A stretch of DNA of 64,000 nucleotides from Paraburkholderia sprentiae WSM5005. GTDB lineage: Bacteria > Pseudomonadota > Gammaproteobacteria > Burkholderiales > Burkholderiaceae. This document shows, piece by piece, positions 1 to 64,000 of this stretch (positions are counted from its first letter, which is position 1; each line of letters opens with the position of its first letter). Location: assembly GCF_001865575.2 (NCBI RefSeq), contig NZ_CP017561.2, positions 2,976,001 through 3,040,000 on the forward strand. Direction: 5' to 3'. The position numbers and the translations under genes were made by a program. Under the pieces are notes generated by a model, which was given only the letters and a program-made list of their open reading frames with translations, was not told the DNA's origin and made no database searches.

Positions 1-11
1 ACACACCTTCC

Positions 12-3000
12 ATGTTCGAGAAGATTCTGATCGCTAATCGCGGCGCTATCGCGTGCCGCATTCTCAGGACGTTGCGCGAACTCGACGTGACCGGCGTCGC
101 CATCTACGCGGAAGCCGACAGAGCGAGCCGCCACGTCAGCGCAGCGCCCATCGCCCATGCGCTCGGCGACGGTCCAGCCGCGCTGACCTATCTCGACGTG
201 GACAAAATCCTCGCGATTGCGCGTCGCGAAGGCGTGCAGGCGATCCATCCCGGCTATGGGTTCTTATCCGAGAACGCAGCATTCGGCGAAGCCTGCGAAG
301 CGGCCGGCATCGCCTTCATCGGGCCGACGCCAGCGCAGCTTCGCGCGTTCGGCCTCAAGCACACGGCCCGCGAAATCGCCGCCAATGAAGGGGTGCCGAT
401 GCTCAAAGGCACCGGGCTGCTCGCGGACTTGCCGGCGGCGCTCGCGGCCGCGCAGACCATCGGCTATCCGGTGATGTTGAAAAGCACCGCGGGCGGTGGC
501 GGCATCGGCATGCGGGTGTGCTGGAACGCCGACGAGCTCGGCGCCCATTTCGACGCGGTCAAACGCCTCGGCGAAAACAACTTCAGCGATGCCGGCGTGT
601 TTCTGGAGAAGTACATCGAACGGGCGCGGCATCTGGAAGTGCAGGTATTCGGCGACGGCCGAGGCGACGCGCTGGCGCTCGGCGTGCGCGACTGCTCGGT
701 GCAGCGGCGCAATCAGAAGGTGCTCGAGGAAACCCCCGCGCCCTGCCTGCCGGACGGGATTCAGGCCGCGTTGTGCGAGGCCGCGGTCAAGCTCGCGAAA
801 GCCGTCGACTATCGCTCCGCCGGCACCGTCGAGTTCGTGTACGACAGCGCCGCCGAACAGTTCTACTTCCTCGAAGTCAATACACGTCTGCAGGTCGAGC
901 ACGGCGTAACCGAACAGGTGTGGGGCGTCGACCTGGTGCGTTGGATGATCGAACTCGCGGCCGGCACGCTCGCGCCGCTGCGGGAACTCGCGGCAGGTCT
1001 CACGCCGCGAGGACATGCGATCCAGGCGCGACTCTACGCGGAGGACCCTGGGCGTGACTTCAAACCGAGTCCGGGTCTGCTGACCGACGTCGCGTTCCCG
1101 CACGCGGACGGCCGTGCGCTGCGCATCGATACATGGATCGAGGCAGGTTGCGAAGTACCGCCGTACTTCGACCCGATGCTCGCGAAAGTGATCGCGTGGT
1201 CGCCGACTCGCGATCAAGCGCGCCATGCGCTCGACGATGCGCTGCGCCACACCCGGCTCTACGGCGTCGAGACGAATCGCGACTATCTGCGCCAGATTCT
1301 GCGCGATCGGCCGTTTGCGTCGGGCGAACCGTGGACTCGATGTCTCGAAGCGCTCAGGTATCAGGCCAGCACGGTCGACGTCGTCAGCGGCGGCACGCAA
1401 ACGACGGTGCAGGACTATCCTGGCCGGTTGGGTTACTGGGCAGTCGGCATCCCGCCGTCGGGGCCGATGGATGACCGGGCGATGCGGCTCGGCAATCGCC
1501 TGCTCGGCAATGCGCCCGACGCCGCCGCTCTCGAAGTCACGATGAGCGGACCGACGCTGCGCTTTAACACGGATGCAGTGGTCGCCGTCACCGGCGCGGA
1601 GCTTCCGGTGCTGCTCGACGATGTCGCGCAGCCGCTCAATACGAGCCTTCATGTACCGGCGGGTGCGACGCTCGCGCTCGGCACGATACGCGGCGCGGGC
1701 GCGCGCGCTTACCTATGCGTGCGCGGCGGCTTCGACGTCGCGCTCTACCTCGGCAGCCGCAGCACCTTTACGCTCGGCCAGTTCGGCGGCCATGGCGGCC
1801 GCGCGATCCGCGCCGGCGACGTGCTGCATCTTTATCCGCTCGCCGACGCGCAGGCCGGCGCGGCGCTCGTCAACGCGCCGATGCTCGACGGCGTGCGCGC
1901 TGTGCGCGTGATCTATGGGCCGCACGGTGCACCGGAATACTTCAGCGCCCGCTATATCGCGCAGCTTCTCGACACCGAGTGGGAGGTTCACTTCAACTCC
2001 AGCCGTACCGGCGTGCGCCTGATCGGGCCGAAACCCGAGTGGGCGCGCGAGGACGGTGGCGAGGCCGGCCTGCACCCGTCGAACATTCACGATAATCCGT
2101 ACGCGGTCGGCGCCGTCGACTTCACCGGCGACATGCCCGTGATTCTCGGACCCGACGGCCCGAGTCTCGGCGGCTTCGTGTGTCCGGTGACGATCATCGA
2201 GGCGGACCTCTGGCAGATCGGCCAACTGAAAGCGGGCGACAAGATCCGCTTCGTTCCGGTCGAAGTCGAGCAAGCCCGTCAGGCGGCGCATGAGCGTCGG
2301 CGGGAACTGGAGAGCCTCGAGATTGCACCGAACGCGCCGAGCGAAAGAACCACCTCGCTAACGTCGCCCATCGTGCTCGATACCGGCACGGATCGCGAAA
2401 GACTCGTCGCGCGTCTATCGGGCGACACGCATCTGCTGCTCGAGATCGGGCCGGCGGAACTCGATCTGGTTGCGCGGTTTCGCGGACATGCGCTGATGCA
2501 GTCCCTCGAAGCGATGCATCTGACGGGCGTCATCGATCTCACGCCGGGCATCCGCTCGCTGCAGATCCACTATCGGCCCGAAGAATTGCCGCTCGCCCGC
2601 TTGCTCGACATCGTCGCGCAGGCGTGGGGCGAGGTCGGGTTGCACAAGGACCTGCGGGTGCCGTCGCGAATCGTGCATCTGCCGCTGTCGTGGGATGACC
2701 CCGCGTGCCAGCTCGCGATCGACAAATACATGACCACCGTGCGCAAGGATGCGCCGTGGTGTCCGAGCAACCTCGAATTCATTCGCCGCATCAACGACCT
2801 CGACTCGATCGACGCGGTCAGGCAGATCGTCTTCGATGCGAGCTATCTCGTGATGGGACTCGGCGACGTCTACCTCGGCGCACCGGTCGCGACGCCGCTC
2901 GATCCTCGTCACCGGCTCGTTACGACGAAATACAACCCGGCGCGTACGTGGACCGCGGAGAACTCGGTCGGCATCGGTGGCGCGTATCTGTGCGTCTATG

Positions 3001-3611
3001 GCATGGAAGGGCCGGGCGGCTATCAATTCGTCGGCCGCACGTTGCAGATGTGGAATCGCTACCGCGATGTCGCGGATTTCGCTGGACAGCACTATTTGCT
3101 GCGCTTCTTCGACCAGATTCGCTTCTACGAAGTGGCGGCCGCCGATCTGTTGCGCATCCGCGCGGACTTCCCGCTGGGCCGCTATCCGTTGCGGATCGAA
3201 GAGTCCGAGCTTTCGCTGCCGGACTATCAGGCGTTCCTCGCCAGCGAATCCGTCGGCATCGAGCAGTTCCGTTCGCGGCAACAAGCGGCCTTTCAGGCGG
3301 AGCGCGAGCGATGGCGTGAAGCCGGCGCCTCGGAAGAAACGTTCGAGACGCCGGTCGCCGAAGACACTCAATCAGCTCCGCTGAAAAACGGCGACGTCGC
3401 CGTGGACAGCGAAATTGCCGGCAGCCTCTGGCAGGTCAAGGTGAAAACCGGCGACGCGGTCGACGCAGGCGACGTGCTGCTCGTCATCGAGTCGATGAAG
3501 ATGGAGATCTCGGTGTGTGCGCCGTGCGCGGGTATCGTCGGCGATATCTACGTGGCGCCGGGGTCGCCCGTGCGCGCGGGGCAACGCGTTGCGGTTATCG
3601 AACGTCACTAA
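12..3611 (+). CDS. uca: Urea carboxylase (biotin-dependent)
   Basis: Catalyses ATP- and biotin-dependent carboxylation of urea to allophanate, the first step of the cytoplasmic urea amidolyase pathway. The 1199-residue protein has the full family architecture. An N-terminal biotin carboxylase (MFEKILIANRGAIACR; ATP-grasp glycine loop AGGGGIGM near residue 160) spans roughly residues 1-450. A KipA/AHS2-like carboxyltransferase domain (about 455-770, TVQDYPGRLGYW) and a KipI/AHS1-like domain (about 815-1040) follow. The C-terminal biotinyl domain carries IESMKMEI, with Lys1163 as the expected biotinylation site. The start is the first ATG of the frame, 11 bases into the window, so upstream regulation cannot be seen. 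The partner allophanate hydrolase starts 18 bp downstream and is frameshifted. KipI/KipA domains also occur in 5-oxoprolinase, but the fused biotin enzyme is diagnostic. Confidence 0.95.
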   Translation: MFEKILIANRGAIACRILRTLRELDVTGVAIYAEADRASRHVSAAPIAHALGDGPAALTYLDVDKILAIARREGVQAIHPGYGFLSENAAFGEACEAAGIAFIGPTPAQLRAFGLKHTAREIAANEGVPMLKGTGLLADLPAALAAAQTIGYPVMLKSTAGGGGIGMRVCWNADELGAHFDAVKRLGENNFSDAGVFLEKYIERARHLEVQVFGDGRGDALALGVRDCSVQRRNQKVLEETPAPCLPDGIQAALCEAAVKLAKAVDYRSAGTVEFVYDSAAEQFYFLEVNTRLQVEHGVTEQVWGVDLVRWMIELAAGTLAPLRELAAGLTPRGHAIQARLYAEDPGRDFKPSPGLLTDVAFPHADGRALRIDTWIEAGCEVPPYFDPMLAKVIAWSPTRDQARHALDDALRHTRLYGVETNRDYLRQILRDRPFASGEPWTRCLEALRYQASTVDVVSGGTQTTVQDYPGRLGYWAVGIPPSGPMDDRAMRLGNRLLGNAPDAAALEVTMSGPTLRFNTDAVVAVTGAELPVLLDDVAQPLNTSLHVPAGATLALGTIRGAGARAYLCVRGGFDVALYLGSRSTFTLGQFGGHGGRAIRAGDVLHLYPLADAQAGAALVNAPMLDGVRAVRVIYGPHGAPEYFSARYIAQLLDTEWEVHFNSSRTGVRLIGPKPEWAREDGGEAGLHPSNIHDNPYAVGAVDFTGDMPVILGPDGPSLGGFVCPVTIIEADLWQIGQLKAGDKIRFVPVEVEQARQAAHERRRELESLEIAPNAPSERTTSLTSPIVLDTGTDRERLVARLSGDTHLLLEIGPAELDLVARFRGHALMQSLEAMHLTGVIDLTPGIRSLQIHYRPEELPLARLLDIVAQAWGEVGLHKDLRVPSRIVHLPLSWDDPACQLAIDKYMTTVRKDAPWCPSNLEFIRRINDLDSIDAVRQIVFDASYLVMGLGDVYLGAPVATPLDPRHRLVTTKYNPARTWTAENSVGIGGAYLCVYGMEGPGGYQFVGRTLQMWNRYRDVADFAGQHYLLRFFDQIRFYEVAAADLLRIRADFPLGRYPLRIEESELSLPDYQAFLASESVGIEQFRSRQQAAFQAERERWREAGASEETFETPVAEDTQSAPLKNGDVAVDSEIAGSLWQVKVKTGDAVDAGDVLLVIESMKMEISVCAPCAGIVGDIYVAPGSPVRAGQRVAVIERH

Positions 3612-3629
3612 ATATCTGGACGGAAAACC

Positions 3630-5452
3630 ATGTCGTCATTCGATCTACGTCTCCCGACGCTTCGCGCCGCATACCGTGCGGGAACGCTCACGCCGCGCAA
3701 GCTCGTCGCTGAACTGCTCGCCAAAGCCGCCGCGCTGAATCCGTCGTTCAATCTGTTCATTCATCTTCTGACCGAAGAGGAAGTCGCGCCCTACCTCGAC
3801 TGGCTTAACGCGCAAGACATCGAAAGCCTGCCGCTCTATGGCGTGCCGTTTGCGATCAAGGACAATATCGATCTCGCCGGTATTCAGACGACGGCCGCGT
3901 GTCCCGCCTTCGCGTACACGCCGTCGCGCTCCGCGAGCGTCGTTGCGCAATTGATCGCGCTCGGTGCGATACCGCTCGGCAAGACCAATCTCGACCAGTT
4001 CGCGACCGGTCTCAACGGCACCCGCTCGCCGTACGGCAAATGCCGCAATAGCGTGCATCCCGACTATCCGTCAGGCGGCTCGAGCGCCGGCTCGTCACTC
4101 GCGGTCGCGCTCGGCGTCGCCAGTTTCGCGCTCGGGACCGACACGGCCGGTTCCGGTCGCGTGCCTGCCGCGCTGAACAATCTCATCGGTCTCAAGCCAA
4201 CGAAAGGCCTGTTGTCCACCGCGGGCGTGGTGCCCGCGTGCCGCACGCTCGATTGCGCGACGTTTTTCACGGCGACGGCGGAAGAAGCGAGCGAGCTTCT
4301 TGCGTTGAGCTCGTGCGCCGATCCTCGCGATGCATACAGCCGCGCGAATCCGCAATGGAACACCGCACGCGCGTTTGGCAGGCCCCGGGCGTTCCGCTTT
4401 GGCGTGCCGGCGCAACTGGAGTTTGCGGGCTGCTCCGAAAGCCCCGGCTTGTTTGCCAAGGCGCGCGCGTTGCTGGAAGCGGCAGGAGGCGAGGCTGTCG
4501 AGATCGACTTCGAGCCGTTCGTCGAAGCCGCGAAGCTGCTCTATCAGGGCCCGTGGGTGGCCGAGCGCTACGACGTGGTGGGCGAGTTGATGACAACGAG
4601 GCCGGCTGCGGTCATGCCCGTCATTCGCGACGTGTTGGCGAGAGCGCCGGGCGCCACCGCGGTCGAGCTGTTTCGCGCGCAATATCGCCTGCAGGAATTG
4701 AAGGCCGTCTGCGACGCAGCGATCGAGTCGCTCGATTTCGTGCTGACGCCGACGTATCCGCGTCCCGTCACGCTCGACGAGTTGGAGCGCGACCCGATCG
4801 GTCCGAACTCGCTGTCGGCTACTACACGAACTTCATGAATCTGCTGGACTATGCGGCCGTCGCTACCCCGACCGGCTTCATGAACAATGGTCTTCCGTGG
4901 GGCGTCACCGTCTTTGGCCGCGCATTCACCGATCAGTATCTGTTAGGCGTGGCCGACCTGCTGCAACGAGAAAGCGACGTGCAATGCGTAGGCAGGCCAA
5001 GCGTCGAGCCGGGCGAGCCGGGCGAACGACACACGGCCACCCATGACCGCATGCCGATCGCGGCCTGCGGCGCTCACATGCAAGGCTTACCGCTGAACCG
5101 GGATCTGGTCGCCCGACGTGCACGCCTCGTGCAGGCCACGCACACTGCGGAGCACTATCGTTTGTCTGCGCTGCCCGCATCGGCGGACGGCACGAGGCGG
5201 CCAGCCATGTGGCGCGTCGCGGACGGCGGCGCAAAAATTGCTGTCGAAGTATGGGATATGCCCAGCGCCGAGTTCGGCTCGTTCATCGCGACCGTTCCTT
5301 CTCCGCTGGTTCTGGGGAAGGTCGAACTCGTCGACGGTTCGTGGGTGACCGGCTTCCTGTGCGAGCCGTATGGTGTGCAGTCGGGAACCGACATCTCGGG
5401 GTTTGGCGGATGGCGAGCATGGCTGGCCAGCGAGCGCGGCGCGAGCTCCTGA
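3630..5452 (+). pseudogene. atzF: Allophanate hydrolase, interrupted by a one-base frameshift
   Basis: Allophanate hydrolase converts allophanate to ammonia and CO2, completing urea degradation after urea carboxylase. The first frame (3630-4838) has the amidase-signature fold: Lys in FAIKDNID near residue 77 and the Ser-rich SGGSSAGSS for the Ser-Ser-Lys triad. It ends out of frame after GPNSL. The following residues (VGYYTNFMNLLDYAAVATP, then the C-terminal domain to GWRAWLASERGASS) lie in the next frame up to 5452. Inserting one base near 4811 (ctgtcggc read as ctggtcggc) gives NSLVGYYTNF, which fits the family pattern, and restores about 607 aa, the usual length. The break is therefore a one-base deletion or a sequencing error. 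An internal ATG at 4836 could restart only the C-terminal part. As written, the first product lacks the end of the amidase domain and all of the C-terminal domain. Confidence 0.88.
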
Positions 5453-5658
5453 TCGAACGAAGCGGTGGCCACCCGCGTCACAGGGTATGGGCAGTGAAAC
5501 GCTGCGGGTTTGTTGCAGCCTTCGTCTCTTGAGAGAATAGAGTCATGAGCCAGCCTGACACGTTCTCTCCGGAGAGTCCAACGCGCGTCCTGGATGCAGG
5601 ACCTGACAGGCTTCCTGCCAGCATCGCCAATCCGTCGCAACTACGAGGAGGTTCACTG

Positions 5659-5994
5659 ATGACGTTCCGCACCGTCGCGCTCGCCGCAACCAGCGCTGCG
5701 CTCGCGCTCGCCGGCACGACCGCCACCCGCACCGCCCATGCCCAAGCCCCAACTCCGTCCGACAGCCAATGGCGCGCCAGTTCGACCATGCTCGCGACGC
5801 TGCTTCAGGATGGCTACAGGATTGTCGCCGTCGTCAACAACGGGCCGGCCGACACAATCTTCGTGCAGCGCGATCAGAGTGCGTTCAAATGCATCGATCC
5901 GCAGCCGGATACCAAAGCGAAAACCTCCGCAGCGCCGGGCTGCTACGAACTGGTGCCGCCGACCAGCGCCGCGCCCGCGTCAGAATCCAAATAA
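5659..5994 (+). CDS. Small exported hypothetical protein
   Basis: A 111-residue protein I cannot assign to a named family. The start at 5659 is chosen because GAGGAGG lies 8 bases upstream and the protein then opens with a typical Sec signal peptide: MTFRTVALAATSAALALAG, with probable cleavage after AHA near residue 29. An upstream in-frame ATG at 5545 would bury that signal behind 38 residues. The mature part is about 80 residues with two cysteines (FKCID and GCYEL) that could form a disulfide in the periplasm, and a Pro/Ala/Ser-rich C-terminus. It stands alone between the urea genes and a convergent marR gene. Function is unknown. Confidence 0.7.
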   Translation: MTFRTVALAATSAALALAGTTATRTAHAQAPTPSDSQWRASSTMLATLLQDGYRIVAVVNNGPADTIFVQRDQSAFKCIDPQPDTKAKTSAAPGCYELVPPTSAAPASESK

Positions 5995-6028
5995 CGTAAT
6001 TTGAAGCGCGAGCCGCCACCGCAACGCG

Positions 6029-6472
6029 TCAGCGATCCACGAGCCGGCTCAGGTTGCCGCGCACCCGTTGCAGCAGCCCGATCAACTGCGCCGATTCTTC
6101 ATCGCTGAAACCATTGAGCGCTTCGAGCGCGACCTCGTCGCCGACCTTGCGCGCCTTGCCGAGCGTGCGCTCGGCCTTCGGCGTCATGCGAACCTGGCGT
6201 TCGCGGCGATCCTGCGGATTCGCGGTCCGTTCGATCCAACCGCCTTCCTCCATCCGGTCGAGCAGCCGGCCCGCCGAGATCGGCGCGACCTCGAGTAGAT
6301 CCGCGAGCCGCGCCTGATTGATGTCGCCGAAATGGCCGAGATAGGCCAGCACGCGACACTGCGCGCGCGTCAGATCGACCGACGACCTCGCGAGATCGTC
6401 GAACCGCTTGCCCGCCAGCCGGCCGACGTCGTAGATCAGAAAGCCGAAGCGCTCTTCGAATTGGGTTTTCAT
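6029..6472 (-). CDS. MarR-family transcriptional regulator
   Basis: A 147-residue winged-helix repressor. The wHTH reads RVLAYLGHFGDINQARLADLLEV followed by the recognition region APISAGRLLDRMEEGGWIER and the wing NPQDRRERQVRMTPKAE, the usual MarR signature. Flanking helices would form the dimer interface. The start MKTQFEERFGF is preferred over an ATG seven codons upstream because family members begin close to this point. It is divergent from the DHA2 efflux pump at 6609, with a 34-bp palindrome in the shared intergenic region. By analogy with EmrR/MarR pairs it probably represses the pump and is released by a small phenolic or drug-like ligand; the ligand is unknown. Confidence 0.9.
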   Translation of the reverse strand: MKTQFEERFGFLIYDVGRLAGKRFDDLARSSVDLTRAQCRVLAYLGHFGDINQARLADLLEVAPISAGRLLDRMEEGGWIERTANPQDRRERQVRMTPKAERTLGKARKVGDEVALEALNGFSDEESAQLIGLLQRVRGNLSRLVDR

Positions 6473-6561
6473 GCGCGGATTATACGGAAGCACTTCGGCT
6501 TGCAGCGTGCCTGCGCACGCGTTCCGCCCTCAGCACAAGCCCCGATAGCGCAAACCGGTAC

Positions 6562-6595
6562 GGCCGATATAATAAGCATGCTTACTATATCGGCC
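6562..6595. promoter_or_regulatory. 34-bp palindromic operator, probably for the MarR regulator
   Basis: The arms ggccgatata and tatatcggcc flank the core taagcatgctta. The inverted repeat is perfect over 34 bp except for one base pair (A opposite C at positions 6571 and 6586). It ends 13 bp before the ATG of the efflux pump and about 90 bp from the marR start. A bound dimer would occlude the pump's ribosome-binding and early transcribed region. The size and symmetry fit MarR operators. Binding is inferred. Confidence 0.75.
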
Positions 6596-6608
6596 ATCCC
6601 CACCGTTC

Positions 6609-8147
6609 ATGTCCTCTGCCTCCACGCCGGCGAGCGCCACCGCGCTGCTCAACCGGCCGATGATCACGATCTCGATCATGCTCGCAACGCTGATCCAGAC
6701 GCTCGACAGCACGATCGCCAACGTGGCGCTGCCGCATATGCAAGGCGCACTGTCCGCGTCGCAGGACGAGATCACGTGGGTGCTGACCTCCTATATCGTC
6801 GCCGCCGCGATCGCCACGCCGCTCACCGGCTGGCTGGCGGATCGGCTCAGCGTCAAGCGGCTGCTGCTGATCGCGATCGGCGGCTTCACGGTGTCGTCCG
6901 CGCTGTGCGGGCTCTCCGAGACGCTGTCGCAGATCGTCGTGTCGCGTCTGCTGCAAGGGATCTTCGGCGCGTCGCTGGTGCCGCTGTCGCAGTCGATCCT
7001 GCTCGATATCAACCCGCGCGAAAAGCAAGGCCAGGCGATGGCCGTGTGGGGCATGGGCGTGATGGTCGGGCCGATTCTCGGCCCGACGCTCGGCGGCTGG
7101 CTCACCGATAGCTATAACTGGCGGTGGGTGTTCTTCATCAACGTGCCGATCGGCGCGTTCGCGCTGTTCGGCGTCGCGACCTTCCTGCCGACGCGCGAGC
7201 CGAAACACGACGTCAAATTCGACGCGTTCGGCTTCATCACGCTCGGCCTCGCGATCGGCGCATTGCAGGCGATGCTCGATCGCGGCGAGCAGCTCGACTG
7301 GTTTTCGTCGACTGAGATCGTGATCGAGGCGCTCGTCGCGGCGATCAGCTTCGCGTTCTTTCTCGTGCACACGGCGACGATCGGGGAGCGCTCGTTTTTC
7401 AAGTACAAGTTGCTGAAGGACCCGAACTTCGCGACCGGCACGTTCTTCATCTTCGTGATCGGCGCGGTGATGTACGCGACGCGTGCGCTGCTGCCGCCGA
7501 TGCTGCAAAACCTGATGGGCTATCCGGTCGCGACCACGGGCCTCGTCACCGCGCCGAGCGGCGCCGGCACGATGGTCGCGATGCTGATCGCCGGCCGGCT
7601 GCTCAAGCGCGTCGACGCCCGACTGCTGCTGCTCTGCGGCTTTCTGATTTCGGCGTTCGCGCTATGGCAGATGATGCAATACACGATCGTGCTGTCGGCG
7701 TCGAACATCGTGTGGCCCGGCGTGATCCAGGGCTTCGGACTCGGCCTCGTGTTCGTGCCGCTGTCCACGCTGACGTTCTCCACACTGTCGCCGGAACTGC
7801 GCGCGGACGGCACCGCGACTTATAGCCTGATGCGCAACATCGGCAGCAGTATCGGCATTTCGATCGTGCAGACGCTGATGACGCGCAACACGCAGATCTC
7901 GCACGCGGACCTCGCCGCGAACGTCACCGCGTTCAATCCGGGGCTGCAGTCGATGCTCGCCAGCGGCTCGAACTACGACATCGCGGCGCTGAATGCGTCG
8001 ATCACGCAGCAGGCCACGATGATCGCGTATCTGAACGACTTCAAGCTGATGTTCGTGGCGACGCTGCTGGTCGTGCCGCTGTTACTGCTGATCCGGCCGT
8101 CGCACAAGACACCGGATGCATCGGTCGCGCATGCGGCGATGGATTGA
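6609..8147 (+). CDS. DHA2-family MFS multidrug efflux transporter (EmrB/QacA type)
   Basis: A 512-residue inner-membrane drug:proton antiporter with about 14 hydrophobic segments. Family motifs are visible: LDSTIANVALPHMQ in the first segment (DHA2 motif D1), GWLADRLSVKRLL (MFS motif A) after segment 2, and GPILGPTLGGWL (motif C of antiporters) in segment 5. The length and layout match EmrB-like proteins. No EmrA-type membrane fusion gene or outer-membrane channel is adjacent, so it may act alone or use a partner encoded elsewhere. It is divergent from a MarR regulator and has a palindromic operator directly upstream of its start. Substrates cannot be deduced. Confidence 0.92.
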   Translation: MSSASTPASATALLNRPMITISIMLATLIQTLDSTIANVALPHMQGALSASQDEITWVLTSYIVAAAIATPLTGWLADRLSVKRLLLIAIGGFTVSSALCGLSETLSQIVVSRLLQGIFGASLVPLSQSILLDINPREKQGQAMAVWGMGVMVGPILGPTLGGWLTDSYNWRWVFFINVPIGAFALFGVATFLPTREPKHDVKFDAFGFITLGLAIGALQAMLDRGEQLDWFSSTEIVIEALVAAISFAFFLVHTATIGERSFFKYKLLKDPNFATGTFFIFVIGAVMYATRALLPPMLQNLMGYPVATTGLVTAPSGAGTMVAMLIAGRLLKRVDARLLLLCGFLISAFALWQMMQYTIVLSASNIVWPGVIQGFGLGLVFVPLSTLTFSTLSPELRADGTATYSLMRNIGSSIGISIVQTLMTRNTQISHADLAANVTAFNPGLQSMLASGSNYDIAALNASITQQATMIAYLNDFKLMFVATLLVVPLLLLIRPSHKTPDASVAHAAMD

Positions 8148-8170
8148 CATCGCGTGCGGCAGCGTCCGCC

Positions 8171-8848
8171 TCAGCCTTCGATTCGCCCGCGCGTCACGCC
8201 GAGCAATGACGCCATCGCCGCGTACGCCGCGGCGGCATCGCGCGCGCGAATCGCCTCGAACACCGCCGTGTGCTCGGCGAGCGACGCGTTGAACACATCG
8301 GCGCGTTTCGCATTGAGCCGCAACTGTCCCTCGAGCGTGCGCTCGATCAGCGCGCCAAGGGGAATCAGCAATTCATTGCTGCACGCGGTAAGCACGCACA
8401 GATGGAACTGCAGATCGGCACGCACCCATTCGTCGACGTTGCGCGCCGCCACCATCGCGGCATGCGCGGCCGCAAGCGCATCCAACGTGTCGTCGGTGTA
8501 CGCGGCGGCCGCGAGACCGGCGGCGTACGGCTCGACCATCTCGCGCATTTCCTGCAGCTTGAGCGCGAACGCCATCGGCTCGGCGACCCGCGAATACCAG
8601 TCGAGCAGATTGGCATCGAGCAGATTCCACGCGGATTTGACCCGCACGCGCGTCCCGACGCGCGGCCGCGATTCGATCAACCCTTTCGACGTCAGCGTGC
8701 GCAGCGCCTCGCGCAGCACCGTGCGGCTCACGCCGAACGCCTCCATCAACTCCGCTTCGCGCGGCAGGATCGACTCGGGTGCATAGTCGCCGCGCAGAAT
8801 GGCAGTCGCGAGCACTTGGGCGACTCGCCCATGCAGATCGTGCGGCAT
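8171..8848 (-). CDS. GntR-family (FadR/FCD subfamily) regulator, DgoR-like
   Basis: A 225-residue regulator with an N-terminal winged helix (ILPREAELMEAFGVSRTVLREALRTL, then the wing SRPRVGTRV) and an all-helical FCD ligand domain. The start at 8848 is chosen because cgaggagag lies just upstream and MPHDLHGRVAQVL aligns with GntR N-termini. The open frame extends 94 codons further, to 9130, but this part is not protein-like. The gene is divergent from D-galactonate dehydratase, so it probably represses that gene until a sugar-acid inducer such as galactonate binds the FCD domain, where metal-binding His/Asp residues are expected. A 14-bp perfect palindrome lies between the two genes. Confidence 0.88.
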   Translation of the reverse strand: MPHDLHGRVAQVLATAILRGDYAPESILPREAELMEAFGVSRTVLREALRTLTSKGLIESRPRVGTRVRVKSAWNLLDANLLDWYSRVAEPMAFALKLQEMREMVEPYAAGLAAAAYTDDTLDALAAAHAAMVAARNVDEWVRADLQFHLCVLTACSNELLIPLGALIERTLEGQLRLNAKRADVFNASLAEHTAVFEAIRARDAAAAYAAMASLLGVTRGRIEG

Positions 8849-8922
8849 GGTTCTCTCCTCGCGATGGTCTCGTAGCGCAATGTGGCGTAACTCTTTCAAG
8901 CTCACCACTATGTGATCAATTA

Positions 8923-8936
8923 TACTATTAATAGTA
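8923..8936. promoter_or_regulatory. AT-rich palindrome, probable GntR-regulator operator
   Basis: tactattaatagta is a perfect 14-bp inverted repeat inside a strikingly AT-rich stretch (about 8910-8955) in otherwise GC-rich DNA. It lies between the divergent GntR regulator and D-galactonate dehydratase, about 75 bp and 120 bp from their respective starts. Length and composition are compatible with an FCD-type GntR operator overlapping one or both promoters. Binding is inferred. Confidence 0.55.
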
Positions 8937-9053
8937 CTTTTAAAGCACTTTTGTTGTAGCATGGAATCCTCGAATTTTTTGCCGCAACCATCTTGCATGG
9001 ACTCGGAGCCAGCGCTAAAGCGCCAGCTCCGACCGACATAGGAGACGCACAGC

Positions 9054-10202
9054 ATGAAAATCACCAAGCTCGAAACCTTCATCGTCCCGCCGCGCTGGTG
9101 CTTCCTGAAGATCGAAACCGACGAGGGCATCGTCGGTTGGGGCGAGCCGGTGGTGGAAGGGCGCGCGCATACGGTCGCGGCGGCCGTCGAGGAACTATCC
9201 GACTATCTGATCGGCAAAGACCCGCTGCTGATCGAGGATCATTGGCAGGTGATGTACCGCGCGGGCTTCTATCGCGGCGGTCCGATCACGATGAGCGCGA
9301 TCGCGGGCGTCGATCAGGCGCTGTGGGACATCAAGGGCAAGCACCATGGCGTGCCGGTGCATGCGCTGCTCGGCGGCCAGGTGCGCGACAAGATCAAGGT
9401 GTACTCGTGGATCGGCGGCGACCGCCCGAGCGATGTCGCGAACAACGCGCGCGCGGTGGTCGAGCGCGGCTTCAAGGCCGTCAAGATGAACGGCTCGGAA
9501 GAGCTGCAGATCATCGATACCTTCGACAAGGTGCAAGGCGTCATCAACAACGTCGCGGCGGTGCGCGAGGCGGTCGGGCCGAACATCGGCATTGGGGTGG
9601 ACTTTCACGGCCGCGTGCACAAGCCGATGGCGAAGGTGCTCGCCAAGGAGCTCGATCCGTACAAGCTGCTGTTCATCGAAGAGCCGGTGCTGTCGGAAAA
9701 CGCCGAGGCGCTGCGCGACATCGTCAATCAGACCAATACGCCGATCGCGCTCGGCGAGCGCCTGTATTCGCGCTGGGACTTCAAGCACATCCTGTCGGGC
9801 GGCTACGTCGACATCATCCAGCCGGATGCGTCGCACGCGGGCGGCATCACGGAATGCCGCAAGATCGCCGCGATGGCTGAAGCCTACGACGTTGCGCTCG
9901 CGCTGCATTGCCCGCTGGGCCCGATCGCGCTCGCCACCTGCCTGCAGATCGACGCGGTCAGCTACAACGCGTTCATCCAGGAACAGAGCCTCGGCATCCA
10001 CTACAACCAGGGCAACGACCTGCTCGACTACATCAGAAACCCGCAAGTCTTCAAGTACGAAGACGGCTTCGTGTCGATTCCGCAGGGCCCGGGACTTGGC
10101 ATCGAGGTCAACGAAGAGAAGGTGCGCGAGATGGCGAAGGTCGGTCATCGCTGGCGCAATCCGGTGTGGCGTCACGCCGACGGCAGCGTCGCCGAATGGT
10201 GA
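9054..10202 (+). CDS. dgoD: D-galactonate dehydratase
   Basis: Dehydrates D-galactonate to 2-keto-3-deoxygalactonate, using Mg2+, in the De Ley-Doudoroff galactose pathway. The 382 residues match the enolase-superfamily enzyme in length. The metal ligands fall where the family has them: Asp183 (GVDFHGR), Glu209 (FIEEPV) and Glu235 ([11 protein letters not shown]). The C-terminal barrel has [10 protein letters not shown]. The start has a weak ggagac ribosome site and fits the conserved MKITKLETF opening. No dgoK, dgoA or transporter gene is adjacent, so the pathway must be completed by genes elsewhere. It is divergent from a GntR regulator that probably controls it. Confidence 0.95.
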
Positions 10203-10359
10203 TCTGAGCACTCCGAACTGAGCAGCTGAGCGAATCAGCCCCGTCCCTCGCCACGCCCTACCCCGCCTGGCTCTCGCTTAAGTTCGTTCGGTATCGGACA
10301 TACGCATGGCCGTCTCCCTGCTGAAATGCATGCAAACAACGCATGCAGCAGGGAACACC

Positions 10360-10662
10360 ATGGGCGAATTCCTTCCCGACTATCTGATCCGCGAACAGGC
10401 GACGGTTGGCGCGTTGGTCGCGTTCGGCGTGCTGCGCCTGATCGGCGCGATGCTCGCGTACGAGCGCGGATGGAGCATCTCGGTGGTCGGGAAATGCTTT
10501 ATCGCCGCGGCGGTGCTGTACTGCCTACCCCAGCTCTTCGATCTGCTCACGCAGATGGTCAGCTCACACGCGGCCGGCGCCGAGCTCGAAGGCAAGGCCG
10601 CGGGCTGCGCGATCGCGCTGTTCTGTGCGCCGATTCTTGGTCATCGCCTGGGCTTCGAGTAA
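10360..10662 (+). CDS. Small hypothetical membrane protein
   Basis: A 100-residue protein with three likely membrane segments: ATVGALVAFGVLRLIGAMLA, VGKCFIAAAVLYCLPQLF and GCAIALFCAPILG. I do not recognise a family. The start at 10360 (MGEFLPDYLIRE, preceded by cagggaa) is preferred to the in-frame ATG at 10306, which would add an unlikely N-terminus repeating ATG/GCATGC-rich sequence. It is convergent with copD, whose stop is 26 bp away, and about 160 bp downstream of dgoD. No functional hint from context. Confidence 0.55.
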   Translation: MGEFLPDYLIREQATVGALVAFGVLRLIGAMLAYERGWSISVVGKCFIAAAVLYCLPQLFDLLTQMVSSHAAGAELEGKAAGCAIALFCAPILGHRLGFE

Positions 10663-10688
10663 GCGGACTTCGAACCGGGGCCGCGCAT

Positions 10689-11618
10689 TCAACCGAGCCC
10701 CGCGAACGCCGGCACGCTATGCGACAACGCGGCCGCGACGACGAACACGCCGATCATCACGAGCGCTTCCAGATACATCACGTTGACGAACGTGTGCGCA
10801 TCCATCGTCGACGCGGTGCGACGCAGGCGCGGCAGCGCCGAGCTCCGGTTCAGCGCGCCGAGCACGAGCGCGAGCGCGACCAGCACGAGCTTCAACGTCA
10901 GCACATGACCCCAGGTGCTCGCCTGAATCGCTTCGAACGAGCCGCCCGAGCCGCGCACCGCATTGAAGACACCCGATAGCAACGCGAACACGACCGCGAC
11001 GATCGACACGTTCGAGACCTGCGTCGCCGTGCGAATCAGCATGCCGCGCGCGGTCGATGCGCCGAGCGCCGGCAGCACCGCGAGGCCGGAGGCCATCACG
11101 AGTCCGCCCCATACGCTCGTCGCCAGCACGTGCAGCGTCTGCATGCCGATCGCGGCGGAGACGACGCCGGCGTCGGCCGCATGACCGAGCGACGCTTTGC
11201 CGGCCGCGATCGCGAGCACCGCGAGCCACAGCACCGTGCTACGCAGCATGCCCGTGCCATGGCTCAACGCGGTGCCGAGCAGCACCAGCGCGCCGCCGAA
11301 CGCGACGCTCCAGCCGTAGCCGACATGCGTTTGCGTCAGCACCGTCGGCACCATGCCGAACGCCGCGAGCAACGCAACGCCGCCCATCGACGCCGCCTGA
11401 TACAACAGCCAGCCGAGATCCGCGAGCACCAGCACGATGGTGGCCGCGAGCATCGAGCGTTGCGCGCGCATCCAGCCGGGACGCGCCGGTGACGTGCCGG
11501 GGAGCCCGTCCTTCGCGAGCCATGCGCCGAGTAGCGCCGAGCCGACGGCGAAACCGAACGCGACGTTCATGAGCGCGGCCATGGCGACCTGCCCGATCCA
11601 CAGTCCGTCGAAGTTCAT
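10689..11618 (-). CDS. copD: Copper resistance protein CopD
   Basis: A 309-residue inner-membrane protein with about eight hydrophobic segments, thought to move copper across the cytoplasmic membrane together with periplasmic CopC. The opening MNFDGLWIGQVAMAALMNVAFGFAVGS, the internal LHVLATSVWGGLVMASGL (histidine within a membrane helix) and the long LKLVLVALALVLGALNR helix match CopD. Its ATG overlaps the copC stop by four bases (ATGA), indicating translational coupling. No copA or copB is adjacent. Confidence 0.88.
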   Translation of the reverse strand: MNFDGLWIGQVAMAALMNVAFGFAVGSALLGAWLAKDGLPGTSPARPGWMRAQRSMLAATIVLVLADLGWLLYQAASMGGVALLAAFGMVPTVLTQTHVGYGWSVAFGGALVLLGTALSHGTGMLRSTVLWLAVLAIAAGKASLGHAADAGVVSAAIGMQTLHVLATSVWGGLVMASGLAVLPALGASTARGMLIRTATQVSNVSIVAVVFALLSGVFNAVRGSGGSFEAIQASTWGHVLTLKLVLVALALVLGALNRSSALPRLRRTASTMDAHTFVNVMYLEALVMIGVFVVAAALSHSVPAFAGLG

Positions 11619-11992
11619 TGGACGTTGAACGCAAAGTCGCCTTGCGTGCGATGGCCGTCGATGGCCACCGCGATCCAGTGCACCGCATAGCGGCCGCTCG
11701 TCAGCGCAGGCAGCGCGAGGCGCATCGCGCGAGCGTCCGCGTGATCGACCGTCGACGCGGTCGGCGTCGCGGACTTGCCGCTTGCGTCGGCGAGCGTGAT
11801 CCTGCTGAACGCCGGTTCGAGCGGCTCGGTGAAATGGATTATCACGTCGGCGGGCGCGACGGCCTCGGCGTTCGCGGCCGGCACGCTCGAGATCAGATGC
11901 GCGTGCGCGAACACGGTGGGCGACATGGCCAGCGCCACCGCGCCGGACATCAACGCACGCTGCGTCGAAGAAGAAAAATCGAATAGCTTCAT
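11615..11992 (-). CDS. copC: Periplasmic copper-binding protein CopC
   Basis: A 125-residue protein with a signal peptide ending at FAHA. The mature chain begins near HLISSVPAA, placing His close to the N-terminus as required for Cu(II) binding in CopC. Later family marks are IIHFTEPLEP and the C-terminal IDGHRTQGDFAFNV, where Asp and His complete the site. The start at 11992 is chosen to place the signal peptide at the N-terminus; the frame extends upstream to 12229 without signal-like sequence. It is the first gene of the copCD operon and divergent from a cytochrome c pair. Confidence 0.88.
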   Translation of the reverse strand: MKLFDFSSSTQRALMSGAVALAMSPTVFAHAHLISSVPAANAEAVAPADVIIHFTEPLEPAFSRITLADASGKSATPTASTVDHADARAMRLALPALTSGRYAVHWIAVAIDGHRTQGDFAFNVQ

Positions 11993-12168
11993 GTAAGGCC
12001 GATAGCGAATGAGAACGAACGAAACATAGCCGGGCCGGCGACGCGCTGCGTCTGCACGACGACCGGCGAGCCCGGAAGTGTACGCTTCGACGGCGCGCGC
12101 GGGGATCGATTCGACCTGACGCACTGTCGCATGGCGGTCACACCGGGAACCGTCTCTCATGCGGCAAA

Positions 12169-12197
12169 TGGTCACCATCAACCTTCGATGATAGAAT
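12169..12197 (+). promoter_or_regulatory. Possible sigma70 promoter of the cytochrome c operon
   Basis: tggtca (12169-12174), a 17-bp spacer and tagaat (12192-12197) form a modest sigma70-like promoter about 70 bp before the diheme cytochrome start, within the 275-bp divergent region shared with copC. Four of six -35 bases and five of six -10 bases agree with consensus. No transcript evidence. Confidence 0.35.
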
Positions 12198-12267
12198 GCT
12201 GCGTCGCCGCAGCGACGGCTGTCCTTCACACCGAGCCGCCCGAAGTTCGGTCAGGTCCCCGATTCTG

Positions 12268-12999
12268 ATGGAGTTACGCGTGTCTTCAAGACGCCTCTTC
12301 CGCCCGTTGCTTGCCCTTCTGCTGATCGGCACCGCGGGTGTCTATAGCGCTGCAAAAGCGCAGACTCAACCGAAGGCCCCCGACACGATGGAAGCGCGCG
12401 TGCAAGGCTGCACGGCTTGCCACGGCTCGCATGGACAAGGCACCGACAACGACTACTTCCCGCGCCTCGCGGGCAAGCCGGCGGAATATCTGTTCAATCA
12501 GTTGCAAAACTTCCGTGAAGGGCGCCGCAAGTACCCGCCGATGAACTACCTCGTCACGTATCTCTCCGACGACTACCTGCATCAGATCGCCACCTTCTTC
12601 TCGCAGCAGCGCCCGCCGTATCCGACGCCGGCCAAGCCGACGGTCTCGGCCGCCACGCTCGCGCGCGGCGAGCAGATCGTGCTGCACGGTGATGCGTCGA
12701 AGCAGGTGCCCGCTTGCGCGGCCTGCCATGGCAAGGCGCTCACCGGTATGGAGCCGGCGATCCCAGGTCTCGTCGGTTTGCACGCCGACTACATTAGCGC
12801 GCAGCTCGGCTCGTGGCGCTCGGGCACGCGTCGCGCGATCGCGCCGGACTGCATGCACACCATCGCCACGCGCCTGAGCGACGAAGACGTGAACGCCGTC
12901 GCGGCCTGGCTTTCCACGCGGCAGGCTCCGCAAAACCCCGTGCCGGCTCCGGCCCGCTCCTTGAAGACTCCGCTTGCCTGCGGCAGCGAACCGCAATAA
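12268..12999 (+). CDS. Diheme cytochrome c (cytochrome c4-like)
   Basis: A 243-residue exported cytochrome with two heme c sites, CTACH and CAACH, in two similar domains, the pattern of cytochrome c4-like electron carriers. A signal peptide (LFRPLLALLLIGTAGVYSAAKA) precedes the mature chain. The start is uncertain: ATG at 12268 is annotated, but GTG at 12280 is well spaced from ggag and gives a more compact signal peptide (MSSRRLFRP). The next gene, 21 bp downstream, is a triheme cytochrome, so the two probably form one electron-transfer unit in the periplasm. No dehydrogenase catalytic subunit is adjacent. Copper genes lie divergently. Confidence 0.85.
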   Translation: MELRVSSRRLFRPLLALLLIGTAGVYSAAKAQTQPKAPDTMEARVQGCTACHGSHGQGTDNDYFPRLAGKPAEYLFNQLQNFREGRRKYPPMNYLVTYLSDDYLHQIATFFSQQRPPYPTPAKPTVSAATLARGEQIVLHGDASKQVPACAACHGKALTGMEPAIPGLVGLHADYISAQLGSWRSGTRRAIAPDCMHTIATRLSDEDVNAVAAWLSTRQAPQNPVPAPARSLKTPLACGSEPQ

Positions 13000-13020
13000 G
13001 GCGCCGGGAGAGACATTCAA

Positions 13021-14322
13021 ATGAAACGCAAGTCTTTGTTCGCCCTCTCGGCAGTCGTCGTAGTCGCGGCCGCCGCTCTCGTTCCCGTCCTCTGGTCGGG
13101 CGGCGACAATCTGCATAGCAGCGGCGCGGCGGTGGCGGCAACGCCCGCGGACCAGGCTGACCTGGTCAAGAAGGGCGAGTACCTCGCCCGCGCCGGCGAC
13201 TGTATCGCCTGCCACACGGTGCGCGGCGGCCAGCCGTTCGCGGGCGGCCTACCGATGGCCACGCCGTTCGGCACGATGTTCACGCCGAACATCACGCCCG
13301 ACGACCAGTACGGCATCGGCAAGTGGACCCAGGACGACTTCTATCGCGCGATGCACACCGGCCGCTCGAAAGACGGCAGCCTGCTCTATCCAGGCTTTCC
13401 GTTCACGAGCTATACGAAGGTCACGCGCGCCGACTCCGATGCGATCTATGCCTACCTGCGCTCGGTCGCGCCGGTCAACGTGCCGAGCCGTCCGCACGAA
13501 CTGAAATTCCCGTTCAACCAGCGCAACATGCTGATCGGCTGGCGCACGCTGTTCTTCCGTGAAGGCGAGTTCAAGCCTGATCCGACCAAGTCGGTCGAAT
13601 GGAACCGTGGTGCGTATCTGGTCGAAGGCCTCGGCCACTGCGGCATGTGCCACACGTCGATCAACGCGATGGGCGGCCCGGTCAATTCGGCGGCGTTCGC
13701 TGGCGGTCTGATTCCGTTGCAGAACTGGTACGCGCCGTCGCTGACGTCGAACCGGGAAGCCGGCCTCGGCGACTGGGACCTCAAAGACATCGCCGATCTG
13801 CTCAAGACCGGCGTGTCGAGCCGCGGCGCGGTGTTCGGTCCGATGGCCGAAGTGGTTCACAACAGCCTGCAGTATCTGTCGACCGAAGACATCAACGCGA
13901 TGGCGACGTACCTGAAGACGATTCCGCAGAAGAGCGAAGCACCGGAGCCGCTGCAGCTCGAAACCTCGGAAAAGTTCGGCGGCGAACTGTTGAAGCAAGG
14001 CCAGAAGATCTACGCTGACAACTGCGCGAAGTGCCACGAGGAAAACGGTCTCGGCCGGCCCCCGGCATTCCCGCCGCTCGCGAACAACCAGTCGATCCAA
14101 ATGCCATCGGCGGTCAACCCGATCCGCATGGTGCTGAACGGCGGTTATCCGCCGAGCACGGACGGAAACCCGCATCCGTACGGCATGCCGCCGTTCGCGC
14201 AGGCTCTGTCGAATCAGGAAGTCGCGGCGGTCGTGACGTACATCCGTATGTCCTGGGGCAACCACGGTACGGCCGTGTCACCGCAGCAGGTGGCCAATCT
14301 GCGTTCGGCGCCGCTCGACTAA
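13021..14322 (+). CDS. Triheme cytochrome c, alcohol/gluconate-dehydrogenase subunit type
   Basis: A 433-residue protein with three heme c motifs: CIACH, CGMCH and CAKCH. This is the layout of the membrane-anchored cytochrome subunit of acetic-acid-bacterium alcohol dehydrogenase and of gluconate/sorbitol dehydrogenases, which pass electrons to ubiquinone. Typical stretches are KGEYLARAGDCIACHT, GTMFTPNITPD and YTKVTRADSDAIYAYL. The N-terminus (MKRKSLFALSAVVVVAAAALVPVLW) is a signal or membrane anchor. It follows the diheme gene by 21 bp and ends at a strong terminator. The matching flavin or quinone dehydrogenase subunit is not present here, so its electron donor is unknown. Confidence 0.9.
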   Translation: MKRKSLFALSAVVVVAAAALVPVLWSGGDNLHSSGAAVAATPADQADLVKKGEYLARAGDCIACHTVRGGQPFAGGLPMATPFGTMFTPNITPDDQYGIGKWTQDDFYRAMHTGRSKDGSLLYPGFPFTSYTKVTRADSDAIYAYLRSVAPVNVPSRPHELKFPFNQRNMLIGWRTLFFREGEFKPDPTKSVEWNRGAYLVEGLGHCGMCHTSINAMGGPVNSAAFAGGLIPLQNWYAPSLTSNREAGLGDWDLKDIADLLKTGVSSRGAVFGPMAEVVHNSLQYLSTEDINAMATYLKTIPQKSEAPEPLQLETSEKFGGELLKQGQKIYADNCAKCHEENGLGRPPAFPPLANNQSIQMPSAVNPIRMVLNGGYPPSTDGNPHPYGMPPFAQALSNQEVAAVVTYIRMSWGNHGTAVSPQQVANLRSAPLD

Positions 14323-14340
14323 GCAGCGTTTGACGCACCC

Positions 14341-14382
14341 GGGCGCGGCCTGCGAATTTCGCGGCCGCGCCCTTCGTTTTTT
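14341..14382 (+). terminator. Rho-independent terminator after the cytochrome operon
   Basis: The arms gggcgcggcc (14341-14350) and ggccgcgccc (14363-14372) form a perfect 10-bp GC stem. The run ttcgtttttt follows. It starts 18 bp after the stop of the triheme cytochrome. Confidence 0.88.
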
Positions 14383-14453
14383 CAGGACCGGTATCATATG
14401 GGCCTGTTCGTATCGACGGTCGCCCTCGTGGGACCGTGCTGGAGGAAAGAGTC

Positions 14454-15074
14454 GTGCACGTCGGTGAGCGTTTGAACAGCATCACCCATCTCGTCGGCAC
14501 CGTGCTTTCGGTGGTGGGGCTGGCGACGCTGGTCACGATGGGCGCGCTCGCCGGCGACGCGTACAAGGTCGTGAGCTTCAGCGTGTACGGTGCGATGCTG
14601 TTCGTGCTGTATGCGATCTCGACGCTGTATCACAGCGTGCGCCATCCACGTCTGAAGGCGATTCTGCAGAAATGCGATCATTCGGCGATCTACCTGCTGA
14701 TCGCCGGCAGCTACACGCCGTTTACGCTCGTCACATTGCGTGGACCGTGGGGCTGGTCGCTATTCGGCGTAAGCTGGGGGCTCGCTGCCCTCGGCATCGT
14801 GCAGGAACTGACGCTCGGGCGACGCACCCGCAGCGTGTCGATGGTGCTGTATGTGTTGATGGGATGGCTCGCGCTCGTAGCCGTCCACCCGCTGGTGCAG
14901 GCGTTGCCGGCCGCGGGAACCGCATGGCTCGTGGCCGGCGGCGTCATCTATAGCGTCGGCATCTATTTCTTCATCAACGACGAGCGCATCCGCCACGGAC
15001 ATGGTATCTGGCACCTGTTCGTACTGGCGGGCAGTCTGTGTCAATTCGTCAGTGTCGCGCGCTATGTCGCGTGA
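14454..15074 (+). CDS. Hemolysin III / PAQR-like membrane protein
   Basis: A 206-residue protein of the hemolysin III (YqfA, Pfam HlyIII, PAQR-related) family with seven predicted membrane helices. The family's polar positions are visible: ERLNSITHLVG near the N-terminus, STLYHS, HSAIYLLIAGSYTPF and the C-terminal HGIWHLFVLAGS, whose histidines and Asp probably bind a metal as in PAQR hydrolases. GTG at 14454 is preferred as start because ggagga is spaced 7 bases away; the frame opens at an earlier GTG (14436) that overlaps this site. The name is historical; a hemolytic role is not implied. Single gene between two terminated units. Confidence 0.85.
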   Translation: MHVGERLNSITHLVGTVLSVVGLATLVTMGALAGDAYKVVSFSVYGAMLFVLYAISTLYHSVRHPRLKAILQKCDHSAIYLLIAGSYTPFTLVTLRGPWGWSLFGVSWGLAALGIVQELTLGRRTRSVSMVLYVLMGWLALVAVHPLVQALPAAGTAWLVAGGVIYSVGIYFFINDERIRHGHGIWHLFVLAGSLCQFVSVARYVA

Positions 15075-15298
15075 CATGCCACGGCGACGAAATGCAACTT
15101 AAGGCCAGTCGACGTGTCTGCATAGCGCGTTGAATCATCCGGCACCTCTGTGAGCGTGCCGCCGATTTCTCCGTGAACGGAACCGGGCTGCGGCCTCGCA
15201 CACGCCATGCGGGCGTGTCGATGCCGTGCTGGTTTTTCCGCGTTGGGGCCGCTGTGTCCCGCGGGGCCGTTCGCGAAACTGCATTGCAAAGAGTTTTT

Positions 15299-16885
15299 AT
15301 GTCTTTTGATTCCCTCGGCTTGTCCGAACCGTTGGTCCGCGCTGTCAATGAACTGGGCTACACCAGCCCGACTCCGATCCAGACTCAGGCGATCCCGGCC
15401 GTGCTCAACGGCGGCGATCTGCTCGCCGGCGCGCAAACCGGCACCGGCAAGACTGCCGGCTTCACGCTGCCGATCCTGCAGCGCCTCAATTCGACGCCGC
15501 CGGCCGCCGGCGGCAAGCGCGTGGTACGCGCGCTGATCCTCACGCCGACGCGTGAACTGGCCGCGCAGGTCGAAGAAAGCGTGCGCGCCTATGGCAAGTA
15601 TCTGAAGCTGAAATCGACCGTGATGTTTGGCGGCGTCGGCATCAATCCGCAAATCGATGCGCTCAAGCGCGGCATGGATATCGTCGTCGCGACGCCGGGC
15701 CGCCTGCTCGATCACATGCAGCAGAAGACCATCGACCTGTCGCATCTCGAGATCCTCGTGCTCGACGAAGCGGACCGCATGCTCGACATGGGCTTCATCC
15801 ATGACATCAAGCGTGTGCTCGCGAAGCTGCCGCCGAAGCGCCAGAACCTGCTGTTCTCGGCGACGTTCTCCGACGAAATCAAGGCCCTCGCCGACGGCCT
15901 GCTCGACTCGCCGGCGCTGATCGAAGTCGCGCGCCGCAATACGACGGCCGAAACGGTCGCGCAGAAGATTCACCCGGTCGATCGCGACCGCAAGCGCGAG
16001 ATGCTCACGCATCTGATCCGTCAGCACAACTGGTTCCAGGTGCTCGTGTTCACGCGCACCAAGCACGGCGCGAACCGCCTCGCCGAGCAACTGACGAAGG
16101 ACGGCATCACCGCGCTCGCGATTCACGGCAACAAGAGCCAGTCGGCACGCACGCGTGCGCTCGCCGAGTTCAAGGATGGCACGCTGCAGGTGCTGGTCGC
16201 GACGGACATCGCCGCACGCGGCATCGATATCGATCAGCTGCCGCACGTGGTCAACTTTGATTTGCCGAACGTGCCGGAAGACTACGTGCACCGCATCGGC
16301 CGCACCGGTCGCGCGGGTGCGACGGGCGAAGCGGTGTCGCTCGTGTGCGTCGATGAACTGCAGTTGCTGAAAGACATCGAGAAGCTGATCAAGCGTCCGA
16401 TTCCGCAGGAAGTGATCGCCGGTTTCGAGCCGGACCCGACCGCCAAGCCCGAGCCGATCCTCCGACGCGGCCAGGGCGGTGGTGGCGGCGGCGGCCGCTC
16501 GCCGCGCCAGGGACAAGGTGCAGGGCGCCGCGAGGGCGCGAGTGCGGGCGGTGCCGGTGGTGGCGGATCGGCTAAGCCGGCCCAAGGCTCCGGTCAGCGT
16601 ACCGCGCAAGGCACGGGTCAGCGTTCGTCGAACGCTCAGCCCGCGCCACGGCCGCAAGGCGCAAAGCCGGCCGGCAACGGTGGACAGACGCGCCGCGATA
16701 CGCAGCGTCATGACGATCGTCCGCGTGCGGCAGGGCAAGACGGCGGTGCCGCGCAACATGCGCCGCGCAAGCCGCAGGGCAATGGTTCCCCTAACGCCAA
16801 TCCGGGCGCATTGCTCGGCGGCACAAAGCGCAACGATGCGCCGCGTCGTGCGCAACCGTCGCGCAACGGCGAGCGCGGCCGCTAA
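15299..16885 (+). CDS. rhlE: DEAD-box ATP-dependent RNA helicase RhlE
   Basis: A 528-residue RNA helicase involved in ribosome assembly and RNA turnover. All core motifs are present: Q-motif ([12 protein letters not shown]), I (AQTGTGKT), Ia (PTRELAAQ), Ib (TPGRLLDH), II (DEAD in [12 protein letters not shown]), III (SAT), V ([10 protein letters not shown]) and VI ([10 protein letters not shown]). The core ends near residue 375. A long, basic, Gly/Gln/Ala-rich disordered tail of about 150 residues follows, as usual for beta-proteobacterial RhlE. The start [13 protein letters not shown] at 15299 matches RhlE, whereas the upstream in-frame ATG at 15173 adds non-conserved sequence. A 224-bp leader region precedes it. 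Confidence 0.93.
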
Positions 16886-16945
16886 GCGTCGTTTCGCCTG
16901 AAGGCCGCCGGCGCGTGTCAGCCGTCAGTGCTTGCTGCTCGAAGA

Positions 16946-17479
16946 CTAACGGCTGCTTGCGGCGGCGGCCCGCTTCAAATACTCGACCTGCTGTTCCCAT
17001 CGCTCGAGTACCGCATTCCCCTCTCCTTGCAAGGCGAACGTGATGCCGCCCGTCAGGTGCGCATAACGGACGCTTTGCGCCTCCGCCGTGTCGATCGAGC
17101 CGAGCAGGTAGACGAGGCCGCTATCGTCGTCGGCGACACCGGGCAGCGGCGTGACACGCAACTGCACCTGATAGAACGCCGCATCACAAACGAAGCTCAA
17201 CGCCGCGCGTCCGCTTTGCTCGATCGCGCGCGTGGCTCGCGCCTGCGGCCATAGCGCGATGCACAGCGTGCGCGAGTCGGGTGCATAGAGTTCGCCGACG
17301 CTCAGCAGCGATGTGCGCACGTGGCCGTTCGCATCGACTGTCAGCAGCGACGCGGTGAAGCCCGCCTTGTCCGCGAGCAACGAACCGTCGAGCAATGCAC
17401 GCACGTTGGCCGGCCATTCGTCGAACGTGACCTGTTCGAGCGCACGCGCGGACGTCGATGCGGAGGAGGGGTCGCTCAT
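16946..17479 (-). CDS. Pyridoxamine 5'-phosphate oxidase-like FMN-binding split-barrel protein
   Basis: A 177-residue protein with the split-barrel pattern of the PNPOx-like flavin proteins: GFTASLLTVDANGHVRTSLLSVGELYAPDSR, then CIALWPQARATRAIEQSGRAALSFV, which resembles the strands that bind FMN phosphate. The specific substrate is unknown; it is too divergent to be called PdxH. The start at 17479 (MSDPSSAS) follows a gap of 47 bp from the stop of the di-iron gene on the same strand, so the two are probably co-transcribed. That suggests a redox partnership, with this protein possibly a flavin reductase or heme/F420-like binder. Confidence 0.72.
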   Translation of the reverse strand: MSDPSSASTSARALEQVTFDEWPANVRALLDGSLLADKAGFTASLLTVDANGHVRTSLLSVGELYAPDSRTLCIALWPQARATRAIEQSGRAALSFVCDAAFYQVQLRVTPLPGVADDDSGLVYLLGSIDTAEAQSVRYAHLTGGITFALQGEGNAVLERWEQQVEYLKRAAAASSR

Positions 17480-17526
17480 GCTATCGATCCAGCCGAAGTA
17501 GTCAGTCAGCCTCAACGAGCGATAGC

Positions 17527-18354
17527 TCAGCGAAAGAACACATGCTGAGTGATCTTCGCGAGCGGGTAATGCACGCCCGGCTGAATGCGCGCTGGCAGAT
17601 CGAGCGGTTTGAGCAGCATCTTCACGCACATGTCGGCGGACAGATTGCGCCGCACCAGCTTATTGATACGCGCGGCGCGCTCGCGGTTATACGCGCAGTC
17701 GTGCACGCGCTCTGGATAGCGAATCGCGAACACGTGCCGCAACGCGATCTCCGAATCTTCGTTCTTGATTTCCATCACGCGACGCATCAACGCGCCGAGC
17801 ACCGCGAGCCGGCCGTTGCCCTCGATCCGGTTGTACTTCTTGAAGTACTTGAAAAAGTGCTTGTAGTGACGGACTTCGTCGGTGCGGATGTTGTCGGTGA
17901 TCTGCTTGAGCACCGCTTCATCTGAGCACTCGTTGATCGCGCGATACAACGTCGCCGTGCCCGTTTCCACTACGCAACGCGCGACCATCTCGAGCGCGCG
18001 GGTCTTTTCGAAATCCTCGACCGAGCAAGTCAGCGAATACTCGGCCATGAAATTGCGGAATGCGGTGTCCCAGTCGAACTCCGGCCACACATGCGCGATA
18101 TAGGTCTTCAGCGCGCGGCCGTGCTGCATTTCCTCGGGCTCCCACTCGTTGTTGAGCCAGGCGGAGACCTCGGGGTCGTCGTTGAAAAACGTACTCAGAT
18201 TGCTGGTGTAGAGATCGGTGCCGCTTTCGATGAACGAAGCCGCGCACAGCAACAGCAGCAGGTCTTCGTTGGCCGCCGCCTTCTGCCGGTCAATGCGCGT
18301 CAGATCGATGTCCTCGATCCGCCAGGGCATGACATGGTTCAGCTCTGTGTGCAT
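17527..18354 (-). CDS. Ferritin-like di-iron domain protein
   Basis: A 275-residue helical protein with a duplicated metal pattern. Repeat one is Glu43 (FIESGTDLY) with Glu75 and His78 (EPEEMQHG). Repeat two is Glu130 (VVETGTATLY) with Glu160 and His163 (TDEVRHYKHF). E, ExxH, E, ExxH is the di-iron carboxylate signature shared by ferritin-like proteins, acyl-ACP desaturases and related oxygenases. The sequence beyond the motifs does not let me choose among these activities. ATG at 18354 is chosen as MHTELNHVMPWR; upstream in-frame residues are charged and unlike protein starts. It is followed on the same strand by an FMN split-barrel gene. Confidence 0.75.
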   Translation of the reverse strand: MHTELNHVMPWRIEDIDLTRIDRQKAAANEDLLLLLCAASFIESGTDLYTSNLSTFFNDDPEVSAWLNNEWEPEEMQHGRALKTYIAHVWPEFDWDTAFRNFMAEYSLTCSVEDFEKTRALEMVARCVVETGTATLYRAINECSDEAVLKQITDNIRTDEVRHYKHFFKYFKKYNRIEGNGRLAVLGALMRRVMEIKNEDSEIALRHVFAIRYPERVHDCAYNRERAARINKLVRRNLSADMCVKMLLKPLDLPARIQPGVHYPLAKITQHVFFR

Positions 18355-18596
18355 CGTGTCTTGCTCCCATGCTGTACCGACCGGTGGACTTCTTCGCAAC
18401 TGCTCCAGCGCTCGCCGCGATGTTTGTCCGTGTCGGATGCAACGCCGTGAATTAGAGTTTGGGCTCTTGTACTCGGCATGTTAGCTGGAGATATCCGACT
18501 ATGCAGAGTACACAGCACAGACCATGCCGCATCAGTGCAGTTCCAATTCCAGATAGTCGATATCTTCCACCGTATTAAAACGATGTGCGCGAGACG

Positions 18597-18622
18597 AAAA
18601 AAGCCAGCCCAAAAGGCTGGCT
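18597..18622 (-). terminator. Rho-independent terminator of the MHS transporter gene
   Basis: Read on the minus strand, agccagcc and ggctggct pair with a 5-nt loop and are followed by six T residues. It lies about 58 bp past the stop of the transporter. A second perfect hairpin (ccgggccc, gat, gggcccgg; 18636-18654) sits between the stop and this terminator. The rest of the 325-bp region 18355-18679 holds no gene I can support and probably contains the di-iron gene promoter. Confidence 0.82.
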
Positions 18623-18679
18623 TTCCGGACAGACACCGGGCCCGATGGGCCCGGCGGCCCCAGCGGGGTGCCCGCAAGC

Positions 18680-20053
18680 TCAGGCAGGCTGTACGCCGCC
18701 TGGGACGGGGCACGCGCGACGCCTGCGCAGCGCGACGATGACCAGCGATATGCCTGAAAGCACCGCCGCCAGCAGCACGTAATAGCTGGGCGCAAGTTTG
18801 TCGCCGGTCAAATGAATGAAGGTTTCGACGATGGTCGGCGCGAAGCCGCCGAAGAGCGTCACGCCGATGCTGTAACCGATTGAAAGGCCGGTCGAGCGCA
18901 CCTGGGTCGGAAAGATCTCCGACATCAGCGCGGGCATCGGCCCCGAATAAGACGCCTTGAACATCCCGGCGACGCCTTGCAGCACCAGCAGCCAGCCAAT
19001 CGTCGGATGGCTCTGCAGCCACGCGAACATCGGATAGATCAACAGCCCCATCAGGATCGAGGTGGTCAGCATGATGCGAATGCGGCCGATGCGATCGGAC
19101 AGCGCGCCCATGATCGGCGAGAAGATGAACTGCATGCCGCCGTTCAGCACGACTACGCCGAATGACGCGGCGGCCGCCATATGCAGTTGCTTGACCGCGT
19201 AGAGCGGCATGTAGAGCTGCAGCACGTACACGCCGACCGTCGACTGCGCGACGATGCCGATCGCAAGCAGCAGGTTGACCCACTGACTCGAGAACGACGC
19301 ATCTTTCGTTTCGTCCGGCATCTTGCGCTCGCTGGCCGCCTCGCTGGCCGCGCGCGTTTCACGCAAGGCGAGGAATTCGGGCGTTTCGTCGAGATGCGAG
19401 CGGATGTAGTAGCCGACCGGCCCGACCAGCAAACCGAACACGAACGGCACGCGCCAGCCCCAGCTGTTGAGATGCTCGGCCGGCAGCCACGCGGTCAGCA
19501 GTGAGCCGAACGCCGCCGCGGTGATCGCCGCGAGACCCTGGCTCGCGAACTGCCAGCTCGCGTAGTAGCCGCGCCGCGTCGCGCTGTGCTCGACCATGAA
19601 CGCGGTGGCGCTGCCGAACTCGCCGCCGACCGCGAAGCCCTGCACGAGCCGCGCGAGCAGCACCAGCAGCGGCGCCGCGAGACCGATCGACGAAAACGGC
19701 GGCATCACCGCCATCGTGAAGGTACCGACCATCATCAGCGCGATCGCGAGCGTGAGCGCCGCCTTACGGCCCTTGCGGTCGCCATAGACGCCGAGCACGA
19801 TCGCGCCGAGCGGGCGCATCAGGAACGAGATGCCGAAGGTGGCGATCGCGAGCAGCGTCGAGAGCCACTCGTCCTGCATCGGAAAGAACTGTTTCGCGAT
19901 GATCGTCGCGAAGTAGCCGTAGACCAGAAAGTCGAACCACTCGAGCGCATTACCGATCGACGATGAGAAAACGATCCGCCGCACCATCGCTTTCGACAGC
20001 GGTGCGGCGTGAGGGGAAGCGGTCGTCGAATGCGACGCGGGGGTGTTCATCAT
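18680..20053 (-). CDS. MFS transporter, metabolite:H+ symporter (MHS) family
   Basis: A 457-residue inner-membrane proton symporter with 12 predicted helices. The family marks are GNALEWFDFLVYGY in helix 1, GDRKGRKAAL (MFS motif A) and RLVQGFAVGGEFGSA. Relatives carry small carboxylates or osmolytes such as citrate, alpha-ketoglutarate, proline or betaine, but the substrate cannot be read from sequence. Gamma-glutamyltransferase lies 136 bp upstream on the same strand, which may suggest a substrate linked to amino acids or peptides. A terminator follows the gene. The tandem MM start makes the exact codon uncertain by one. Confidence 0.88.
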   Translation of the reverse strand: MMNTPASHSTTASPHAAPLSKAMVRRIVFSSSIGNALEWFDFLVYGYFATIIAKQFFPMQDEWLSTLLAIATFGISFLMRPLGAIVLGVYGDRKGRKAALTLAIALMMVGTFTMAVMPPFSSIGLAAPLLVLLARLVQGFAVGGEFGSATAFMVEHSATRRGYYASWQFASQGLAAITAAAFGSLLTAWLPAEHLNSWGWRVPFVFGLLVGPVGYYIRSHLDETPEFLALRETRAASEAASERKMPDETKDASFSSQWVNLLLAIGIVAQSTVGVYVLQLYMPLYAVKQLHMAAAASFGVVVLNGGMQFIFSPIMGALSDRIGRIRIMLTTSILMGLLIYPMFAWLQSHPTIGWLLVLQGVAGMFKASYSGPMPALMSEIFPTQVRSTGLSIGYSIGVTLFGGFAPTIVETFIHLTGDKLAPSYYVLLAAVLSGISLVIVALRRRRACPVPGGVQPA

Positions 20054-20189
20054 GGTCTCCTGCGGGTCTGCTGGGTGATGACTGTCGTAGGTGCGGCACC
20101 GCCCGCGTCGGCGAGGCGGCGAGGCGGCCGCGCAAGTGTGCGCGGCATGCGCAACGCCGCGCGTTCATTACCTGTTGCCTCGTTCCGGT

Positions 20190-21827
20190 CTAGAAGCCGG
20201 CGGCGAGCCCGTCGCGGCGGCTGTCGCTCGCCGCCACATAGCCGCGCTCCGGCTCGTTGCGATCGAGCTTCCAGATGAACTGGCCGGAGCCGAAGTCCAT
20301 ATACGGATCATCGACCGACTTGATCGTGTGGCCGAGCTTGTGCAGGCCCTCGGTGGTCTTCGGATCGAGCGTCGACTCGATGTCGACCGTGAAGTCGCGG
20401 TTGACCTTCCAGCGCGGCGCGTCGCACGCGGCCTGCGGCTGCTGGCCGTAGTCGAGCATGCGCACCACCGTTTGCAGGTGGCCTTGCGGCTGCATGTCGC
20501 CGCCCATCACACCGAAGCTCATCACCGCTTCCTGCTGGCCGTTCACCTGTTGCGTGAGGAACGCCGGGATGATCGTATGGAACGGCCGCTTGCCGCCCTC
20601 GACGACGTTGGGCGACTTCGGATCCATCGAAAAGCCGCAGCCGCGGTTCTGCAGCGCGATGCCGCTGTCCGGCACCACGACCCCCGAGCCGAAGCCCATG
20701 TAGTTCGACTGGATGAAGCTGACCATCATGCCGCTCTCGTCCGCGGCCGACAGGTAGATCGTGCCGCCCGCCTTCGGCATGCCGAAGTCGAAGTGCGTCG
20801 CACGCTTCGGATCGATCAACTTCGCGCGCGAGCTCAGGTACGCGTCGTCGAGCATCTGCTCGGGCGTGACGTCCATCGAACGCGGATCGGCGACGTAGCG
20901 ATACAGATCGGCAAACGCGAGCTTCATCGCTTCGATCTGAAGATGCTGCGACTCGACGCTGTCGACCTTCAGCGACTTCACGTCGAACTTCTCGAGAATG
21001 CCGAGCGCAACCAGCGCCGCGATGCCCTGGCCGTTCGGCGGAATCTCATGCACGGTGTAGCCGCGATAGTCCTTGCCGATCGGCTCGACCCAGTCCGCGC
21101 GGTAGTTGCGCAGGTCGTCGGCGGTGAGCGCGGCGCCGCCTTCGCGCGCGAACGCGGCGATACGCTCGGCGATCTCGCCCTCGTAGTACGCGCGCGGACC
21201 TTGCTCGGCGATCAGGCGCAGCGTCTTCGCGTGACCGGGAAAGCGCACCGGTTCGCTGACCTCGGGCGCGCGGCCGCGCGGCATGAAGGTCTGCGCGAAG
21301 CCCGGCTGATCCTTCAGCTCCGGCACGGCGTTCGCCCACTTGTAGGCGACGATGCTGGCCACCGCGTGACCGCGCTCGGCGATCTCGATGGCCGGCTCCA
21401 TCAGATCGGCGAACGGCAGCTTGCCGAACTTCTGGTGCAGCGCTTCCCAACCGGCGATCACGCCCGGCACCGTGACGGCGTCCCAGCCGCGCTTCGGCTG
21501 CTTCGCGAGGCCGTTTTCCTCGCCATATTTGCGCTTGAAGTAATCGACGTTCCACGCAGCCGGCGACACGCCCGACGCGTTCAGACCGTGCAGCTTCTTG
21601 CCGTCCCACACGAGCGCGAACGCATCGCCGCCGAGGCCGCACGAGACCGGCTCGACCACCGTGATCGCGGCGGCGGCCGCGATGGCCGCATCGACGGCAT
21701 TGCCGCCCTTCCACAGCATGCGCAGGCCGGCCTGCGCGGCGAGCGGGTGCGAGGTCGAGACGAGATTGCGTGCGAATACGGGCAGACGTTGCGTCGGATA
21801 GGGGTTTTGCCAGTTGAAGCCAGTCAT
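20190..21827 (-). CDS. ggt: Gamma-glutamyltransferase family protein
   Basis: A 545-residue Ntn-hydrolase that cleaves or transfers gamma-glutamyl groups from glutathione and related compounds. Conserved stretches include ARNLVSTSHPLAAQAG, GGNAVDAAIAAAAAITVVEP, GLGGDAFALVWDGK and NGQGIAALVAL. The autoprocessing site is expected at the threonine of GGTIYLSAADESG about two thirds along. No clear signal peptide follows the chosen start (MTGFNWQNPYPTQRL), unlike E. coli Ggt, so it may be cytoplasmic. The frame opens 12 codons earlier at 21863. The MHS transporter lies downstream on the same strand. Confidence 0.88.
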   Translation of the reverse strand: MTGFNWQNPYPTQRLPVFARNLVSTSHPLAAQAGLRMLWKGGNAVDAAIAAAAAITVVEPVSCGLGGDAFALVWDGKKLHGLNASGVSPAAWNVDYFKRKYGEENGLAKQPKRGWDAVTVPGVIAGWEALHQKFGKLPFADLMEPAIEIAERGHAVASIVAYKWANAVPELKDQPGFAQTFMPRGRAPEVSEPVRFPGHAKTLRLIAEQGPRAYYEGEIAERIAAFAREGGAALTADDLRNYRADWVEPIGKDYRGYTVHEIPPNGQGIAALVALGILEKFDVKSLKVDSVESQHLQIEAMKLAFADLYRYVADPRSMDVTPEQMLDDAYLSSRAKLIDPKRATHFDFGMPKAGGTIYLSAADESGMMVSFIQSNYMGFGSGVVVPDSGIALQNRGCGFSMDPKSPNVVEGGKRPFHTIIPAFLTQQVNGQQEAVMSFGVMGGDMQPQGHLQTVVRMLDYGQQPQAACDAPRWKVNRDFTVDIESTLDPKTTEGLHKLGHTIKSVDDPYMDFGSGQFIWKLDRNEPERGYVAASDSRRDGLAAGF

Positions 21828-21947
21828 GTCGAACACTCTCGAAAGCGCGGCCCGGCACGACAAAGTCGCCGGACATCATGGGAAAGGTTGTTAAGCAGGT
21901 AAAACACGAAGCCCCGAATTGCAGCGCGAACCGGCCCAAAAAACAAA

Positions 21948-21970
21948 TTCATTTATCAAATGAATAAATG
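21948..21970. promoter_or_regulatory. Overlapping AT-rich inverted repeats between ggt and glpR
   Basis: Two nested palindromes occur: ttcattt with aaatgaa (21948-21964, 3-nt spacer) and catttat with ataaatg (21950-21970). They lie in a short AT-rich island about 130 bp before the glpR start and about 120 bp before the divergent ggt start. They look like a repressor site, perhaps for autoregulation by the DeoR-type protein. The shared heptamer tcaaatg recurs near the end of glpR and just downstream. Confidence 0.45.
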
Positions 21971-22102
21971 CGCGACGTGCCTGAATGGATCTAAAAGCAG
22001 GTTCGAGACCTTCGCGCCGCGTTTGGCCGGATTGCGCCAGTTGGCGGACAAGAGGCACGTTGGTCTTACAATAGCCGCAACCACAGCCACGACACGAGAC
22101 AC

Positions 22103-22882
22103 ATGACACGAGACCCCCGCCTGACTCTCAACGCCCGGCAACAGGAATTGCTGGAGTGGGTGCAACGCGACGGCTTCGTGACCGTGGACGACCTCGCGAG
22201 CCACTTCGACGTCACACCTCAGACGATCCGCCGCGACGTCAACTGGCTCGCCGATATGAACCTGCTGCGCCGCTATCACGGCGGCGCCAGTCTGCCGACC
22301 AGCTCCGAGAACGTCTCCTACACCGCGCGCCAGCGCATGTTCCACGACGAGAAACGCCGCATTGCCGCGCTGGTGGCCACTCACATTCCCGATCAGGCGT
22401 CGCTGTTCATCAATCTCGGCACGACCACCGAGGAAGTGGCGCGCGCGCTGAACCGCCACCGCGGACTGCGTGTGATCACGAACAATCTGAACGTGGCGAG
22501 CATGATGAGCGGCTACCCGGATTGCGAAGTGCTGGTGACGGGCGGCATCGTGCGGCCGTGGGACAAAGGCATCGTCGGTGAACTGGCGATCGATTTCATC
22601 CGCCAGTTCAAGGTCGACTTCGCGATCATCGGCACGTCGAGCATCGAAACGGACGGCACGCTGCGCGATTTCGACACGCGCGAAGTGCGCGTCGCCGAGG
22701 CGATCATCGAGCACGCGCGCACCGTGTTCCTGGCCGCCGATCACTCCAAGTTTGGCCGCCCGGCGTTAGTTCGCCAGGGACATCTGGAGCAGATCGACGC
22801 GCTGTTCACCGACGCCGCACCGCCCGCCGACTTCGCCGAGGCGCTGAGCACCGCCGATTGTCAAATGTATATTGCCGGATAA
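22103..22882 (+). CDS. glpR: DeoR-family regulator, probable glycerol-3-phosphate repressor
   Basis: A 259-residue repressor with an N-terminal DeoR helix-turn-helix (LLEWVQRDGFVTVDDLASHFDVTPQTIRRDVNWL) and a sugar-phosphate-binding domain carrying NLGTTTEEVA, TNNLNVA, VTGGIVR and FLAADHSKFGR. Length and motifs match GlpR, which is inactivated by glycerol 3-phosphate. Support comes from glpD and glpK 2 kb downstream, where a GlpR-like box precedes glpD. Unlike in many Burkholderia-type clusters, three unrelated small genes separate it from glpD. AT-rich palindromes precede it, consistent with self-control. Confidence 0.85.
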   Translation: MTRDPRLTLNARQQELLEWVQRDGFVTVDDLASHFDVTPQTIRRDVNWLADMNLLRRYHGGASLPTSSENVSYTARQRMFHDEKRRIAALVATHIPDQASLFINLGTTTEEVARALNRHRGLRVITNNLNVASMMSGYPDCEVLVTGGIVRPWDKGIVGELAIDFIRQFKVDFAIIGTSSIETDGTLRDFDTREVRVAEAIIEHARTVFLAADHSKFGRPALVRQGHLEQIDALFTDAAPPADFAEALSTADCQMYIAG

Positions 22883-23189
22883 TTCCAGGCGTTCTCCGCC
22901 ATGCTGCGGTGCACGCCAAACTTCGCGTTAAATCAAGAAATTGGCTGGCAGGCAGGACCGCCGGTCGCCCATCAAATTGTCAAATGGAAAATTTGCGGGC
23001 GGCAGGTTGGCGTTTCGTCGGTGCTCGCCTACACTCCAGTTCCCCAGCGTACGTTGCGAGTTTCGCACGGCGTCGGTCGTGTGAATCTGTCGTATAAGCC
23101 GTACCTCCCGCCCTGATCCTTTAGCGGACCCTGCTCCGACCTCCGGTCGACTGCAAGGCTATCCGCAATTCGCTGACATGGAGAGAACG
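22883..23189. other. 307-bp intergenic region without a supported gene
   Basis: Contains a site at 22973-22995 in which caaatt and aatttg flank gtcaaatggaa, a symmetric AT-rich element in GC-rich DNA. It shares tcaaatg (22980-22986) with the sites at 21956-21962 and 22861-22867. The short open frame 22901-23116 has no ribosome site or recognisable sequence, and I do not support it as a gene. Confidence 0.5.
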
Positions 23190-23387
23190 ATGCTGAGTCC
23201 GCATGAATTCGCCACGTTGTTGCTCGTCAAAGACGCCCCCAATCAAGTCGAAATGAACCGAGAAGAACTCGATGCGTTGCTCGAACGCCAACTGGTGCAA
23301 CTCGAGCGCCTCGCATCGGGCAACGAAGAATGGCGCGTGACCGAAACCGGCGACACCGCATTGCGGGCCATCAAACGTTCTTCCTGA
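23190..23387 (+). CDS. Small conserved-looking hypothetical protein
   Basis: A 65-residue acidic protein beginning MLSPHEFATLLLVKDAP and ending in TALRAIKRSS. ATG at 23190 is preferred over the in-frame ATG at 23178 because ggagag is 4-6 bases upstream. The composition (RDEL-like helix EELDALLERQLVQLERL followed by EEWRVTETGDTALRAI) resembles a small winged-helix fragment, in which a final WRVTETG hairpin would be the wing. This is a guess from pattern only. It is a single gene between glpR and a TetR regulator. Confidence 0.65.
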   Translation: MLSPHEFATLLLVKDAPNQVEMNREELDALLERQLVQLERLASGNEEWRVTETGDTALRAIKRSS

Positions 23388-23577
23388 ATTCGCCGCAGTC
23401 AGTTCGAGAGTCGTTGGCGGCGTGTTAGCGCCGCCCTTGCGGTATGCGCCGCGCTCGCGCTCTACTTCCAGGTTCGCGTCACCTACTTCTCACGACCGCG
23501 AGCCGCTTTCGCAGCGCGTTGTTGTGCGTAGCTCATTTACGCAGTAAATTTCCGCGACGGACTTCCCGCCCTCGCGC

Positions 23578-24231
23578 ATGCCCAAAACCCTCTCCGCCGA
23601 CGATATCCAGCAGTTTCGCGAAGCCATGCGGCGCGTCGCTGAAAACGCGTTTGCGACCCGCGGCGCGCAGGGCGTGACGATGCGCGAGCTGGCCAAGGAA
23701 CTCGGCTGCAGCGCGATGACACCGTATCGATATTTCCGCGACAAGGAAGACATTCTGGCGATGGTCCGAGCCGCCGCGTTCAGCCGCTTCGCAGCGCGCC
23801 TCGAAGCGGCCGCGCAACGCATGCCCGCGAACGCCCTCGCGATCGACCGCAGCGCCGTCAGCGAGGCCTACGTCGCCTTCGCGCTCGACGAACCGCACGC
23901 CTACCGCTTGATGTTCGACCAGACGCCGCAACAGCAAGACGTCTACCCTGAACTGGCCGCGGCTTCGCAGCGCGCGCGGCATCTTATGGAAGCGCACTTC
24001 GAGCAGCTCGTCGAGGCGGGCGTTCTAGAAGGTGATCCGCGCCTGATCGGCTACGCGTACTGGACCAGCCTGCACGGTTTCACGATGCTCGCGCTCGCGA
24101 ACCAGCTGCCGCCGTCGGCGGCGCAACCGGCCGATCCCGCCGGCCGCGATGCACAGCAGCCATCGCGCGAAGCGGTGTTTGCGCAACTCTTGCGCATGCT
24201 GTGGCGCGGCGCGCTGGCGCAGCCAAAGTGA
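23578..24231 (+). CDS. TetR-family transcriptional regulator
   Basis: A 217-residue regulator with an N-terminal TetR helix-turn-helix (GVTMRELAKELGCSAMTPYRYFRDKEDILAMV, residues about 34-65) and a C-terminal helical ligand domain of the WHG type (YVAFALDEPHAYRLMFDQ). The target is unknown: the neighbours are a small hypothetical gene and a lipoprotein gene convergent with it, with no obvious enzyme or pump. The ATG at 23578 follows a weak purine-rich site and begins MPKTLSADDIQ. Confidence 0.87.
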   Translation: MPKTLSADDIQQFREAMRRVAENAFATRGAQGVTMRELAKELGCSAMTPYRYFRDKEDILAMVRAAAFSRFAARLEAAAQRMPANALAIDRSAVSEAYVAFALDEPHAYRLMFDQTPQQQDVYPELAAASQRARHLMEAHFEQLVEAGVLEGDPRLIGYAYWTSLHGFTMLALANQLPPSAAQPADPAGRDAQQPSREAVFAQLLRMLWRGALAQPK

Positions 24232-24287
24232 AGCTGGACACCGGGCAGGCGGCGAGGAATCGCGCTCGTCGGTCAGCCCAATGCCGC

Positions 24288-24662
24288 CTACCCGTTACGC
24301 AAGGTCGGATCGACGCCCGCCCGCCAGCTGATCGCCCTTGCTCGCTGTTCGTTGAAAAACTCCACCCACTGATTGCGCACCTTCGGATCGCTGCTCGTCG
24401 CCTCGCTCGCATGGCGCTGCGCAATCGATGCCTGGAAAGCGCAGAAGTCCTCGTTCGACAAGCGGCCGCGCCGGTTCGCCACGTAGGCGTCGAAGAACGT
24501 CTCATAGACGATCTGCGCATCGCTGCCGTAATCGACGGTCTGCGGCGAACACATCTTCTGCAACGACTCGAACGACGCCGCGCCCCTCGTTCCCTCCAGG
24601 CTCGGCGTACTCACGCATCCCGCCAGAACCGCCACCGCGCCGATCATCAAAAGTCCACGCAT
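24288..24662 (-). CDS. Hypothetical lipoprotein
   Basis: A 124-residue protein with a lipoprotein signal peptide: MRGLLMIGAVAVLAGCVST, with lipobox LAGC and lipidated Cys16. The mature part is mainly helical (FESLQKMCSPQTVDYGSDAQIVYETFFDAYV and WVEFFNEQRARAISW). I do not recognise the family. Position 2 after the Cys is Val, so outer-membrane sorting by Lol is expected. It is convergent with the tetR gene and divergent from glpD, and may share the 181-bp upstream region with glpD. Confidence 0.72.
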   Translation of the reverse strand: MRGLLMIGAVAVLAGCVSTPSLEGTRGAASFESLQKMCSPQTVDYGSDAQIVYETFFDAYVANRRGRLSNEDFCAFQASIAQRHASEATSSDPKVRNQWVEFFNEQRARAISWRAGVDPTLRNG

Positions 24663-24770
24663 TCATCACCTCGAAATAGCTGCTGCCAAGAGTATCGTCC
24701 GCGGTCGTGCGTTACGCCACTCCGCTCGCCATTCGGCCCAGTCCGCCCGGAGAAAGCGAACTTTACTTTT

Positions 24771-24804
24771 TCGTTTGTGTTCGTTAAAGTTCGAAATCGA
24801 ACAT
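24771..24804 (+). promoter_or_regulatory. GlpR-type operator upstream of glpD
   Basis: gttcga, aa, tcgaac (24789-24802) is a perfect inverted repeat, preceded by tgttcgtta and followed by at. It closely resembles the known GlpR half-site WATGTTCGWT. A second half-like tcgtttgtgttcgtt sits just upstream, so two GlpR dimers could bind. The site is 40-70 bp before the glpD start. Confidence 0.7.
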
Positions 24805-24843
24805 CACTCATTCAATTCGCTTTCCAACCCATTTCCAGAATCG

Positions 24844-26391
24844 ATGCAGAGGACTCAGCAGGTGACGTCACGCACGAAATACGATTTGCTCGTCGTCGGT
24901 GGCGGGATCAACGGCGCCGGCATCGCCCGCGACGCGGCCGGCCGCGGCCTGTCGGTGCTGTTGTGCGAGCAGGACGACCTGGCCGCGCATACGTCGTCGG
25001 CGAGCACGAAGCTGATCCACGGCGGCCTGCGCTACCTCGAGTACCGCGAGTTCGGGCTCGTGCGCAAAGCGCTGCAGGAGCGCGAAACGCTGCTGCGCGC
25101 AGCGCCGCACATCATGTGGCCGCTGCGCTTCGTGATGCCGCATATGCCGGATCTGCGCCCCGCGTGGCTGATCCGGGCGGGTCTGTTTCTCTACGACCAT
25201 CTGGCCAGGCGCGAGCTGCTGCCGGCTTCGCGCGGCATCGTCATGAGCCGGCATCCGGCCGGCGCGCCGCTCGTCGATTCGATCAAGCGCGGCTTCGTTT
25301 ATTCGGACGGCTGGGTCAACGACGCGCGCCTTGTCGTGCTGAACGCGCTCGACGCGCACGAGCGGGGCGCCACGATCCTCACGCGCACGAAGCTGGTCAA
25401 CGCCGAGCGCGACGGCGGCGAGTGGCTCGCGCAACTGCACCGCGCGGACGGCACGACGCTCGAGGTGCGCGCCTCGGCAATCGCGAACGCGGCGGGCCCA
25501 TGGGTCGGCGAGCTGCTGAAAGGTGCGCTCGGCCGACCGGCGTCGCATAGCGTGCGGCTCGTCAAGGGTAGTCACATCGTCACGCGGCGCCTGTTCGAGC
25601 ACGATCACGCGTACATCTTCCAGAACCCGGACAAGCGGATCATCTTCGCGATTCCGTACGAGCACGACTACACGCTGATCGGCACGACCGACCTCGAATA
25701 TCGCGGCGACCCGTCGCGGGTCGCGATCGACGCCAACGAAACGCAATACCTGTGCGATTCGATCAACCGCTACTTCAAGCAGAAGATTTCGCCTGCCGAC
25801 GTGCGCTGGAGCTATTCGGGCGTGCGCCCGCTGCTGGAGGACGAGAACGCGGACAATCCGTCGGCGCTCACGCGCGACTACTCGCTCGAACTCGACGCGC
25901 CCGCGGACCAGGCGCCGCTGCTGTCGGTGTTCGGCGGCAAGATCACGACTTTTCGCAAGCTCGCCGAGCAGGCCGTCGATACCCTCACCGAGGCGCTCGG
26001 CCACGGTGCGTCCGCGTGGACCGTCGACGCGCCGCTGCCGGGCGGCGACATCGCGCAGGCGAACTTCAATCGCTTCCTCGGCGAGTTCTCGCGCGAGCAC
26101 GCGTGGCTGCCGGCATCGCTCGCGCATCGGCTCGCGCGCGCGTATGGCACGCGCGCGAATCGCGTGATCGGCCTCGCGCGCTCGCGCGCCGAGCTCGGCC
26201 GGGAGTTCGCGCCGGGGCTGCACGAAGCCGAGCTGATCTATCTGCGCGACACTGAATGGGCGCGCAGTGCGCAAGACGTGCTGTGGCGGCGCTCGAAGCT
26301 CGGCCTGCATGCGGAGCCGGGCACGCTCGAGCAAGTCACGCGCGACATCGACGCGTGGTTCGCGCGCGAACCGGTGCGGCAGAGCGCGTAG
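24844..26391 (+). CDS. glpD: Glycerol-3-phosphate dehydrogenase, aerobic FAD type
   Basis: Oxidises sn-glycerol 3-phosphate to dihydroxyacetone phosphate at the inner membrane, passing electrons to ubiquinone. The 515-residue protein has the FAD-binding GGGINGAGIARDAAGRG, the STKLIHGGLRYLE motif, and IFAIPYEHDYTLIGTTDLEY typical of GlpD. Its C-terminal cap domain is about 120 residues. ATG at 24844 gives MQRTQQVTSRTKYDLLVVGGG. The frame continues upstream to 24775 but that part overlaps the operator. It is followed by glpK after 231 bp; that gap holds no gene I can support. Confidence 0.95.
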   Translation: MQRTQQVTSRTKYDLLVVGGGINGAGIARDAAGRGLSVLLCEQDDLAAHTSSASTKLIHGGLRYLEYREFGLVRKALQERETLLRAAPHIMWPLRFVMPHMPDLRPAWLIRAGLFLYDHLARRELLPASRGIVMSRHPAGAPLVDSIKRGFVYSDGWVNDARLVVLNALDAHERGATILTRTKLVNAERDGGEWLAQLHRADGTTLEVRASAIANAAGPWVGELLKGALGRPASHSVRLVKGSHIVTRRLFEHDHAYIFQNPDKRIIFAIPYEHDYTLIGTTDLEYRGDPSRVAIDANETQYLCDSINRYFKQKISPADVRWSYSGVRPLLEDENADNPSALTRDYSLELDAPADQAPLLSVFGGKITTFRKLAEQAVDTLTEALGHGASAWTVDAPLPGGDIAQANFNRFLGEFSREHAWLPASLAHRLARAYGTRANRVIGLARSRAELGREFAPGLHEAELIYLRDTEWARSAQDVLWRRSKLGLHAEPGTLEQVTRDIDAWFAREPVRQSA

Positions 26392-26622
26392 GCCGCGCGG
26401 CGCCGCAAGCTCGCGGCCCCCGGCGAAAGCGCGAGCGCAAACCGAACGCGCCCGCGGCAACGGTGCGCACCGCCCACGACCTGAAGCAGCCTGCCCACCC
26501 CGCAGCTCCGCTGGACGACGCCGGCACGCGCCCTCACACTATGGCGGCCCCCTCACAACAACACGCCGCTCCCGTCGCCGGCCAGCAATCCGGCGATCGA
26601 TAACACGCATGGAGAAGAGACA

Positions 26623-28122
26623 ATGCAGGATCAGTACGTCCTCGCGCTTGACCAAGGCACCACCAGCTCGCGCGCGATGCTGTTCGACCGGCGCGGCAAC
26701 GTCGTGTCGACCGCGCAAAAGGAATTCCAGCAGATTTACCCGCACCCGGGCTGGGTCGAGCACGACCCGCAGGAAATCTGGTCGACGCAGGCCGGCGTCG
26801 CCGCCGAGGCGGTCACGCGAGCCGGCATGAACGGCACGTCGATCGCGGCGATCGGCATCACGAACCAGCGCGAAACCACGATCGTGTGGGATCGTGACAC
26901 CGGCCACCCAATCTACAACGCGATCGTCTGGCAGGACCGCCGTACCGCCGACTTCTGCGACGAGCTGAAGGCGCAAGGTCTCGAAGCGAGCGTGCGCGCG
27001 AAGACCGGTCTGCCGATCGACTCGTACTTCTCGGCGACCAAAATCCGCTGGATTCTGGACAACGTCGAAGGCGCGCGCGAAAAAGCGCGTCAGGGCCGGC
27101 TCGCGTTCGGCACCGTCGACAGCTGGCTCATGTGGAACTTCACGAAGGGCGCGCTGCACGTGACCGACGTGACCAACGCGTCGCGCACGATGCTCTTCAA
27201 CATCCACACGCTGAAGTGGGACGACGAACTGCTCGCCGCGCTCGACATTCCGCGCAGCATGCTGCCGGAAGTGCAGCCCTCGTCGCAGGTGTATGGACCG
27301 ACGGTGACCACCGTATTCGCGTCGAAGATTCCGCTCGCGGGCATCGCCGGCGACCAGCACGCCGCGCTGTTCGGGCAGATGTGTACCGAGTCCGGCATGG
27401 TGAAGAACACCTACGGCACCGGCTGCTTCCTCGTGATGAACACCGGCGACAAACCGATCGAATCGAAAAACAATCTCGTCACGACGATCGCCTGGCAGAT
27501 CGGCGAGCGTATCGACTATGCGCTCGAAGGCAGTATCTTCATCGGCGGCGCGGTCGTACAGTGGCTGCGCGACGGCCTCGGCATCATCAAGAACGCGGCG
27601 GAAATCGAAACGCTCGCGCGCGGTGTGCCGCATTGCGACGGCGTATATCTCGTGCCCGCGTTTGCCGGCCTCGGCGCGCCGCACTGGAACGCGCATGCGC
27701 GCGGCACGCTGTTCGGCGTCACGCGCGGCACGACGTCCGCGCATATCGCGCGCGCGGCGCTCGATTCGATCGCGTATCAATCGCTCGATGTGCTGAAGGC
27801 GATGGAAGCCGACTCGGGCATTCGCATCGGCGAGCTGCGCGTGGATGGCGGCGCTTGCGCGAACAATCTGCTGATGCAGTTCCAGGCCGACATCCTCGGC
27901 GTCGACACGGTGCGCCCGCGGGTGTCGGAGACGACCGCACTGGGCGCCGCCTATCTGGCCGGTCTCGCGGTGGGTTACTGGAAGGACATCGACGAGTTGA
28001 AAAGTCAGTGGAAGCTCGAGCATCGCTTTACGCCGGCGCTCCCGCATGCCGAGCTCAGGACCTGTCTCGAAGGCTGGCAACGCGCGATCCGCGCGGCGAA
28101 GGCCTGGGCCGATACGCCGTAA
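26623..28122 (+). CDS. glpK: Glycerol kinase
   Basis: Phosphorylates glycerol to glycerol 3-phosphate. The 499 residues match GlpK in length and motifs: [13 protein letters not shown] for phosphate binding, [25 protein letters not shown] with the catalytic Asp, NTYGTGCFL, and [16 protein letters not shown] (FGGY signature). A good ribosome site (ggagaagag) precedes the ATG. It lies in the glp regulon downstream of glpD. A glycerol facilitator (glpF) is not present in the window, though it often sits beside glpK. Confidence 0.96.
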
Positions 28123-28166
28123 GGCAACCCCCACCCCGCGCGCTTTGCGCTTACCGTTTTTCAGGC

Positions 28167-28853
28167 ATGATCGACCACCTCATCTGTGACTGCGACGGGG
28201 TACTCGTCGACAGTGAAGTCATCGCCGATCGCGTGATGTTCGATACGCTGACGGCCACCTACCCCGGCCTCGATTTCGCGCCCGTCATCAAAACCGCGTT
28301 CGGCCAGCAAACCTCGCGCTTTCTCGCCGGCCTCGAGATGCAGTTCGACATCGCGCTGCCCGCGAACTTCCTCGATACGATCGAGCACAACGTCGAGCTC
28401 GCACTCGCCGCGTCGCTCGGTCCGATCCACGGCGTGCGCGACGCGCTGCAACGCGTGACGCTGCCGGCCGCGGTCGTATCGAACAGCCGCATGACGCGCG
28501 TCGCGGCGTCGGTGCGGCGCGCGGGCTTGCAGCGGATTTTCGGTGAGCGCGTGTTCAGCGCCGAACAGGTCGCGCGGCCGAAGCCGTATCCCGATGTCTA
28601 TCTGTTTGCGGCCACCACGCTCGGCGTCGAGCCGGCGCGCTGCCTCGTCGTCGAAGACAGCGTCGCGGGTCTGAACGCGGCGCGCGCGGCCGGCATGAAG
28701 ACGATCGCGTTCGTCGGCGCGAGCCATATTCCGGACGGCTATGCGGACGCGCTGCGCGCGATGGGCATCACGCGAATCATCAAGCACATGCAGGAGTTGC
28801 CGGCGCTCATCGAGGCGGGCGTGCGCGGCGAGTTCGGCGACGTGCAGTCGTAG
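28167..28853 (+). CDS. HAD-superfamily hydrolase (phosphoglycolate/beta-PGM-like)
   Basis: A 228-residue haloacid dehalogenase-type phosphatase. Motif I is CDCDGVLVDSE (nucleophile Asp and general acid Asp), motif II is the Ser of AAVVSNSR, and the Lys and Asp motifs are ARPKPYPDVY and CLVVEDSVAGLNAARAAGM. The helical cap inserted after motif I marks subclass I. It starts 44 bp after glpK, so it may be co-transcribed and act on a sugar or glycerol phosphate, perhaps as a GPP-like phosphatase; the substrate is unproven. It is convergent with ribB. Confidence 0.87.
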   Translation: MIDHLICDCDGVLVDSEVIADRVMFDTLTATYPGLDFAPVIKTAFGQQTSRFLAGLEMQFDIALPANFLDTIEHNVELALAASLGPIHGVRDALQRVTLPAAVVSNSRMTRVAASVRRAGLQRIFGERVFSAEQVARPKPYPDVYLFAATTLGVEPARCLVVEDSVAGLNAARAAGMKTIAFVGASHIPDGYADALRAMGITRIIKHMQELPALIEAGVRGEFGDVQS

Positions 28854-28907
28854 CGGTTTCCGGCTTTTTGCGTGATCGCTTCGCGTGCCGCGCCAGCTGG
28901 ACGGCCG

Positions 28908-29642
28908 TCAAGCCTCCAGCATCGCGCCCTCGCGCGCCTGCGCGAGCGCTGCGCGAAACTCCACCAGCTCGGCGATCGTCAGCATCGGCAGGTCGTGTTG
29001 CGCGGCGAAGCGCTCGACGTCGGCGCCGCGCGTCATCGTGCCGTCGGCGTTCATGAGTTCGCACAGCACGCCGGCCGGTTTCAGGCCCGCGAGGATGGCG
29101 AGATCGACGGTCCCTTCGGTATGGCCGCGCCGCGCCAGCACGCCGCCGGGCATCGCGCGCAGCGGGAAGACGTGACCGGGCCGCACGATGTCGGCGGGTT
29201 TGGCGGCATCGGCGATCGCCGCGCGGATCGTCGTCACGCGATCCTGCGCGGATACGCCGGTGCTCACGCCTTCGCGGGCTTCGATCGACACCGTGAACGC
29301 GGTGCCGTGACGGCTTTCGTTGTTGATGGCCATCGGCGGCAGTTCTAGCGCGCGGATCTTGTCGTCGGGCAGACACAGACACACGATGCCGCTGCATTCG
29401 CGGATCAGCAGCGCCATCGTTTCGACCGACAGGCGCTCGGCCGCGACGATCAGATCGGCTTCGTTCTCGCGGTCGTGGTCGTCCTGCAGCACCACGGCGC
29501 GACCCTCGCGCAGCGCCTGCAAGGCAACGGCGATGCGCGGCGGAACGGCTTCGGTGGCAAGCAGAGGGAGATCGGCGAAAGCATCGGCTGCAATCGTCGA
29601 CGGAGCGGGAAAAGTAGCAAAGGACATGGTTGAAACGCTCAT
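28908..29642 (-). CDS. ribB: 3,4-dihydroxy-2-butanone 4-phosphate synthase
   Basis: Makes 3,4-dihydroxy-2-butanone 4-phosphate from ribulose 5-phosphate in riboflavin synthesis. The core shows [16 protein letters not shown] with the metal Glu, [42 protein letters not shown] and [11 protein letters not shown] with the catalytic His. At 244 residues it is the monofunctional form, not fused to GTP cyclohydrolase II. Start MSVSTMSF (29642) or the second Met (29627) are both possible, and neither has a strong ribosome site. An FMN riboswitch lies 137 bp upstream, indicating feedback control by the pathway product. Confidence 0.94.
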
Positions 29643-29778
29643 CGCGAAAGTTGGGCGAGAAACGTTTCAGGGCATTGCAAACAGACACAGACGCGCCGCC
29701 GGGCGCCGCACGAAGCGGGCGCTCATCCGCCGCCTCGGTGACGGGCGGCGTCGGGGAACGCACATGACTATCTGCACA

Positions 29779-29952
29779 TCTTCTTCCATCCGGACTATGA
29801 CCGTCGGCTCTGGCTTCTGACCAGATCTGCTGACCCCGCGGCTGTCTTCGAGATTCCGGAGACCACTCGATGCGGGCGCTCGCGGGCTTGCCGGCTCACG
29901 CTGTCGCGCTGCCGGCCTACCGCCGGTGGGGAATTTCACCCCGCCCTGAAGA
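29779..29952 (-). promoter_or_regulatory. FMN riboswitch (RFN element) upstream of ribB
   Basis: Read on the minus strand, the conserved RFN blocks appear in order: tcttcagggcggggtgaa at the 5' end, then attccccaccggcggt, agcccgcgagcg, ggtcagcagatctggt, agaagccagagccgacggtc and atagtccggatggaagaaga. These are the core of the FMN aptamer. The following segment contains a GC hairpin (cgccgcc with ggcggcg, 29728-29750) that probably belongs to the expression platform, so FMN would shut off ribB by blocking translation or by early termination. Confidence 0.95.
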
Positions 29953-30095
29953 CGCACTGATTGCCGGTTCGACCGGCCGGCGAAGCATACAACAGTCGCG
30001 CGGGAGCTGCAGCGCGACAAACAATGACCCTACTGGCGGCGTTAGACCTGCATCGACGCGCTGAGCTACGCCTGATCCTCGAGCGCCGTCGATCC

Positions 30096-30803
30096 TCAAC
30101 CCGGCACGCCTTCGCGTGCGGCTTCGTCGCGCGCGACGCCTGCGGCGGGCGCTTGCCAGCGCGGCGGCGTTTCCGCCCGCAGTGTCACGCGAAACGCGCG
30201 CGCCTCGGTATCGCCGGGATTGCGCAGGCTGTGCGGCTGATCGGCATCGAATACGATCGCGTCGCCGGTCGCGAGCAGCTGGCGCTGGTCGTGCACGCTG
30301 ACTTCGAGCGTGCCGTCGCTGACCACCAGATTCACCGTCGTGCCAGGCGTGCGGCGAATGCCCGCCTCGGTATGGAGCGGCGCGATGCGCAGTTCGTGAA
30401 ACTCGGCGGCGATCGACTCGTCGTCGGGATACAGCGGCCGCACCGAGTAGCGCCCGTTCGCGCTGACCACACGCGCCGAGCGCTCGGCCGGCAGATGCTC
30501 GAAACCGTTGGTCGCGTGACGCCGCAGGAACGCCGCCACCGACACCTTCAGCGCCGCCGCCACCTTGCACAGCACCTTGATCGACGGCACGCTGCGCGCC
30601 GACTCGATCTGCGCGAGCATCGCGCGCGACACGCCGGATGCGCGCGCCAGCGCATCGAGCGAAAGCTGCCGCTCGGCGCGCAGCCGCGCCAGATTCACGC
30701 CGACCAGCTGTTCGAGCGCATCGAAGGGTTCGGCCGAGCGCGGCGCCGCATCGGTATCGGCATCGGCCGAAGGATCGCGGACCAGCGCGAGCGGGGAATG
30801 CAT
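30096..30803 (-). CDS. XRE-family regulator with C-terminal cupin domain
   Basis: A 235-residue regulator with an XRE helix-turn-helix (RQLSLDALARASGVSRAMLAQIESARSVPSIKVLCKVAAAL, about residues 40-80) and a C-terminal cupin that would sense a small ligand (TVNLVVSDGTLEV, GDAIVFDADQPHSLRNPG). ATG at 30803 is chosen because ggagg is 7 bases upstream; the frame extends 43 codons further without a better site. Members of this family often regulate amino-acid or polyamine catabolism genes, but none is adjacent, and it is divergent from miaB. The extreme C-terminus (VARDEAAREGVPG) is Ala/Glu-rich and probably flexible. Confidence 0.85.
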   Translation of the reverse strand: MHSPLALVRDPSADADTDAAPRSAEPFDALEQLVGVNLARLRAERQLSLDALARASGVSRAMLAQIESARSVPSIKVLCKVAAALKVSVAAFLRRHATNGFEHLPAERSARVVSANGRYSVRPLYPDDESIAAEFHELRIAPLHTEAGIRRTPGTTVNLVVSDGTLEVSVHDQRQLLATGDAIVFDADQPHSLRNPGDTEARAFRVTLRAETPPRWQAPAAGVARDEAAREGVPG

Positions 30804-30885
30804 ATTGGCCTCCAGAGCGCCGCCCGGCGGCGCAAGAGCAGTGAGTGGAAGCAAGATAGCATCGGCTTTGGCCGCACCCAACGAA

Positions 30886-30905
30886 GTTATCTTCACACTG
30901 TTATC
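30886..30905 (-). promoter_or_regulatory. Direct-repeat element, possible autoregulatory site of the XRE-cupin gene
   Basis: Two copies of gttatc (30886-30891 and 30900-30905) are separated by 8 bp, about 85-105 bp upstream of the XRE-cupin start. They lie in the 348-bp divergent region shared with miaB (30804-31151). Fourteen-base centre spacing places both on nearly the same DNA face. A -10-like tataat for miaB lies at 31025-31030. Nothing else in the region looks like a gene. Confidence 0.35.
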
Positions 30906-31151
30906 AGCATTGCGGAGGCAAGCAACCGACAACCCACGCGCGGCGGCGAGGTGCAGCCGGAAAGCCTGCTGGGACTGGCGCCGGGCCGACGGATCGGTCC
31001 CGGAACCCCCGCTCCCTGAAGGGCTATAATGTTCCGTTACACCGCAACGACACGCGCAGACTGGCCACCGGGCAGCGCGCTGCTCCGCGCCGCGGCCTCC
31101 CTCACCTTTTTACGACGCCCCCAGGTTAACCACTGCGACCGGCGAAATTCG

Positions 31152-32537
31152 ATGACCAAGAAAGTTTATGTAAAAACCTTTGGCTGCCAGATGAACGAGT
31201 ACGACTCCGACAAGATGGTCGACGTGCTCGGTGCCGCTGAAGGACTCGTCAAGACCGACACGCCGGAAGACGCCGACGTGATCCTGTTCAATACCTGCTC
31301 GGTGCGCGAAAAAGCGCAGGAAAAAGTCTTCTCCGACCTCGGCCGCGTGCGCGAGCTGAAGGACGCGAATCCGAATCTGATCATTGGCGTCGGCGGCTGC
31401 GTTGCCAGCCAGGAAGGCGCATCGATCGTCGCGCGCGCGCCGTACGTCGATATCGTGTTCGGTCCGCAAACACTGCACCGCCTGCCGCAGATGATCGGCG
31501 CGCGCCGCGCGAGCGGCCGCGCGCAGGTCGATATTTCGTTCCCCGAAATCGAGAAGTTCGATCACCTGCCGCCAGCGCGCGTCGAAGGTCCGAGCGCATT
31601 CGTGTCGATCATGGAAGGCTGCAGCAAGTACTGCAGCTATTGCGTCGTGCCATACACGCGCGGTGAGGAAGTGTCGCGTCCGCTCGACGACGTACTGACC
31701 GAAATCGCCGGTCTCGCCGAGCAGGGCGTGCGCGAAGTCACGCTGCTCGGCCAGAACGTAAACGCCTATCGTGGAAAATTCGGCGGCGCGCCGACAGCCG
31801 GCTCGGCCGAGATCGCCGACTTCGCGACGCTGATCGAATACGTCGCCGAGATCCCCGGCATCGAACGGATCCGCTATACGACGTCGCATCCGAAGGAATT
31901 CACGCAGCGCCTGATCGACACCTACGCGAAGGTGCCCAAGCTCGTCAGCCACCTGCATCTGCCAGTGCAACACGGCTCCGACCGCATCCTGATGGCGATG
32001 AAGCGCGGCTACACCGTGCTCGAATACAAGTCCGTGATCCGCAAGCTGCGCGCGATCCGCCCGGACCTGTCGCTGTCGACGGACATGATCGTCGGCTTCC
32101 CCGGCGAGACCGACGAAGACTTCGCGAAGATGATGGCGCTCGTGGACGAGATGCAGTACGACACGAGCTTCTCGTTCATCTACAGCCCGCGTCCCGGCAC
32201 GCCGGCCGCGAACCTGCACGACGACACGCCCCGCGAGGTGAAGCTCAAGCGCCTGCAACACCTGCAGGCCACGATCGAACAGAACGTGCAGCGCATCAGC
32301 GACGCGATGGTCGGCAAGGTCGAGCGCATTCTGGTCGAGCGCCCGGCACGCAAGGACCCGAACGAGCTCGCGGGCCGCACCGAGAACAACCGCGTGGTCA
32401 ATTTCCCGGCGCCGGTCGCGTCGCACGCACGGCTGATCGGCCGGATGGTCGACGTGAAGATCGTGCACGCGTACCCGCACTCGCTGCGCGGCGAGCTCGT
32501 GATGGTTCACGACGACAGCGCCGCCACGACGCACTGA
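31152..32537 (+). CDS. miaB: tRNA-2-methylthio-N6-dimethylallyladenosine synthase
   Basis: Radical-SAM methylthiotransferase that adds the methylthio group to i6A37 of tRNAs. The 461 residues show the N-terminal MTTase domain with its three iron-sulfur cysteines ([29 protein letters not shown]). The radical-SAM motif is [15 protein letters not shown], and a TRAM RNA-binding domain lies at the C-terminus. The start [15 protein letters not shown] at 31152 matches the family; the frame opens upstream at 31029 within a putative promoter. First gene of a cluster with ybeZ and ybeY. Confidence 0.96.
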
Positions 32538-32580
32538 ACGACCTTCCGAGTACCGCAACCGACAGGATCGACTCACTGCC

Positions 32581-33660
32581 TTGAAGACCACTCAGCAGCA
32601 TCTGGAATTCGCCGCACCGCGCGAAGACAACGCGCGGCTCGCCAACCTCTGCGGACCGCTCGACGAAAATCTGCGGCAGATCGAGCAGGCGCTCGACGTG
32701 ACCCTGCAGCGTCGCGGCCATCGCATCACGATCCGTGGGCGCGGCGCGAACCTCGCGCTCACCGCACTTGAAAACTTCTACAACAACGCGCGCGAGCCTT
32801 TGTCGGTCGACGACATCCAGCTCGCGCTCGTCGAAGTCCGCCATCCGGCGCTCCATCGCCCGAACGGCAACGGCAATGGCGACGACGCCGTCCATCCGCG
32901 TTTCGCCGGCAACCCCGATCATCCGTTCGACCAGCCCGCCGATACCGTCGCGAACGAAGACGACTTCGAGGAATACGGCCCGAAGCTGTACACGCGGCGC
33001 GCCGATCTGCGCGGCCGCACGCCGGCGCAGCGCGACTACCTGAAGCAAATCGTGTCGCACGACGTCACGTTCGGGGTCGGCCCGGCCGGTACCGGCAAGA
33101 CCTACCTCGCGGTGGCCTGCGCGGTCGACGCGCTCGAGCGCGACCAGGTGAAGCGCATCGTGCTGACGCGCCCCGCCGTCGAAGCGGGCGAGAGGCTCGG
33201 CTTTTTGCCGGGCGATCTCGCGCAGAAGGTCGATCCGTATCTCCGCCCGCTCTACGACGCACTGTACGACCTGCTCGGTTTCGACAAGACCGCGAAGATG
33301 TTCGAGCGGCAGATGATCGAAATCGCGCCGCTCGCCTACATGCGCGGCCGCACGCTGAATCACGCGTTCATCATCCTCGACGAGGCGCAGAACACCACGC
33401 CCGAGCAGATGAAGATGTTTCTCACCCGGATCGGCTTCGGCTCGAAGGCGGTCGTCACGGGCGACACGACCCAGGTCGACCTGCCGCGCGGCCAGAAGAG
33501 CGGACTGATCGAAGCGCAGCAGGTGCTCACGAACGTGCGCGGCATCGCACTCACGCGCTTCACGAGCGCGGACGTGGTTCGCCATCCGCTGGTCGCGCGA
33601 ATTGTGGAGGCGTACGATGCGCATGCGCAGAAGACGTCGACTCCGGGCGATCCGCGCTAA
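32581..33660 (+). CDS. ybeZ: PhoH-like ATPase (YbeZ)
   Basis: A 359-residue P-loop ATPase of the PhoH family, associated with YbeY in ribosome and RNA maturation. It has an N-terminal KH-like region, then FGVGPAGTGKTYLAVACAV (Walker A), RPAVEAGERLGFLPGDL, and FIILDEAQNTTPEQMKMFLTRIG with Walker B. The start is a TTG codon at 32581 (KTTQQHLEF follows); no ATG fits better. It starts 43 bp after miaB and 82 bp before ybeY. The insertion HRPNGNGNGDDAVH before the ATPase domain is variable and probably disordered. Confidence 0.93.
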   Translation: MKTTQQHLEFAAPREDNARLANLCGPLDENLRQIEQALDVTLQRRGHRITIRGRGANLALTALENFYNNAREPLSVDDIQLALVEVRHPALHRPNGNGNGDDAVHPRFAGNPDHPFDQPADTVANEDDFEEYGPKLYTRRADLRGRTPAQRDYLKQIVSHDVTFGVGPAGTGKTYLAVACAVDALERDQVKRIVLTRPAVEAGERLGFLPGDLAQKVDPYLRPLYDALYDLLGFDKTAKMFERQMIEIAPLAYMRGRTLNHAFIILDEAQNTTPEQMKMFLTRIGFGSKAVVTGDTTQVDLPRGQKSGLIEAQQVLTNVRGIALTRFTSADVVRHPLVARIVEAYDAHAQKTSTPGDPR

Positions 33661-33742
33661 GGCGATGTCCCTCGCAGCGCGACGCGCAACCCGCCACGCC
33701 GCAAAAAACGCTTGAGCCACGAACGCCACGCACAAAAACCGC

Positions 33743-34204
33743 ATGAGCCGTACCCCGAAACTGACGTTGACCTTGCAATTCCCCGCCGCCAAAGCCTGGC
33801 CGGAACACAAGACGCTGCTGCCGCGCGCGACGGTGGCCGGCTGGATCAAGGCGGCTTTGTTCGCGGACGGCGAACTGACCGTGCGTTTCGTCGACGCCGA
33901 AGAGGGCCGCACGCTGAACCGCACCTATCGCGGCAAGGATTACGCGACCAACGTGCTGACTTTCGCCTATGCCGAATCGGAAGATGACCCGGTCACGGGC
34001 GATCTGATCCTGTGTTGCCCAGTGGTCGAGAAGGAAGCCGCCGAGCAGGGCAAGCCGCTGGCCGCGCATTACGCGCATCTGCTCGTGCACGGCACGCTGC
34101 ATGCACAGGGCTACGACCACGAAGTCGAAGAAGAAGCCGACGAAATGGAAGCGCTCGAAACCGAAATCCTCGGCAAGCTCGGCTTTCCAGCCCCTTATCA
34201 ATAA
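33743..34204 (+). CDS. ybeY: Endoribonuclease YbeY (16S rRNA maturation)
   Basis: A 153-residue zinc-dependent single-strand endoribonuclease that matures the 16S rRNA 3' end and supports 70S quality control. The metal-binding motif [11 protein letters not shown], matching the family pattern HGxLHxxGxDH, supplies the three zinc histidines. The region [10 protein letters not shown] is also conserved. It follows ybeZ, in the order typical of proteobacteria, so the two proteins probably act together. The chaC-like gene begins 50 bp downstream. Confidence 0.95.
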
Positions 34205-34254
34205 GCGTCCTGCGTCGCGGCCCCGCCCTTCTTCCACGCCAGCCCGAATTCACC

Positions 34255-34914
34255 GTGAGCACCCCGTCCCCCGAAGCCGATGCCCCCGTGCGCTGCCCGG
34301 ACTACCCGCCGATGCTCGGCGAATCGCGGCTTCTGACGGATGAAGAACTGCGCGCGTCGCTTGAATCCACACTGTGCGGCTGGGACCGCCAGAGCGATCT
34401 GTGGCTGTTCGGCTATGGCTCGCTGATCTGGAATCCGGGACTGCCCACCGTCGAGGCGATGCGCTCGAAGGTGCACGGCTATCACCGCGGCCTTTATCTG
34501 TGGTCGCGCGTGAATCGCGGCACGCCCGAGCAGCCCGGCCTCGTGCTCGCGCTCGATCGCGGCGGCTCGTGCACCGGCATGGCGTTCCGGCTCGCGGCCG
34601 TTGGCTCGATGCCGCATCTCGAAGCACTGTGGCGCCGTGAAATGCCGATGGGGTCGTACCGTCCCGCGTGGCTGCCGTGCGTGCTCGCGGACGGCCGGCG
34701 CGTCGACGCGCTAGCGTTCGTGATGCGTCGCGACGTGCCGAGCTATACCGGCAAGTTGCGCGACGACATCATCCAGACCGTGCTGGGCTGCGCGAGCGGC
34801 CGCTACGGCACGACATTCGACTACGTGAGCCGTACCGTGCATGCGCTGCGCGAAAGCGGCATGCCGGACCGCGCGCTCGAAGCGCTGCTCGCGCGCTGCA
34901 AGCCGGCCGGGTGA
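34255..34914 (+). CDS. chaC: ChaC-like gamma-glutamylcyclotransferase
   Basis: A 219-residue protein with the ChaC fold, which degrades glutathione to 5-oxoproline and Cys-Gly. The N-terminal motif WLFGYGSLIWNPG is the substrate-binding YGSL loop. The Glu in LEALWRREMPMGSYRPAWLPC is the likely catalytic base. GTG at 34255 gives a plausible N-terminus (STPSPEADAPVRC). ATG at 34312 is an alternative. It lies between ybeY and corC, where many relatives have no extra gene, and is closed by its own terminator. Confidence 0.88.
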   Translation: MSTPSPEADAPVRCPDYPPMLGESRLLTDEELRASLESTLCGWDRQSDLWLFGYGSLIWNPGLPTVEAMRSKVHGYHRGLYLWSRVNRGTPEQPGLVLALDRGGSCTGMAFRLAAVGSMPHLEALWRREMPMGSYRPAWLPCVLADGRRVDALAFVMRRDVPSYTGKLRDDIIQTVLGCASGRYGTTFDYVSRTVHALRESGMPDRALEALLARCKPAG

Positions 34915-34918
34915 GCGC

Positions 34919-34953
34919 CGCGGCTCGGCAAAAACCCCAGCCGCGACTTTTTT
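34919..34953 (+). terminator. Rho-independent terminator after chaC
   Basis: cgcggct (34919-34925) and agccgcg (34939-34945) form a perfect 7-bp stem. acttttttg follows, giving six T residues. It starts 4 bp beyond the chaC stop and separates the miaB-chaC genes from corC-lnt, so the latter probably have their own promoter in 34954-35133. Confidence 0.72.
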
Positions 34954-35133
34954 GCCCGCGAGCGCTTTTGCGCGCGTAATCGGTTAGGATGATTCCACGC
35001 TCCGCCGTCGCGGCGCGGCCGCTTCACCCTGGCTTCGCTCATCGCCCGGCCCGGCGGGACACGGTTCCGCCATCTGCCTGGTGTATCCTTAACGATCTGC
35101 AACAGCGCGCCCAGTCTCGCCGGGCGCACTACC

Positions 35134-36039
35134 ATGAACGACACGTATCCCAGTCGACGCCATACCGGACGCCAACTCGACAAACCTCACGAAAAGCGCT
35201 CGCTGCTCGAGCGCCTGACCGACTTCATCTCGCCCGAGCCCGACTCGCGCGGCGAACTTCTGGAAATTCTGCAGGACGCGCATGAGCGCAACCTGATCGA
35301 CGCCGACTCGCTGTCGATGATCGAAGGCGTGTTCCAGGTATCGGAACTGAGCGCACGCGACATCATGGTGCCGCGCGCGCAAATGGACGCGATCAACATC
35401 GCGGACAATCCCGCTGAATTCATCCCCTACGTGCTGGAGAAGGCGCATTCGCGCTATCCCGTCTACGAGGGCAATCGCGACAACATCATCGGCGTGCTGC
35501 TCGCGAAAGACCTGCTGCGCTACTACGCCGAAGAAGAATTCGACGTGCGCGGCATGCTGCGCCCGGCCGTGTTCATCCCCGAGTCGAAGCGGCTGAACGT
35601 GCTGCTGCACGACTTCCGCGTGAACCGCAACCACCTCGCGGTGGTCGTCGACGAATACGGCGGCGTCGCGGGCCTGATCACGATCGAAGACGTGCTCGAG
35701 CAGATCGTCGGGGACATCGAGGACGAGTACGATTTCGACGAGGAAAGCGGCAACATCATCGCGTCGCCGGACGGACGCTTCCGCGTGCGCGCGCTGACCG
35801 AGATCGAGCAGTTCAACGACACCTTCGGCACGCATTACTCGGACGACGAAGTCGACACGATCGGCGGGCTGGTCACGCATCATTTCGGCAGGGTGCCGCA
35901 TCGCGGCGAGCAGGTCCGCCTCGACGATCTGATCTTCGAGATCCTGCGCGGCGACGCCCGCCAGGTCCACATGCTGCTGGTGCGCCGCGACCCGCTCGCG
36001 GGTCAGCGCGAGCGGGAGACGCAGCACGTCCAGACCTGA
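35134..36039 (+). CDS. corC: CorC/HlyC-family protein with paired CBS domains
   Basis: A 301-residue cytoplasmic protein with two CBS domains (VFQVSELSARDIMVPRAQMDAI and VVVDEYGGVAGLITIEDVLEQIVGDIEDEYD) and a C-terminal CorC_HlyC domain. The E. coli homologue was named for magnesium/cobalt efflux; newer work on relatives concerns membrane homeostasis and links to YbeY and Lnt. No membrane domain is present. It is adjacent to lnt, 105 bp upstream on the same strand, in the usual order. Confidence 0.92.
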   Translation: MNDTYPSRRHTGRQLDKPHEKRSLLERLTDFISPEPDSRGELLEILQDAHERNLIDADSLSMIEGVFQVSELSARDIMVPRAQMDAINIADNPAEFIPYVLEKAHSRYPVYEGNRDNIIGVLLAKDLLRYYAEEEFDVRGMLRPAVFIPESKRLNVLLHDFRVNRNHLAVVVDEYGGVAGLITIEDVLEQIVGDIEDEYDFDEESGNIIASPDGRFRVRALTEIEQFNDTFGTHYSDDEVDTIGGLVTHHFGRVPHRGEQVRLDDLIFEILRGDARQVHMLLVRRDPLAGQRERETQHVQT

Positions 36040-36144
36040 GCCGGGTGCTCGGGCCGATGCACGGCCTGCGCGCCCGCGCACTTTCTACGTGCGCCTTTTG
36101 CCTACCGATTTGCCCTTTCAACTTCCGACGCCGACCGCGCAACG

Positions 36145-37911
36145 ATGGCCGACCCGATCATTTCCCGTTCGCACCGCGGCGTGAGCGCCCCCGCTGCCGC
36201 CCCCACCGACAACGGCACGCGCAGCCGCGCGCTGCCGCGCTGGCACTACCTCGTCGCACTGGCCGCGGGCGCGGCCAATACGCTGTCGTTCGCGCCGACG
36301 CCGCACGGCGGCTGGCTGCAGCTCGCGATCTTCGTGTTCTTCTTCGCGTGGCTCACGCGCAGTACCGGCTGGAAAAGCGCCGCGCTGACGGGCGGCGCGT
36401 TCGGCTTCGGCAACTTCCTGAGCGGCGTCTGGTGGCTGTATGTGAGCATGCACTACTACGGCGGCATGCCGGCGCCGCTCGCCGGCACGGCGCTGGTGCT
36501 GTTCTCGCTCTACCTCGCCGTTTATCCGGCACTCGCCGCGGGGGTATGGTCGTTCTGCGCGGGCCACGCACAGAACGGCGCGGTCGACGCGCGCGCGCCG
36601 CTCCCACCCTTCGCGCCGACCTGGCACGGCGCGCTGGCCTTTGCGAGCGCGTGGGCGATCGGCGAATGGCTGCGCGGCACGGTATTCACCGGCTTTCCGT
36701 GGCTCGCCACCGGTTATGCGCAGGTCGACGGCCCGCTCGCGGGGTTTGCGCCGGTGGTCGGCGTGTACGGCGTCGGCTGGATGGTCGCGCTGACGGCCGC
36801 GTTGATCGTGCAGGCGTTGCTGGCGCTGCTGCCGTCGTGGCGCTCCCGGCGTGCAAGTGAATCGCGCGATCCGAACGCCAGCGCCGACCATGACGCCGGC
36901 GGCCGCGCCGCGCGAGGCCGCGGCCCGCGCGTCGCCGCCATCGTCGTGCCTGCCGGCGTCGCGCTCACGCTGCTGGTGATCGGCCTGCTGCTGCCGCTCG
37001 TGCAGTGGACCACGCCCGCCAACGCACCGCTGTCGGTGCGTCTGCTGCAAGGCAACGTGAAGCAGGAGATGAAGTTCGAGGAAGCCGGCTTGCGTGCGGC
37101 GATCGACGAGTATCAGCAGATGATCACGTCGAAGCCGGCCGATCTGATCGTCACACCGGAAACCGCGATTCCGGTGCTCGCGCAGCAGCTGCCGCCGAAC
37201 TTCGCGGCGGCGATCCGCCAGTTCACGGATTCGACCGGCAGCGCGCTGCTGTTCGGCGCGATCGGCGGCACGATCACGCCGGACGGAAGGGTGGTCGACT
37301 ACACCAACAGCCTGTTCGGCGTCACGCCCGGCTCGCACGAGATCTACCGCTACGACAAGCATCACCTGGTGCCGTTCGGCGAATTCGTGCCGTGGGGCTT
37401 CCGCTGGTTCGTGAACCTGATGAACATTCCGCTCGGCGACTTCTTCCGCGGGCCGCCGGTGCAAAAGCCGTTCATGGTTCACAACCAGCCGGTCGCGGTG
37501 AACATCTGCTACGAGGACATCTTCGGCGAGGAGATCGCGCGCACGCTGCGCGAGAATGCGACGCCCGCCGGCGTGCTGATCAACTCGACCAATCTCGCGT
37601 GGTTCGGCGACACGGTCGCGCTCGACCAGCATCTGCAGATCGCGCGCATGCGCTCGCTCGAAACCGGCCGGCCGATGCTGCGCGCGACCAACACCGGCAT
37701 GACCGCCGCGATCGACGCGAACGGCCGCGTGATCGGGCGCCTGACGCCGTACACGGTTGGCTCGTTGGACGTCACCGTGCAAGGCACCTCGGGCAACACG
37801 CCCTACGTGACGAGCGGCAACAACACGGTGCTCGCGGTATCGGCGCTGCTGCTCGCGTTCGGTTTCGCGTTCGGACCGGCAATCGCGCGGCGACGCAACG
37901 GCAAGCGGTAA
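36145..37911 (+). CDS. lnt: Apolipoprotein N-acyltransferase
   Basis: Adds the third acyl chain to lipoproteins in the inner membrane. The 588-residue protein has several N-terminal membrane helices and a nitrilase-like periplasmic domain whose catalytic triad is readable: Glu339 (VTPETAIP), Lys405 (YDKHHLVPFGEFVP) and Cys455 (NICYEDIFGEE). It is somewhat longer than E. coli Lnt (512 residues) because of a low-complexity insert near residues 230-270 (RASESRDPNASADHD and Arg-rich). The gene ends at a strong bidirectional terminator. Confidence 0.95.
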   Translation: MADPIISRSHRGVSAPAAAPTDNGTRSRALPRWHYLVALAAGAANTLSFAPTPHGGWLQLAIFVFFFAWLTRSTGWKSAALTGGAFGFGNFLSGVWWLYVSMHYYGGMPAPLAGTALVLFSLYLAVYPALAAGVWSFCAGHAQNGAVDARAPLPPFAPTWHGALAFASAWAIGEWLRGTVFTGFPWLATGYAQVDGPLAGFAPVVGVYGVGWMVALTAALIVQALLALLPSWRSRRASESRDPNASADHDAGGRAARGRGPRVAAIVVPAGVALTLLVIGLLLPLVQWTTPANAPLSVRLLQGNVKQEMKFEEAGLRAAIDEYQQMITSKPADLIVTPETAIPVLAQQLPPNFAAAIRQFTDSTGSALLFGAIGGTITPDGRVVDYTNSLFGVTPGSHEIYRYDKHHLVPFGEFVPWGFRWFVNLMNIPLGDFFRGPPVQKPFMVHNQPVAVNICYEDIFGEEIARTLRENATPAGVLINSTNLAWFGDTVALDQHLQIARMRSLETGRPMLRATNTGMTAAIDANGRVIGRLTPYTVGSLDVTVQGTSGNTPYVTSGNNTVLAVSALLLAFGFAFGPAIARRRNGKR

Positions 37912-37945
37912 CGCCGGCGCCAACGTCAAGGCAACGACACCTCGC

Positions 37946-37981
37946 AAAAAAAATGCGCCTGACATGCAGGCGCATTTTTTT
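37946..37981. terminator. Bidirectional rho-independent terminator between lnt and gst
   Basis: atgcgcctg (37953-37961) and caggcgcat (37967-37975) form a 9-bp stem with a 5-nt loop, flanked by A-rich and T-rich runs on either side. It lies between the convergent lnt and glutathione transferase genes and can stop transcription from both. Confidence 0.9.
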
Positions 37982-38000
37982 CATGTTCACTCGAGCTTCG

Positions 38001-38615
38001 TCAGTCTTTCGGCACCGTATCGATGAACGACTGCCGCAGCGACAGTTTCTGGAAGTGCTTGTCCAGGTTCGCATGCGATTCGCGCCAGTTCAGTTGCGGC
38101 ATGCGGAAGTCCAGATAACCGAGCGCGCAGCCCACCGTGATGTCGGCCAGCGTGTAGTGATTGCTCGCGCACCACGGCTTGCTGCCGAGCCCCTGCGACA
38201 TCGCGATCAGCGCTTCGTCGATCTTGCGCTGCTGCCGCGCGACCCACGCGTCCACGCGCTGCTCGGGTGCGCGCTGCGTGCCTTCGAGGCGGATCAGCAC
38301 GGCTGCGTCGAGCAGGCCGTCGGCGAGCGCTTCCCAGCAACGCACCTCGATGCGCTCGCGCCCCGAGGGCGGGATCAGCTTGCCGACCGGCGACAGCGTA
38401 TCGACGTATTCGCAGATCACCCGCGAATCGAACACGGCCTCGCCGTCTTCCATCACGAGGCACGGCACCTTGCCGAGCGGATTGAAGGTGTGAATCCGGG
38501 TATCCGGCGCCCAGACGTTCTCGGGCACCAGTTCGTAGTCGATCTTCTTGTCGGCGAGCACGATACGCGCTTTACGCACGAACGGGCTGCCGAACGAACC
38601 GATGAGTTTCATCAT
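38001..38615 (-). CDS. Glutathione S-transferase family protein
   Basis: A 204-residue cytosolic glutathione transferase-like protein, closest in appearance to E. coli YibF. The N-terminal thioredoxin-like domain is MKLIGSFGSPFVRKARIVLADKKIDYELVPENVW, with FNPLGKVPCLVMEDGEAVFDS carrying the cis-Pro and glutathione gamma-Glu contacts (DS). The C-terminal helical domain ends in NLDKHFQKLSLRQSF. The usual Ser of beta-class-like enzymes is in the GSFGSPF region. The substrate is unknown. MM at the start leaves one residue of uncertainty. It is divergent from pepP and convergent with lnt. Confidence 0.9.
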   Translation of the reverse strand: MMKLIGSFGSPFVRKARIVLADKKIDYELVPENVWAPDTRIHTFNPLGKVPCLVMEDGEAVFDSRVICEYVDTLSPVGKLIPPSGRERIEVRCWEALADGLLDAAVLIRLEGTQRAPEQRVDAWVARQQRKIDEALIAMSQGLGSKPWCASNHYTLADITVGCALGYLDFRMPQLNWRESHANLDKHFQKLSLRQSFIDTVPKD

Positions 38616-38825
38616 GACCTTCTGCCTTTTCCTGAATCCGGCGAAAGTATAAGTGGTGTAAGGCGTTCAGGAACGTACCGTCGACATCTTCGCGCGCTGT
38701 CCGCCGACCCGCTGTGGACGGATTGCAACATGACGGCGGCCGCCGCGCCGTCGGGCCGCGCGCCAGGCGAATCAATGTAGCGCGCGGAGAATGGGCCCGT
38801 GGAACCGCGGCGCTACAATCACACG

Positions 38826-40244
38826 ATGAACCAGCCGACCGAACCCACCATCGCCATCGACGTCTACCGCACGCGCCGCGAGCGCGTTCTCGCCGCGCTG
38901 CGCGCGACGGGTGGCGGCGTCGCCATCGTGCCGACGGCGCCGCAAGCGCTGCGCAATCGCGACGCCGACTATCCGTACCGCCACGACAGCTACTTCTATT
39001 ATCTGACCGGCTTCACCGAGCCCGAGGCGCTGCTGGTGCTCGACGCCAGCGCAGCGCCCGGCGCACCGTCGTCGATCCTGTTCTGCCGCGAGAGAAACCT
39101 CGAGCGCGAGACGTGGGAAGGCTTGCGCTTCGGCCCCGACGGCGCGCGCGAGGCGTGCGGGCTCGACGCCGCGTTCCCGATCGGCGAACTCGACACCCAG
39201 TTGCCGCGCATCATCGCCGACAAGCCGGCGCTGCACTACGCGCTCGGCACGTCGGCACGTTTCGACGAACAGGTGCGCGGCTGGCTCGACGCGGTGCGCG
39301 CGCAAAGCCGGGCGGGCACCGTCGCGCCCGCGGCCGCGCGCGACCTGCTGCCGTTGCTCGACGAGATGCGGCTCGTCAAGGACGACCACGAACTCGCGAT
39401 CATGCGCCGCGCGGGGCAGATTTCAGCGGCCGCGCATCGTCGCGCGATGGCGGCCTGCCGGCCCGGCATCCGCGAATACGAGCTCGAGGCCGAACTGCTC
39501 TACACGTTCCGCCAGTTCGGCGCGCAGGCGCCGGCCTATACGTCGATCGTCGCGGCGGGCGCCAACGCGTGCGTGCTGCACTACCCGGCCGGCAACGCGA
39601 TCGCGCGGGACGGCGAGCTGATCCTGATCGACGCGGCCTGCGAACTCGACGGCTACGCGTCCGACATCACGCGCACGTTTCCGGCAAGCGGCCGTTTCAC
39701 GCCCGCGCAGCGCGAACTCTACGACATCGTGCTGGCCGCGCAGCAGGCTGCCGTCGACGCGACCCGCGCCGGCGCGAGCTTCGACGATCCGCACCAGGCC
39801 GCGCTGCGGGTACTGTCGCAGGGGCTGCTCGACACTGGCATCGTGCCGCGCGCGAAGTTCGCCTCGGTCGACGATGTGATCGCCGAGCGCGCCTACGCGC
39901 CGTACTACATGCACCGCACCGGCCACTGGCTCGGCATGGACGTGCACGATTGCGGCGACTACCGCGAGCGCGGCGCGCCGCGCGACGAGGCGGGCGCGCT
40001 GCCGTGGCGCACGCTGCGCGCGTCGATGACGCTGACGATCGAGCCGGGCCTGTACGTCCGCCCGGCCGAGGGTGTACCCGAGCGTTACTGGAACATCGGC
40101 ATCCGCATCGAGGACGACGCGATCGTCACACCGACCGGCTGCGAGCTGATCACGCGCGACGTACCGGTCGCCGCCGACGAGATCGAGGCGCTGATGCAGG
40201 AAGCGCACACGACCCATCAAGCGTCTCATCAAGCGAGGATCTGA
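38826..40244 (+). CDS. pepP: Xaa-Pro aminopeptidase
   Basis: Removes N-terminal residues preceding proline. The 472-residue enzyme has a non-catalytic N-terminal domain (DYPYRHDSYFYYLTGF) and a pita-bread domain with the five dinuclear metal ligands readable: Asp in LIDAACEL, Asp in SDITRTF, His in TGHWLGMDVHD, Glu in TIEPGLYV, and Glu in RIEDDAIVT. The ATG at 38826 (MNQPTEPTIAIDVYRTRR) is preferred to an upstream in-frame start at 38799. ubiH begins 6 bp after the stop, so the two are coupled, as in E. coli (pepP-ubiH). Confidence 0.94.
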   Translation: MNQPTEPTIAIDVYRTRRERVLAALRATGGGVAIVPTAPQALRNRDADYPYRHDSYFYYLTGFTEPEALLVLDASAAPGAPSSILFCRERNLERETWEGLRFGPDGAREACGLDAAFPIGELDTQLPRIIADKPALHYALGTSARFDEQVRGWLDAVRAQSRAGTVAPAAARDLLPLLDEMRLVKDDHELAIMRRAGQISAAAHRRAMAACRPGIREYELEAELLYTFRQFGAQAPAYTSIVAAGANACVLHYPAGNAIARDGELILIDAACELDGYASDITRTFPASGRFTPAQRELYDIVLAAQQAAVDATRAGASFDDPHQAALRVLSQGLLDTGIVPRAKFASVDDVIAERAYAPYYMHRTGHWLGMDVHDCGDYRERGAPRDEAGALPWRTLRASMTLTIEPGLYVRPAEGVPERYWNIGIRIEDDAIVTPTGCELITRDVPVAADEIEALMQEAHTTHQASHQARI

Positions 40245-40250
40245 TCCGCG

Positions 40251-41522
40251 ATGAACGAAGCCGCTCAATCCGCGGTGATCCTGAGGCCCGCGTCCCACCA
40301 GCAGGGGTTCGATTTCGACGTGACGATCGTCGGCGCGGGGCCGGTCGGCCTTGCGCTGGCCGGCTGGCTCGCGCGCCGCAGCGTGACGCGCGAGCTGAAG
40401 ATCGCGCTCGTCGACGCGCGCGAGCCGGAAGACTCGATCGCCGATCCGCGCGCGATCGCGGTCTCGCACGGCAGCCGGATGATCCTCGAGCCGCTGCGCT
40501 GGCCGGCCGACGCCACCGCGATCGAGCGCATCCACGTGTCACAGCGCGGTCATTTCGGCCGCACGCTGATCGATCATCGCGAGCACGGGCTGCCGGCGCT
40601 CGGCTATGTGCTGCGCTACGGCTCGATCGTGCACGGCCTCGCAGAAGCCGTGCATGCGACGCCGGTCCACTGGTTCCGCTCGACCTCGGCCGGCGCGCCG
40701 GTTCAGGAGCTCGACGGCGTCACGCTGCCGATCGAAACCGCGGGCGTTGCGCGCCAGTTGCGCACGCGGATTCTGGTGAACGCCGAGGGCGGGCTGTTCG
40801 GCGATCAGAAGCACGCGAAAAACGTGAGCCGCACCGCGGACGAAGACGCCGGCGCACGCAACATCGCCACAAACAACGCCGGCTCGCGCGACTACGGCCA
40901 GACCGCGCTGGTCGGCACGGTCACCGCGTCCGCGCCGCAGCCGCACGTCGCATGGGAGCGCTTCACGTCGCAGGGCCCGATCGCGCTACTGCCGATGGGC
41001 GGCGTGCGCGGCGCCGACTACGCGCTGGTCTGGTGCTGCGCGCCGGATGAAGCCGCGCGCCGTGCGCAACTGTCCGACGAAACGTTCCTGCGCGAGCTCG
41101 ACGCCGCGTTTGGCGATCGGATGGGCCGCTTCACGCACATCAAGGGACGCGCGTCGTTCCCGCTCGGACTCAATACGGTCGACACGCTCGTGAATGGCCA
41201 CATCGTCGCGATCGGCAATGCGGCGCAGACGTTGCATCCGGTCGCGGGCCAGGGCCTCAATCTGGGCTTGCGCGACGCGCACGCGCTCACCGATGCACTG
41301 TCGGCCGAGGGCCCAACCCCGCTCGCGCTCGCGCGCTTCGCGCAACGCCGCGCGCTCGACCGGCGCCTGACGATCGGCTCGACCGATACGCTCGCGCGCC
41401 TGTTCACCGTCGACTTCGCGCCGCTCGCGGTGCTGCGCGGCCTCGCACTGACCGCACTCGAATTCGTCCCGCCGGTGAAAACCGCGCTCGCCCGGCAGAT
41501 GATGTTCGGCCAGCGCCGCTAG
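40251..41522 (+). CDS. ubiH: 2-octaprenyl-6-methoxyphenol hydroxylase UbiH
   Basis: FAD-dependent monooxygenase of ubiquinone synthesis that hydroxylates the quinone ring. The 423 residues show the N-terminal FAD motif VTIVGAGPVGLALAGWLAR, the DARAIAVSHGS region and the UbiH-type C-terminal signature GNAAQTLHPVAGQGLNLGLRD. It follows pepP by 6 bp in the order seen in E. coli. An N-terminal stretch of 20 residues before the FAD motif is unusual but modest. UbiF/VisC are close paralogues; the GNAAQTLHP motif favours UbiH. Confidence 0.9.
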   Translation: MNEAAQSAVILRPASHQQGFDFDVTIVGAGPVGLALAGWLARRSVTRELKIALVDAREPEDSIADPRAIAVSHGSRMILEPLRWPADATAIERIHVSQRGHFGRTLIDHREHGLPALGYVLRYGSIVHGLAEAVHATPVHWFRSTSAGAPVQELDGVTLPIETAGVARQLRTRILVNAEGGLFGDQKHAKNVSRTADEDAGARNIATNNAGSRDYGQTALVGTVTASAPQPHVAWERFTSQGPIALLPMGGVRGADYALVWCCAPDEAARRAQLSDETFLRELDAAFGDRMGRFTHIKGRASFPLGLNTVDTLVNGHIVAIGNAAQTLHPVAGQGLNLGLRDAHALTDALSAEGPTPLALARFAQRRALDRRLTIGSTDTLARLFTVDFAPLAVLRGLALTALEFVPPVKTALARQMMFGQRR

Positions 41523-41536
41523 GCGCGCACAGCGCT

Positions 41537-41557
41537 GCGCGGCTCTATGAGCCGCGC
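41537..41557 (+). terminator. Probable terminator after ubiH
   Basis: gcgcggct (41537-41544) and agccgcgc (41550-41557) pair with a 5-nt loop. The following gactttcat is only weakly T-rich, so termination may be incomplete. It sits 15 bp after the ubiH stop, in the 189-bp gap before dusB, where a -10-like taaaat at 41630-41635 could start dusB transcription. Confidence 0.55.
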
Positions 41558-41711
41558 GACTTTCATAGAAGATTGAACGGGTTACGAGATCCGGTTCGCG
41601 AGTCCCGCTAAGCCGTTAACGCTAAAATGGCTGTTTTCCCCTCGCATTTCGCGCTGCGCCGGCTGTCACGGTTACCAAATCCTGACCCCTTCGCTGGCGT
41701 GCGCTCACGTC

Positions 41712-42788
41712 ATGCCTACACTCGGCTCCCACAATCTGCGTAACAACCTGTTCGTCGCCCCGATGGCCGGCGTGACCGACCGGCCGTTCCGCCAGTTGTG
41801 CAAACGGCTCGGCGCGGGCTACGCGGTGTCGGAAATGGTCGCGTCGAACGCGCAGCTGTGGAAGAGCGAAAAGACCATGCGCCGCGCCAATCACGAAGGC
41901 GAGGTCGAACCGATCGCGGTGCAGATCGCCGGCGCGGACCCCGACATGATGGCCGAGGCCGCCCGCTACAACGTCGCGAACGGCGCGCAGATCATCGACA
42001 TCAACATGGGCTGCCCGGCCAAGAAGGTCTGCAACGTCGCGGCCGGGTCAGCGCTGCTGCAGAACGAACCGCTGGTGCAGCGCATCGTCGAGGCGGTCGT
42101 CAACGCGGTCGGCGTCGGGCCCGACGCAGTGCCCGTCACGCTGAAAATCCGCACCGGCTGGAATCGCGAGAACAAGAATGCGCTGAACGTCGCGCGTCTC
42201 GCGCAAGCAGCGGGTATTTCGATGCTGACCGTGCACGGCCGCACGCGCGCCGACCTGTATCACGGCGACGCCGAGTACGAAACCATCGCCGCGGTCAAGG
42301 CGGCGGTGCGCATTCCGGTCGTCGCGAACGGCGACATCACCTCGCCGCACAAGGCGCGCGAAGTGCTCGCCGCGACCGGCGCGGACGCGATCATGATCGG
42401 GCGCGCCGCGCAGGGCCGTCCGTGGCTGTTCCGCGAGATCGAGCATTTCCTGCAAACGGGCGAGCTACTGCCGCCGCCGCGCATCGACGAAATCCAGCAG
42501 GTGATGAACGAGCATCTCGAAGATCACTACGCTTTTTACGGGGAATTTACCGGTGTTCGCACTGCGCGCAAGCACATCGGCTGGTACACTCGCGGCCTTT
42601 CCGGCGCCAACCTGTTCCGGCATCGCATGAATACGCTGGACAGCACGCGCGAACAGCTCCTCGCCGTCAACGAATTCTTTGACGCGCAAAAGGCGATCTC
42701 AGACCGCCTCGTCTACGTCGACGAAGCGCCCGGCAACCCCGGGCTCGACAGCGAGAGCGAGGACAACCCAGACCGACTAGCAGCATGA
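41712..42788 (+). CDS. dusB: tRNA-dihydrouridine synthase B
   Basis: FMN-dependent reductase that makes dihydrouridine at position 17 of tRNA. The 358-residue protein has the conserved APMAGVTDRPFR at the start, QIAGADPDMM, NMGCPAKKVCN with the catalytic Cys, TVHGRTRADLYHG and ANGDITSP. Its last codons overlap fis by four bases (ATGA), so translation of fis is coupled to dusB, the conserved proteobacterial arrangement. A probable promoter lies in the region 41600-41711. Confidence 0.96.
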   Translation: MPTLGSHNLRNNLFVAPMAGVTDRPFRQLCKRLGAGYAVSEMVASNAQLWKSEKTMRRANHEGEVEPIAVQIAGADPDMMAEAARYNVANGAQIIDINMGCPAKKVCNVAAGSALLQNEPLVQRIVEAVVNAVGVGPDAVPVTLKIRTGWNRENKNALNVARLAQAAGISMLTVHGRTRADLYHGDAEYETIAAVKAAVRIPVVANGDITSPHKAREVLAATGADAIMIGRAAQGRPWLFREIEHFLQTGELLPPPRIDEIQQVMNEHLEDHYAFYGEFTGVRTARKHIGWYTRGLSGANLFRHRMNTLDSTREQLLAVNEFFDAQKAISDRLVYVDEAPGNPGLDSESEDNPDRLAA

Positions 42789-43018
42789 GCAAGAACAATA
42801 TCGAACAATCTGTCCGCGACAGCCTGGACGTGTATTTCCAGGATCTCGACGGCTCCAATCCGCACGACGTCTACGACATGGTCATTTCATGCGTGGAAAA
42901 ACCGTTGCTCGAAGTGGTGCTCGAGCAGGCCGGTGGCAACCAGTCGCTGGCCGCCGAGTATCTCGGCATCAACCGCAACACGCTGCGCAAGAAGCTGCAA
43001 CAACACGGTTTGCTGTAG
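42785..43018 (+). CDS. fis: DNA-binding protein Fis
   Basis: A 77-residue nucleoid protein that bends DNA and stimulates rRNA and recombination promoters. The C-terminal helix-turn-helix GNQSLAAEYLGINRNTLRKKLQQHGLL is diagnostic. It is shorter than E. coli Fis (98 aa), lacking part of the N-terminal beta-hairpin, as in other beta-proteobacteria. It overlaps dusB and is followed by purH after 55 bp. Confidence 0.96.
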   Translation: MSKNNIEQSVRDSLDVYFQDLDGSNPHDVYDMVISCVEKPLLEVVLEQAGGNQSLAAEYLGINRNTLRKKLQQHGLL

Positions 43019-43073
43019 CGCGTTGTAGTTTCTGGCGCCCTGCCACGTTTCCCTTCGGCTTTTCGTCTTCATC

Positions 43074-44639
43074 ATGATCAAGCAAGCGCTCATCTCCGTT
43101 TCCGACAAGTCCGGTATCGTCGACTTCGCCAAATCGCTGTCGGACCTCGGCATCAAGATCCTGTCGACCGGCGGCACCGCGAAACTGCTCGCGGACGCGG
43201 GCCTGTCCGTCACCGAAGTCGCCGACTACACGGGCTTCCCGGAAATGCTCGACGGGCGCGTGAAGACATTGCATCCGAAGGTGCACGGCGGCATCCTCGC
43301 GCGCCGCGATCTGCCCGAGCACATGGCCGCCCTCGAGAAACACGACATTCCGACCATCGACCTGCTGGTGGTGAACCTGTACCCGTTCGTGCAGACCGTG
43401 TCGAAGGAAGAGTGCTCGCTCGAGGACGCAATCGAGAACATCGACATCGGCGGCCCGACGATGCTGCGCTCGGCCGCGAAGAATCACCGCGACGTGACGG
43501 TGGTGGTCGATCCGGCCGACTACGCGGTCGTGCTCGACGAAATGCGCGCGAACGGCAACACGGTGTCGTACAAGACGAACTTCCGCCTTGCCACCAAGGT
43601 GTACGCGCACACCGCGCAGTACGACGGCGCGATCACCAACTACCTGACGAGCCTGACCGACGCGTTGCAGCACTCGTCGCGCAACGAATACCCGGCCACC
43701 TTCAACATGGCGTTCGAAAAGGTCCAGGACCTGCGCTACGGCGAAAACCCGCACCAGAGCGCGGCGTTCTACCGCGACCTAGCGGTGCCGGCCGGCGCGC
43801 TCGCCAACTACAACCAGCTGCAGGGCAAGGAACTGTCGTACAACAACATCGCCGACTCCGACGCGGCGTGGGAATGCGTGAAGACCTTCGACGTGCCGGC
43901 CTGCGTGATCGTCAAGCACGCGAATCCGTGCGGCGTCGCGATCGGCGCGAACGCGCACGAAGCGTATTCGAAGGCGTTCCAGACGGATCCGACCTCGGCC
44001 TTCGGCGGCATCATCGCGTTCAACCGGGAAGTCGACGAAGCGGCCGCGCAAGCCGTCGCGAAGCAGTTCGTCGAAGTGCTGATCGCGCCTTCGTTCAGCG
44101 CCGAAGCGCGTCAGCTGTTCGCGGCGAAGCAGAACGTGCGTCTGCTCGAAATCGCACTGGGCGAAGGCCATAACACGTTCGACCTGAAGCGCGTCGGCGG
44201 CGGCCTGCTGGTGCAGTCGCTCGACTCGAGGAACGTTCAGCCCCGCGAACTGCGCGTCGTCACGAAGCGTCATCCGACGCCGAGGGAAATGGACGACCTG
44301 CTGTTCGCATGGCGCGTCGCGAAGTACGTGAAGTCGAACGCGATCGTGTTCTGCGGGAACGGCATGACGCTCGGCGTCGGCGCGGGCCAGATGAGCCGCG
44401 TGGACTCCGCGCGGATCGCGAGCATCAAGGCGCAGAACGCCGGTCTGACGCTGACCGGTTCGGCAGTCGCATCGGACGCTTTCTTCCCGTTTCGCGACGG
44501 TCTGGACGTGGTCGTCGCGGCAGGCGCGACCTGCGTGATCCAGCCGGGCGGCTCGGTGCGTGACGACGAAGTGGTCGGCGCCGCTGACGAGCACAACATC
44601 GCGATGGTGCTGACGGGCGTGCGTCACTTCCGTCATTGA
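43074..44639 (+). CDS. purH: Bifunctional AICAR transformylase/IMP cyclohydrolase
   Basis: Performs the last two steps of inosine monophosphate synthesis. The 521-residue protein begins with the MGS-like cyclohydrolase domain ([40 protein letters not shown]). It continues into the transformylase domain with [24 protein letters not shown] (catalytic Lys-His) and [14 protein letters not shown]. It lies downstream of dusB-fis, suggesting co-transcription, and ends at a good terminator. Confidence 0.97.
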
Positions 44640-44662
44640 TCGCCGAGCTTCGGTAGCGGCAA

Positions 44663-44695
44663 AAAAGGCCCGCGGGTTGTCCCGCTGGGCCTTTT
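44663..44695 (+). terminator. Rho-independent terminator after purH
   Basis: aaaggccc, gcggg, ttgt, cccgc, t, gggccttt forms a 13-bp interrupted stem and is followed by tgtttg. A-rich sequence on the other side may let it also stop the convergent KTSC-like gene. Confidence 0.85.
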
Positions 44696-44712
44696 GTTTG
44701 GGAACGACGCGC

Positions 44713-44952
44713 TCAATCGTCCGGCTCTTTGCGCGCGTAACCGTCCCGCACTTGCGCATGCTGGCTGATGTAGGTGCCCAAACCCCGTCCGCGGCGCGCC
44801 AGACGCTTTAGCACCGCCACATGTTCGGTGCCCACACTCTGCTCTGTGTACCAATACACGACGCCCGGCCGAAAGCGCACCTTGATGAAATCGTCGCCGA
44901 TTTCGTAAGCGTCGACACCGGACTCGCCGCTGAGATTCCCGTAGCGTTCCAT
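44713..44952 (-). CDS. Small KTSC-domain-like hypothetical protein
   Basis: A 79-residue protein: the core [31 protein letters not shown], then [20 protein letters not shown], resembles the KTSC domain, a small beta-rich fold often fused to or near nucleic-acid enzymes. Function is unknown. A purine-rich site (ggaggcgatcgagg, read on the minus strand) sits just before the ATG. It lies alone between purH and ruvC, convergent with purH and divergent from ruvC. Alternative: another small uncharacterised domain. Confidence 0.68.
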
Positions 44953-45081
44953 CCTCGATCGCCTCCTTGCGCATTGCCGCAGCAGCTTTTATTCCGCCAG
45001 GCACGCGGCGAGCGGACCGCCGCGCGCCGCGTTCGTTGTAGTATCGCAGGCACCTGGTTTTTATCGCTTGTGCGGCACCTC

Positions 45082-45624
45082 ATGAAAATTCTCGGCATCG
45101 ACCCCGGCCTGCGCGTAACGGGCTTCGGCGTGATCGAACAACACGGCCACACACTGCGCTACGTCGCGAGCGGCGTGATCCGCACCGCCGACGCCGATTT
45201 GCCGTCGCGGCTCGGTACCATCTTCGCGGGCATTTCGACGCTGATCCGCGAGCACGCGCCGGATCAGGCGGCGATCGAAAAAGTCTTCGTCAATGTCAAT
45301 CCGCAATCGACGCTGCTGCTCGGCCAGGCGCGCGGCGCCGCGATCTGCGGGCTCGTCGCGGGCGGCGTGCCGGTCGCCGAATACACGGCCCTGCAGTTGA
45401 AGCAGTCGATAGTCGGCTATGGCCGCGCGACCAAGGAGCAAATGCAGCAGATGGTCGTGCGCCTGCTGAGCCTGTCAGGCGTACCGGGCACCGACGCCGC
45501 CGACGCGCTAGGCATGGCCATCTGCCACGCGCACGGCGGCTCGACCCTGAGCACGCTCGGCGGCATCGCGCCGGCGCTCGCGAAAAAGGGGCTGCGGGTG
45601 CGGCGCGGGCGTCTGGTCGGCTAG
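45082..45624 (+). CDS. ruvC: Crossover junction endodeoxyribonuclease RuvC
   Basis: Resolves Holliday junctions by paired nicks. The 180-residue nuclease has the RNase-H-like acidic residues: Asp7 in [12 protein letters not shown], the Glu in [23 protein letters not shown], and Asp-x-x-Asp in [15 protein letters not shown]. The start [10 protein letters not shown] at 45082 matches the family; the open frame extends upstream into the KTSC gene's strand and is not used. ruvA starts 76 bp downstream and ruvB 30 bp after that. Confidence 0.96.
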
Positions 45625-45700
45625 CGCAACGATGCCCCGCGCCGCCGATCCGCTGCGCTACACTCGCGCTTTCCCATCCGACTCTGAAAACTAATCCGCC

Positions 45701-46282
45701 ATGATCGGTCGCATCGCCGGCGTTCTGCTGGAAAAAAACCCGCCGCATCTGCTCGTCGACTGCAACGGCGTCGGCTACGAAGTGGATGTGCCGATGAGCA
45801 CCTTCTACAACCTGCCGTCGACCGGCGAGCGCGTCGTGCTGCTCACGCAGATGATCGTGCGCGAGGACGCGCATCTGCTGTACGGCTTCGGCACCGCGCA
45901 GGAACGTGCGACGTTCCGCGAGTTGCTGAAGATTTCCGGCATCGGCGCGCGCATGGCGCTGGCGGTGCTGTCCGGCATGAGCGTCGCGGAGCTCGCGCAG
46001 ACCGTCACCATGCAGGACGCCGCGCGCCTGACTCGTGTGCCGGGCATCGGCAAGAAGACCGCCGAGCGGCTGCTGCTCGAACTGAAGGGCAAGCTCGGCG
46101 CCGACCTCGGCGCGATGGCGGGCGCCGCGTCGCCATCCGATCACGCATCCGACATCCTCAACGCGCTGCTTGCGCTCGGCTACTCGGAAAAGGAAGCGCT
46201 CGCGGCGGTCAAGAACGTGCCGGCCGGCACCGGCGTGTCCGAGGGCATCAAGCTCGCGTTGAAGGCGCTGTCGAAGGGCTAA
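45701..46282 (+). CDS. ruvA: Holliday junction branch migration protein RuvA
   Basis: A 193-residue tetrameric protein that binds four-way junctions and loads RuvB. The N-terminal OB-fold is [31 protein letters not shown]. The central tandem helix-hairpin-helix region includes [19 protein letters not shown] and [22 protein letters not shown]. The C-terminal domain III ([20 protein letters not shown]) contacts RuvB. Operon ruvC-ruvA-ruvB. Confidence 0.97.
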
Positions 46283-46312
46283 GCTCCAGGCCACGCACGG
46301 TACAATGACCGC

Positions 46313-47374
46313 ATGATCGAAACCGACAAACTCGCCGCCGAGCGCATCATCGCGGCCACGCCTGTGTCGCCGAACGAAGAAGCGTTCGAGCGCGCGTTGC
46401 GCCCGCGTCAGCTCGAGGAATATGTCGGGCAGGAGAAAGTGCGCGGACAGCTGGAAATCTTCATCGAGGCCGCGAAGCGCCGGTCCGAATCGCTCGACCA
46501 TGTGTTGCTGTTCGGGCCGCCGGGCCTCGGCAAGACCACGCTCGCGCACATCATCGCGCGCGAGATGGGCGTCAATATGCGGCAAACGTCGGGCCCGGTG
46601 CTCGAACGCGCCGGCGACCTCGCCGCGCTGCTCACCAATCTCGAAGCCAACGACGTGCTGTTCATCGACGAAATCCACCGGCTTTCGCCGGTCGTCGAGG
46701 AAATCCTGTATCCGGCGCTGGAGGATTATCAGATCGACATCATGATCGGCGAGGGGCCGGCCGCGCGCAGCGTGAAGCTCGATCTGCAGCCGTTCACGCT
46801 GGTCGGCGCGACCACGCGCGCGGGCATGCTGACCAATCCGCTGCGCGACCGCTTCGGCATCGTCGCGCGACTGGAGTTCTATAACGCGGAAGAGCTCGCG
46901 CGCATCGTCACGCGTTCGGCCGCGCTGCTCGGCGCGCAGATCCATCCGGACGGCGCGGTCGAAATCGCCCGCCGCGCGCGCGGCACGCCGCGTATCGCGA
47001 ACCGCCTGCTGCGGCGCGTACGCGACTTCGCCGAAGTGAAGGCCGACGGCAACATCACCGCGCAGGTGGCCGACGCCGCGCTCAGAATGCTCGACGTCGA
47101 CGCGGTCGGCTTCGACCTGATGGACCGCAAGCTGCTCGAAGCGATCCTGTACAAGTTCGACGGCGGCCCGGTCGGTGTCGACAATCTCGCGGCGGCAATC
47201 GGCGAAGAGCGCGACACGATCGAAGACGTGCTCGAACCCTATCTGATCCAGCAGGGCTTCCTGCAGCGCACGCCGCGCGGCCGCGTCGCCACGCTGCTCA
47301 CCTACCGGCATTTTGGGCTGGCCGCGCCGGACGCGTCGAGCGCGCTGCCGGGTCTGTGGGATTCCACGAACTGA
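46313..47374 (+). CDS. ruvB: Holliday junction helicase RuvB
   Basis: AAA+ motor that drives branch migration with RuvA. The 353-residue protein has Walker [16 protein letters not shown], Walker B FIDEIHRL, sensor I GATTRAG, and the arginine finger region [11 protein letters not shown]-terminal winged helix follows ([18 protein letters not shown]). Length and motifs match the family. The next gene (MpaB-like) begins 24 bp after the stop and may be co-transcribed. Confidence 0.97.
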
Positions 47375-47397
47375 GTCACGCAACGAGGCCGACCAGG

Positions 47398-48372
47398 ATG
47401 TCCGACCAGACCGAGCAACCCGGCCCATCCAACCCTTCACCCGTCAATCCCGCCGGCAGCCCGTCCGGCAAGTTCACGCAGCGCCTCACCCACCGCCTGC
47501 GCTCGAAGCTCGCCGCCGGCGTCACGCATCTGACGACCGGCAGTGGCCCAATGCTCGACTACTCGTCACCGCCGGGCGATCCGGGCCTGTTCGGGCCCGA
47601 CTCCGTCTGCTGGAAAGTCCACGCCGACTTCACGTCGATGATGACGGGCGGCATCAGCGCGCTGCTGCTGCAGGCGCTGCATCCGCTCGCGCTCGCGGGC
47701 GTCTGGGATCACTCGAGCTTTCGCACCGACATCCTGGGCCGGCTGCGTCGCACCGCGACGTTCATCGCCGGCACGACGTACGGCAGCAAGAACGATGCGC
47801 TCGCGCTGATCGAGCGCGTGAAGCGCATTCATCTCGACGTGAGCGGCGTTGCGCCGGACGGCCAGGCGTATCGCGCGAGCGAGCCCGCGCTGCTCACGTG
47901 GGTGCACGTCGCCGAAGTGTCGAGCTTCATGACCGCGCATCTGCGCTATGTGAATCCGGTGCTGTCCGTCGCCGCGCAGGATCAATACTTCGCGGAAACC
48001 GCGCGCATCGCGGAAATGCTCGGCGCGGTCGATATTCCCCGCTCGCGCGCCGAAATCGAGGCGTACCTGCTCGCGATGCGGCCCGCGCTAGTCGCGAGCG
48101 AGCGTACGCGCGAAGTCGTCAGGATTCTGATGAACGCGCCGGCACCGAGCTTCGCGATGCGGCCCGCCGGCACGCTGATGCTCAACGCCGGGGTCGATCT
48201 GTTGCCCGACTGGGCGCAGACGATGCTCGGCTTGAGTCGCTACGCGGCGCTGCGTCGAACGTTCGCGCGGCCTGGCGTGCGGATCGTCGCACCGGTGATT
48301 CGCTGGGCGCTGGTCAATGGGGTATCGAAGCGGGCACGGCGGCGTGCGGCGGCGGCGCGACAGCAGGATTGA
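47398..48372 (+). CDS. MpaB-like oxygenase (DUF2236)
   Basis: A 324-residue protein of the DUF2236/ER-bound oxygenase MpaB family, heme-dependent oxygenases related to the rubber oxygenase Lcp. Family marks are GLFGPDSVCWKVHADFTSMMTGGISALLLQALHPLALAGVWDHSSF with an Asp and His pair, FIAGTTYGS, WVHVAEVSSFM (WVH motif) and DQYFAETARI. The Arg/His heme contacts lie in these blocks. The start at 47398 (MSDQTEQPG) is chosen over 47356, which overlaps ruvB. The substrate is unknown. Confidence 0.87.
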   Translation: MSDQTEQPGPSNPSPVNPAGSPSGKFTQRLTHRLRSKLAAGVTHLTTGSGPMLDYSSPPGDPGLFGPDSVCWKVHADFTSMMTGGISALLLQALHPLALAGVWDHSSFRTDILGRLRRTATFIAGTTYGSKNDALALIERVKRIHLDVSGVAPDGQAYRASEPALLTWVHVAEVSSFMTAHLRYVNPVLSVAAQDQYFAETARIAEMLGAVDIPRSRAEIEAYLLAMRPALVASERTREVVRILMNAPAPSFAMRPAGTLMLNAGVDLLPDWAQTMLGLSRYAALRRTFARPGVRIVAPVIRWALVNGVSKRARRRAAAARQQD

Positions 48373-48408
48373 ACACGGCGCGCGGGTAGGGCCATCGCCC
48401 GCGTCTGG

Positions 48409-49083
48409 TTAGCGCTTCGGCTCCGGCCCCTTCCTCAAACCGTCATCGTCGGCGCTGCCCGCGTCGAGATGCGATACGTCCGCCCACGATACGATCGTCG
48501 CGCGACCGTTGACGTAATCCACGATGTTCAGGCTGGTGTTCAGCAACGGGTAATCGCGCGGTGCGTCGAGCGGCATACCGCTTGCAAAGCGGCGCACGCA
48601 ATCGAGCACGCCGCCATGCGTGACACACGCGATGCGCCCACCCGGATGCGCGGCGACGAGCGGCTCGATTGCATGCACGATGCGGTGGTAGAACACGCGT
48701 TGCGACTCGCCCTCGGGCGGCGCGAAGCCGGGATCGCGGGTTTGCCACTGTGCGTATTCGTCGGGAAAACGCAGCGCGATCTCGTCGCTGTCATGGCCCT
48801 GGAACGCGCCGTACGAGCGTTCGCGCAAATTCTCGCGCGATTGCAGCGGCAGGCCGAGCGCATCGCCGATCGGCTGCGCGGTCTGCTGCGCGCGCTGCAG
48901 ATCGCTCGAATAGATCGCGTCGAGCCGCGTGCCCCGCTTCGCCTCGTCGGCGAGGCGCTGCGCGAGACGCTTCGCTTGCGCGACGCCCGTCGTCGCGAGC
49001 GGAATGTCGATGTGACCTTGAATGCGCTTGATGCGGTTCCAGTCGGTCTCGCCGTGCCGGATAAACAGGATCTGCGTCGTCAT
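48409..49083 (-). CDS. Histidine phosphatase family protein
   Basis: A 224-residue phosphoglycerate-mutase-like phosphatase. The catalytic RHGETDWN loop (His9 as nucleophile) is at the N-terminus and the second His is in VTHGGVLDC. The acid Glu lies in LRERSYGAFQG. This is the GpmB/CobC-like branch; the actual substrate (phosphoserine, alpha-ribazole phosphate or other) cannot be read. It is convergent with the MpaB gene and 99 bp upstream of dtd on the same strand. Confidence 0.9.
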   Translation of the reverse strand: MTTQILFIRHGETDWNRIKRIQGHIDIPLATTGVAQAKRLAQRLADEAKRGTRLDAIYSSDLQRAQQTAQPIGDALGLPLQSRENLRERSYGAFQGHDSDEIALRFPDEYAQWQTRDPGFAPPEGESQRVFYHRIVHAIEPLVAAHPGGRIACVTHGGVLDCVRRFASGMPLDAPRDYPLLNTSLNIVDYVNGRATIVSWADVSHLDAGSADDDGLRKGPEPKR

Positions 49084-49182
49084 GAGAGAGAGAGGTGCCG
49101 TTCGCGGGTGTGTCGAGCGGCTATTGTCGCAAAAAGCAGCCGCGCGCCTCGCCTGCGGCGACGGCGCGACGTTAGCGCTCGG

Positions 49183-49641
49183 TCACGCGTTGGTCTGCAA
49201 CCAGAACGTGACCGGCCCGTCGTTGACGAGCGACACCTGCATCTGCGCGCCGAACTCGCCGGTCTCGACGATCGGATGCTTCGCGCGCGCGGCCGTGACG
49301 AAGTAGTCGAACAGGCGCTTGCCTTCATCGGGCGGCGCGGCCGGCGTGAAGCTCGGGCGCAGGCCGCTGTTGGTATCGGCGGCGAGCGTGAACTGCGACA
49401 CCAGCAGCAGTCCGCCCGCGCGCCCCGCGCCGTCGAGATTCTGCACCGACAAATTCATCTTGCCGGCCGCGTCGCTGAAGACGCGGTAGCCGAGCACCTT
49501 GGCGAGCAGCTTGTCGGCCGCAGCTTCGGTATCGCCACGCTCCGCGCAGACCAGCGCGAGCAGGCCTGCGTCGATCGCGCCGGTCACACGATCGGCGACG
49601 CGCACTTCGGCGCGCCGCACGCGTTGGATCAGCGCGATCAC
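49183..49641 (-). CDS. dtd: D-aminoacyl-tRNA deacylase
   Basis: Removes D-amino acids and misacylated glycine from tRNA. The 152 residues carry the signature [17 protein letters not shown] with its catalytic Thr, the [10 protein letters not shown] near the C-terminus (family NxGPVT) and the opening [15 protein letters not shown]. It starts within the tyrS stop codon (4-bp ATGA overlap), so it is translated together with tyrosyl-tRNA synthetase, a functional match, as D-Tyr-tRNA is a substrate. Confidence 0.95.
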
Positions 49642-50888
49642 GCCGTCAGCGTCACGCGCGCGAAGCGGCGCTTGCCGACCTGCACGACGTACTCGCCCGC
49701 TTCGACCTTCAACCCCTTGTCGGACACCGCCGTACCGTCGATCTTCACGCCGCCCTGTTCGATGTTGCGCAGCGCCTCGCTCGTCGACGGCACGAGGTTC
49801 GCCTGCTTCAGCAACTGGCCGATCGCAAGCGGTGCGCCCGCGAGCGTCACGGCCGGGATATCGTCAGGCACGCCGCCCTTCGCGCGATGATTGAAGTCCT
49901 CGAGCGCGCGCTCGGCGTCCGCCTGCGAGTGGAAACGCGCGACGATTTCCTGGCCGAGCATCACCTTGAAGTCGCGCGGATTGCGGCCCGCGTCGGTCTC
50001 GCGCCTGAAGCCGGCGATCTCGTCCAGCGGACGGAACGACAGCAGTTCGAAGTAACGCCACATCAGCGTGTCGGAGATGCTCATCAGCTTGCCGAACATG
50101 TCGGTCGGCTTTTCGCTGATGCCGATATAGTTGTTCTTCGACTTCGACATCTTCTCGACGCCGTCGAGCCCTTCGAGCAACGGCATCGTCAGGATGCACT
50201 GCTGCTCCTGGCCGTACTGCTTCTGCAGTTCGCGACCGACCAGCAGATTGAACTTCTGGTCCGTGCCGCCGAGTTCCAGGTCCGCGTTCAACGCGACCGA
50301 GTCGTAGCCCTGCATCAGCGGGTACAGGAATTCGTGGATCGAGATCGGCACGCCGCCCTGGAAGCGCTTCGTGAAGTCCTCGCGCTCGAGAATGCGTGCG
50401 ACCGTATAGCGCGACGCGAGCTTGATCATGCCGTCGGCGCCGAGCGGCATCGACCATTCGCTGTTGTAGCGGATCTCGGTCTTGTCGCGATCCAGCACGA
50501 GCGCGGCCTGCTCGAAGTAGGTCTTCGCGTTCGATTCGATCTGCTCGCGCGTGAGCGGCGGGCGGGTCGCGTTACGCCCGGACGGATCGCCGATCAGCGA
50601 CGTGAAATCGCCGATCAGGAAAATCACCGTGTGGCCAAGGTCCTGCAGCTGGCGCATCTTGTTTAGCACGACCGTGTGGCCGATATGGATGTCGGGCGCG
50701 GTTGGATCGAGCCCGAGCTTGATGCGCAGCGGTTTGGCCGTAGCCGCGCTGCGCGCGAGTTTTTGCGCGAATTCGTCCTCGATCAGCAGTTCGTCGACAC
50801 CGCGCTTGGTCACGGCGAGCGCGTGACGGACTTCGTCGGTGATCGGGAAGGCGGAAGCGGGATTGGGCTGGGTGGACTCGGTGCTCAT
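49638..50888 (-). CDS. tyrS: Tyrosyl-tRNA synthetase
   Basis: Class I synthetase of 416 residues. The class motifs are DIHIGHT (HIGH) and KMSKSKNN (KMSKS); the tyrosine pocket is in [13 protein letters not shown]. The C-terminal S4 RNA-binding domain is [31 protein letters not shown]. Start [19 protein letters not shown] at 50888 is chosen; the frame runs upstream to 51068 with no protein-like sequence. First gene of a tyrS-dtd unit and divergent from anmK. Confidence 0.96.
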
Positions 50889-51018
50889 GCTGGAAACGTG
50901 AAGTCGCGAAAAAACAGGATTGTCCCATAGATGCGCCGGCGCGGACGCACGCGCGACACCCGCGCCGCGCTCATCTTTGCGCCGCGCTGGTGCCGATAAT
51001 CTGCTACAACCAATCGCA

Positions 51019-52173
51019 ATGAACATCGACAGGAGCAGCGACGTGGCGCAAGACCCCGCAGAAGGCATCTATTTCGGATTGATGTCGGGTACCAGCATGG
51101 ACGGTGTGGACGGCGTGGCTGTCCGGTTTACGGAAGGGAAGCCGCCCGAGGTGCTGGCCGAGGCGTTTGTCGGCTTTTCGGCCGGCATCCGCGAGGCGCT
51201 ATTCGCGCTGCAGCAGCCGGGCGACAACGAGATCGAACGCGAGGCGCTCGCCGCCAACGCGCTCGCCACCCGCTACACGGTGTGCTGCCACGATCTGCTG
51301 CGAGACAGCCGTGTATCGGCCGATAACGTCCGCGCGATCGGCGTGCATGGGCAGACCGTGCGGCATCGGCCGGAAAAAGGCTATACGCGGCAGATCAACA
51401 ACCCGGCGCTGCTCGCGGAAATGGTGCATATCGACGTGGTCGCCGATTTCCGCAGCCGCGATGTCGCGGCCGGCGGTCAGGGCGCGCCGCTCGTGCCCGC
51501 TTTTCACGCGACGGTCTTCGGCGCGAAGAACGAAACGCGCGTCGTCTGCAATCTTGGTGGCATCAGCAACATCACCATCCTGAACGCGACCGGCGGGGTG
51601 CGCGGTTTCGACTGCGGGCCGGCGAACGCGCTGCTCGACGCGTGGGCCGAGCGCCATCTCGGCAAGCCATTCGACGAAAACGGTCATTTCGCGGCGAGCG
51701 GCCAGGTCGATCGCAAGCTGCTGAACGCGTTGCTCGACGAACCGTTCTTCGCCGAACAGCCGCCAAAGAGCACCGGCCGCGATCTGTTCAACACCGCATG
51801 GCTCGATGCGAAGCTCGAAGCGTTCACCGCGCTCGCACCCGCCGACGTACAGGCGACGCTGGTCGCACTGACCGCGGTGACGGTCGCACGCGAGATCGAG
51901 CGGCATGCATCGGACGCGCGCGCCGTGTATGTGTGCGGCGGCGGCGCGCGCAATCCGGAAATCATGAAGGCGTTGCAGCAGGCGCTCGAAGACAGCGGCG
52001 TAAGCGGCGTGCCCGTGATGACGACCGACGCGCTCGGCGTGCCGCCGAGCCAGGTCGAACCGCTCGCATTCGCGTGGCTCGCGATGCGCTGCCTCGCGCG
52101 TCTGCCGGGCAGTCTGCCAAGCGTGACTGGGGCGTCCGCGGAGCGGGTGTTGGGCGCCATCTATCCGCGCTGA
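51019..52173 (+). CDS. anmK: Anhydro-N-acetylmuramic acid kinase
   Basis: Phosphorylates 1,6-anhydro-MurNAc released by cell-wall turnover, opening the anhydro bond to give MurNAc 6-phosphate. The 384-residue protein matches Anm[17 protein letters not shown] near the N-terminus (ATP/sugar loop), [50 protein letters not shown] and the [12 protein letters not shown] adenosine motif. The start [11 protein letters not shown] at 51019 is the closest ATG. Divergent from tyrS. Confidence 0.95.
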
Positions 52174-52376
52174 GAAATGCACGGCGCGCGCTTGTCGTCG
52201 ATGTACGTGGTCGGCAACGGATTTTGCTCACGTCGCTGACGGATCAAAGGCGTTTCGAGGCCGCCGGACCATTCGGTACGAAATGACATGGGCGGACGTG
52301 ACGCGCTCGTACGGCAAATTGCCTGCGCTGCTCACACGCCTGAAGGACAGGCTCACGCAACCAACGCCCCAATGAG

Positions 52377-52409
52377 AAACGGCCCGGGCGCATTTGCGCT
52401 CGGGCCGTC
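52377..52409 (-). terminator. Terminator downstream of erpA
   Basis: acggcccg, g, gcgca, ttt, gcgc, t, cgggccgt forms an interrupted stem. On the minus strand it is followed by tttctc. It lies about 110 bp past the erpA stop in the 342-bp convergent region 52174-52515, which holds nothing else I can identify; a plus-strand role for anmK is weaker. Confidence 0.55.
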
Positions 52410-52515
52410 AAATCAAGCTCGTTTCGTTATACCGTTCGAGTCCTCAAAAGAGACCTCAACTGAACGGCATTTGGGCCAAGCCCCGTTTTCACTGTGGCGC
52501 GAAGGGCCTCTTCGC

Positions 52516-52881
52516 TCAGACCGAGAACGACGAACCGCAACCGCAGGTCGTGCTCGCGTTCGGGTTCTTGATGACGAACTGCGCGCCGTTGATGTCGTCC
52601 TTGTAGTCGATCTCTGCGCCGACCAGGTACTGGTAGCTCATCGAATCGATCAGCAGCTGGACGCCGCTCTTGTTCATCACGGTGTCGTCTTCGTTGATCG
52701 CTTCGTCAAACGTGAAGCCGTACTGGAATCCTGAGCAGCCGCCGCCCTGCACGAACACGCGCAGCTTGAGCTCCGGGTTGCCTTCCTCATCGATCAGTTG
52801 CTTGACCTTGTCAGCCGCTGCGTCGGTGAAGACGAAGGGGGCCGGCATTTCGGTCACGGGGGTGTCGGTGACTGCGTTCAT
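52516..52881 (-). CDS. erpA: Iron-sulfur insertion protein ErpA
   Basis: A-type carrier that delivers [4Fe-4S] clusters to apoproteins such as those of isoprenoid synthesis. At 121 residues it has the three conserved cysteines: [11 protein letters not shown] and the C-terminal [34 protein letters not shown] is also typical. It lies downstream of rplM-rpsI on the same strand, a common beta-proteobacterial order, but a terminator separates it from rpsI, so it probably has its own promoter in 52882-53036. Confidence 0.95.
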
Positions 52882-53036
52882 TCGAACTCTCCAAAAAGCT
52901 TTAACCGATATTGTAGGGCTGTTCCGGATATCGTGCTGAAGTCCACAAAATCAATGGGTTCTTGCTGCAAGATCGGTGCAAGACGAGCCGTTGTCGCTTG
53001 AACGAACGAGACCGGCGCACGAACCCCGGCAAACCA

Positions 53037-53073
53037 TGAAAAAAGCCGCCTTCGCGCATGGCGTTGGCGGCTT
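53037..53073 (-). terminator. Rho-independent terminator of the rplM-rpsI operon
   Basis: On the minus strand, agccgcc, a 17-nt loop and ggcggct form the stem, followed by ttttttcatg. It lies about 43 bp past the rpsI stop. Confidence 0.8.
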
Positions 53074-53115
53074 GTGCTGCAAACCGGCGCGAAGCCCGGT
53101 TCGCGTCCGAAACGA

Positions 53116-53508
53116 TTAACGCTTCGAGAACTGCTTGCGACGACGTGCCTTGTGGAAGCCGACCTTCTTACGTTCGACTTCACGAGCGTCACGTGTAACG
53201 AAGCCAGCCTTCGACAGTTCCGGCTTCAGCGTCGCGTCATAGTCCATCAGCGCGCGCGTGATGCCGTGGCGAACCGCGCCGGCTTGACCCGTTTCACCGC
53301 CGCCCGTCACGTTGACCTTGATGTCGAACGTGACACCGTGGTTCGTCAGTTCCAGCGGTTGACGCACGATCATCAGCGACGTTTCGCGCGAAAAGTAGTC
53401 GGCGATGGGCTTGCCGTTCACAACGATGTCGCCCTTGCCTGCCTTGATGAACACACGTGCGACGGCGCTCTTGCGGCGGCCCGTGCCGTAATTCCAGTTA
53501 CCGATCAT
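53116..53508 (-). CDS. rpsI: 30S ribosomal protein S9
   Basis: 130 residues with the opening [34 protein letters not shown] and the basic C-terminal tail [17 protein letters not shown], which reaches the P site. Cotranscribed with rplM (11-bp gap). Confidence 0.97.
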
Positions 53509-53519
53509 GTGGGCTCCCC

Positions 53520-53948
53520 TTAGATCTCGAGCGCCTTCGGCTGTTGCGCCGAATGCGGATGCGTTGCTTCAGCGTAGACCTTCAGCTTCTTGATCATCGC
53601 GTAGCCGAGCGGGCCCTTCGGCAGCATGCCTTTGACCGCCTTCTCGAGCGCGCGGCCCGGGAAGCGTTCCTGCATCTTGCCGAACGTCGTTTCATAGATA
53701 CCGCCCGGGTAGCCCGAGTGACGGTAGTACTTCTTGTCGGTAACCTTGTTGCCCGTGACCTTCAGCTTGCCAGCGTTGATGACGATGATGAAATCACCAG
53801 TGTCGACGTGGGGAGTGAATTCAGGCTTGTGCTTGCCGCGAAGACGGTGTGCCACTTCGCTGGCGACACGCCCGAGAACCTTATCCGTCGCGTCAATCAC
53901 GTACCATTCGCGCGTCACCTCATGGGCTTTTGCGGAAAACGTCTTCAT
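53520..53948 (-). CDS. rplM: 50S ribosomal protein L13
   Basis: 142 residues with typical [33 protein letters not shown] and [20 protein letters not shown]. First gene of the rplM-rpsI operon, with a strong sigma70 promoter about 120-150 bp upstream. L13 is an early assembly protein and, in E. coli, an autorepressor of this operon. Confidence 0.97.
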
Positions 53949-54069
53949 GATCGATCCAAAAAAATTGCTGCGCCCAATGTGTTCTTTCCTGCTTGTAGTG
54001 TGCGCATCGAGGCGCGTGCAGGCTCTCCCTGGTTCTTCCTCCGCGGGCGCGGATGCGGAAAAGCCCTGA

Positions 54070-54099
54070 ATTATAAAGGAATTTGTGCTCGCAAGTCAA
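54070..54099 (-). promoter_or_regulatory. Strong sigma70 promoter of rplM-rpsI
   Basis: On the minus strand ttgact (54099-54094), an 18-bp spacer and a perfect tataat (54075-54070) match consensus in 11 of 12 bases. It is about 120 bp from the rplM ATG and implies a leader of about 115 nt. Confidence 0.75.
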
Positions 54100-54163
54100 A
54101 ACCTGCGATGCGCTTGCCACGAGCGGTCCGAAACCGGGGGAAACGCGGGCGCAGACATGGGCG

Positions 54164-54252
54164 AAAAAAAACCCGAACGAGCGGCTCGGGTTTAATCCAC
54201 CAAAGGAGGAGGTGGAGGAGACAGCGGAGATCGCACAACTGCTGCGACGATG
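54164..54252 (-). ncRNA. Predicted small RNA with an anti-Shine-Dalgarno loop
   Basis: A predicted minus-strand transcript of about 89 nt with promoter (54259-54287) and terminator (54164-54193: aaacccga with tcgggttt, followed by eight U). The central hairpin 54197-54215 has stem ccacc/ggtgg and a 9-nt loop tcctccttt, close to the anti-Shine-Dalgarno tail of 16S rRNA (CACCUCCUUU). Further cu-rich sequence (ctccgctgtctcctccacc) precedes it. A weak 5' hairpin (cgca/tgcg) is also possible. No open frame of note lies inside the transcript. The loop could pair with ribosome-binding sites of many mRNAs, probably with Hfq. It lies upstream of the independent rplM promoter and is not its leader. Function is inferred. 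Confidence 0.6.
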
Positions 54253-54258
54253 AGACGA

Positions 54259-54287
54259 ATTATAAGGGCCGCCCTTGGACGGCGCAA
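54259..54287 (-). promoter_or_regulatory. sigma70 promoter of the predicted small RNA
   Basis: On the minus strand ttgcgc (54287-54282), a 17-bp spacer and a perfect tataat (54264-54259). The expected start is about 54252. The remainder of the intergenic stretch up to the OsmC-family gene (54288-54584) holds no other supported feature beyond a possible tacaat (-10) at 54541-54546 for that gene. Confidence 0.62.
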
Positions 54288-54584
54288 GAACATCTGCATT
54301 GCGAAATGTGATTTCATAATGTGGCAGATGCCGCGCGTGAGGGTGCGTTCATCGAAACTCCTTTTGCATCGATGATTCATGATTAAACGACGCCGATCGG
54401 ATAACACATCGCTTAGAGCGAAACCCCAATGGCTTGCGCAATTCAGGAACCGCCCGTCCGTTTCGCACTGCAGCAAAACAGCAAATACCATGCATAACCT
54501 CGCGATGCGCCCAGCGTGCGCTGACCGTCAGGCACCGGGCTACAATGCCGTTTCGACTAAGCGATGCGCGGTGGGAGTGACAGC

Positions 54585-55007
54585 ATGGAATGCAAAGTAA
54601 GCTGGATGGGGCAAGACGGGATGGCGTTCGCGGCCGAGACGGGCAGCGGTCATCTGGTCGCGATGGACGGCGCGCCCGAAGGTGGCGGCCGCAACCTCGC
54701 GCCGCGTCCGATGGAAATGGTGCTGCTCGGCACCGGCGGCTGCACCGCCTACGATGTCGTCATGATCCTGAAGAAGAGCCGCCAGGAGATCGCCGGCTGC
54801 ACGGTGACGCTGAAGGCCGAACGCGCGAGCGAAGATCCGAAGGTGTTCACGAAGATCCACTTCCACTTCACGGTGACCGGCAAGAATCTGAATCCGGCGA
54901 CCGTCGAGCGCGCGATCAATCTGTCGCACGACAAGTACTGCTCGGCGTCGATCATGATCGCGAAGACCGCCGAGCTCACGCATTCGTTCGACATCGTCGC
55001 GCTCTGA
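54585..55007 (+). CDS. OsmC-family protein
   Basis: A 140-residue OsmC/Ohr-type fold protein, probably a thiol peroxidase or redox protein. The two cysteines expected of the family are in TGGCTAYDVVMILKK and HDKYCSASIMI, suited to reduction of organic hydroperoxides. MECKVSWMGQDGMAF at 54585 is preferred as start because gggag is 7 bases upstream; the frame opens earlier at 54564. It lies between the predicted small RNA and rnpB and ends at a bidirectional terminator shared with rnpB. Confidence 0.85.
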   Translation: MECKVSWMGQDGMAFAAETGSGHLVAMDGAPEGGGRNLAPRPMEMVLLGTGGCTAYDVVMILKKSRQEIAGCTVTLKAERASEDPKVFTKIHFHFTVTGKNLNPATVERAINLSHDKYCSASIMIAKTAELTHSFDIVAL

Positions 55008-55052
55008 GCGCGACAGCGATAGCGGCCAAGGCTGCGATCCGCGCCCCACATG

Positions 55053-55087
55053 AAAAAGCCGGCGTCCCAACGGACGCCGGCTTTTCT
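55053..55087. terminator. Bidirectional terminator shared by the OsmC-family gene and rnpB
   Basis: agccggcgtcc (55057-55067) and ggacgccggct (55072-55082) form a perfect 11-bp stem with a 4-nt loop. A runs precede it and T runs follow it on both strands, so it can end both converging transcripts. Confidence 0.9.
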
Positions 55088-55097
55088 ATTCAGCGGC

Positions 55098-55507
<410 letters not shown>

Positions 55508-55542
55508 GCTGGCGCGGATTTTAACACCGAACAGGGATGCGC

Positions 55543-56469
55543 CTAGCGCTTGCGGCGCCCCGTTCGGAACACGGACGTGTCGTCGTAGAACGCCGTCGAT
55601 TCATTCTCGCGCCACCAGCCCGGAATGCCGAGCACGGGCAGCGGCGCGAACATGCGGCTGGTCAAGACGTCGGTGTCGAGCAGCGCCGCGCTGACCGCCT
55701 CGTCGAGCCACGCGTCGCGCGCGGCGGGGTCACGTTCGAAATAGTCGGGAGGCACGTCGACGATCCACGCATGGCCGGTGCAGCCCTTGAACGGCGCGAT
55801 CAGCTTTTCCAGCAGCGCATGGCCAAAACAACGCACTTCGCAGCCCCGTCCCCACGCATCGCGCCGCGTGACGAATAGCGTCTGCCAATCGAAGCCGCGT
55901 AGCGCGATGCTGAGCGAAGGATCGGCGCAAGCGAACAGCAGCGCGTTTTCGTCGAAAAGGGTCAGCATGTCGCGCACGCCGCCACGCATCGGGCCGACGC
56001 CGAGCAGCTCGAGTTCCGCGGACTGGCGCGCGTTGAGCGCCGCCTTGATGCGCGGAAACGCGAACCACATCGAACCATTGAAGAAGTCGTGCAGATTGTG
56101 GCGCGTCGGCACACATCCGCTCGACGCGATATGCCCCTCGTACGGCGCGCCCGGTGGCAGATCATCCTGCGCGATGAACGCGAGACGCTGGCCGCGGCCG
56201 GTGGTCTGTTGCATCTGAGCGGCGTCAATGTTCATCGCGGCGAGCAGATCCGCGTAGCCGGTCAGCGCGGCTTGCTGCCAGCGCTGACCGCGCGCGGCGA
56301 ACTGCGCGAACCACGGCTTCGACCAGTCGATCGCGGCGAAGCGTGACGGCAGAGGCTCGGGCGCCATGCCGCGCGCAACTTTGACCGCGGCTTCATGCGC
56401 TGCCGCCGAACCCGCTGTCGCCGCGGCGTCGTCATCCGCAATGCGCGGCCCCGCCTCACGCTCCCACAT
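55543..56469 (-). CDS. DUF3025 domain protein
   Basis: A 308-residue protein recognisable as DUF3025, a family of unknown function found mainly in beta- and gamma-proteobacteria. Conserved-looking blocks are LPPGAPYEGHIASSGCVPTRHNLHDFFNGSMWFAFPRIK and the C-terminal FAPLPVLGIPGWWREN. Its ATG lies 11 bp after the pyrC stop on the same strand, so the two are probably co-transcribed. An N-terminal extension of about 35 residues before MAPEPLPSRFAAIDW may or may not be translated; the internal Met is an alternative start. Confidence 0.82.
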   Translation of the reverse strand: MWEREAGPRIADDDAAATAGSAAAHEAAVKVARGMAPEPLPSRFAAIDWSKPWFAQFAARGQRWQQAALTGYADLLAAMNIDAAQMQQTTGRGQRLAFIAQDDLPPGAPYEGHIASSGCVPTRHNLHDFFNGSMWFAFPRIKAALNARQSAELELLGVGPMRGGVRDMLTLFDENALLFACADPSLSIALRGFDWQTLFVTRRDAWGRGCEVRCFGHALLEKLIAPFKGCTGHAWIVDVPPDYFERDPAARDAWLDEAVSAALLDTDVLTSRMFAPLPVLGIPGWWRENESTAFYDDTSVFRTGRRKR

Positions 56470-56480
56470 CTATCGTGGCC

Positions 56481-57542
56481 TCAAACGAGACGCCAACCGA
56501 TCGACTCGCCGCCTCGCAGCGGTACCACCGGCGTGTCGCCGGCCGGCAGTTCGGCCGGCAGCGTCCATTCCTCGCGACGCAGCGTCACCTTCTCCGTATT
56601 GCGAGCCAGACGATAGAAGTCCGGACCGTGGAAGCTCGCGAAGCCTTCGAGCTTATCGAGCGCGCCGGCCTTGTCGAACGCTTCGGTGTACAGCTCGAGC
56701 GCGTGCAGCGCCGTGTAGCAGCCCGCGCAGCCGCACGCATGCTCCTTGAGCCCCTTCGGATGCGGCGCGCTGTCGGTACCGAGGAAGAAGCGCGGATTGC
56801 CGGAGGTCGCTGCCTCGACCAGCGCGACGCGATGCGTCTCGCGCTTGAGCACCGGCAGGCAGTAGTAATGCGGACGGATGCCGCCCTGGAAAATCGCGTT
56901 GCGGTTGTACAGCAGATGGTGCGCGGTGATCGTAGCGCCAAGCAGTTCCGGCGCAACGCCCGCTTCGCGGACGTAGTCGGCCGCGTCTTTCGTCGTGATG
57001 TGCTCGAAGACGACCTTTAGCGCCGGAAACGCGCGTCGCAACGGCATCATCACGCGATCGATGAAGACCTTCTCGCGATCGAACAGATCGATGTCCGAAT
57101 CCGTCACCTCGCCATGCACGAGCAGCGGCATGCCGAGTTCCTGCATCACTTCCAACGTTTTCGCACATTTCATCAAATCGGTGACGCCCGCGTCGGAGTT
57201 CGTCGTCGCGCCCGCCGGGTATAGCTTCACGCCGTGCACAAAGCCGCTTTCGCGCGCGCGGCGGATTTCGTCGGGCGGCGTGTTGTCGGTCAGGTAGAGC
57301 GTCATCAGCGGCTCAAATTTCGCGCCCTCGGGAATCGCGGCGATGATGCGCTCGCGATACGCGTTGGCCATTCCGGTCGTGGTGACGGGCGGCTTCAGGT
57401 TCGGCATGATGATTGCGCGACCGAACTGGCGCGCGGTGTCAGGTAGCACGGCCGCGAGCATCGCGCCGTCGCGCACGTGCAGGTGCCAGTCGTCCGGGCG
57501 GACCAGCGTGACGGAATCGGGGGAAACGTTGGAAGCAGTCAT
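56481..57542 (-). CDS. pyrC: Dihydroorotase
   Basis: Cyclises carbamoyl aspartate to dihydroorotate in pyrimidine synthesis. The 353-residue class II enzyme shows [10 protein letters not shown] with zinc histidines, the carboxylated Lys in [33 protein letters not shown], and the catalytic Asp in [12 protein letters not shown]. Start [26 protein letters not shown] at 57542 fits the family; the open frame continues far upstream antisense to the amidotransferase and is a shadow. Followed by a DUF3025 gene. Confidence 0.96.
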
Positions 57543-57704
57543 GGCAGGAATTCGAGACTTCACGCGCCTCGCTGATCGACCGTCAAACCGCGTTGTAGCG
57601 GCCCAAACACAGGTCAATTTCGCTATTTGGCGTATTCGGCTCGGTGATATGCTTGGAAGATCATCATTGTAACGGCTCACTCCGTTCACAGGCTCACCTG
57701 CAAC

Positions 57705-58664
57705 ATGTGCCAACTTCTCGGAATGAACTGCGCCGCGCCGACGGACGTCACGTTTTCCTTCACGGGCTTTGCGGCGCGCGGCGGCGTCACCGATCACCAT
57801 GCCGACGGCTGGGGCATCGCTTTCTTCGAAGACAAGGCCTGCCGGTTGTTCATCGATCATCAATCGTCGGCCACGTCGCCGATCGCCGAGATGGTCAAGC
57901 GCTACCCGATCAAATCGAAAAACACGATCGCGCACATCCGCAAGGCGACGCAAGGGCACATCCTGCTCGAAAACTGCCACCCGTTCATGCGCGAACTGTG
58001 GGGACGTCACTGGATCTTCGCGCACAACGGCGATCTGCAGGCTTACGCGCCGGAGTTGAACGGCGTGTATCAGCCGGTCGGCACGACCGACAGCGAACTG
58101 TCGTTCTGCTCGCTGCTCGAAGGACTGCGCAAGGCGTTCCCGGGCGCGCAGCAGCCGCCGCTTGACGAACTGTTTGCCGCGCTCGAGGCGCTCACGCGTG
58201 AAATCACGCAATACGGCGTGTTCAATTTCCTGATGTCGAACGGCCAGGCGCTGTTCGCGCATTGCTCGACGCATCTGCATTACCTCGTGCGTCGCTGGCC
58301 GTTTTCGACCGCGCATCTGGTCGACGCGGACGTGTCGATCGATTTCGCCAAATACACGACGCCCGAAGACCGCGTCGCGGTGATCGCGACCAAGCCGCTG
58401 ACCGACAACGAAGTGTGGACCGCGTTCGAGCCCGGCGATCTGCTGATGTTCCAGCATGGCGACGTGATCGGCCGCGCCAATATCCCGGTGCCGCAGTCGG
58501 TGCTCGACAAGTTGCGCAATCCGGCGCTCGACGCATCGGCGTCGGCTACGACGATCGCGGCGTCGAGCGGCGCGCACGCGGTGAGCACCAGCGGAACCAC
58601 GCTTTCAGCCGACAGCGAAACCGATCTCGAAGCCGCCGATGACGCGGCAGCGTTCGGGTCGTAA
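57705..58664 (+). CDS. Class II glutamine amidotransferase, YafJ type
   Basis: A 319-residue N-terminal nucleophile amidotransferase with catalytic Cys2 (MCQLLGMNC). Glutaminase-domain residues appear in [43 protein letters not shown] and [10 protein letters not shown]. Resembles E. coli YafJ, of unproven physiological role. A low-complexity Ser/Ala/Asp-rich tail (about 45 residues) is likely disordered. Divergent from pyrC, with which it shares a 162-bp upstream region. Confidence 0.88.
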
Positions 58665-58687
58665 CCCGCAGCCGTCACCTACGCCGC

Positions 58688-58722
58688 AAAAAAAAACCGC
58701 TCACACTGAGCGGCTTTTTTTC
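58688..58722. terminator. Bidirectional terminator between the YafJ-type gene and gltL
   Basis: ccgctca (58697-58703) and tgagcgg (58707-58713) pair with a 3-nt loop, flanked by nine A and seven T residues. Serves the two convergent units. Confidence 0.9.
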
Positions 58723-58762
58723 GTCCCGCGCGGGCCCCGAAACGAGGCCTGCGCGCCAACCC

Positions 58763-59488
58763 TCAGTGCAGAATCTTCGCGAGAAAATCCTTCGCGCGAT
58801 CCGACTTCGGATTCGCGAAGAAGTCTTCCTTGCGGTCGTCTTCGACGATCAAACCCTTGTCCATGAAAATCACGCGATGCGCGACCTTCTTCGCGAAGCC
58901 CATTTCGTGCGTCACGCACATCATCGTCATGCCTTCCTGCGCGAGTTCGACCATCACGTCGAGCACTTCGTTGATCATCTCCGGATCGAGCGCCGAGGTC
59001 GGCTCGTCGAACAGCATCGCGATCGGGTCCATGGACAGCGCGCGCGCAATCGCCACGCGCTGCTGCTGACCACCGGACAACTGCGCCGGATACTTGTCCG
59101 CATGCGCGCGCAAACCCACGCGCTCGAGCAGCTTGAAGCCCTTCGCGGTCGCCTCGTCGTTCGAGCGGCCGAGCACCTTCACCTGCGCGAGCGTCAGGTT
59201 CTGCACGATCGACAGATGCGGGAACAGCTCGAAGTGCTGGAACACCATGCCGACCTTCGAGCGCAGCTTCGACAGATTGGTTTTCTTGTCGGTCAGCGAC
59301 TGGCCGTTGATGACGATCTCGCCTTTCTGGAACGGCTCCAGTCCGTTGACGGTCTTGATCAGCGTGGACTTGCCCGAACCGGACGGCCCGCACACCACGA
59401 CCACTTCGCCCTTTTTGACTTCCGTCGTGCAGTCGGTCAGCACCTGGAACTGGCCGTACCACTTCGAAACATTCTTGATAGAGATCAT
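58763..59488 (-). CDS. gltL: Glutamate/aspartate ABC transporter ATPase
   Basis: A 241-residue ATPase with Walker [11 protein letters not shown]-loop [13 protein letters not shown], signature [15 protein letters not shown], Walker [14 protein letters not shown] and H-loop VTHEM. It energises uptake by GltJK with periplasmic GltI. It overlaps gltK by four bases (ATGA), so translation is coupled. Confidence 0.95.
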
Positions 59489-60162
59489 CTTGCGACCTTT
59501 TTCTGAAGACCTTTGACGAGGCTCGACGCGATCACGCAGATCACGAAATAACACGCGCCCGCGAACAGTACCATCTCGACGTTCGTGCCGTCACGATCGC
59601 CAATATTCGTGGCCGTGCGGAAGAAATCGGCGAGGCTGATCACGTAGACGAGCGATGTGTCCTGAAACAGCACGATACCTTGCGTGAGCAGCAGCGGCAC
59701 CATCGCGCGGAACGCCTGCGGCAGCACGATCAGGCGCATCGCCTGCCCATAGGTCATGCCGAGCGCGAACGACGCGTTGACCTGGCCGCGCGGCACCGCC
59801 TGAATGCCGGCACGGATGATCTCGGAATAATACGCGGCCTCGAACAGCGAGAACGCGACCATCGCCGAGGCGAGCCGGATGTCGATGTCGGCCGACAGAC
59901 CGAGCACGCTTTGCAGCACCTGCGGCACGATCAGGAAGAACCACAGCAGCACCATCACGAGCGGGATCGAACGGAAGAGCGTCACGTAGCCCTTCGCGAA
60001 CCATTCGAGCGGCTTGATCGACAACAGTCGAAACAGCGCGAGAATGGTGCCCCAGATGATGCCGAACACGATTGCGATCAGCGTGATCTTGAACGTGATG
60101 ATCGCGCCGGTCCATAGCGTAGGCAGCGCGCCCGGAATACCGCTCCAGTCGAAATGATGCAT
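59485..60162 (-). CDS. gltK: Glutamate/aspartate ABC transporter permease GltK
   Basis: A 225-residue inner-membrane permease. The EAA loop region [44 protein letters not shown] contacts the ATPase. Hydrophobic segments fit five helices. The start at 60162 ([13 protein letters not shown]) overlaps the gltJ stop by one base (TGATG). The longer open frame upstream is antisense to nothing but is a shadow of gltJ. Confidence 0.95.
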
Positions 60163-60908
60163 CACTTGCCTCCGATATAGCCGGGCAGCCGGGTCTTCGC
60201 TTCGACCCAGCGCATCAGTTGCATCACGATCAGATTGATCAGCATGTAGGCGACCGTAACCGCGATGAACGACTCGTAAGTTTGCGACGTGTAGTCGACG
60301 AGCTGACGCGCCTGCGCGGACAGATCGAGCAGACCGATCGTCGAGGCGACCGCGGAGTTCTTGAAGATGTTCAGAAACTCGGAGGTGAGCGGCGGCACGA
60401 TGATCCGGTACGCGACCGGCAGCAGCACGTAGCGATACGTCTGCCATTGCGTGAAGCCCACCGCGAGACCGGCTGCGCGCTGGCCGCGCGGCAACGCGTT
60501 GATGCCCGAGCGCACCTGCTCGCATACGCGCGCGGCGGTGAAGAGCCCAAGACACACGATCGACGACGAGAAGAATTGCGCGCCCGGCGGCAATTGCTTG
60601 AACCAGTTGCCGATCGACACAGGCAGCAGCTCCGGTATCACGAGATACCAGATGAAGAACTGCACGATCAGCGGAATGTTGCGGAAAACCGCGACGTAGA
60701 CGGTGCCGACGGCCGACGCCCATTTGTTCGGCACCGTGCGCAGCACACCGAACAGCGAGCCGACGACGAGCGCGATCACCCATGCCGACAACGACACGGT
60801 GACCGTCACCCACAGCCCCGACAGCAGCCAGCCCAGGTAGGTGGTCGGCTCGCCCGTGGAGACGGGACTCAGCAGAATGCCCCAGTTCCAGTGATATGAC
60901 ATGACCAA
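60162..60908 (-). CDS. gltJ: Glutamate/aspartate ABC transporter permease GltJ
   Basis: A 248-residue permease: hydrophobic helices and the ATPase-contact loop [45 protein letters not shown]. Pairs with GltK to form the channel. It starts 83 bp after gltI, a gap that carries a terminator-like hairpin. Confidence 0.95.
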
Positions 60909-60916
60909 GACTCCGG

Positions 60917-60953
60917 CAAAAAGAAACGGAAGAAGCGCGTGGCCCCTTCCGTT
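60917..60953 (-). terminator. Leaky terminator or processing hairpin between gltI and gltJ
   Basis: On the minus strand aacggaag and cttccgtt pair around a 13-nt loop, then tctttttg follows. Position and weak T run suggest partial termination, leaving more gltI message than permease message. The transcript must pass it to express gltJKL. Confidence 0.5.
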
Positions 60954-60991
60954 CCGTTCAGCGTTTCGAAAGTGTCGAAAAAGCAGCTACG

Positions 60992-61885
60992 TTAGTCGAT
61001 TGCCTTGTCGTTGGGATTCTTGAACAGCGCACGCATGTCGTCGCTCATCGGGAAGTTCAGGTTCAGGCCCTTCGGCGGGATCGGCGATTCGAACCAGCGC
61101 TTATAGATCTGTTCGCCTTCGCCCGACGTCTGCACCTTCGCGATCGCGTCGTCGGCGACCTTCTTGAAGTCGGGGTCGTTCTTGCGCAGCATGCAGCCGT
61201 ACGCCTCACGCGATTGCGGCGTGCCGACGATCACGAAATCGCCCGGATTGTTCGACTTCGCGCGCTCGCCGGCGAGCAACGCGTCGTCCATCATGAATGC
61301 GGCGGCGCGGCCCGTCGACAGCGTCAGGAACGACTCGCCGTGATCCTTCGCGCTGATGATGTTCATGCCCATGTTCTTGTCCTGATTCATCTTGCGAAGC
61401 AGGCGTTCGGACGTGGTGCCGGCGGTCGTCACGACGGTCTTGCCCTTGAGGTCGGGGAAGTCCTTGATGCCGGAGTCTTTCTTGGTCATCAGGCGCGTGC
61501 CGATCATGAAGATGGTGTTCGTGAAGGCGGCCTGTTGCTGGCGCTCGAGGTTGTTCGTGGTGGAGCCGCACTCGATGTCGACCGTGCCGTTCTGCACGAG
61601 CGGAATGCGGTTCTGCGACGTGACCGGCACGAGCTTCACCTTCAGGTTCGGCATGTTCAGCTTCTGCTTGACGGCCTCGACCACCTTCATCGCGTAATCC
61701 TGCGAGTAGCCGATCACGTTCTGCTTCTCGTCGTAATAGGAAAACGGAATCGACGATTCGCGATGACCCAGCGAAATGACGCCCGTATCCTTGATCTTCT
61801 TCAGCGTGCCCGAGTCTTGCGCGTGCGCGCCAACCGTAAATAGTCCGAGAGTCGCGAGCAGCAGCGCAGCTTTTTTAATCTTCAT
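60992..61885 (-). CDS. gltI: Glutamate/aspartate-binding periplasmic protein
   Basis: A 297-residue solute-binding protein with signal peptide MKIKKAALLLATLGLFTVGAHA. The family SBP_bac_3 is seen in GVISLGHRESSIPFSYYDEKQNVIGYSQDYA and DIECGSTTNNLERQQQAAFTNTIF; ligand residues for dicarboxylic amino acids lie in these stretches. aaggag precedes the ATG. First gene of the gltIJKL operon, downstream of gdhA on the same strand. Confidence 0.95.
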   Translation of the reverse strand: MKIKKAALLLATLGLFTVGAHAQDSGTLKKIKDTGVISLGHRESSIPFSYYDEKQNVIGYSQDYAMKVVEAVKQKLNMPNLKVKLVPVTSQNRIPLVQNGTVDIECGSTTNNLERQQQAAFTNTIFMIGTRLMTKKDSGIKDFPDLKGKTVVTTAGTTSERLLRKMNQDKNMGMNIISAKDHGESFLTLSTGRAAAFMMDDALLAGERAKSNNPGDFVIVGTPQSREAYGCMLRKNDPDFKKVADDAIAKVQTSGEGEQIYKRWFESPIPPKGLNLNFPMSDDMRALFKNPNDKAID

Positions 61886-62018
61886 CTTGATCTCCTTGGC
61901 AAGAACCGGCGCCAGTGTAACAAAGTAATTTTTCTGAAAGTATCGCTATTAACCATTCTGTTGCGCGTACGCCGCGATGGATCGCGGCGCCGTCGTGCAG
62001 CCGTTTCGCATATGAGAA

Positions 62019-62049
62019 GGCGGGCGGCATCGATAGGATGCCGCCCGCC
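62019..62049 (-). terminator. Terminator-like hairpin downstream of gdhA
   Basis: ggcgggcggcat and atgccgcccgcc form a perfect 12-bp stem with a 7-nt loop. On the minus strand only ttctcatat follows, so the T run is poor. A second hairpin, ggcccg with cgggcc (62111-62127), lies nearer to the gdhA stop. The 280-bp region 61886-62165 has no gene and probably carries the gltI promoter. Confidence 0.6.
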
Positions 62050-62165
62050 GGTCAAACACGCCGTCTTGTGGACCGCGCTGATGCACAAAATGGCGGCGAT
62101 TGTGCCTCCCGGCCCGCAAACCGGGCCGCGCAACCGCCGTTTGAAACAAGATAGGACAGAGTCGA

Positions 62166-63488
62166 TCAGGGATATAAGCCGCGCATCTCGCGCGCTTGCA
62201 GAATCCGCTTACACGCGACGATGAACGCCGCGGTGCGCACCGACACGTTCTGCTCGCTCGACACCTGCCACACCGCCGCGAACGCTTCGCGCATCACACG
62301 CTCGAGGCGCTCGTTGATCTCGTCCTCGGTCCAGAAGAAGCTCGAGAAGTCCTGCACCCATTCGAAATATGACACCGTCACACCGCCCGCGTTTGCGACC
62401 ACGTCCGGAATCACCAGGATGCCGCGGTCGTGCAGGATGTCGTCGGCCGCCGTGGTGGTCGGGCCGTTCGCGCCCTCGACGATGATCTTCGTCCTGATCT
62501 TGCCGGCGTTCTTTTCGGTGATCTGGTTTTCCAGCGCCGCCGGAATCAGAATGTCCGATTCGACCGTCCAGAACTCTTCGGTGGCGATCGCGTCGGCTTC
62601 GGCAAAGCCGCCGACGCCGCCCGTCTTCGCGACGTGAGCGAGCAACGCGACCGCGTCGATGCCGGTGGACTTGTACAGCGAGCCGGTGTGGTCCTGCACC
62701 GCGACAACCTTCGCGCCCGCTTCCTGGAACAGACGCGCGGCGATGCCGCCGACGTTGCCGAAGCCCTGCACCGCGATACGCGCGCCTTCGATGTCGAAGC
62801 CGATGCGCCGAGCCGCTTCGCAGCCCACCACGAATACGCCGCGGCCGGTCGCCTCGCGACGGCCGAGCGAGCCGCCCAGCGTGATCGGCTTGCCAGTCAC
62901 GACGCCGGTGGCCGTCTGGCCCTGATTCATCGAGTACGTGTCCATCATCCACGCCATGATCTGCTCGTTCGTGTTCACGTCCGGCGCGGGGATGTCGGTA
63001 TTCGGTCCGATGATGATGCCGATTTCGCTCGTATAGCGGCGCGTCACGCGCTCGAGCTCGCCGCGTGACAGCGTGCGAGGATCGACGCGGATGCCGCCCT
63101 TCGCGCCGCCGTACGGCACGTTCACCGCCGCGTTCTTCACCGACATCCACGCCGACAGCGCCATCACTTCGGAGAGCGTAACGTCCTGGTGATAACGCAC
63201 GCCGCCCTTGCCCGGACCGCGCGACACGTTGTGCTGCACGCGATAGCCCTCGAAGTGGGCGACCGTGCCGTTATCGAGTTCGATCGGCACATCCACGATC
63301 AGAATGCGCTTCGGGCGCTTCAGGGTTTCGAGCCAGCGCGACAGCGAACCGAGATACGGCGCGACCCGGTCGACCTGGCGCAGATAGTTGCCCCAGGGGC
63401 CGAGGTCTTCGCGATTGAGGTAGGAGGGAACGGACTGCAACGTTGAGGCGGCTTGAACCGATTCTGCGGCGTGTTGCTGGGATGACAT
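62166..63488 (-). CDS. gdhA: Glutamate dehydrogenase
   Basis: Interconverts glutamate with 2-oxoglutarate and ammonia. The 440-residue enzyme has the catalytic Lys region [32 protein letters not shown], the Rossmann stretch [15 protein letters not shown] and [15 protein letters not shown] or NADP specificity cannot be fixed from sequence alone. The start [12 protein letters not shown] at 63488 is preceded by ggag; the frame opens at 63548. Located directly upstream of the glt transporter operon, so import and deamination of glutamate are linked by position. A LysR regulator is 124 bp further up on the same strand. Confidence 0.95.
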
Positions 63489-63612
63489 GAACGCTCCGGC
63501 GTTTGATCGAATACGGGCATTGTGGAAAAACGCCGTATCGAAATCCAATGCCGTTTCCTTATCCCGTTATGTTTTTCTTGCATAACGTTCGGAAAGCTGC
63601 AAATTCGCGTCG

Positions 63613-64000
63613 TCAGGCGGCGCCCTGCCTGAGCTCCTCCGACACCACGTCCCATAACTGCCGCACGAGGATCTGGCGCGCGTCGTCGCTTTTCGCGGCG
63701 AGCTTGTCGCGATACAGGCGAATCTCCATGCTGAGCGTTAGCTGGCCTTCGGGCGTGCCCCGCGTCGCGCGATCGAGGCGGATCAGCCGGCCTTCGGCTA
63801 CCGCGTCTTCGACCGCGCTATGCGGCAGGAACGCGACGCCGTGACCGGCGAGCGCCATCGCCTTGAGCCCCTCGGCCATGTCGGTTTCGTAGAGCCGGTC
63901 CAGGTATAGGCGCTGCGGCGCGTTCGCGAGAATCACCTCGGTCATGCGCCCGAGGTACGCGTTCGGCGTGTACGACAGATACGGCGCGGGCGCATCGGCC
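63613..64000 (-). CDS. LysR-family regulator, C-terminal part (window edge)
   Basis: The 128 visible residues (frame runs to the window end) form the C-terminal half of a LysR substrate-binding domain: YLSYTPNAYLGRMTEVILANAP and GLKAMALAGHGVAFLPHSAVEDAVAEGRLIRL. The N-terminal helix-turn-helix lies outside. HypT-like regulators resemble this. It is adjacent to gdhA and might regulate it. Identity of the subfamily is uncertain. Confidence 0.75.
   Translation of the reverse strand, partial: ADAPAPYLSYTPNAYLGRMTEVILANAPQRLYLDRLYETDMAEGLKAMALAGHGVAFLPHSAVEDAVAEGRLIRLDRATRGTPEGQLTLSMEIRLYRDKLAAKSDDARQILVRQLWDVVSEELRQGAA

Follow-up and report, generated by a model that had tools for sequence, protein, structure and literature searches.

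The window analyzed here, a stretch of 64,000 nucleotides, carries the gene for ribosomal protein L13 on its minus strand and a divergently oriented OsmC-like gene on its plus strand, with a predicted small RNA (sRNA) between them that reads toward rplM. The features of this locus are as follows.

53520..53948, minus strand: rplM (ribosomal protein L13; PF00572), downstream of the sRNA
54099-54070, minus strand: rplM's own promoter, TTGACT-18-TATAAT, found by promoter scan
54163..54252, minus strand: predicted primary transcript of about 90 nt, its start placed ~7 nt past the -10 box
54163..54223, minus strand: RF02278 core, consisting of UGUCUCCUCC, the 5' hairpin, the terminator hairpin and the U run (cmscan and alignment)
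54164..54193, minus strand: intrinsic terminator with eight U, hairpin 54193-54169 and eight T 54171-54164 (terminator scan and sequence)
54197..54215, minus strand: 5' hairpin CCACC / loop UCCUCCUUU / GGUGG (fold and pair count); counted on the sequence, CCACC is 54215-54211, the loop TCCTCCTTT 54210-54202 and GGTGG 54201-54197
54213..54221, minus strand: 5' CU run TCTCCTCC (54221-54214), or UCUCCUCCA with the stem foot (fold and conservation)
54259..54287, minus strand: sRNA promoter TTGCGC-17-TATAAT, with TTGCGC at 54287-54282 and TATAAT at 54264-54259, read from the sequence and with similar boxes in relatives
54297..54321, minus strand: imperfect inverted repeat CATTATGAAATCACATTTCGCAATG, a candidate operator directly upstream of the sRNA -35 box
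54585..55007, plus strand: OsmC-like gene of 423 nt (PF02566), the divergent neighbor

Rfam scanning also located a class A RNase P RNA (window 55094-55507, minus strand) and an FMN riboswitch (window 29774-29957, minus strand).

A preliminary description of this DNA had proposed a minus-strand promoter of the form ttgcgc/17 bp/tataat, a hairpin whose stem is ccacc/ggtgg and a terminator ending in eight U, and all three were recovered where it had put them, as was the near-consensus promoter that it had attributed to rplM. The -35 box of the sRNA promoter fits the consensus at only 3 of 6 positions, and the promoter is missing from the promoter scan of the window; by eye, CTTG together with TATAAT, TATACT or TACACT occupies the equivalent place in 19 of 21 aligned relatives, the exceptions being L027 and L028. 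In L015, L020 and L023 the -10 box almost abuts the CU run, and the RNA lacks its 5' extension. For the 90-nt strand the folding energy is -30.1 kcal/mol (z -3.99), a value equalled by 1 of 200 shuffles, and the pattern TCTCCTCC-N6..16-GGNGGATT, devised post hoc from sequence already seen, has a single match in the window and is absent from all of 100 shuffles. The hairpin loop presumably resembles the 3' tail of 16S rRNA, the anti-Shine-Dalgarno (anti-SD) sequence. The 3' part of the adjacent CU run UCUCCUCCA, the likely pairing seed, forms the foot of the hairpin stem.

The RNA belongs to RF02278 (Betaproteobacteria_toxic_sRNA), which cmscan matches over its full length (1-64) to window positions 54163-54223 on the minus strand with 69.8 bits, against a gathering cut-off of 50 (E 4.9e-12). 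The sequence traits of the family are present, namely the UGUCUCCUCC run, the CU-rich hairpin loop and the terminator hairpin, and the functional part would seem to be the core from 54223 onward. Two other families were rejected because they score below cut-off, NmsR (RF02877) with 24.5 bits against 52 and anti-hemB (RF02837) with 26.8 bits against a gathering cut-off of 49.5. The sRNA is not a new find; it is already known through a curated family and an experimentally studied orthologue: it falls within RF02278 and is the positional counterpart of ncS27 of Burkholderia cenocepacia. A real regulatory RNA had been recognized from sequence alone, yet one of a known family.

The comparison of genomic place turns on strain J2315, in which we take BCAL3348 to be rplM. 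There, ncS27 is a 92-nt RNA of RF02278 at complement 3666557..3666648, between BCAL3348a and BCAL3349 and on the strand opposite to both, and BCAL3349 has been re-annotated to start at 3666965 and end at 3667387 (PMC4603805). The re-annotated BCAL3349 is therefore 423 nt, equal in length to the OsmC-like gene of the window, and the window sRNA likewise lies beside a gene of this length, on the rplM side, and on the strand opposite to the BCAL3349 equivalent. In B. aenigmatica (L019) the order is OsmC, sRNA, an additional ORF of 102 aa, and rplM; the additional ORF is presumably BCAL3348a, and this order fits the J2315 layout.

Conservation of the sRNA upstream of rplM was examined in 80 named rplM loci, 44 of which carry TCTCCTCCA upstream of the gene and on its strand, one of these (L061) without hairpin or terminator. 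The sequence TCTCCTCCA is absent upstream of rplM in the remaining 36, including those of Massilia, Duganella, Janthinobacterium and Paraburkholderia fungorum (L012), and among these L010 and L032 are represented by just 323 and 61 bases upstream. A covariance model built from 43 sequences (the window and 42 of these rplM loci) matches 45 of the 80, always upstream and on the rplM strand, with 42 of the 45 matches being training loci; the matches include L081, which is without TCTCCTCCA, and L061, matched weakly and in part (E 0.0017). From another starting point, order-level RF02278 loci have rplM in their flanks in 17 of 29 cases and OsmC in 22 of 29. The loss of loop and terminator upstream of rplM in related genomes, which would have spoken against the RNA, was thus not what was found, the sRNA being kept there in many relatives; this supports the earlier view of an independent small RNA that contains stretches resembling the anti-SD.

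Within the RNA, TCTCCTCC is kept in 44 of the 45 model matches at rplM loci, a count biased by the preselection of 42 of them by TCTCCTCCA, and the CU 5-mer of the loop is kept in 39. Next to the hairpin, the CU run UCUCCUCC is at least as conserved as the loop, a comparison that is only suggestive given the biased sample. At order level, TCTCCTCC is found in 26 and TCTCCTCT in two (L101 and L113) of the 28 loci, out of 29, at which the script located the RNA; the locus that the script missed (L107) nonetheless shows it. The hairpin stem also covaries across 31 distinct segments. Because the RNAalifold structure for the alignment contained only 10 pairs, apparently from a misaligned insertion, pairs were counted by script, with L095 and L107 dropped and with L079 and L112 scored as unpaired since the script cut them short. 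Stem position 10 is C-G in 20 segments, U-A in 9 (including L081 and L102, in shifted folds) and unpaired in 2, and position 8 is C-G in 25, U-A in 2 and unpaired in 4.

Copies of the RNA are common in the family and rarer beyond it. The genome itself (7.84 Mb, 5 contigs) has four RF02278 copies over cut-off, at C1:3627509, C1:3390299, C1:3030163 (the window copy) and C5:61233, with a fifth match under cut-off at C2:912621 (35.5 bits). Sass 2017 gives three to five copies per Burkholderia genome (PMC5688073). The copy at C5:61233-61291 (L004) is carried by a contig of 488 kb that may be a secondary replicon. Of 200 genomes sampled from the family, 182 have an RF02278 match that exceeds cut-off and 187 have one at E 0.001 or better; the corresponding figures are 75 and 128 for 200 genomes from the order, and 16 and 27 for the 299 of the phylum sample. 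The 16 over cut-off in the phylum sample all belong to the same order, and 9 phylum-sample genomes outside it have matches below cut-off only. No RF02278 match occurs in the 14 control genomes of each of the family, order and phylum searches.

Candidate targets were sought as matches to TGGAGGAGA, the 9-nt complement, located 3-12 nt before an ATG, the one start codon covered. Seven such sites occur in the own genome and none with the reversed control. Four lie at plausible gene starts, those of a solute-binding protein (of sugar type, by our reading), an AMP-binding ligase, an FAD oxidoreductase and an amidohydrolase, and the other three (L117, L118 and L121) are read here as lying inside ORFs. 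The solute-binding-protein gene is preceded by UGGAGGAGA before its ATG in 30 of 30 sampled genomes of the genus, counting the best match per genome and including the own one, with nine further, less similar matches falling outside this set; moreover, the 23-nt block CAGGTGTCTGGAGGAGATAAGCA before the ATG is identical in 29 of the 30 (L122-L151). For the ligase, the site is present in 4 of 8 anchored orthologues, 15 of 23 not being anchorable, and no complement site is found at rplM in any of the 19 loci printed. Duplex energies computed with the first 60 nt of the RNA are uninformative, because, of 43 start regions taken from the window as controls, 10 equal or better the value for the solute-binding protein. 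The seed-only duplex at this gene (-18.9 kcal/mol) is reached by none of the 43 controls, a circular result in that the gene was chosen by the seed pattern.

Taken together, it is very probable that the window sRNA is orthologous to ncS27 and that, as one of the double-hairpin RNAs of RF02278, it occludes in trans the ribosome-binding sites (RBS) of selected uptake and catabolism mRNAs rather than serving as a general decoy of the anti-SD kind. The present analysis itself supplies family membership and synteny, the evidence on conservation and on covariation of the stem, and the seed match conserved at a single solute-binding-protein gene; transcription, length, processing and the growth effect are taken from papers on B. 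cenocepacia. The assignment to ncS27 draws on genomic place and family membership, and by this analogy the window copy may be expected to behave like its counterpart. The proposed course of events begins at the sRNA's own promoter, which would yield a transcript of about 90 nt, probably trimmed to a 60-nt core. The core would act in trans through its CU run UCUCCUCC and its CU-rich loop, both of which would pair at the Shine-Dalgarno regions of certain mRNAs, those whose products take up and break down sugars, amino acids and aromatics. Such pairing would block ribosome entry, probably with Hfq, whose part is itself conjectural. At low nutrients the sRNA would help to switch metabolism off, and its excess would slow growth, hence the name 'toxic'. 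Published work on ncS27 is in line with this scheme. The RNA is 92 nt long with a confirmed 3' end (PMC4603805, PMC5688073), its overexpression slows growth and its antisense speeds it (Sass 2017, PMC5688073), and RNAs of its type are described as affecting selected uptake and catabolic functions (PMC5688073, PMC10987360). In a study of two host models, the 14 genes listed as 'core detrimental fitness genes' include ncS03 and ncS27 (PMC12013268). The authors of Sass 2017 caution that target predictions include many false positives (PMC5688073). Counting against the scheme are the duplex energies described above, the absence of the ligase site from half of its anchored orthologues, the 36 rplM loci without TCTCCTCCA and the weak growth effect of S17S in E. 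coli BL21 (PMC11722255).

A general decoy, which would sequester many RBS unspecifically and dampen the whole of translation, was among the functions first suggested for this RNA, with the loop as its key element. The two CU-rich stretches do resemble the anti-SD, RF02278 owes its name to growth inhibition of E. coli on overexpression (PMC5688073), and complements shorter than 9 nt must be far commoner than the full one. However, the growth effects of ncS27 are substrate-specific, appearing on some substrates and not on others (review PMC10987360), and S17S of Bordetella pertussis lacks a comparable toxicity in E. coli BL21 (PMC11722255). The full 9-nt complement, moreover, precedes an ATG just seven times in the own genome, four of them at plausible starts, and the loop CU 5-mer is absent from 6 of 45 loci versus 1 of 45 for TCTCCTCC, a contrast that is only suggestive. 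A broad decoy centered on the loop is accordingly improbable.

Still less likely is a leader or attenuator of rplM, in which hairpin and terminator would govern read-through into the ribosomal operon. Its appeal lies in the position of the RNA, whose 45 model matches all fall upstream of rplM and on the rplM strand, but the strong terminator is followed by a separate rplM promoter, none of the other four matches in the own genome, of which three exceed cut-off, has rplM or OsmC in the flanks examined, and the published entry for ncS27 gives 92 nt and a confirmed 3' end (PMC4603805, PMC5688073). That a hairpin and a promoter without function met by chance deserves almost no credence: consensus elements of this kind do arise randomly, and the -35 box is poor (3/6), but the RF02278 match (E 4.9e-12), the conservation and covariation, and the absence of the pattern from 100 shuffles have already refuted this reading.

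One further element that may bear on the ncS27-like RNA is the inverted repeat at 54297-54321; in relatives L008 and L016 its counterpart is a 92% palindrome. Among 20 promoters the top palindrome match falls at the equivalent spot in 10 and elsewhere in 9, with none in the wrongly anchored L011; L035 and L039 were not anchored. The own genome contains only one further site, a weak one with 3 mismatches, and an inverted-repeat search upstream of the sRNA promoter (minimum length 8, seed 6) returned no pair. It is conceivable, if rather doubtful, that the rplM-linked sRNA has its own regulator, the candidate operator coupling it to a nutrient signal, and that, within the genus, a sugar-type ABC transporter is one of its main targets, the 23-nt RBS block of this transporter being kept as a pairing site for the family. 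The conserved transporter site and the upstream dyad are the sole fresh, testable leads on the targets and switching of RF02278, and bear on how this family gets switched and what it controls.

Of the known systems, ncS27 of B. cenocepacia J2315, with its paralogues ncS03, ncS05 and ncS62, corresponds to the window RNA in Rfam family, in an OsmC-length neighbor on the rplM side, in a predicted length of ~90 nt, in its CU runs and terminator, and in having several paralogues per genome. B. aenigmatica L019 differs in the extra ORF between sRNA and rplM, for which the 215-nt gap of the window is too short, and in a loop one nucleotide longer than that of the window. S17 of Bordetella pertussis has, like the window RNA, a CU-rich 5' end in its processed form, described as closely matching an RF02278 member, but it occupies another genomic place and has a precursor of about 190 nt; expression of S17S in E. 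coli BL21 impaired growth only modestly, at stationary-phase entry (PMC11722255). NmsRA and NmsRB of Neisseria meningitidis (RF02877), which repress TCA-cycle genes through their anti-SD runs, differ from the window RNA in having three stem-loops and tandem copies (PMC5362039). They share with it a pair of anti-SD runs, of which the first lies between stem-loops and the other sits in a loop (PMC5362039), and the likeness of NmsR to double-hairpin RNAs is already in print (Sass 2017, PMC5688073).
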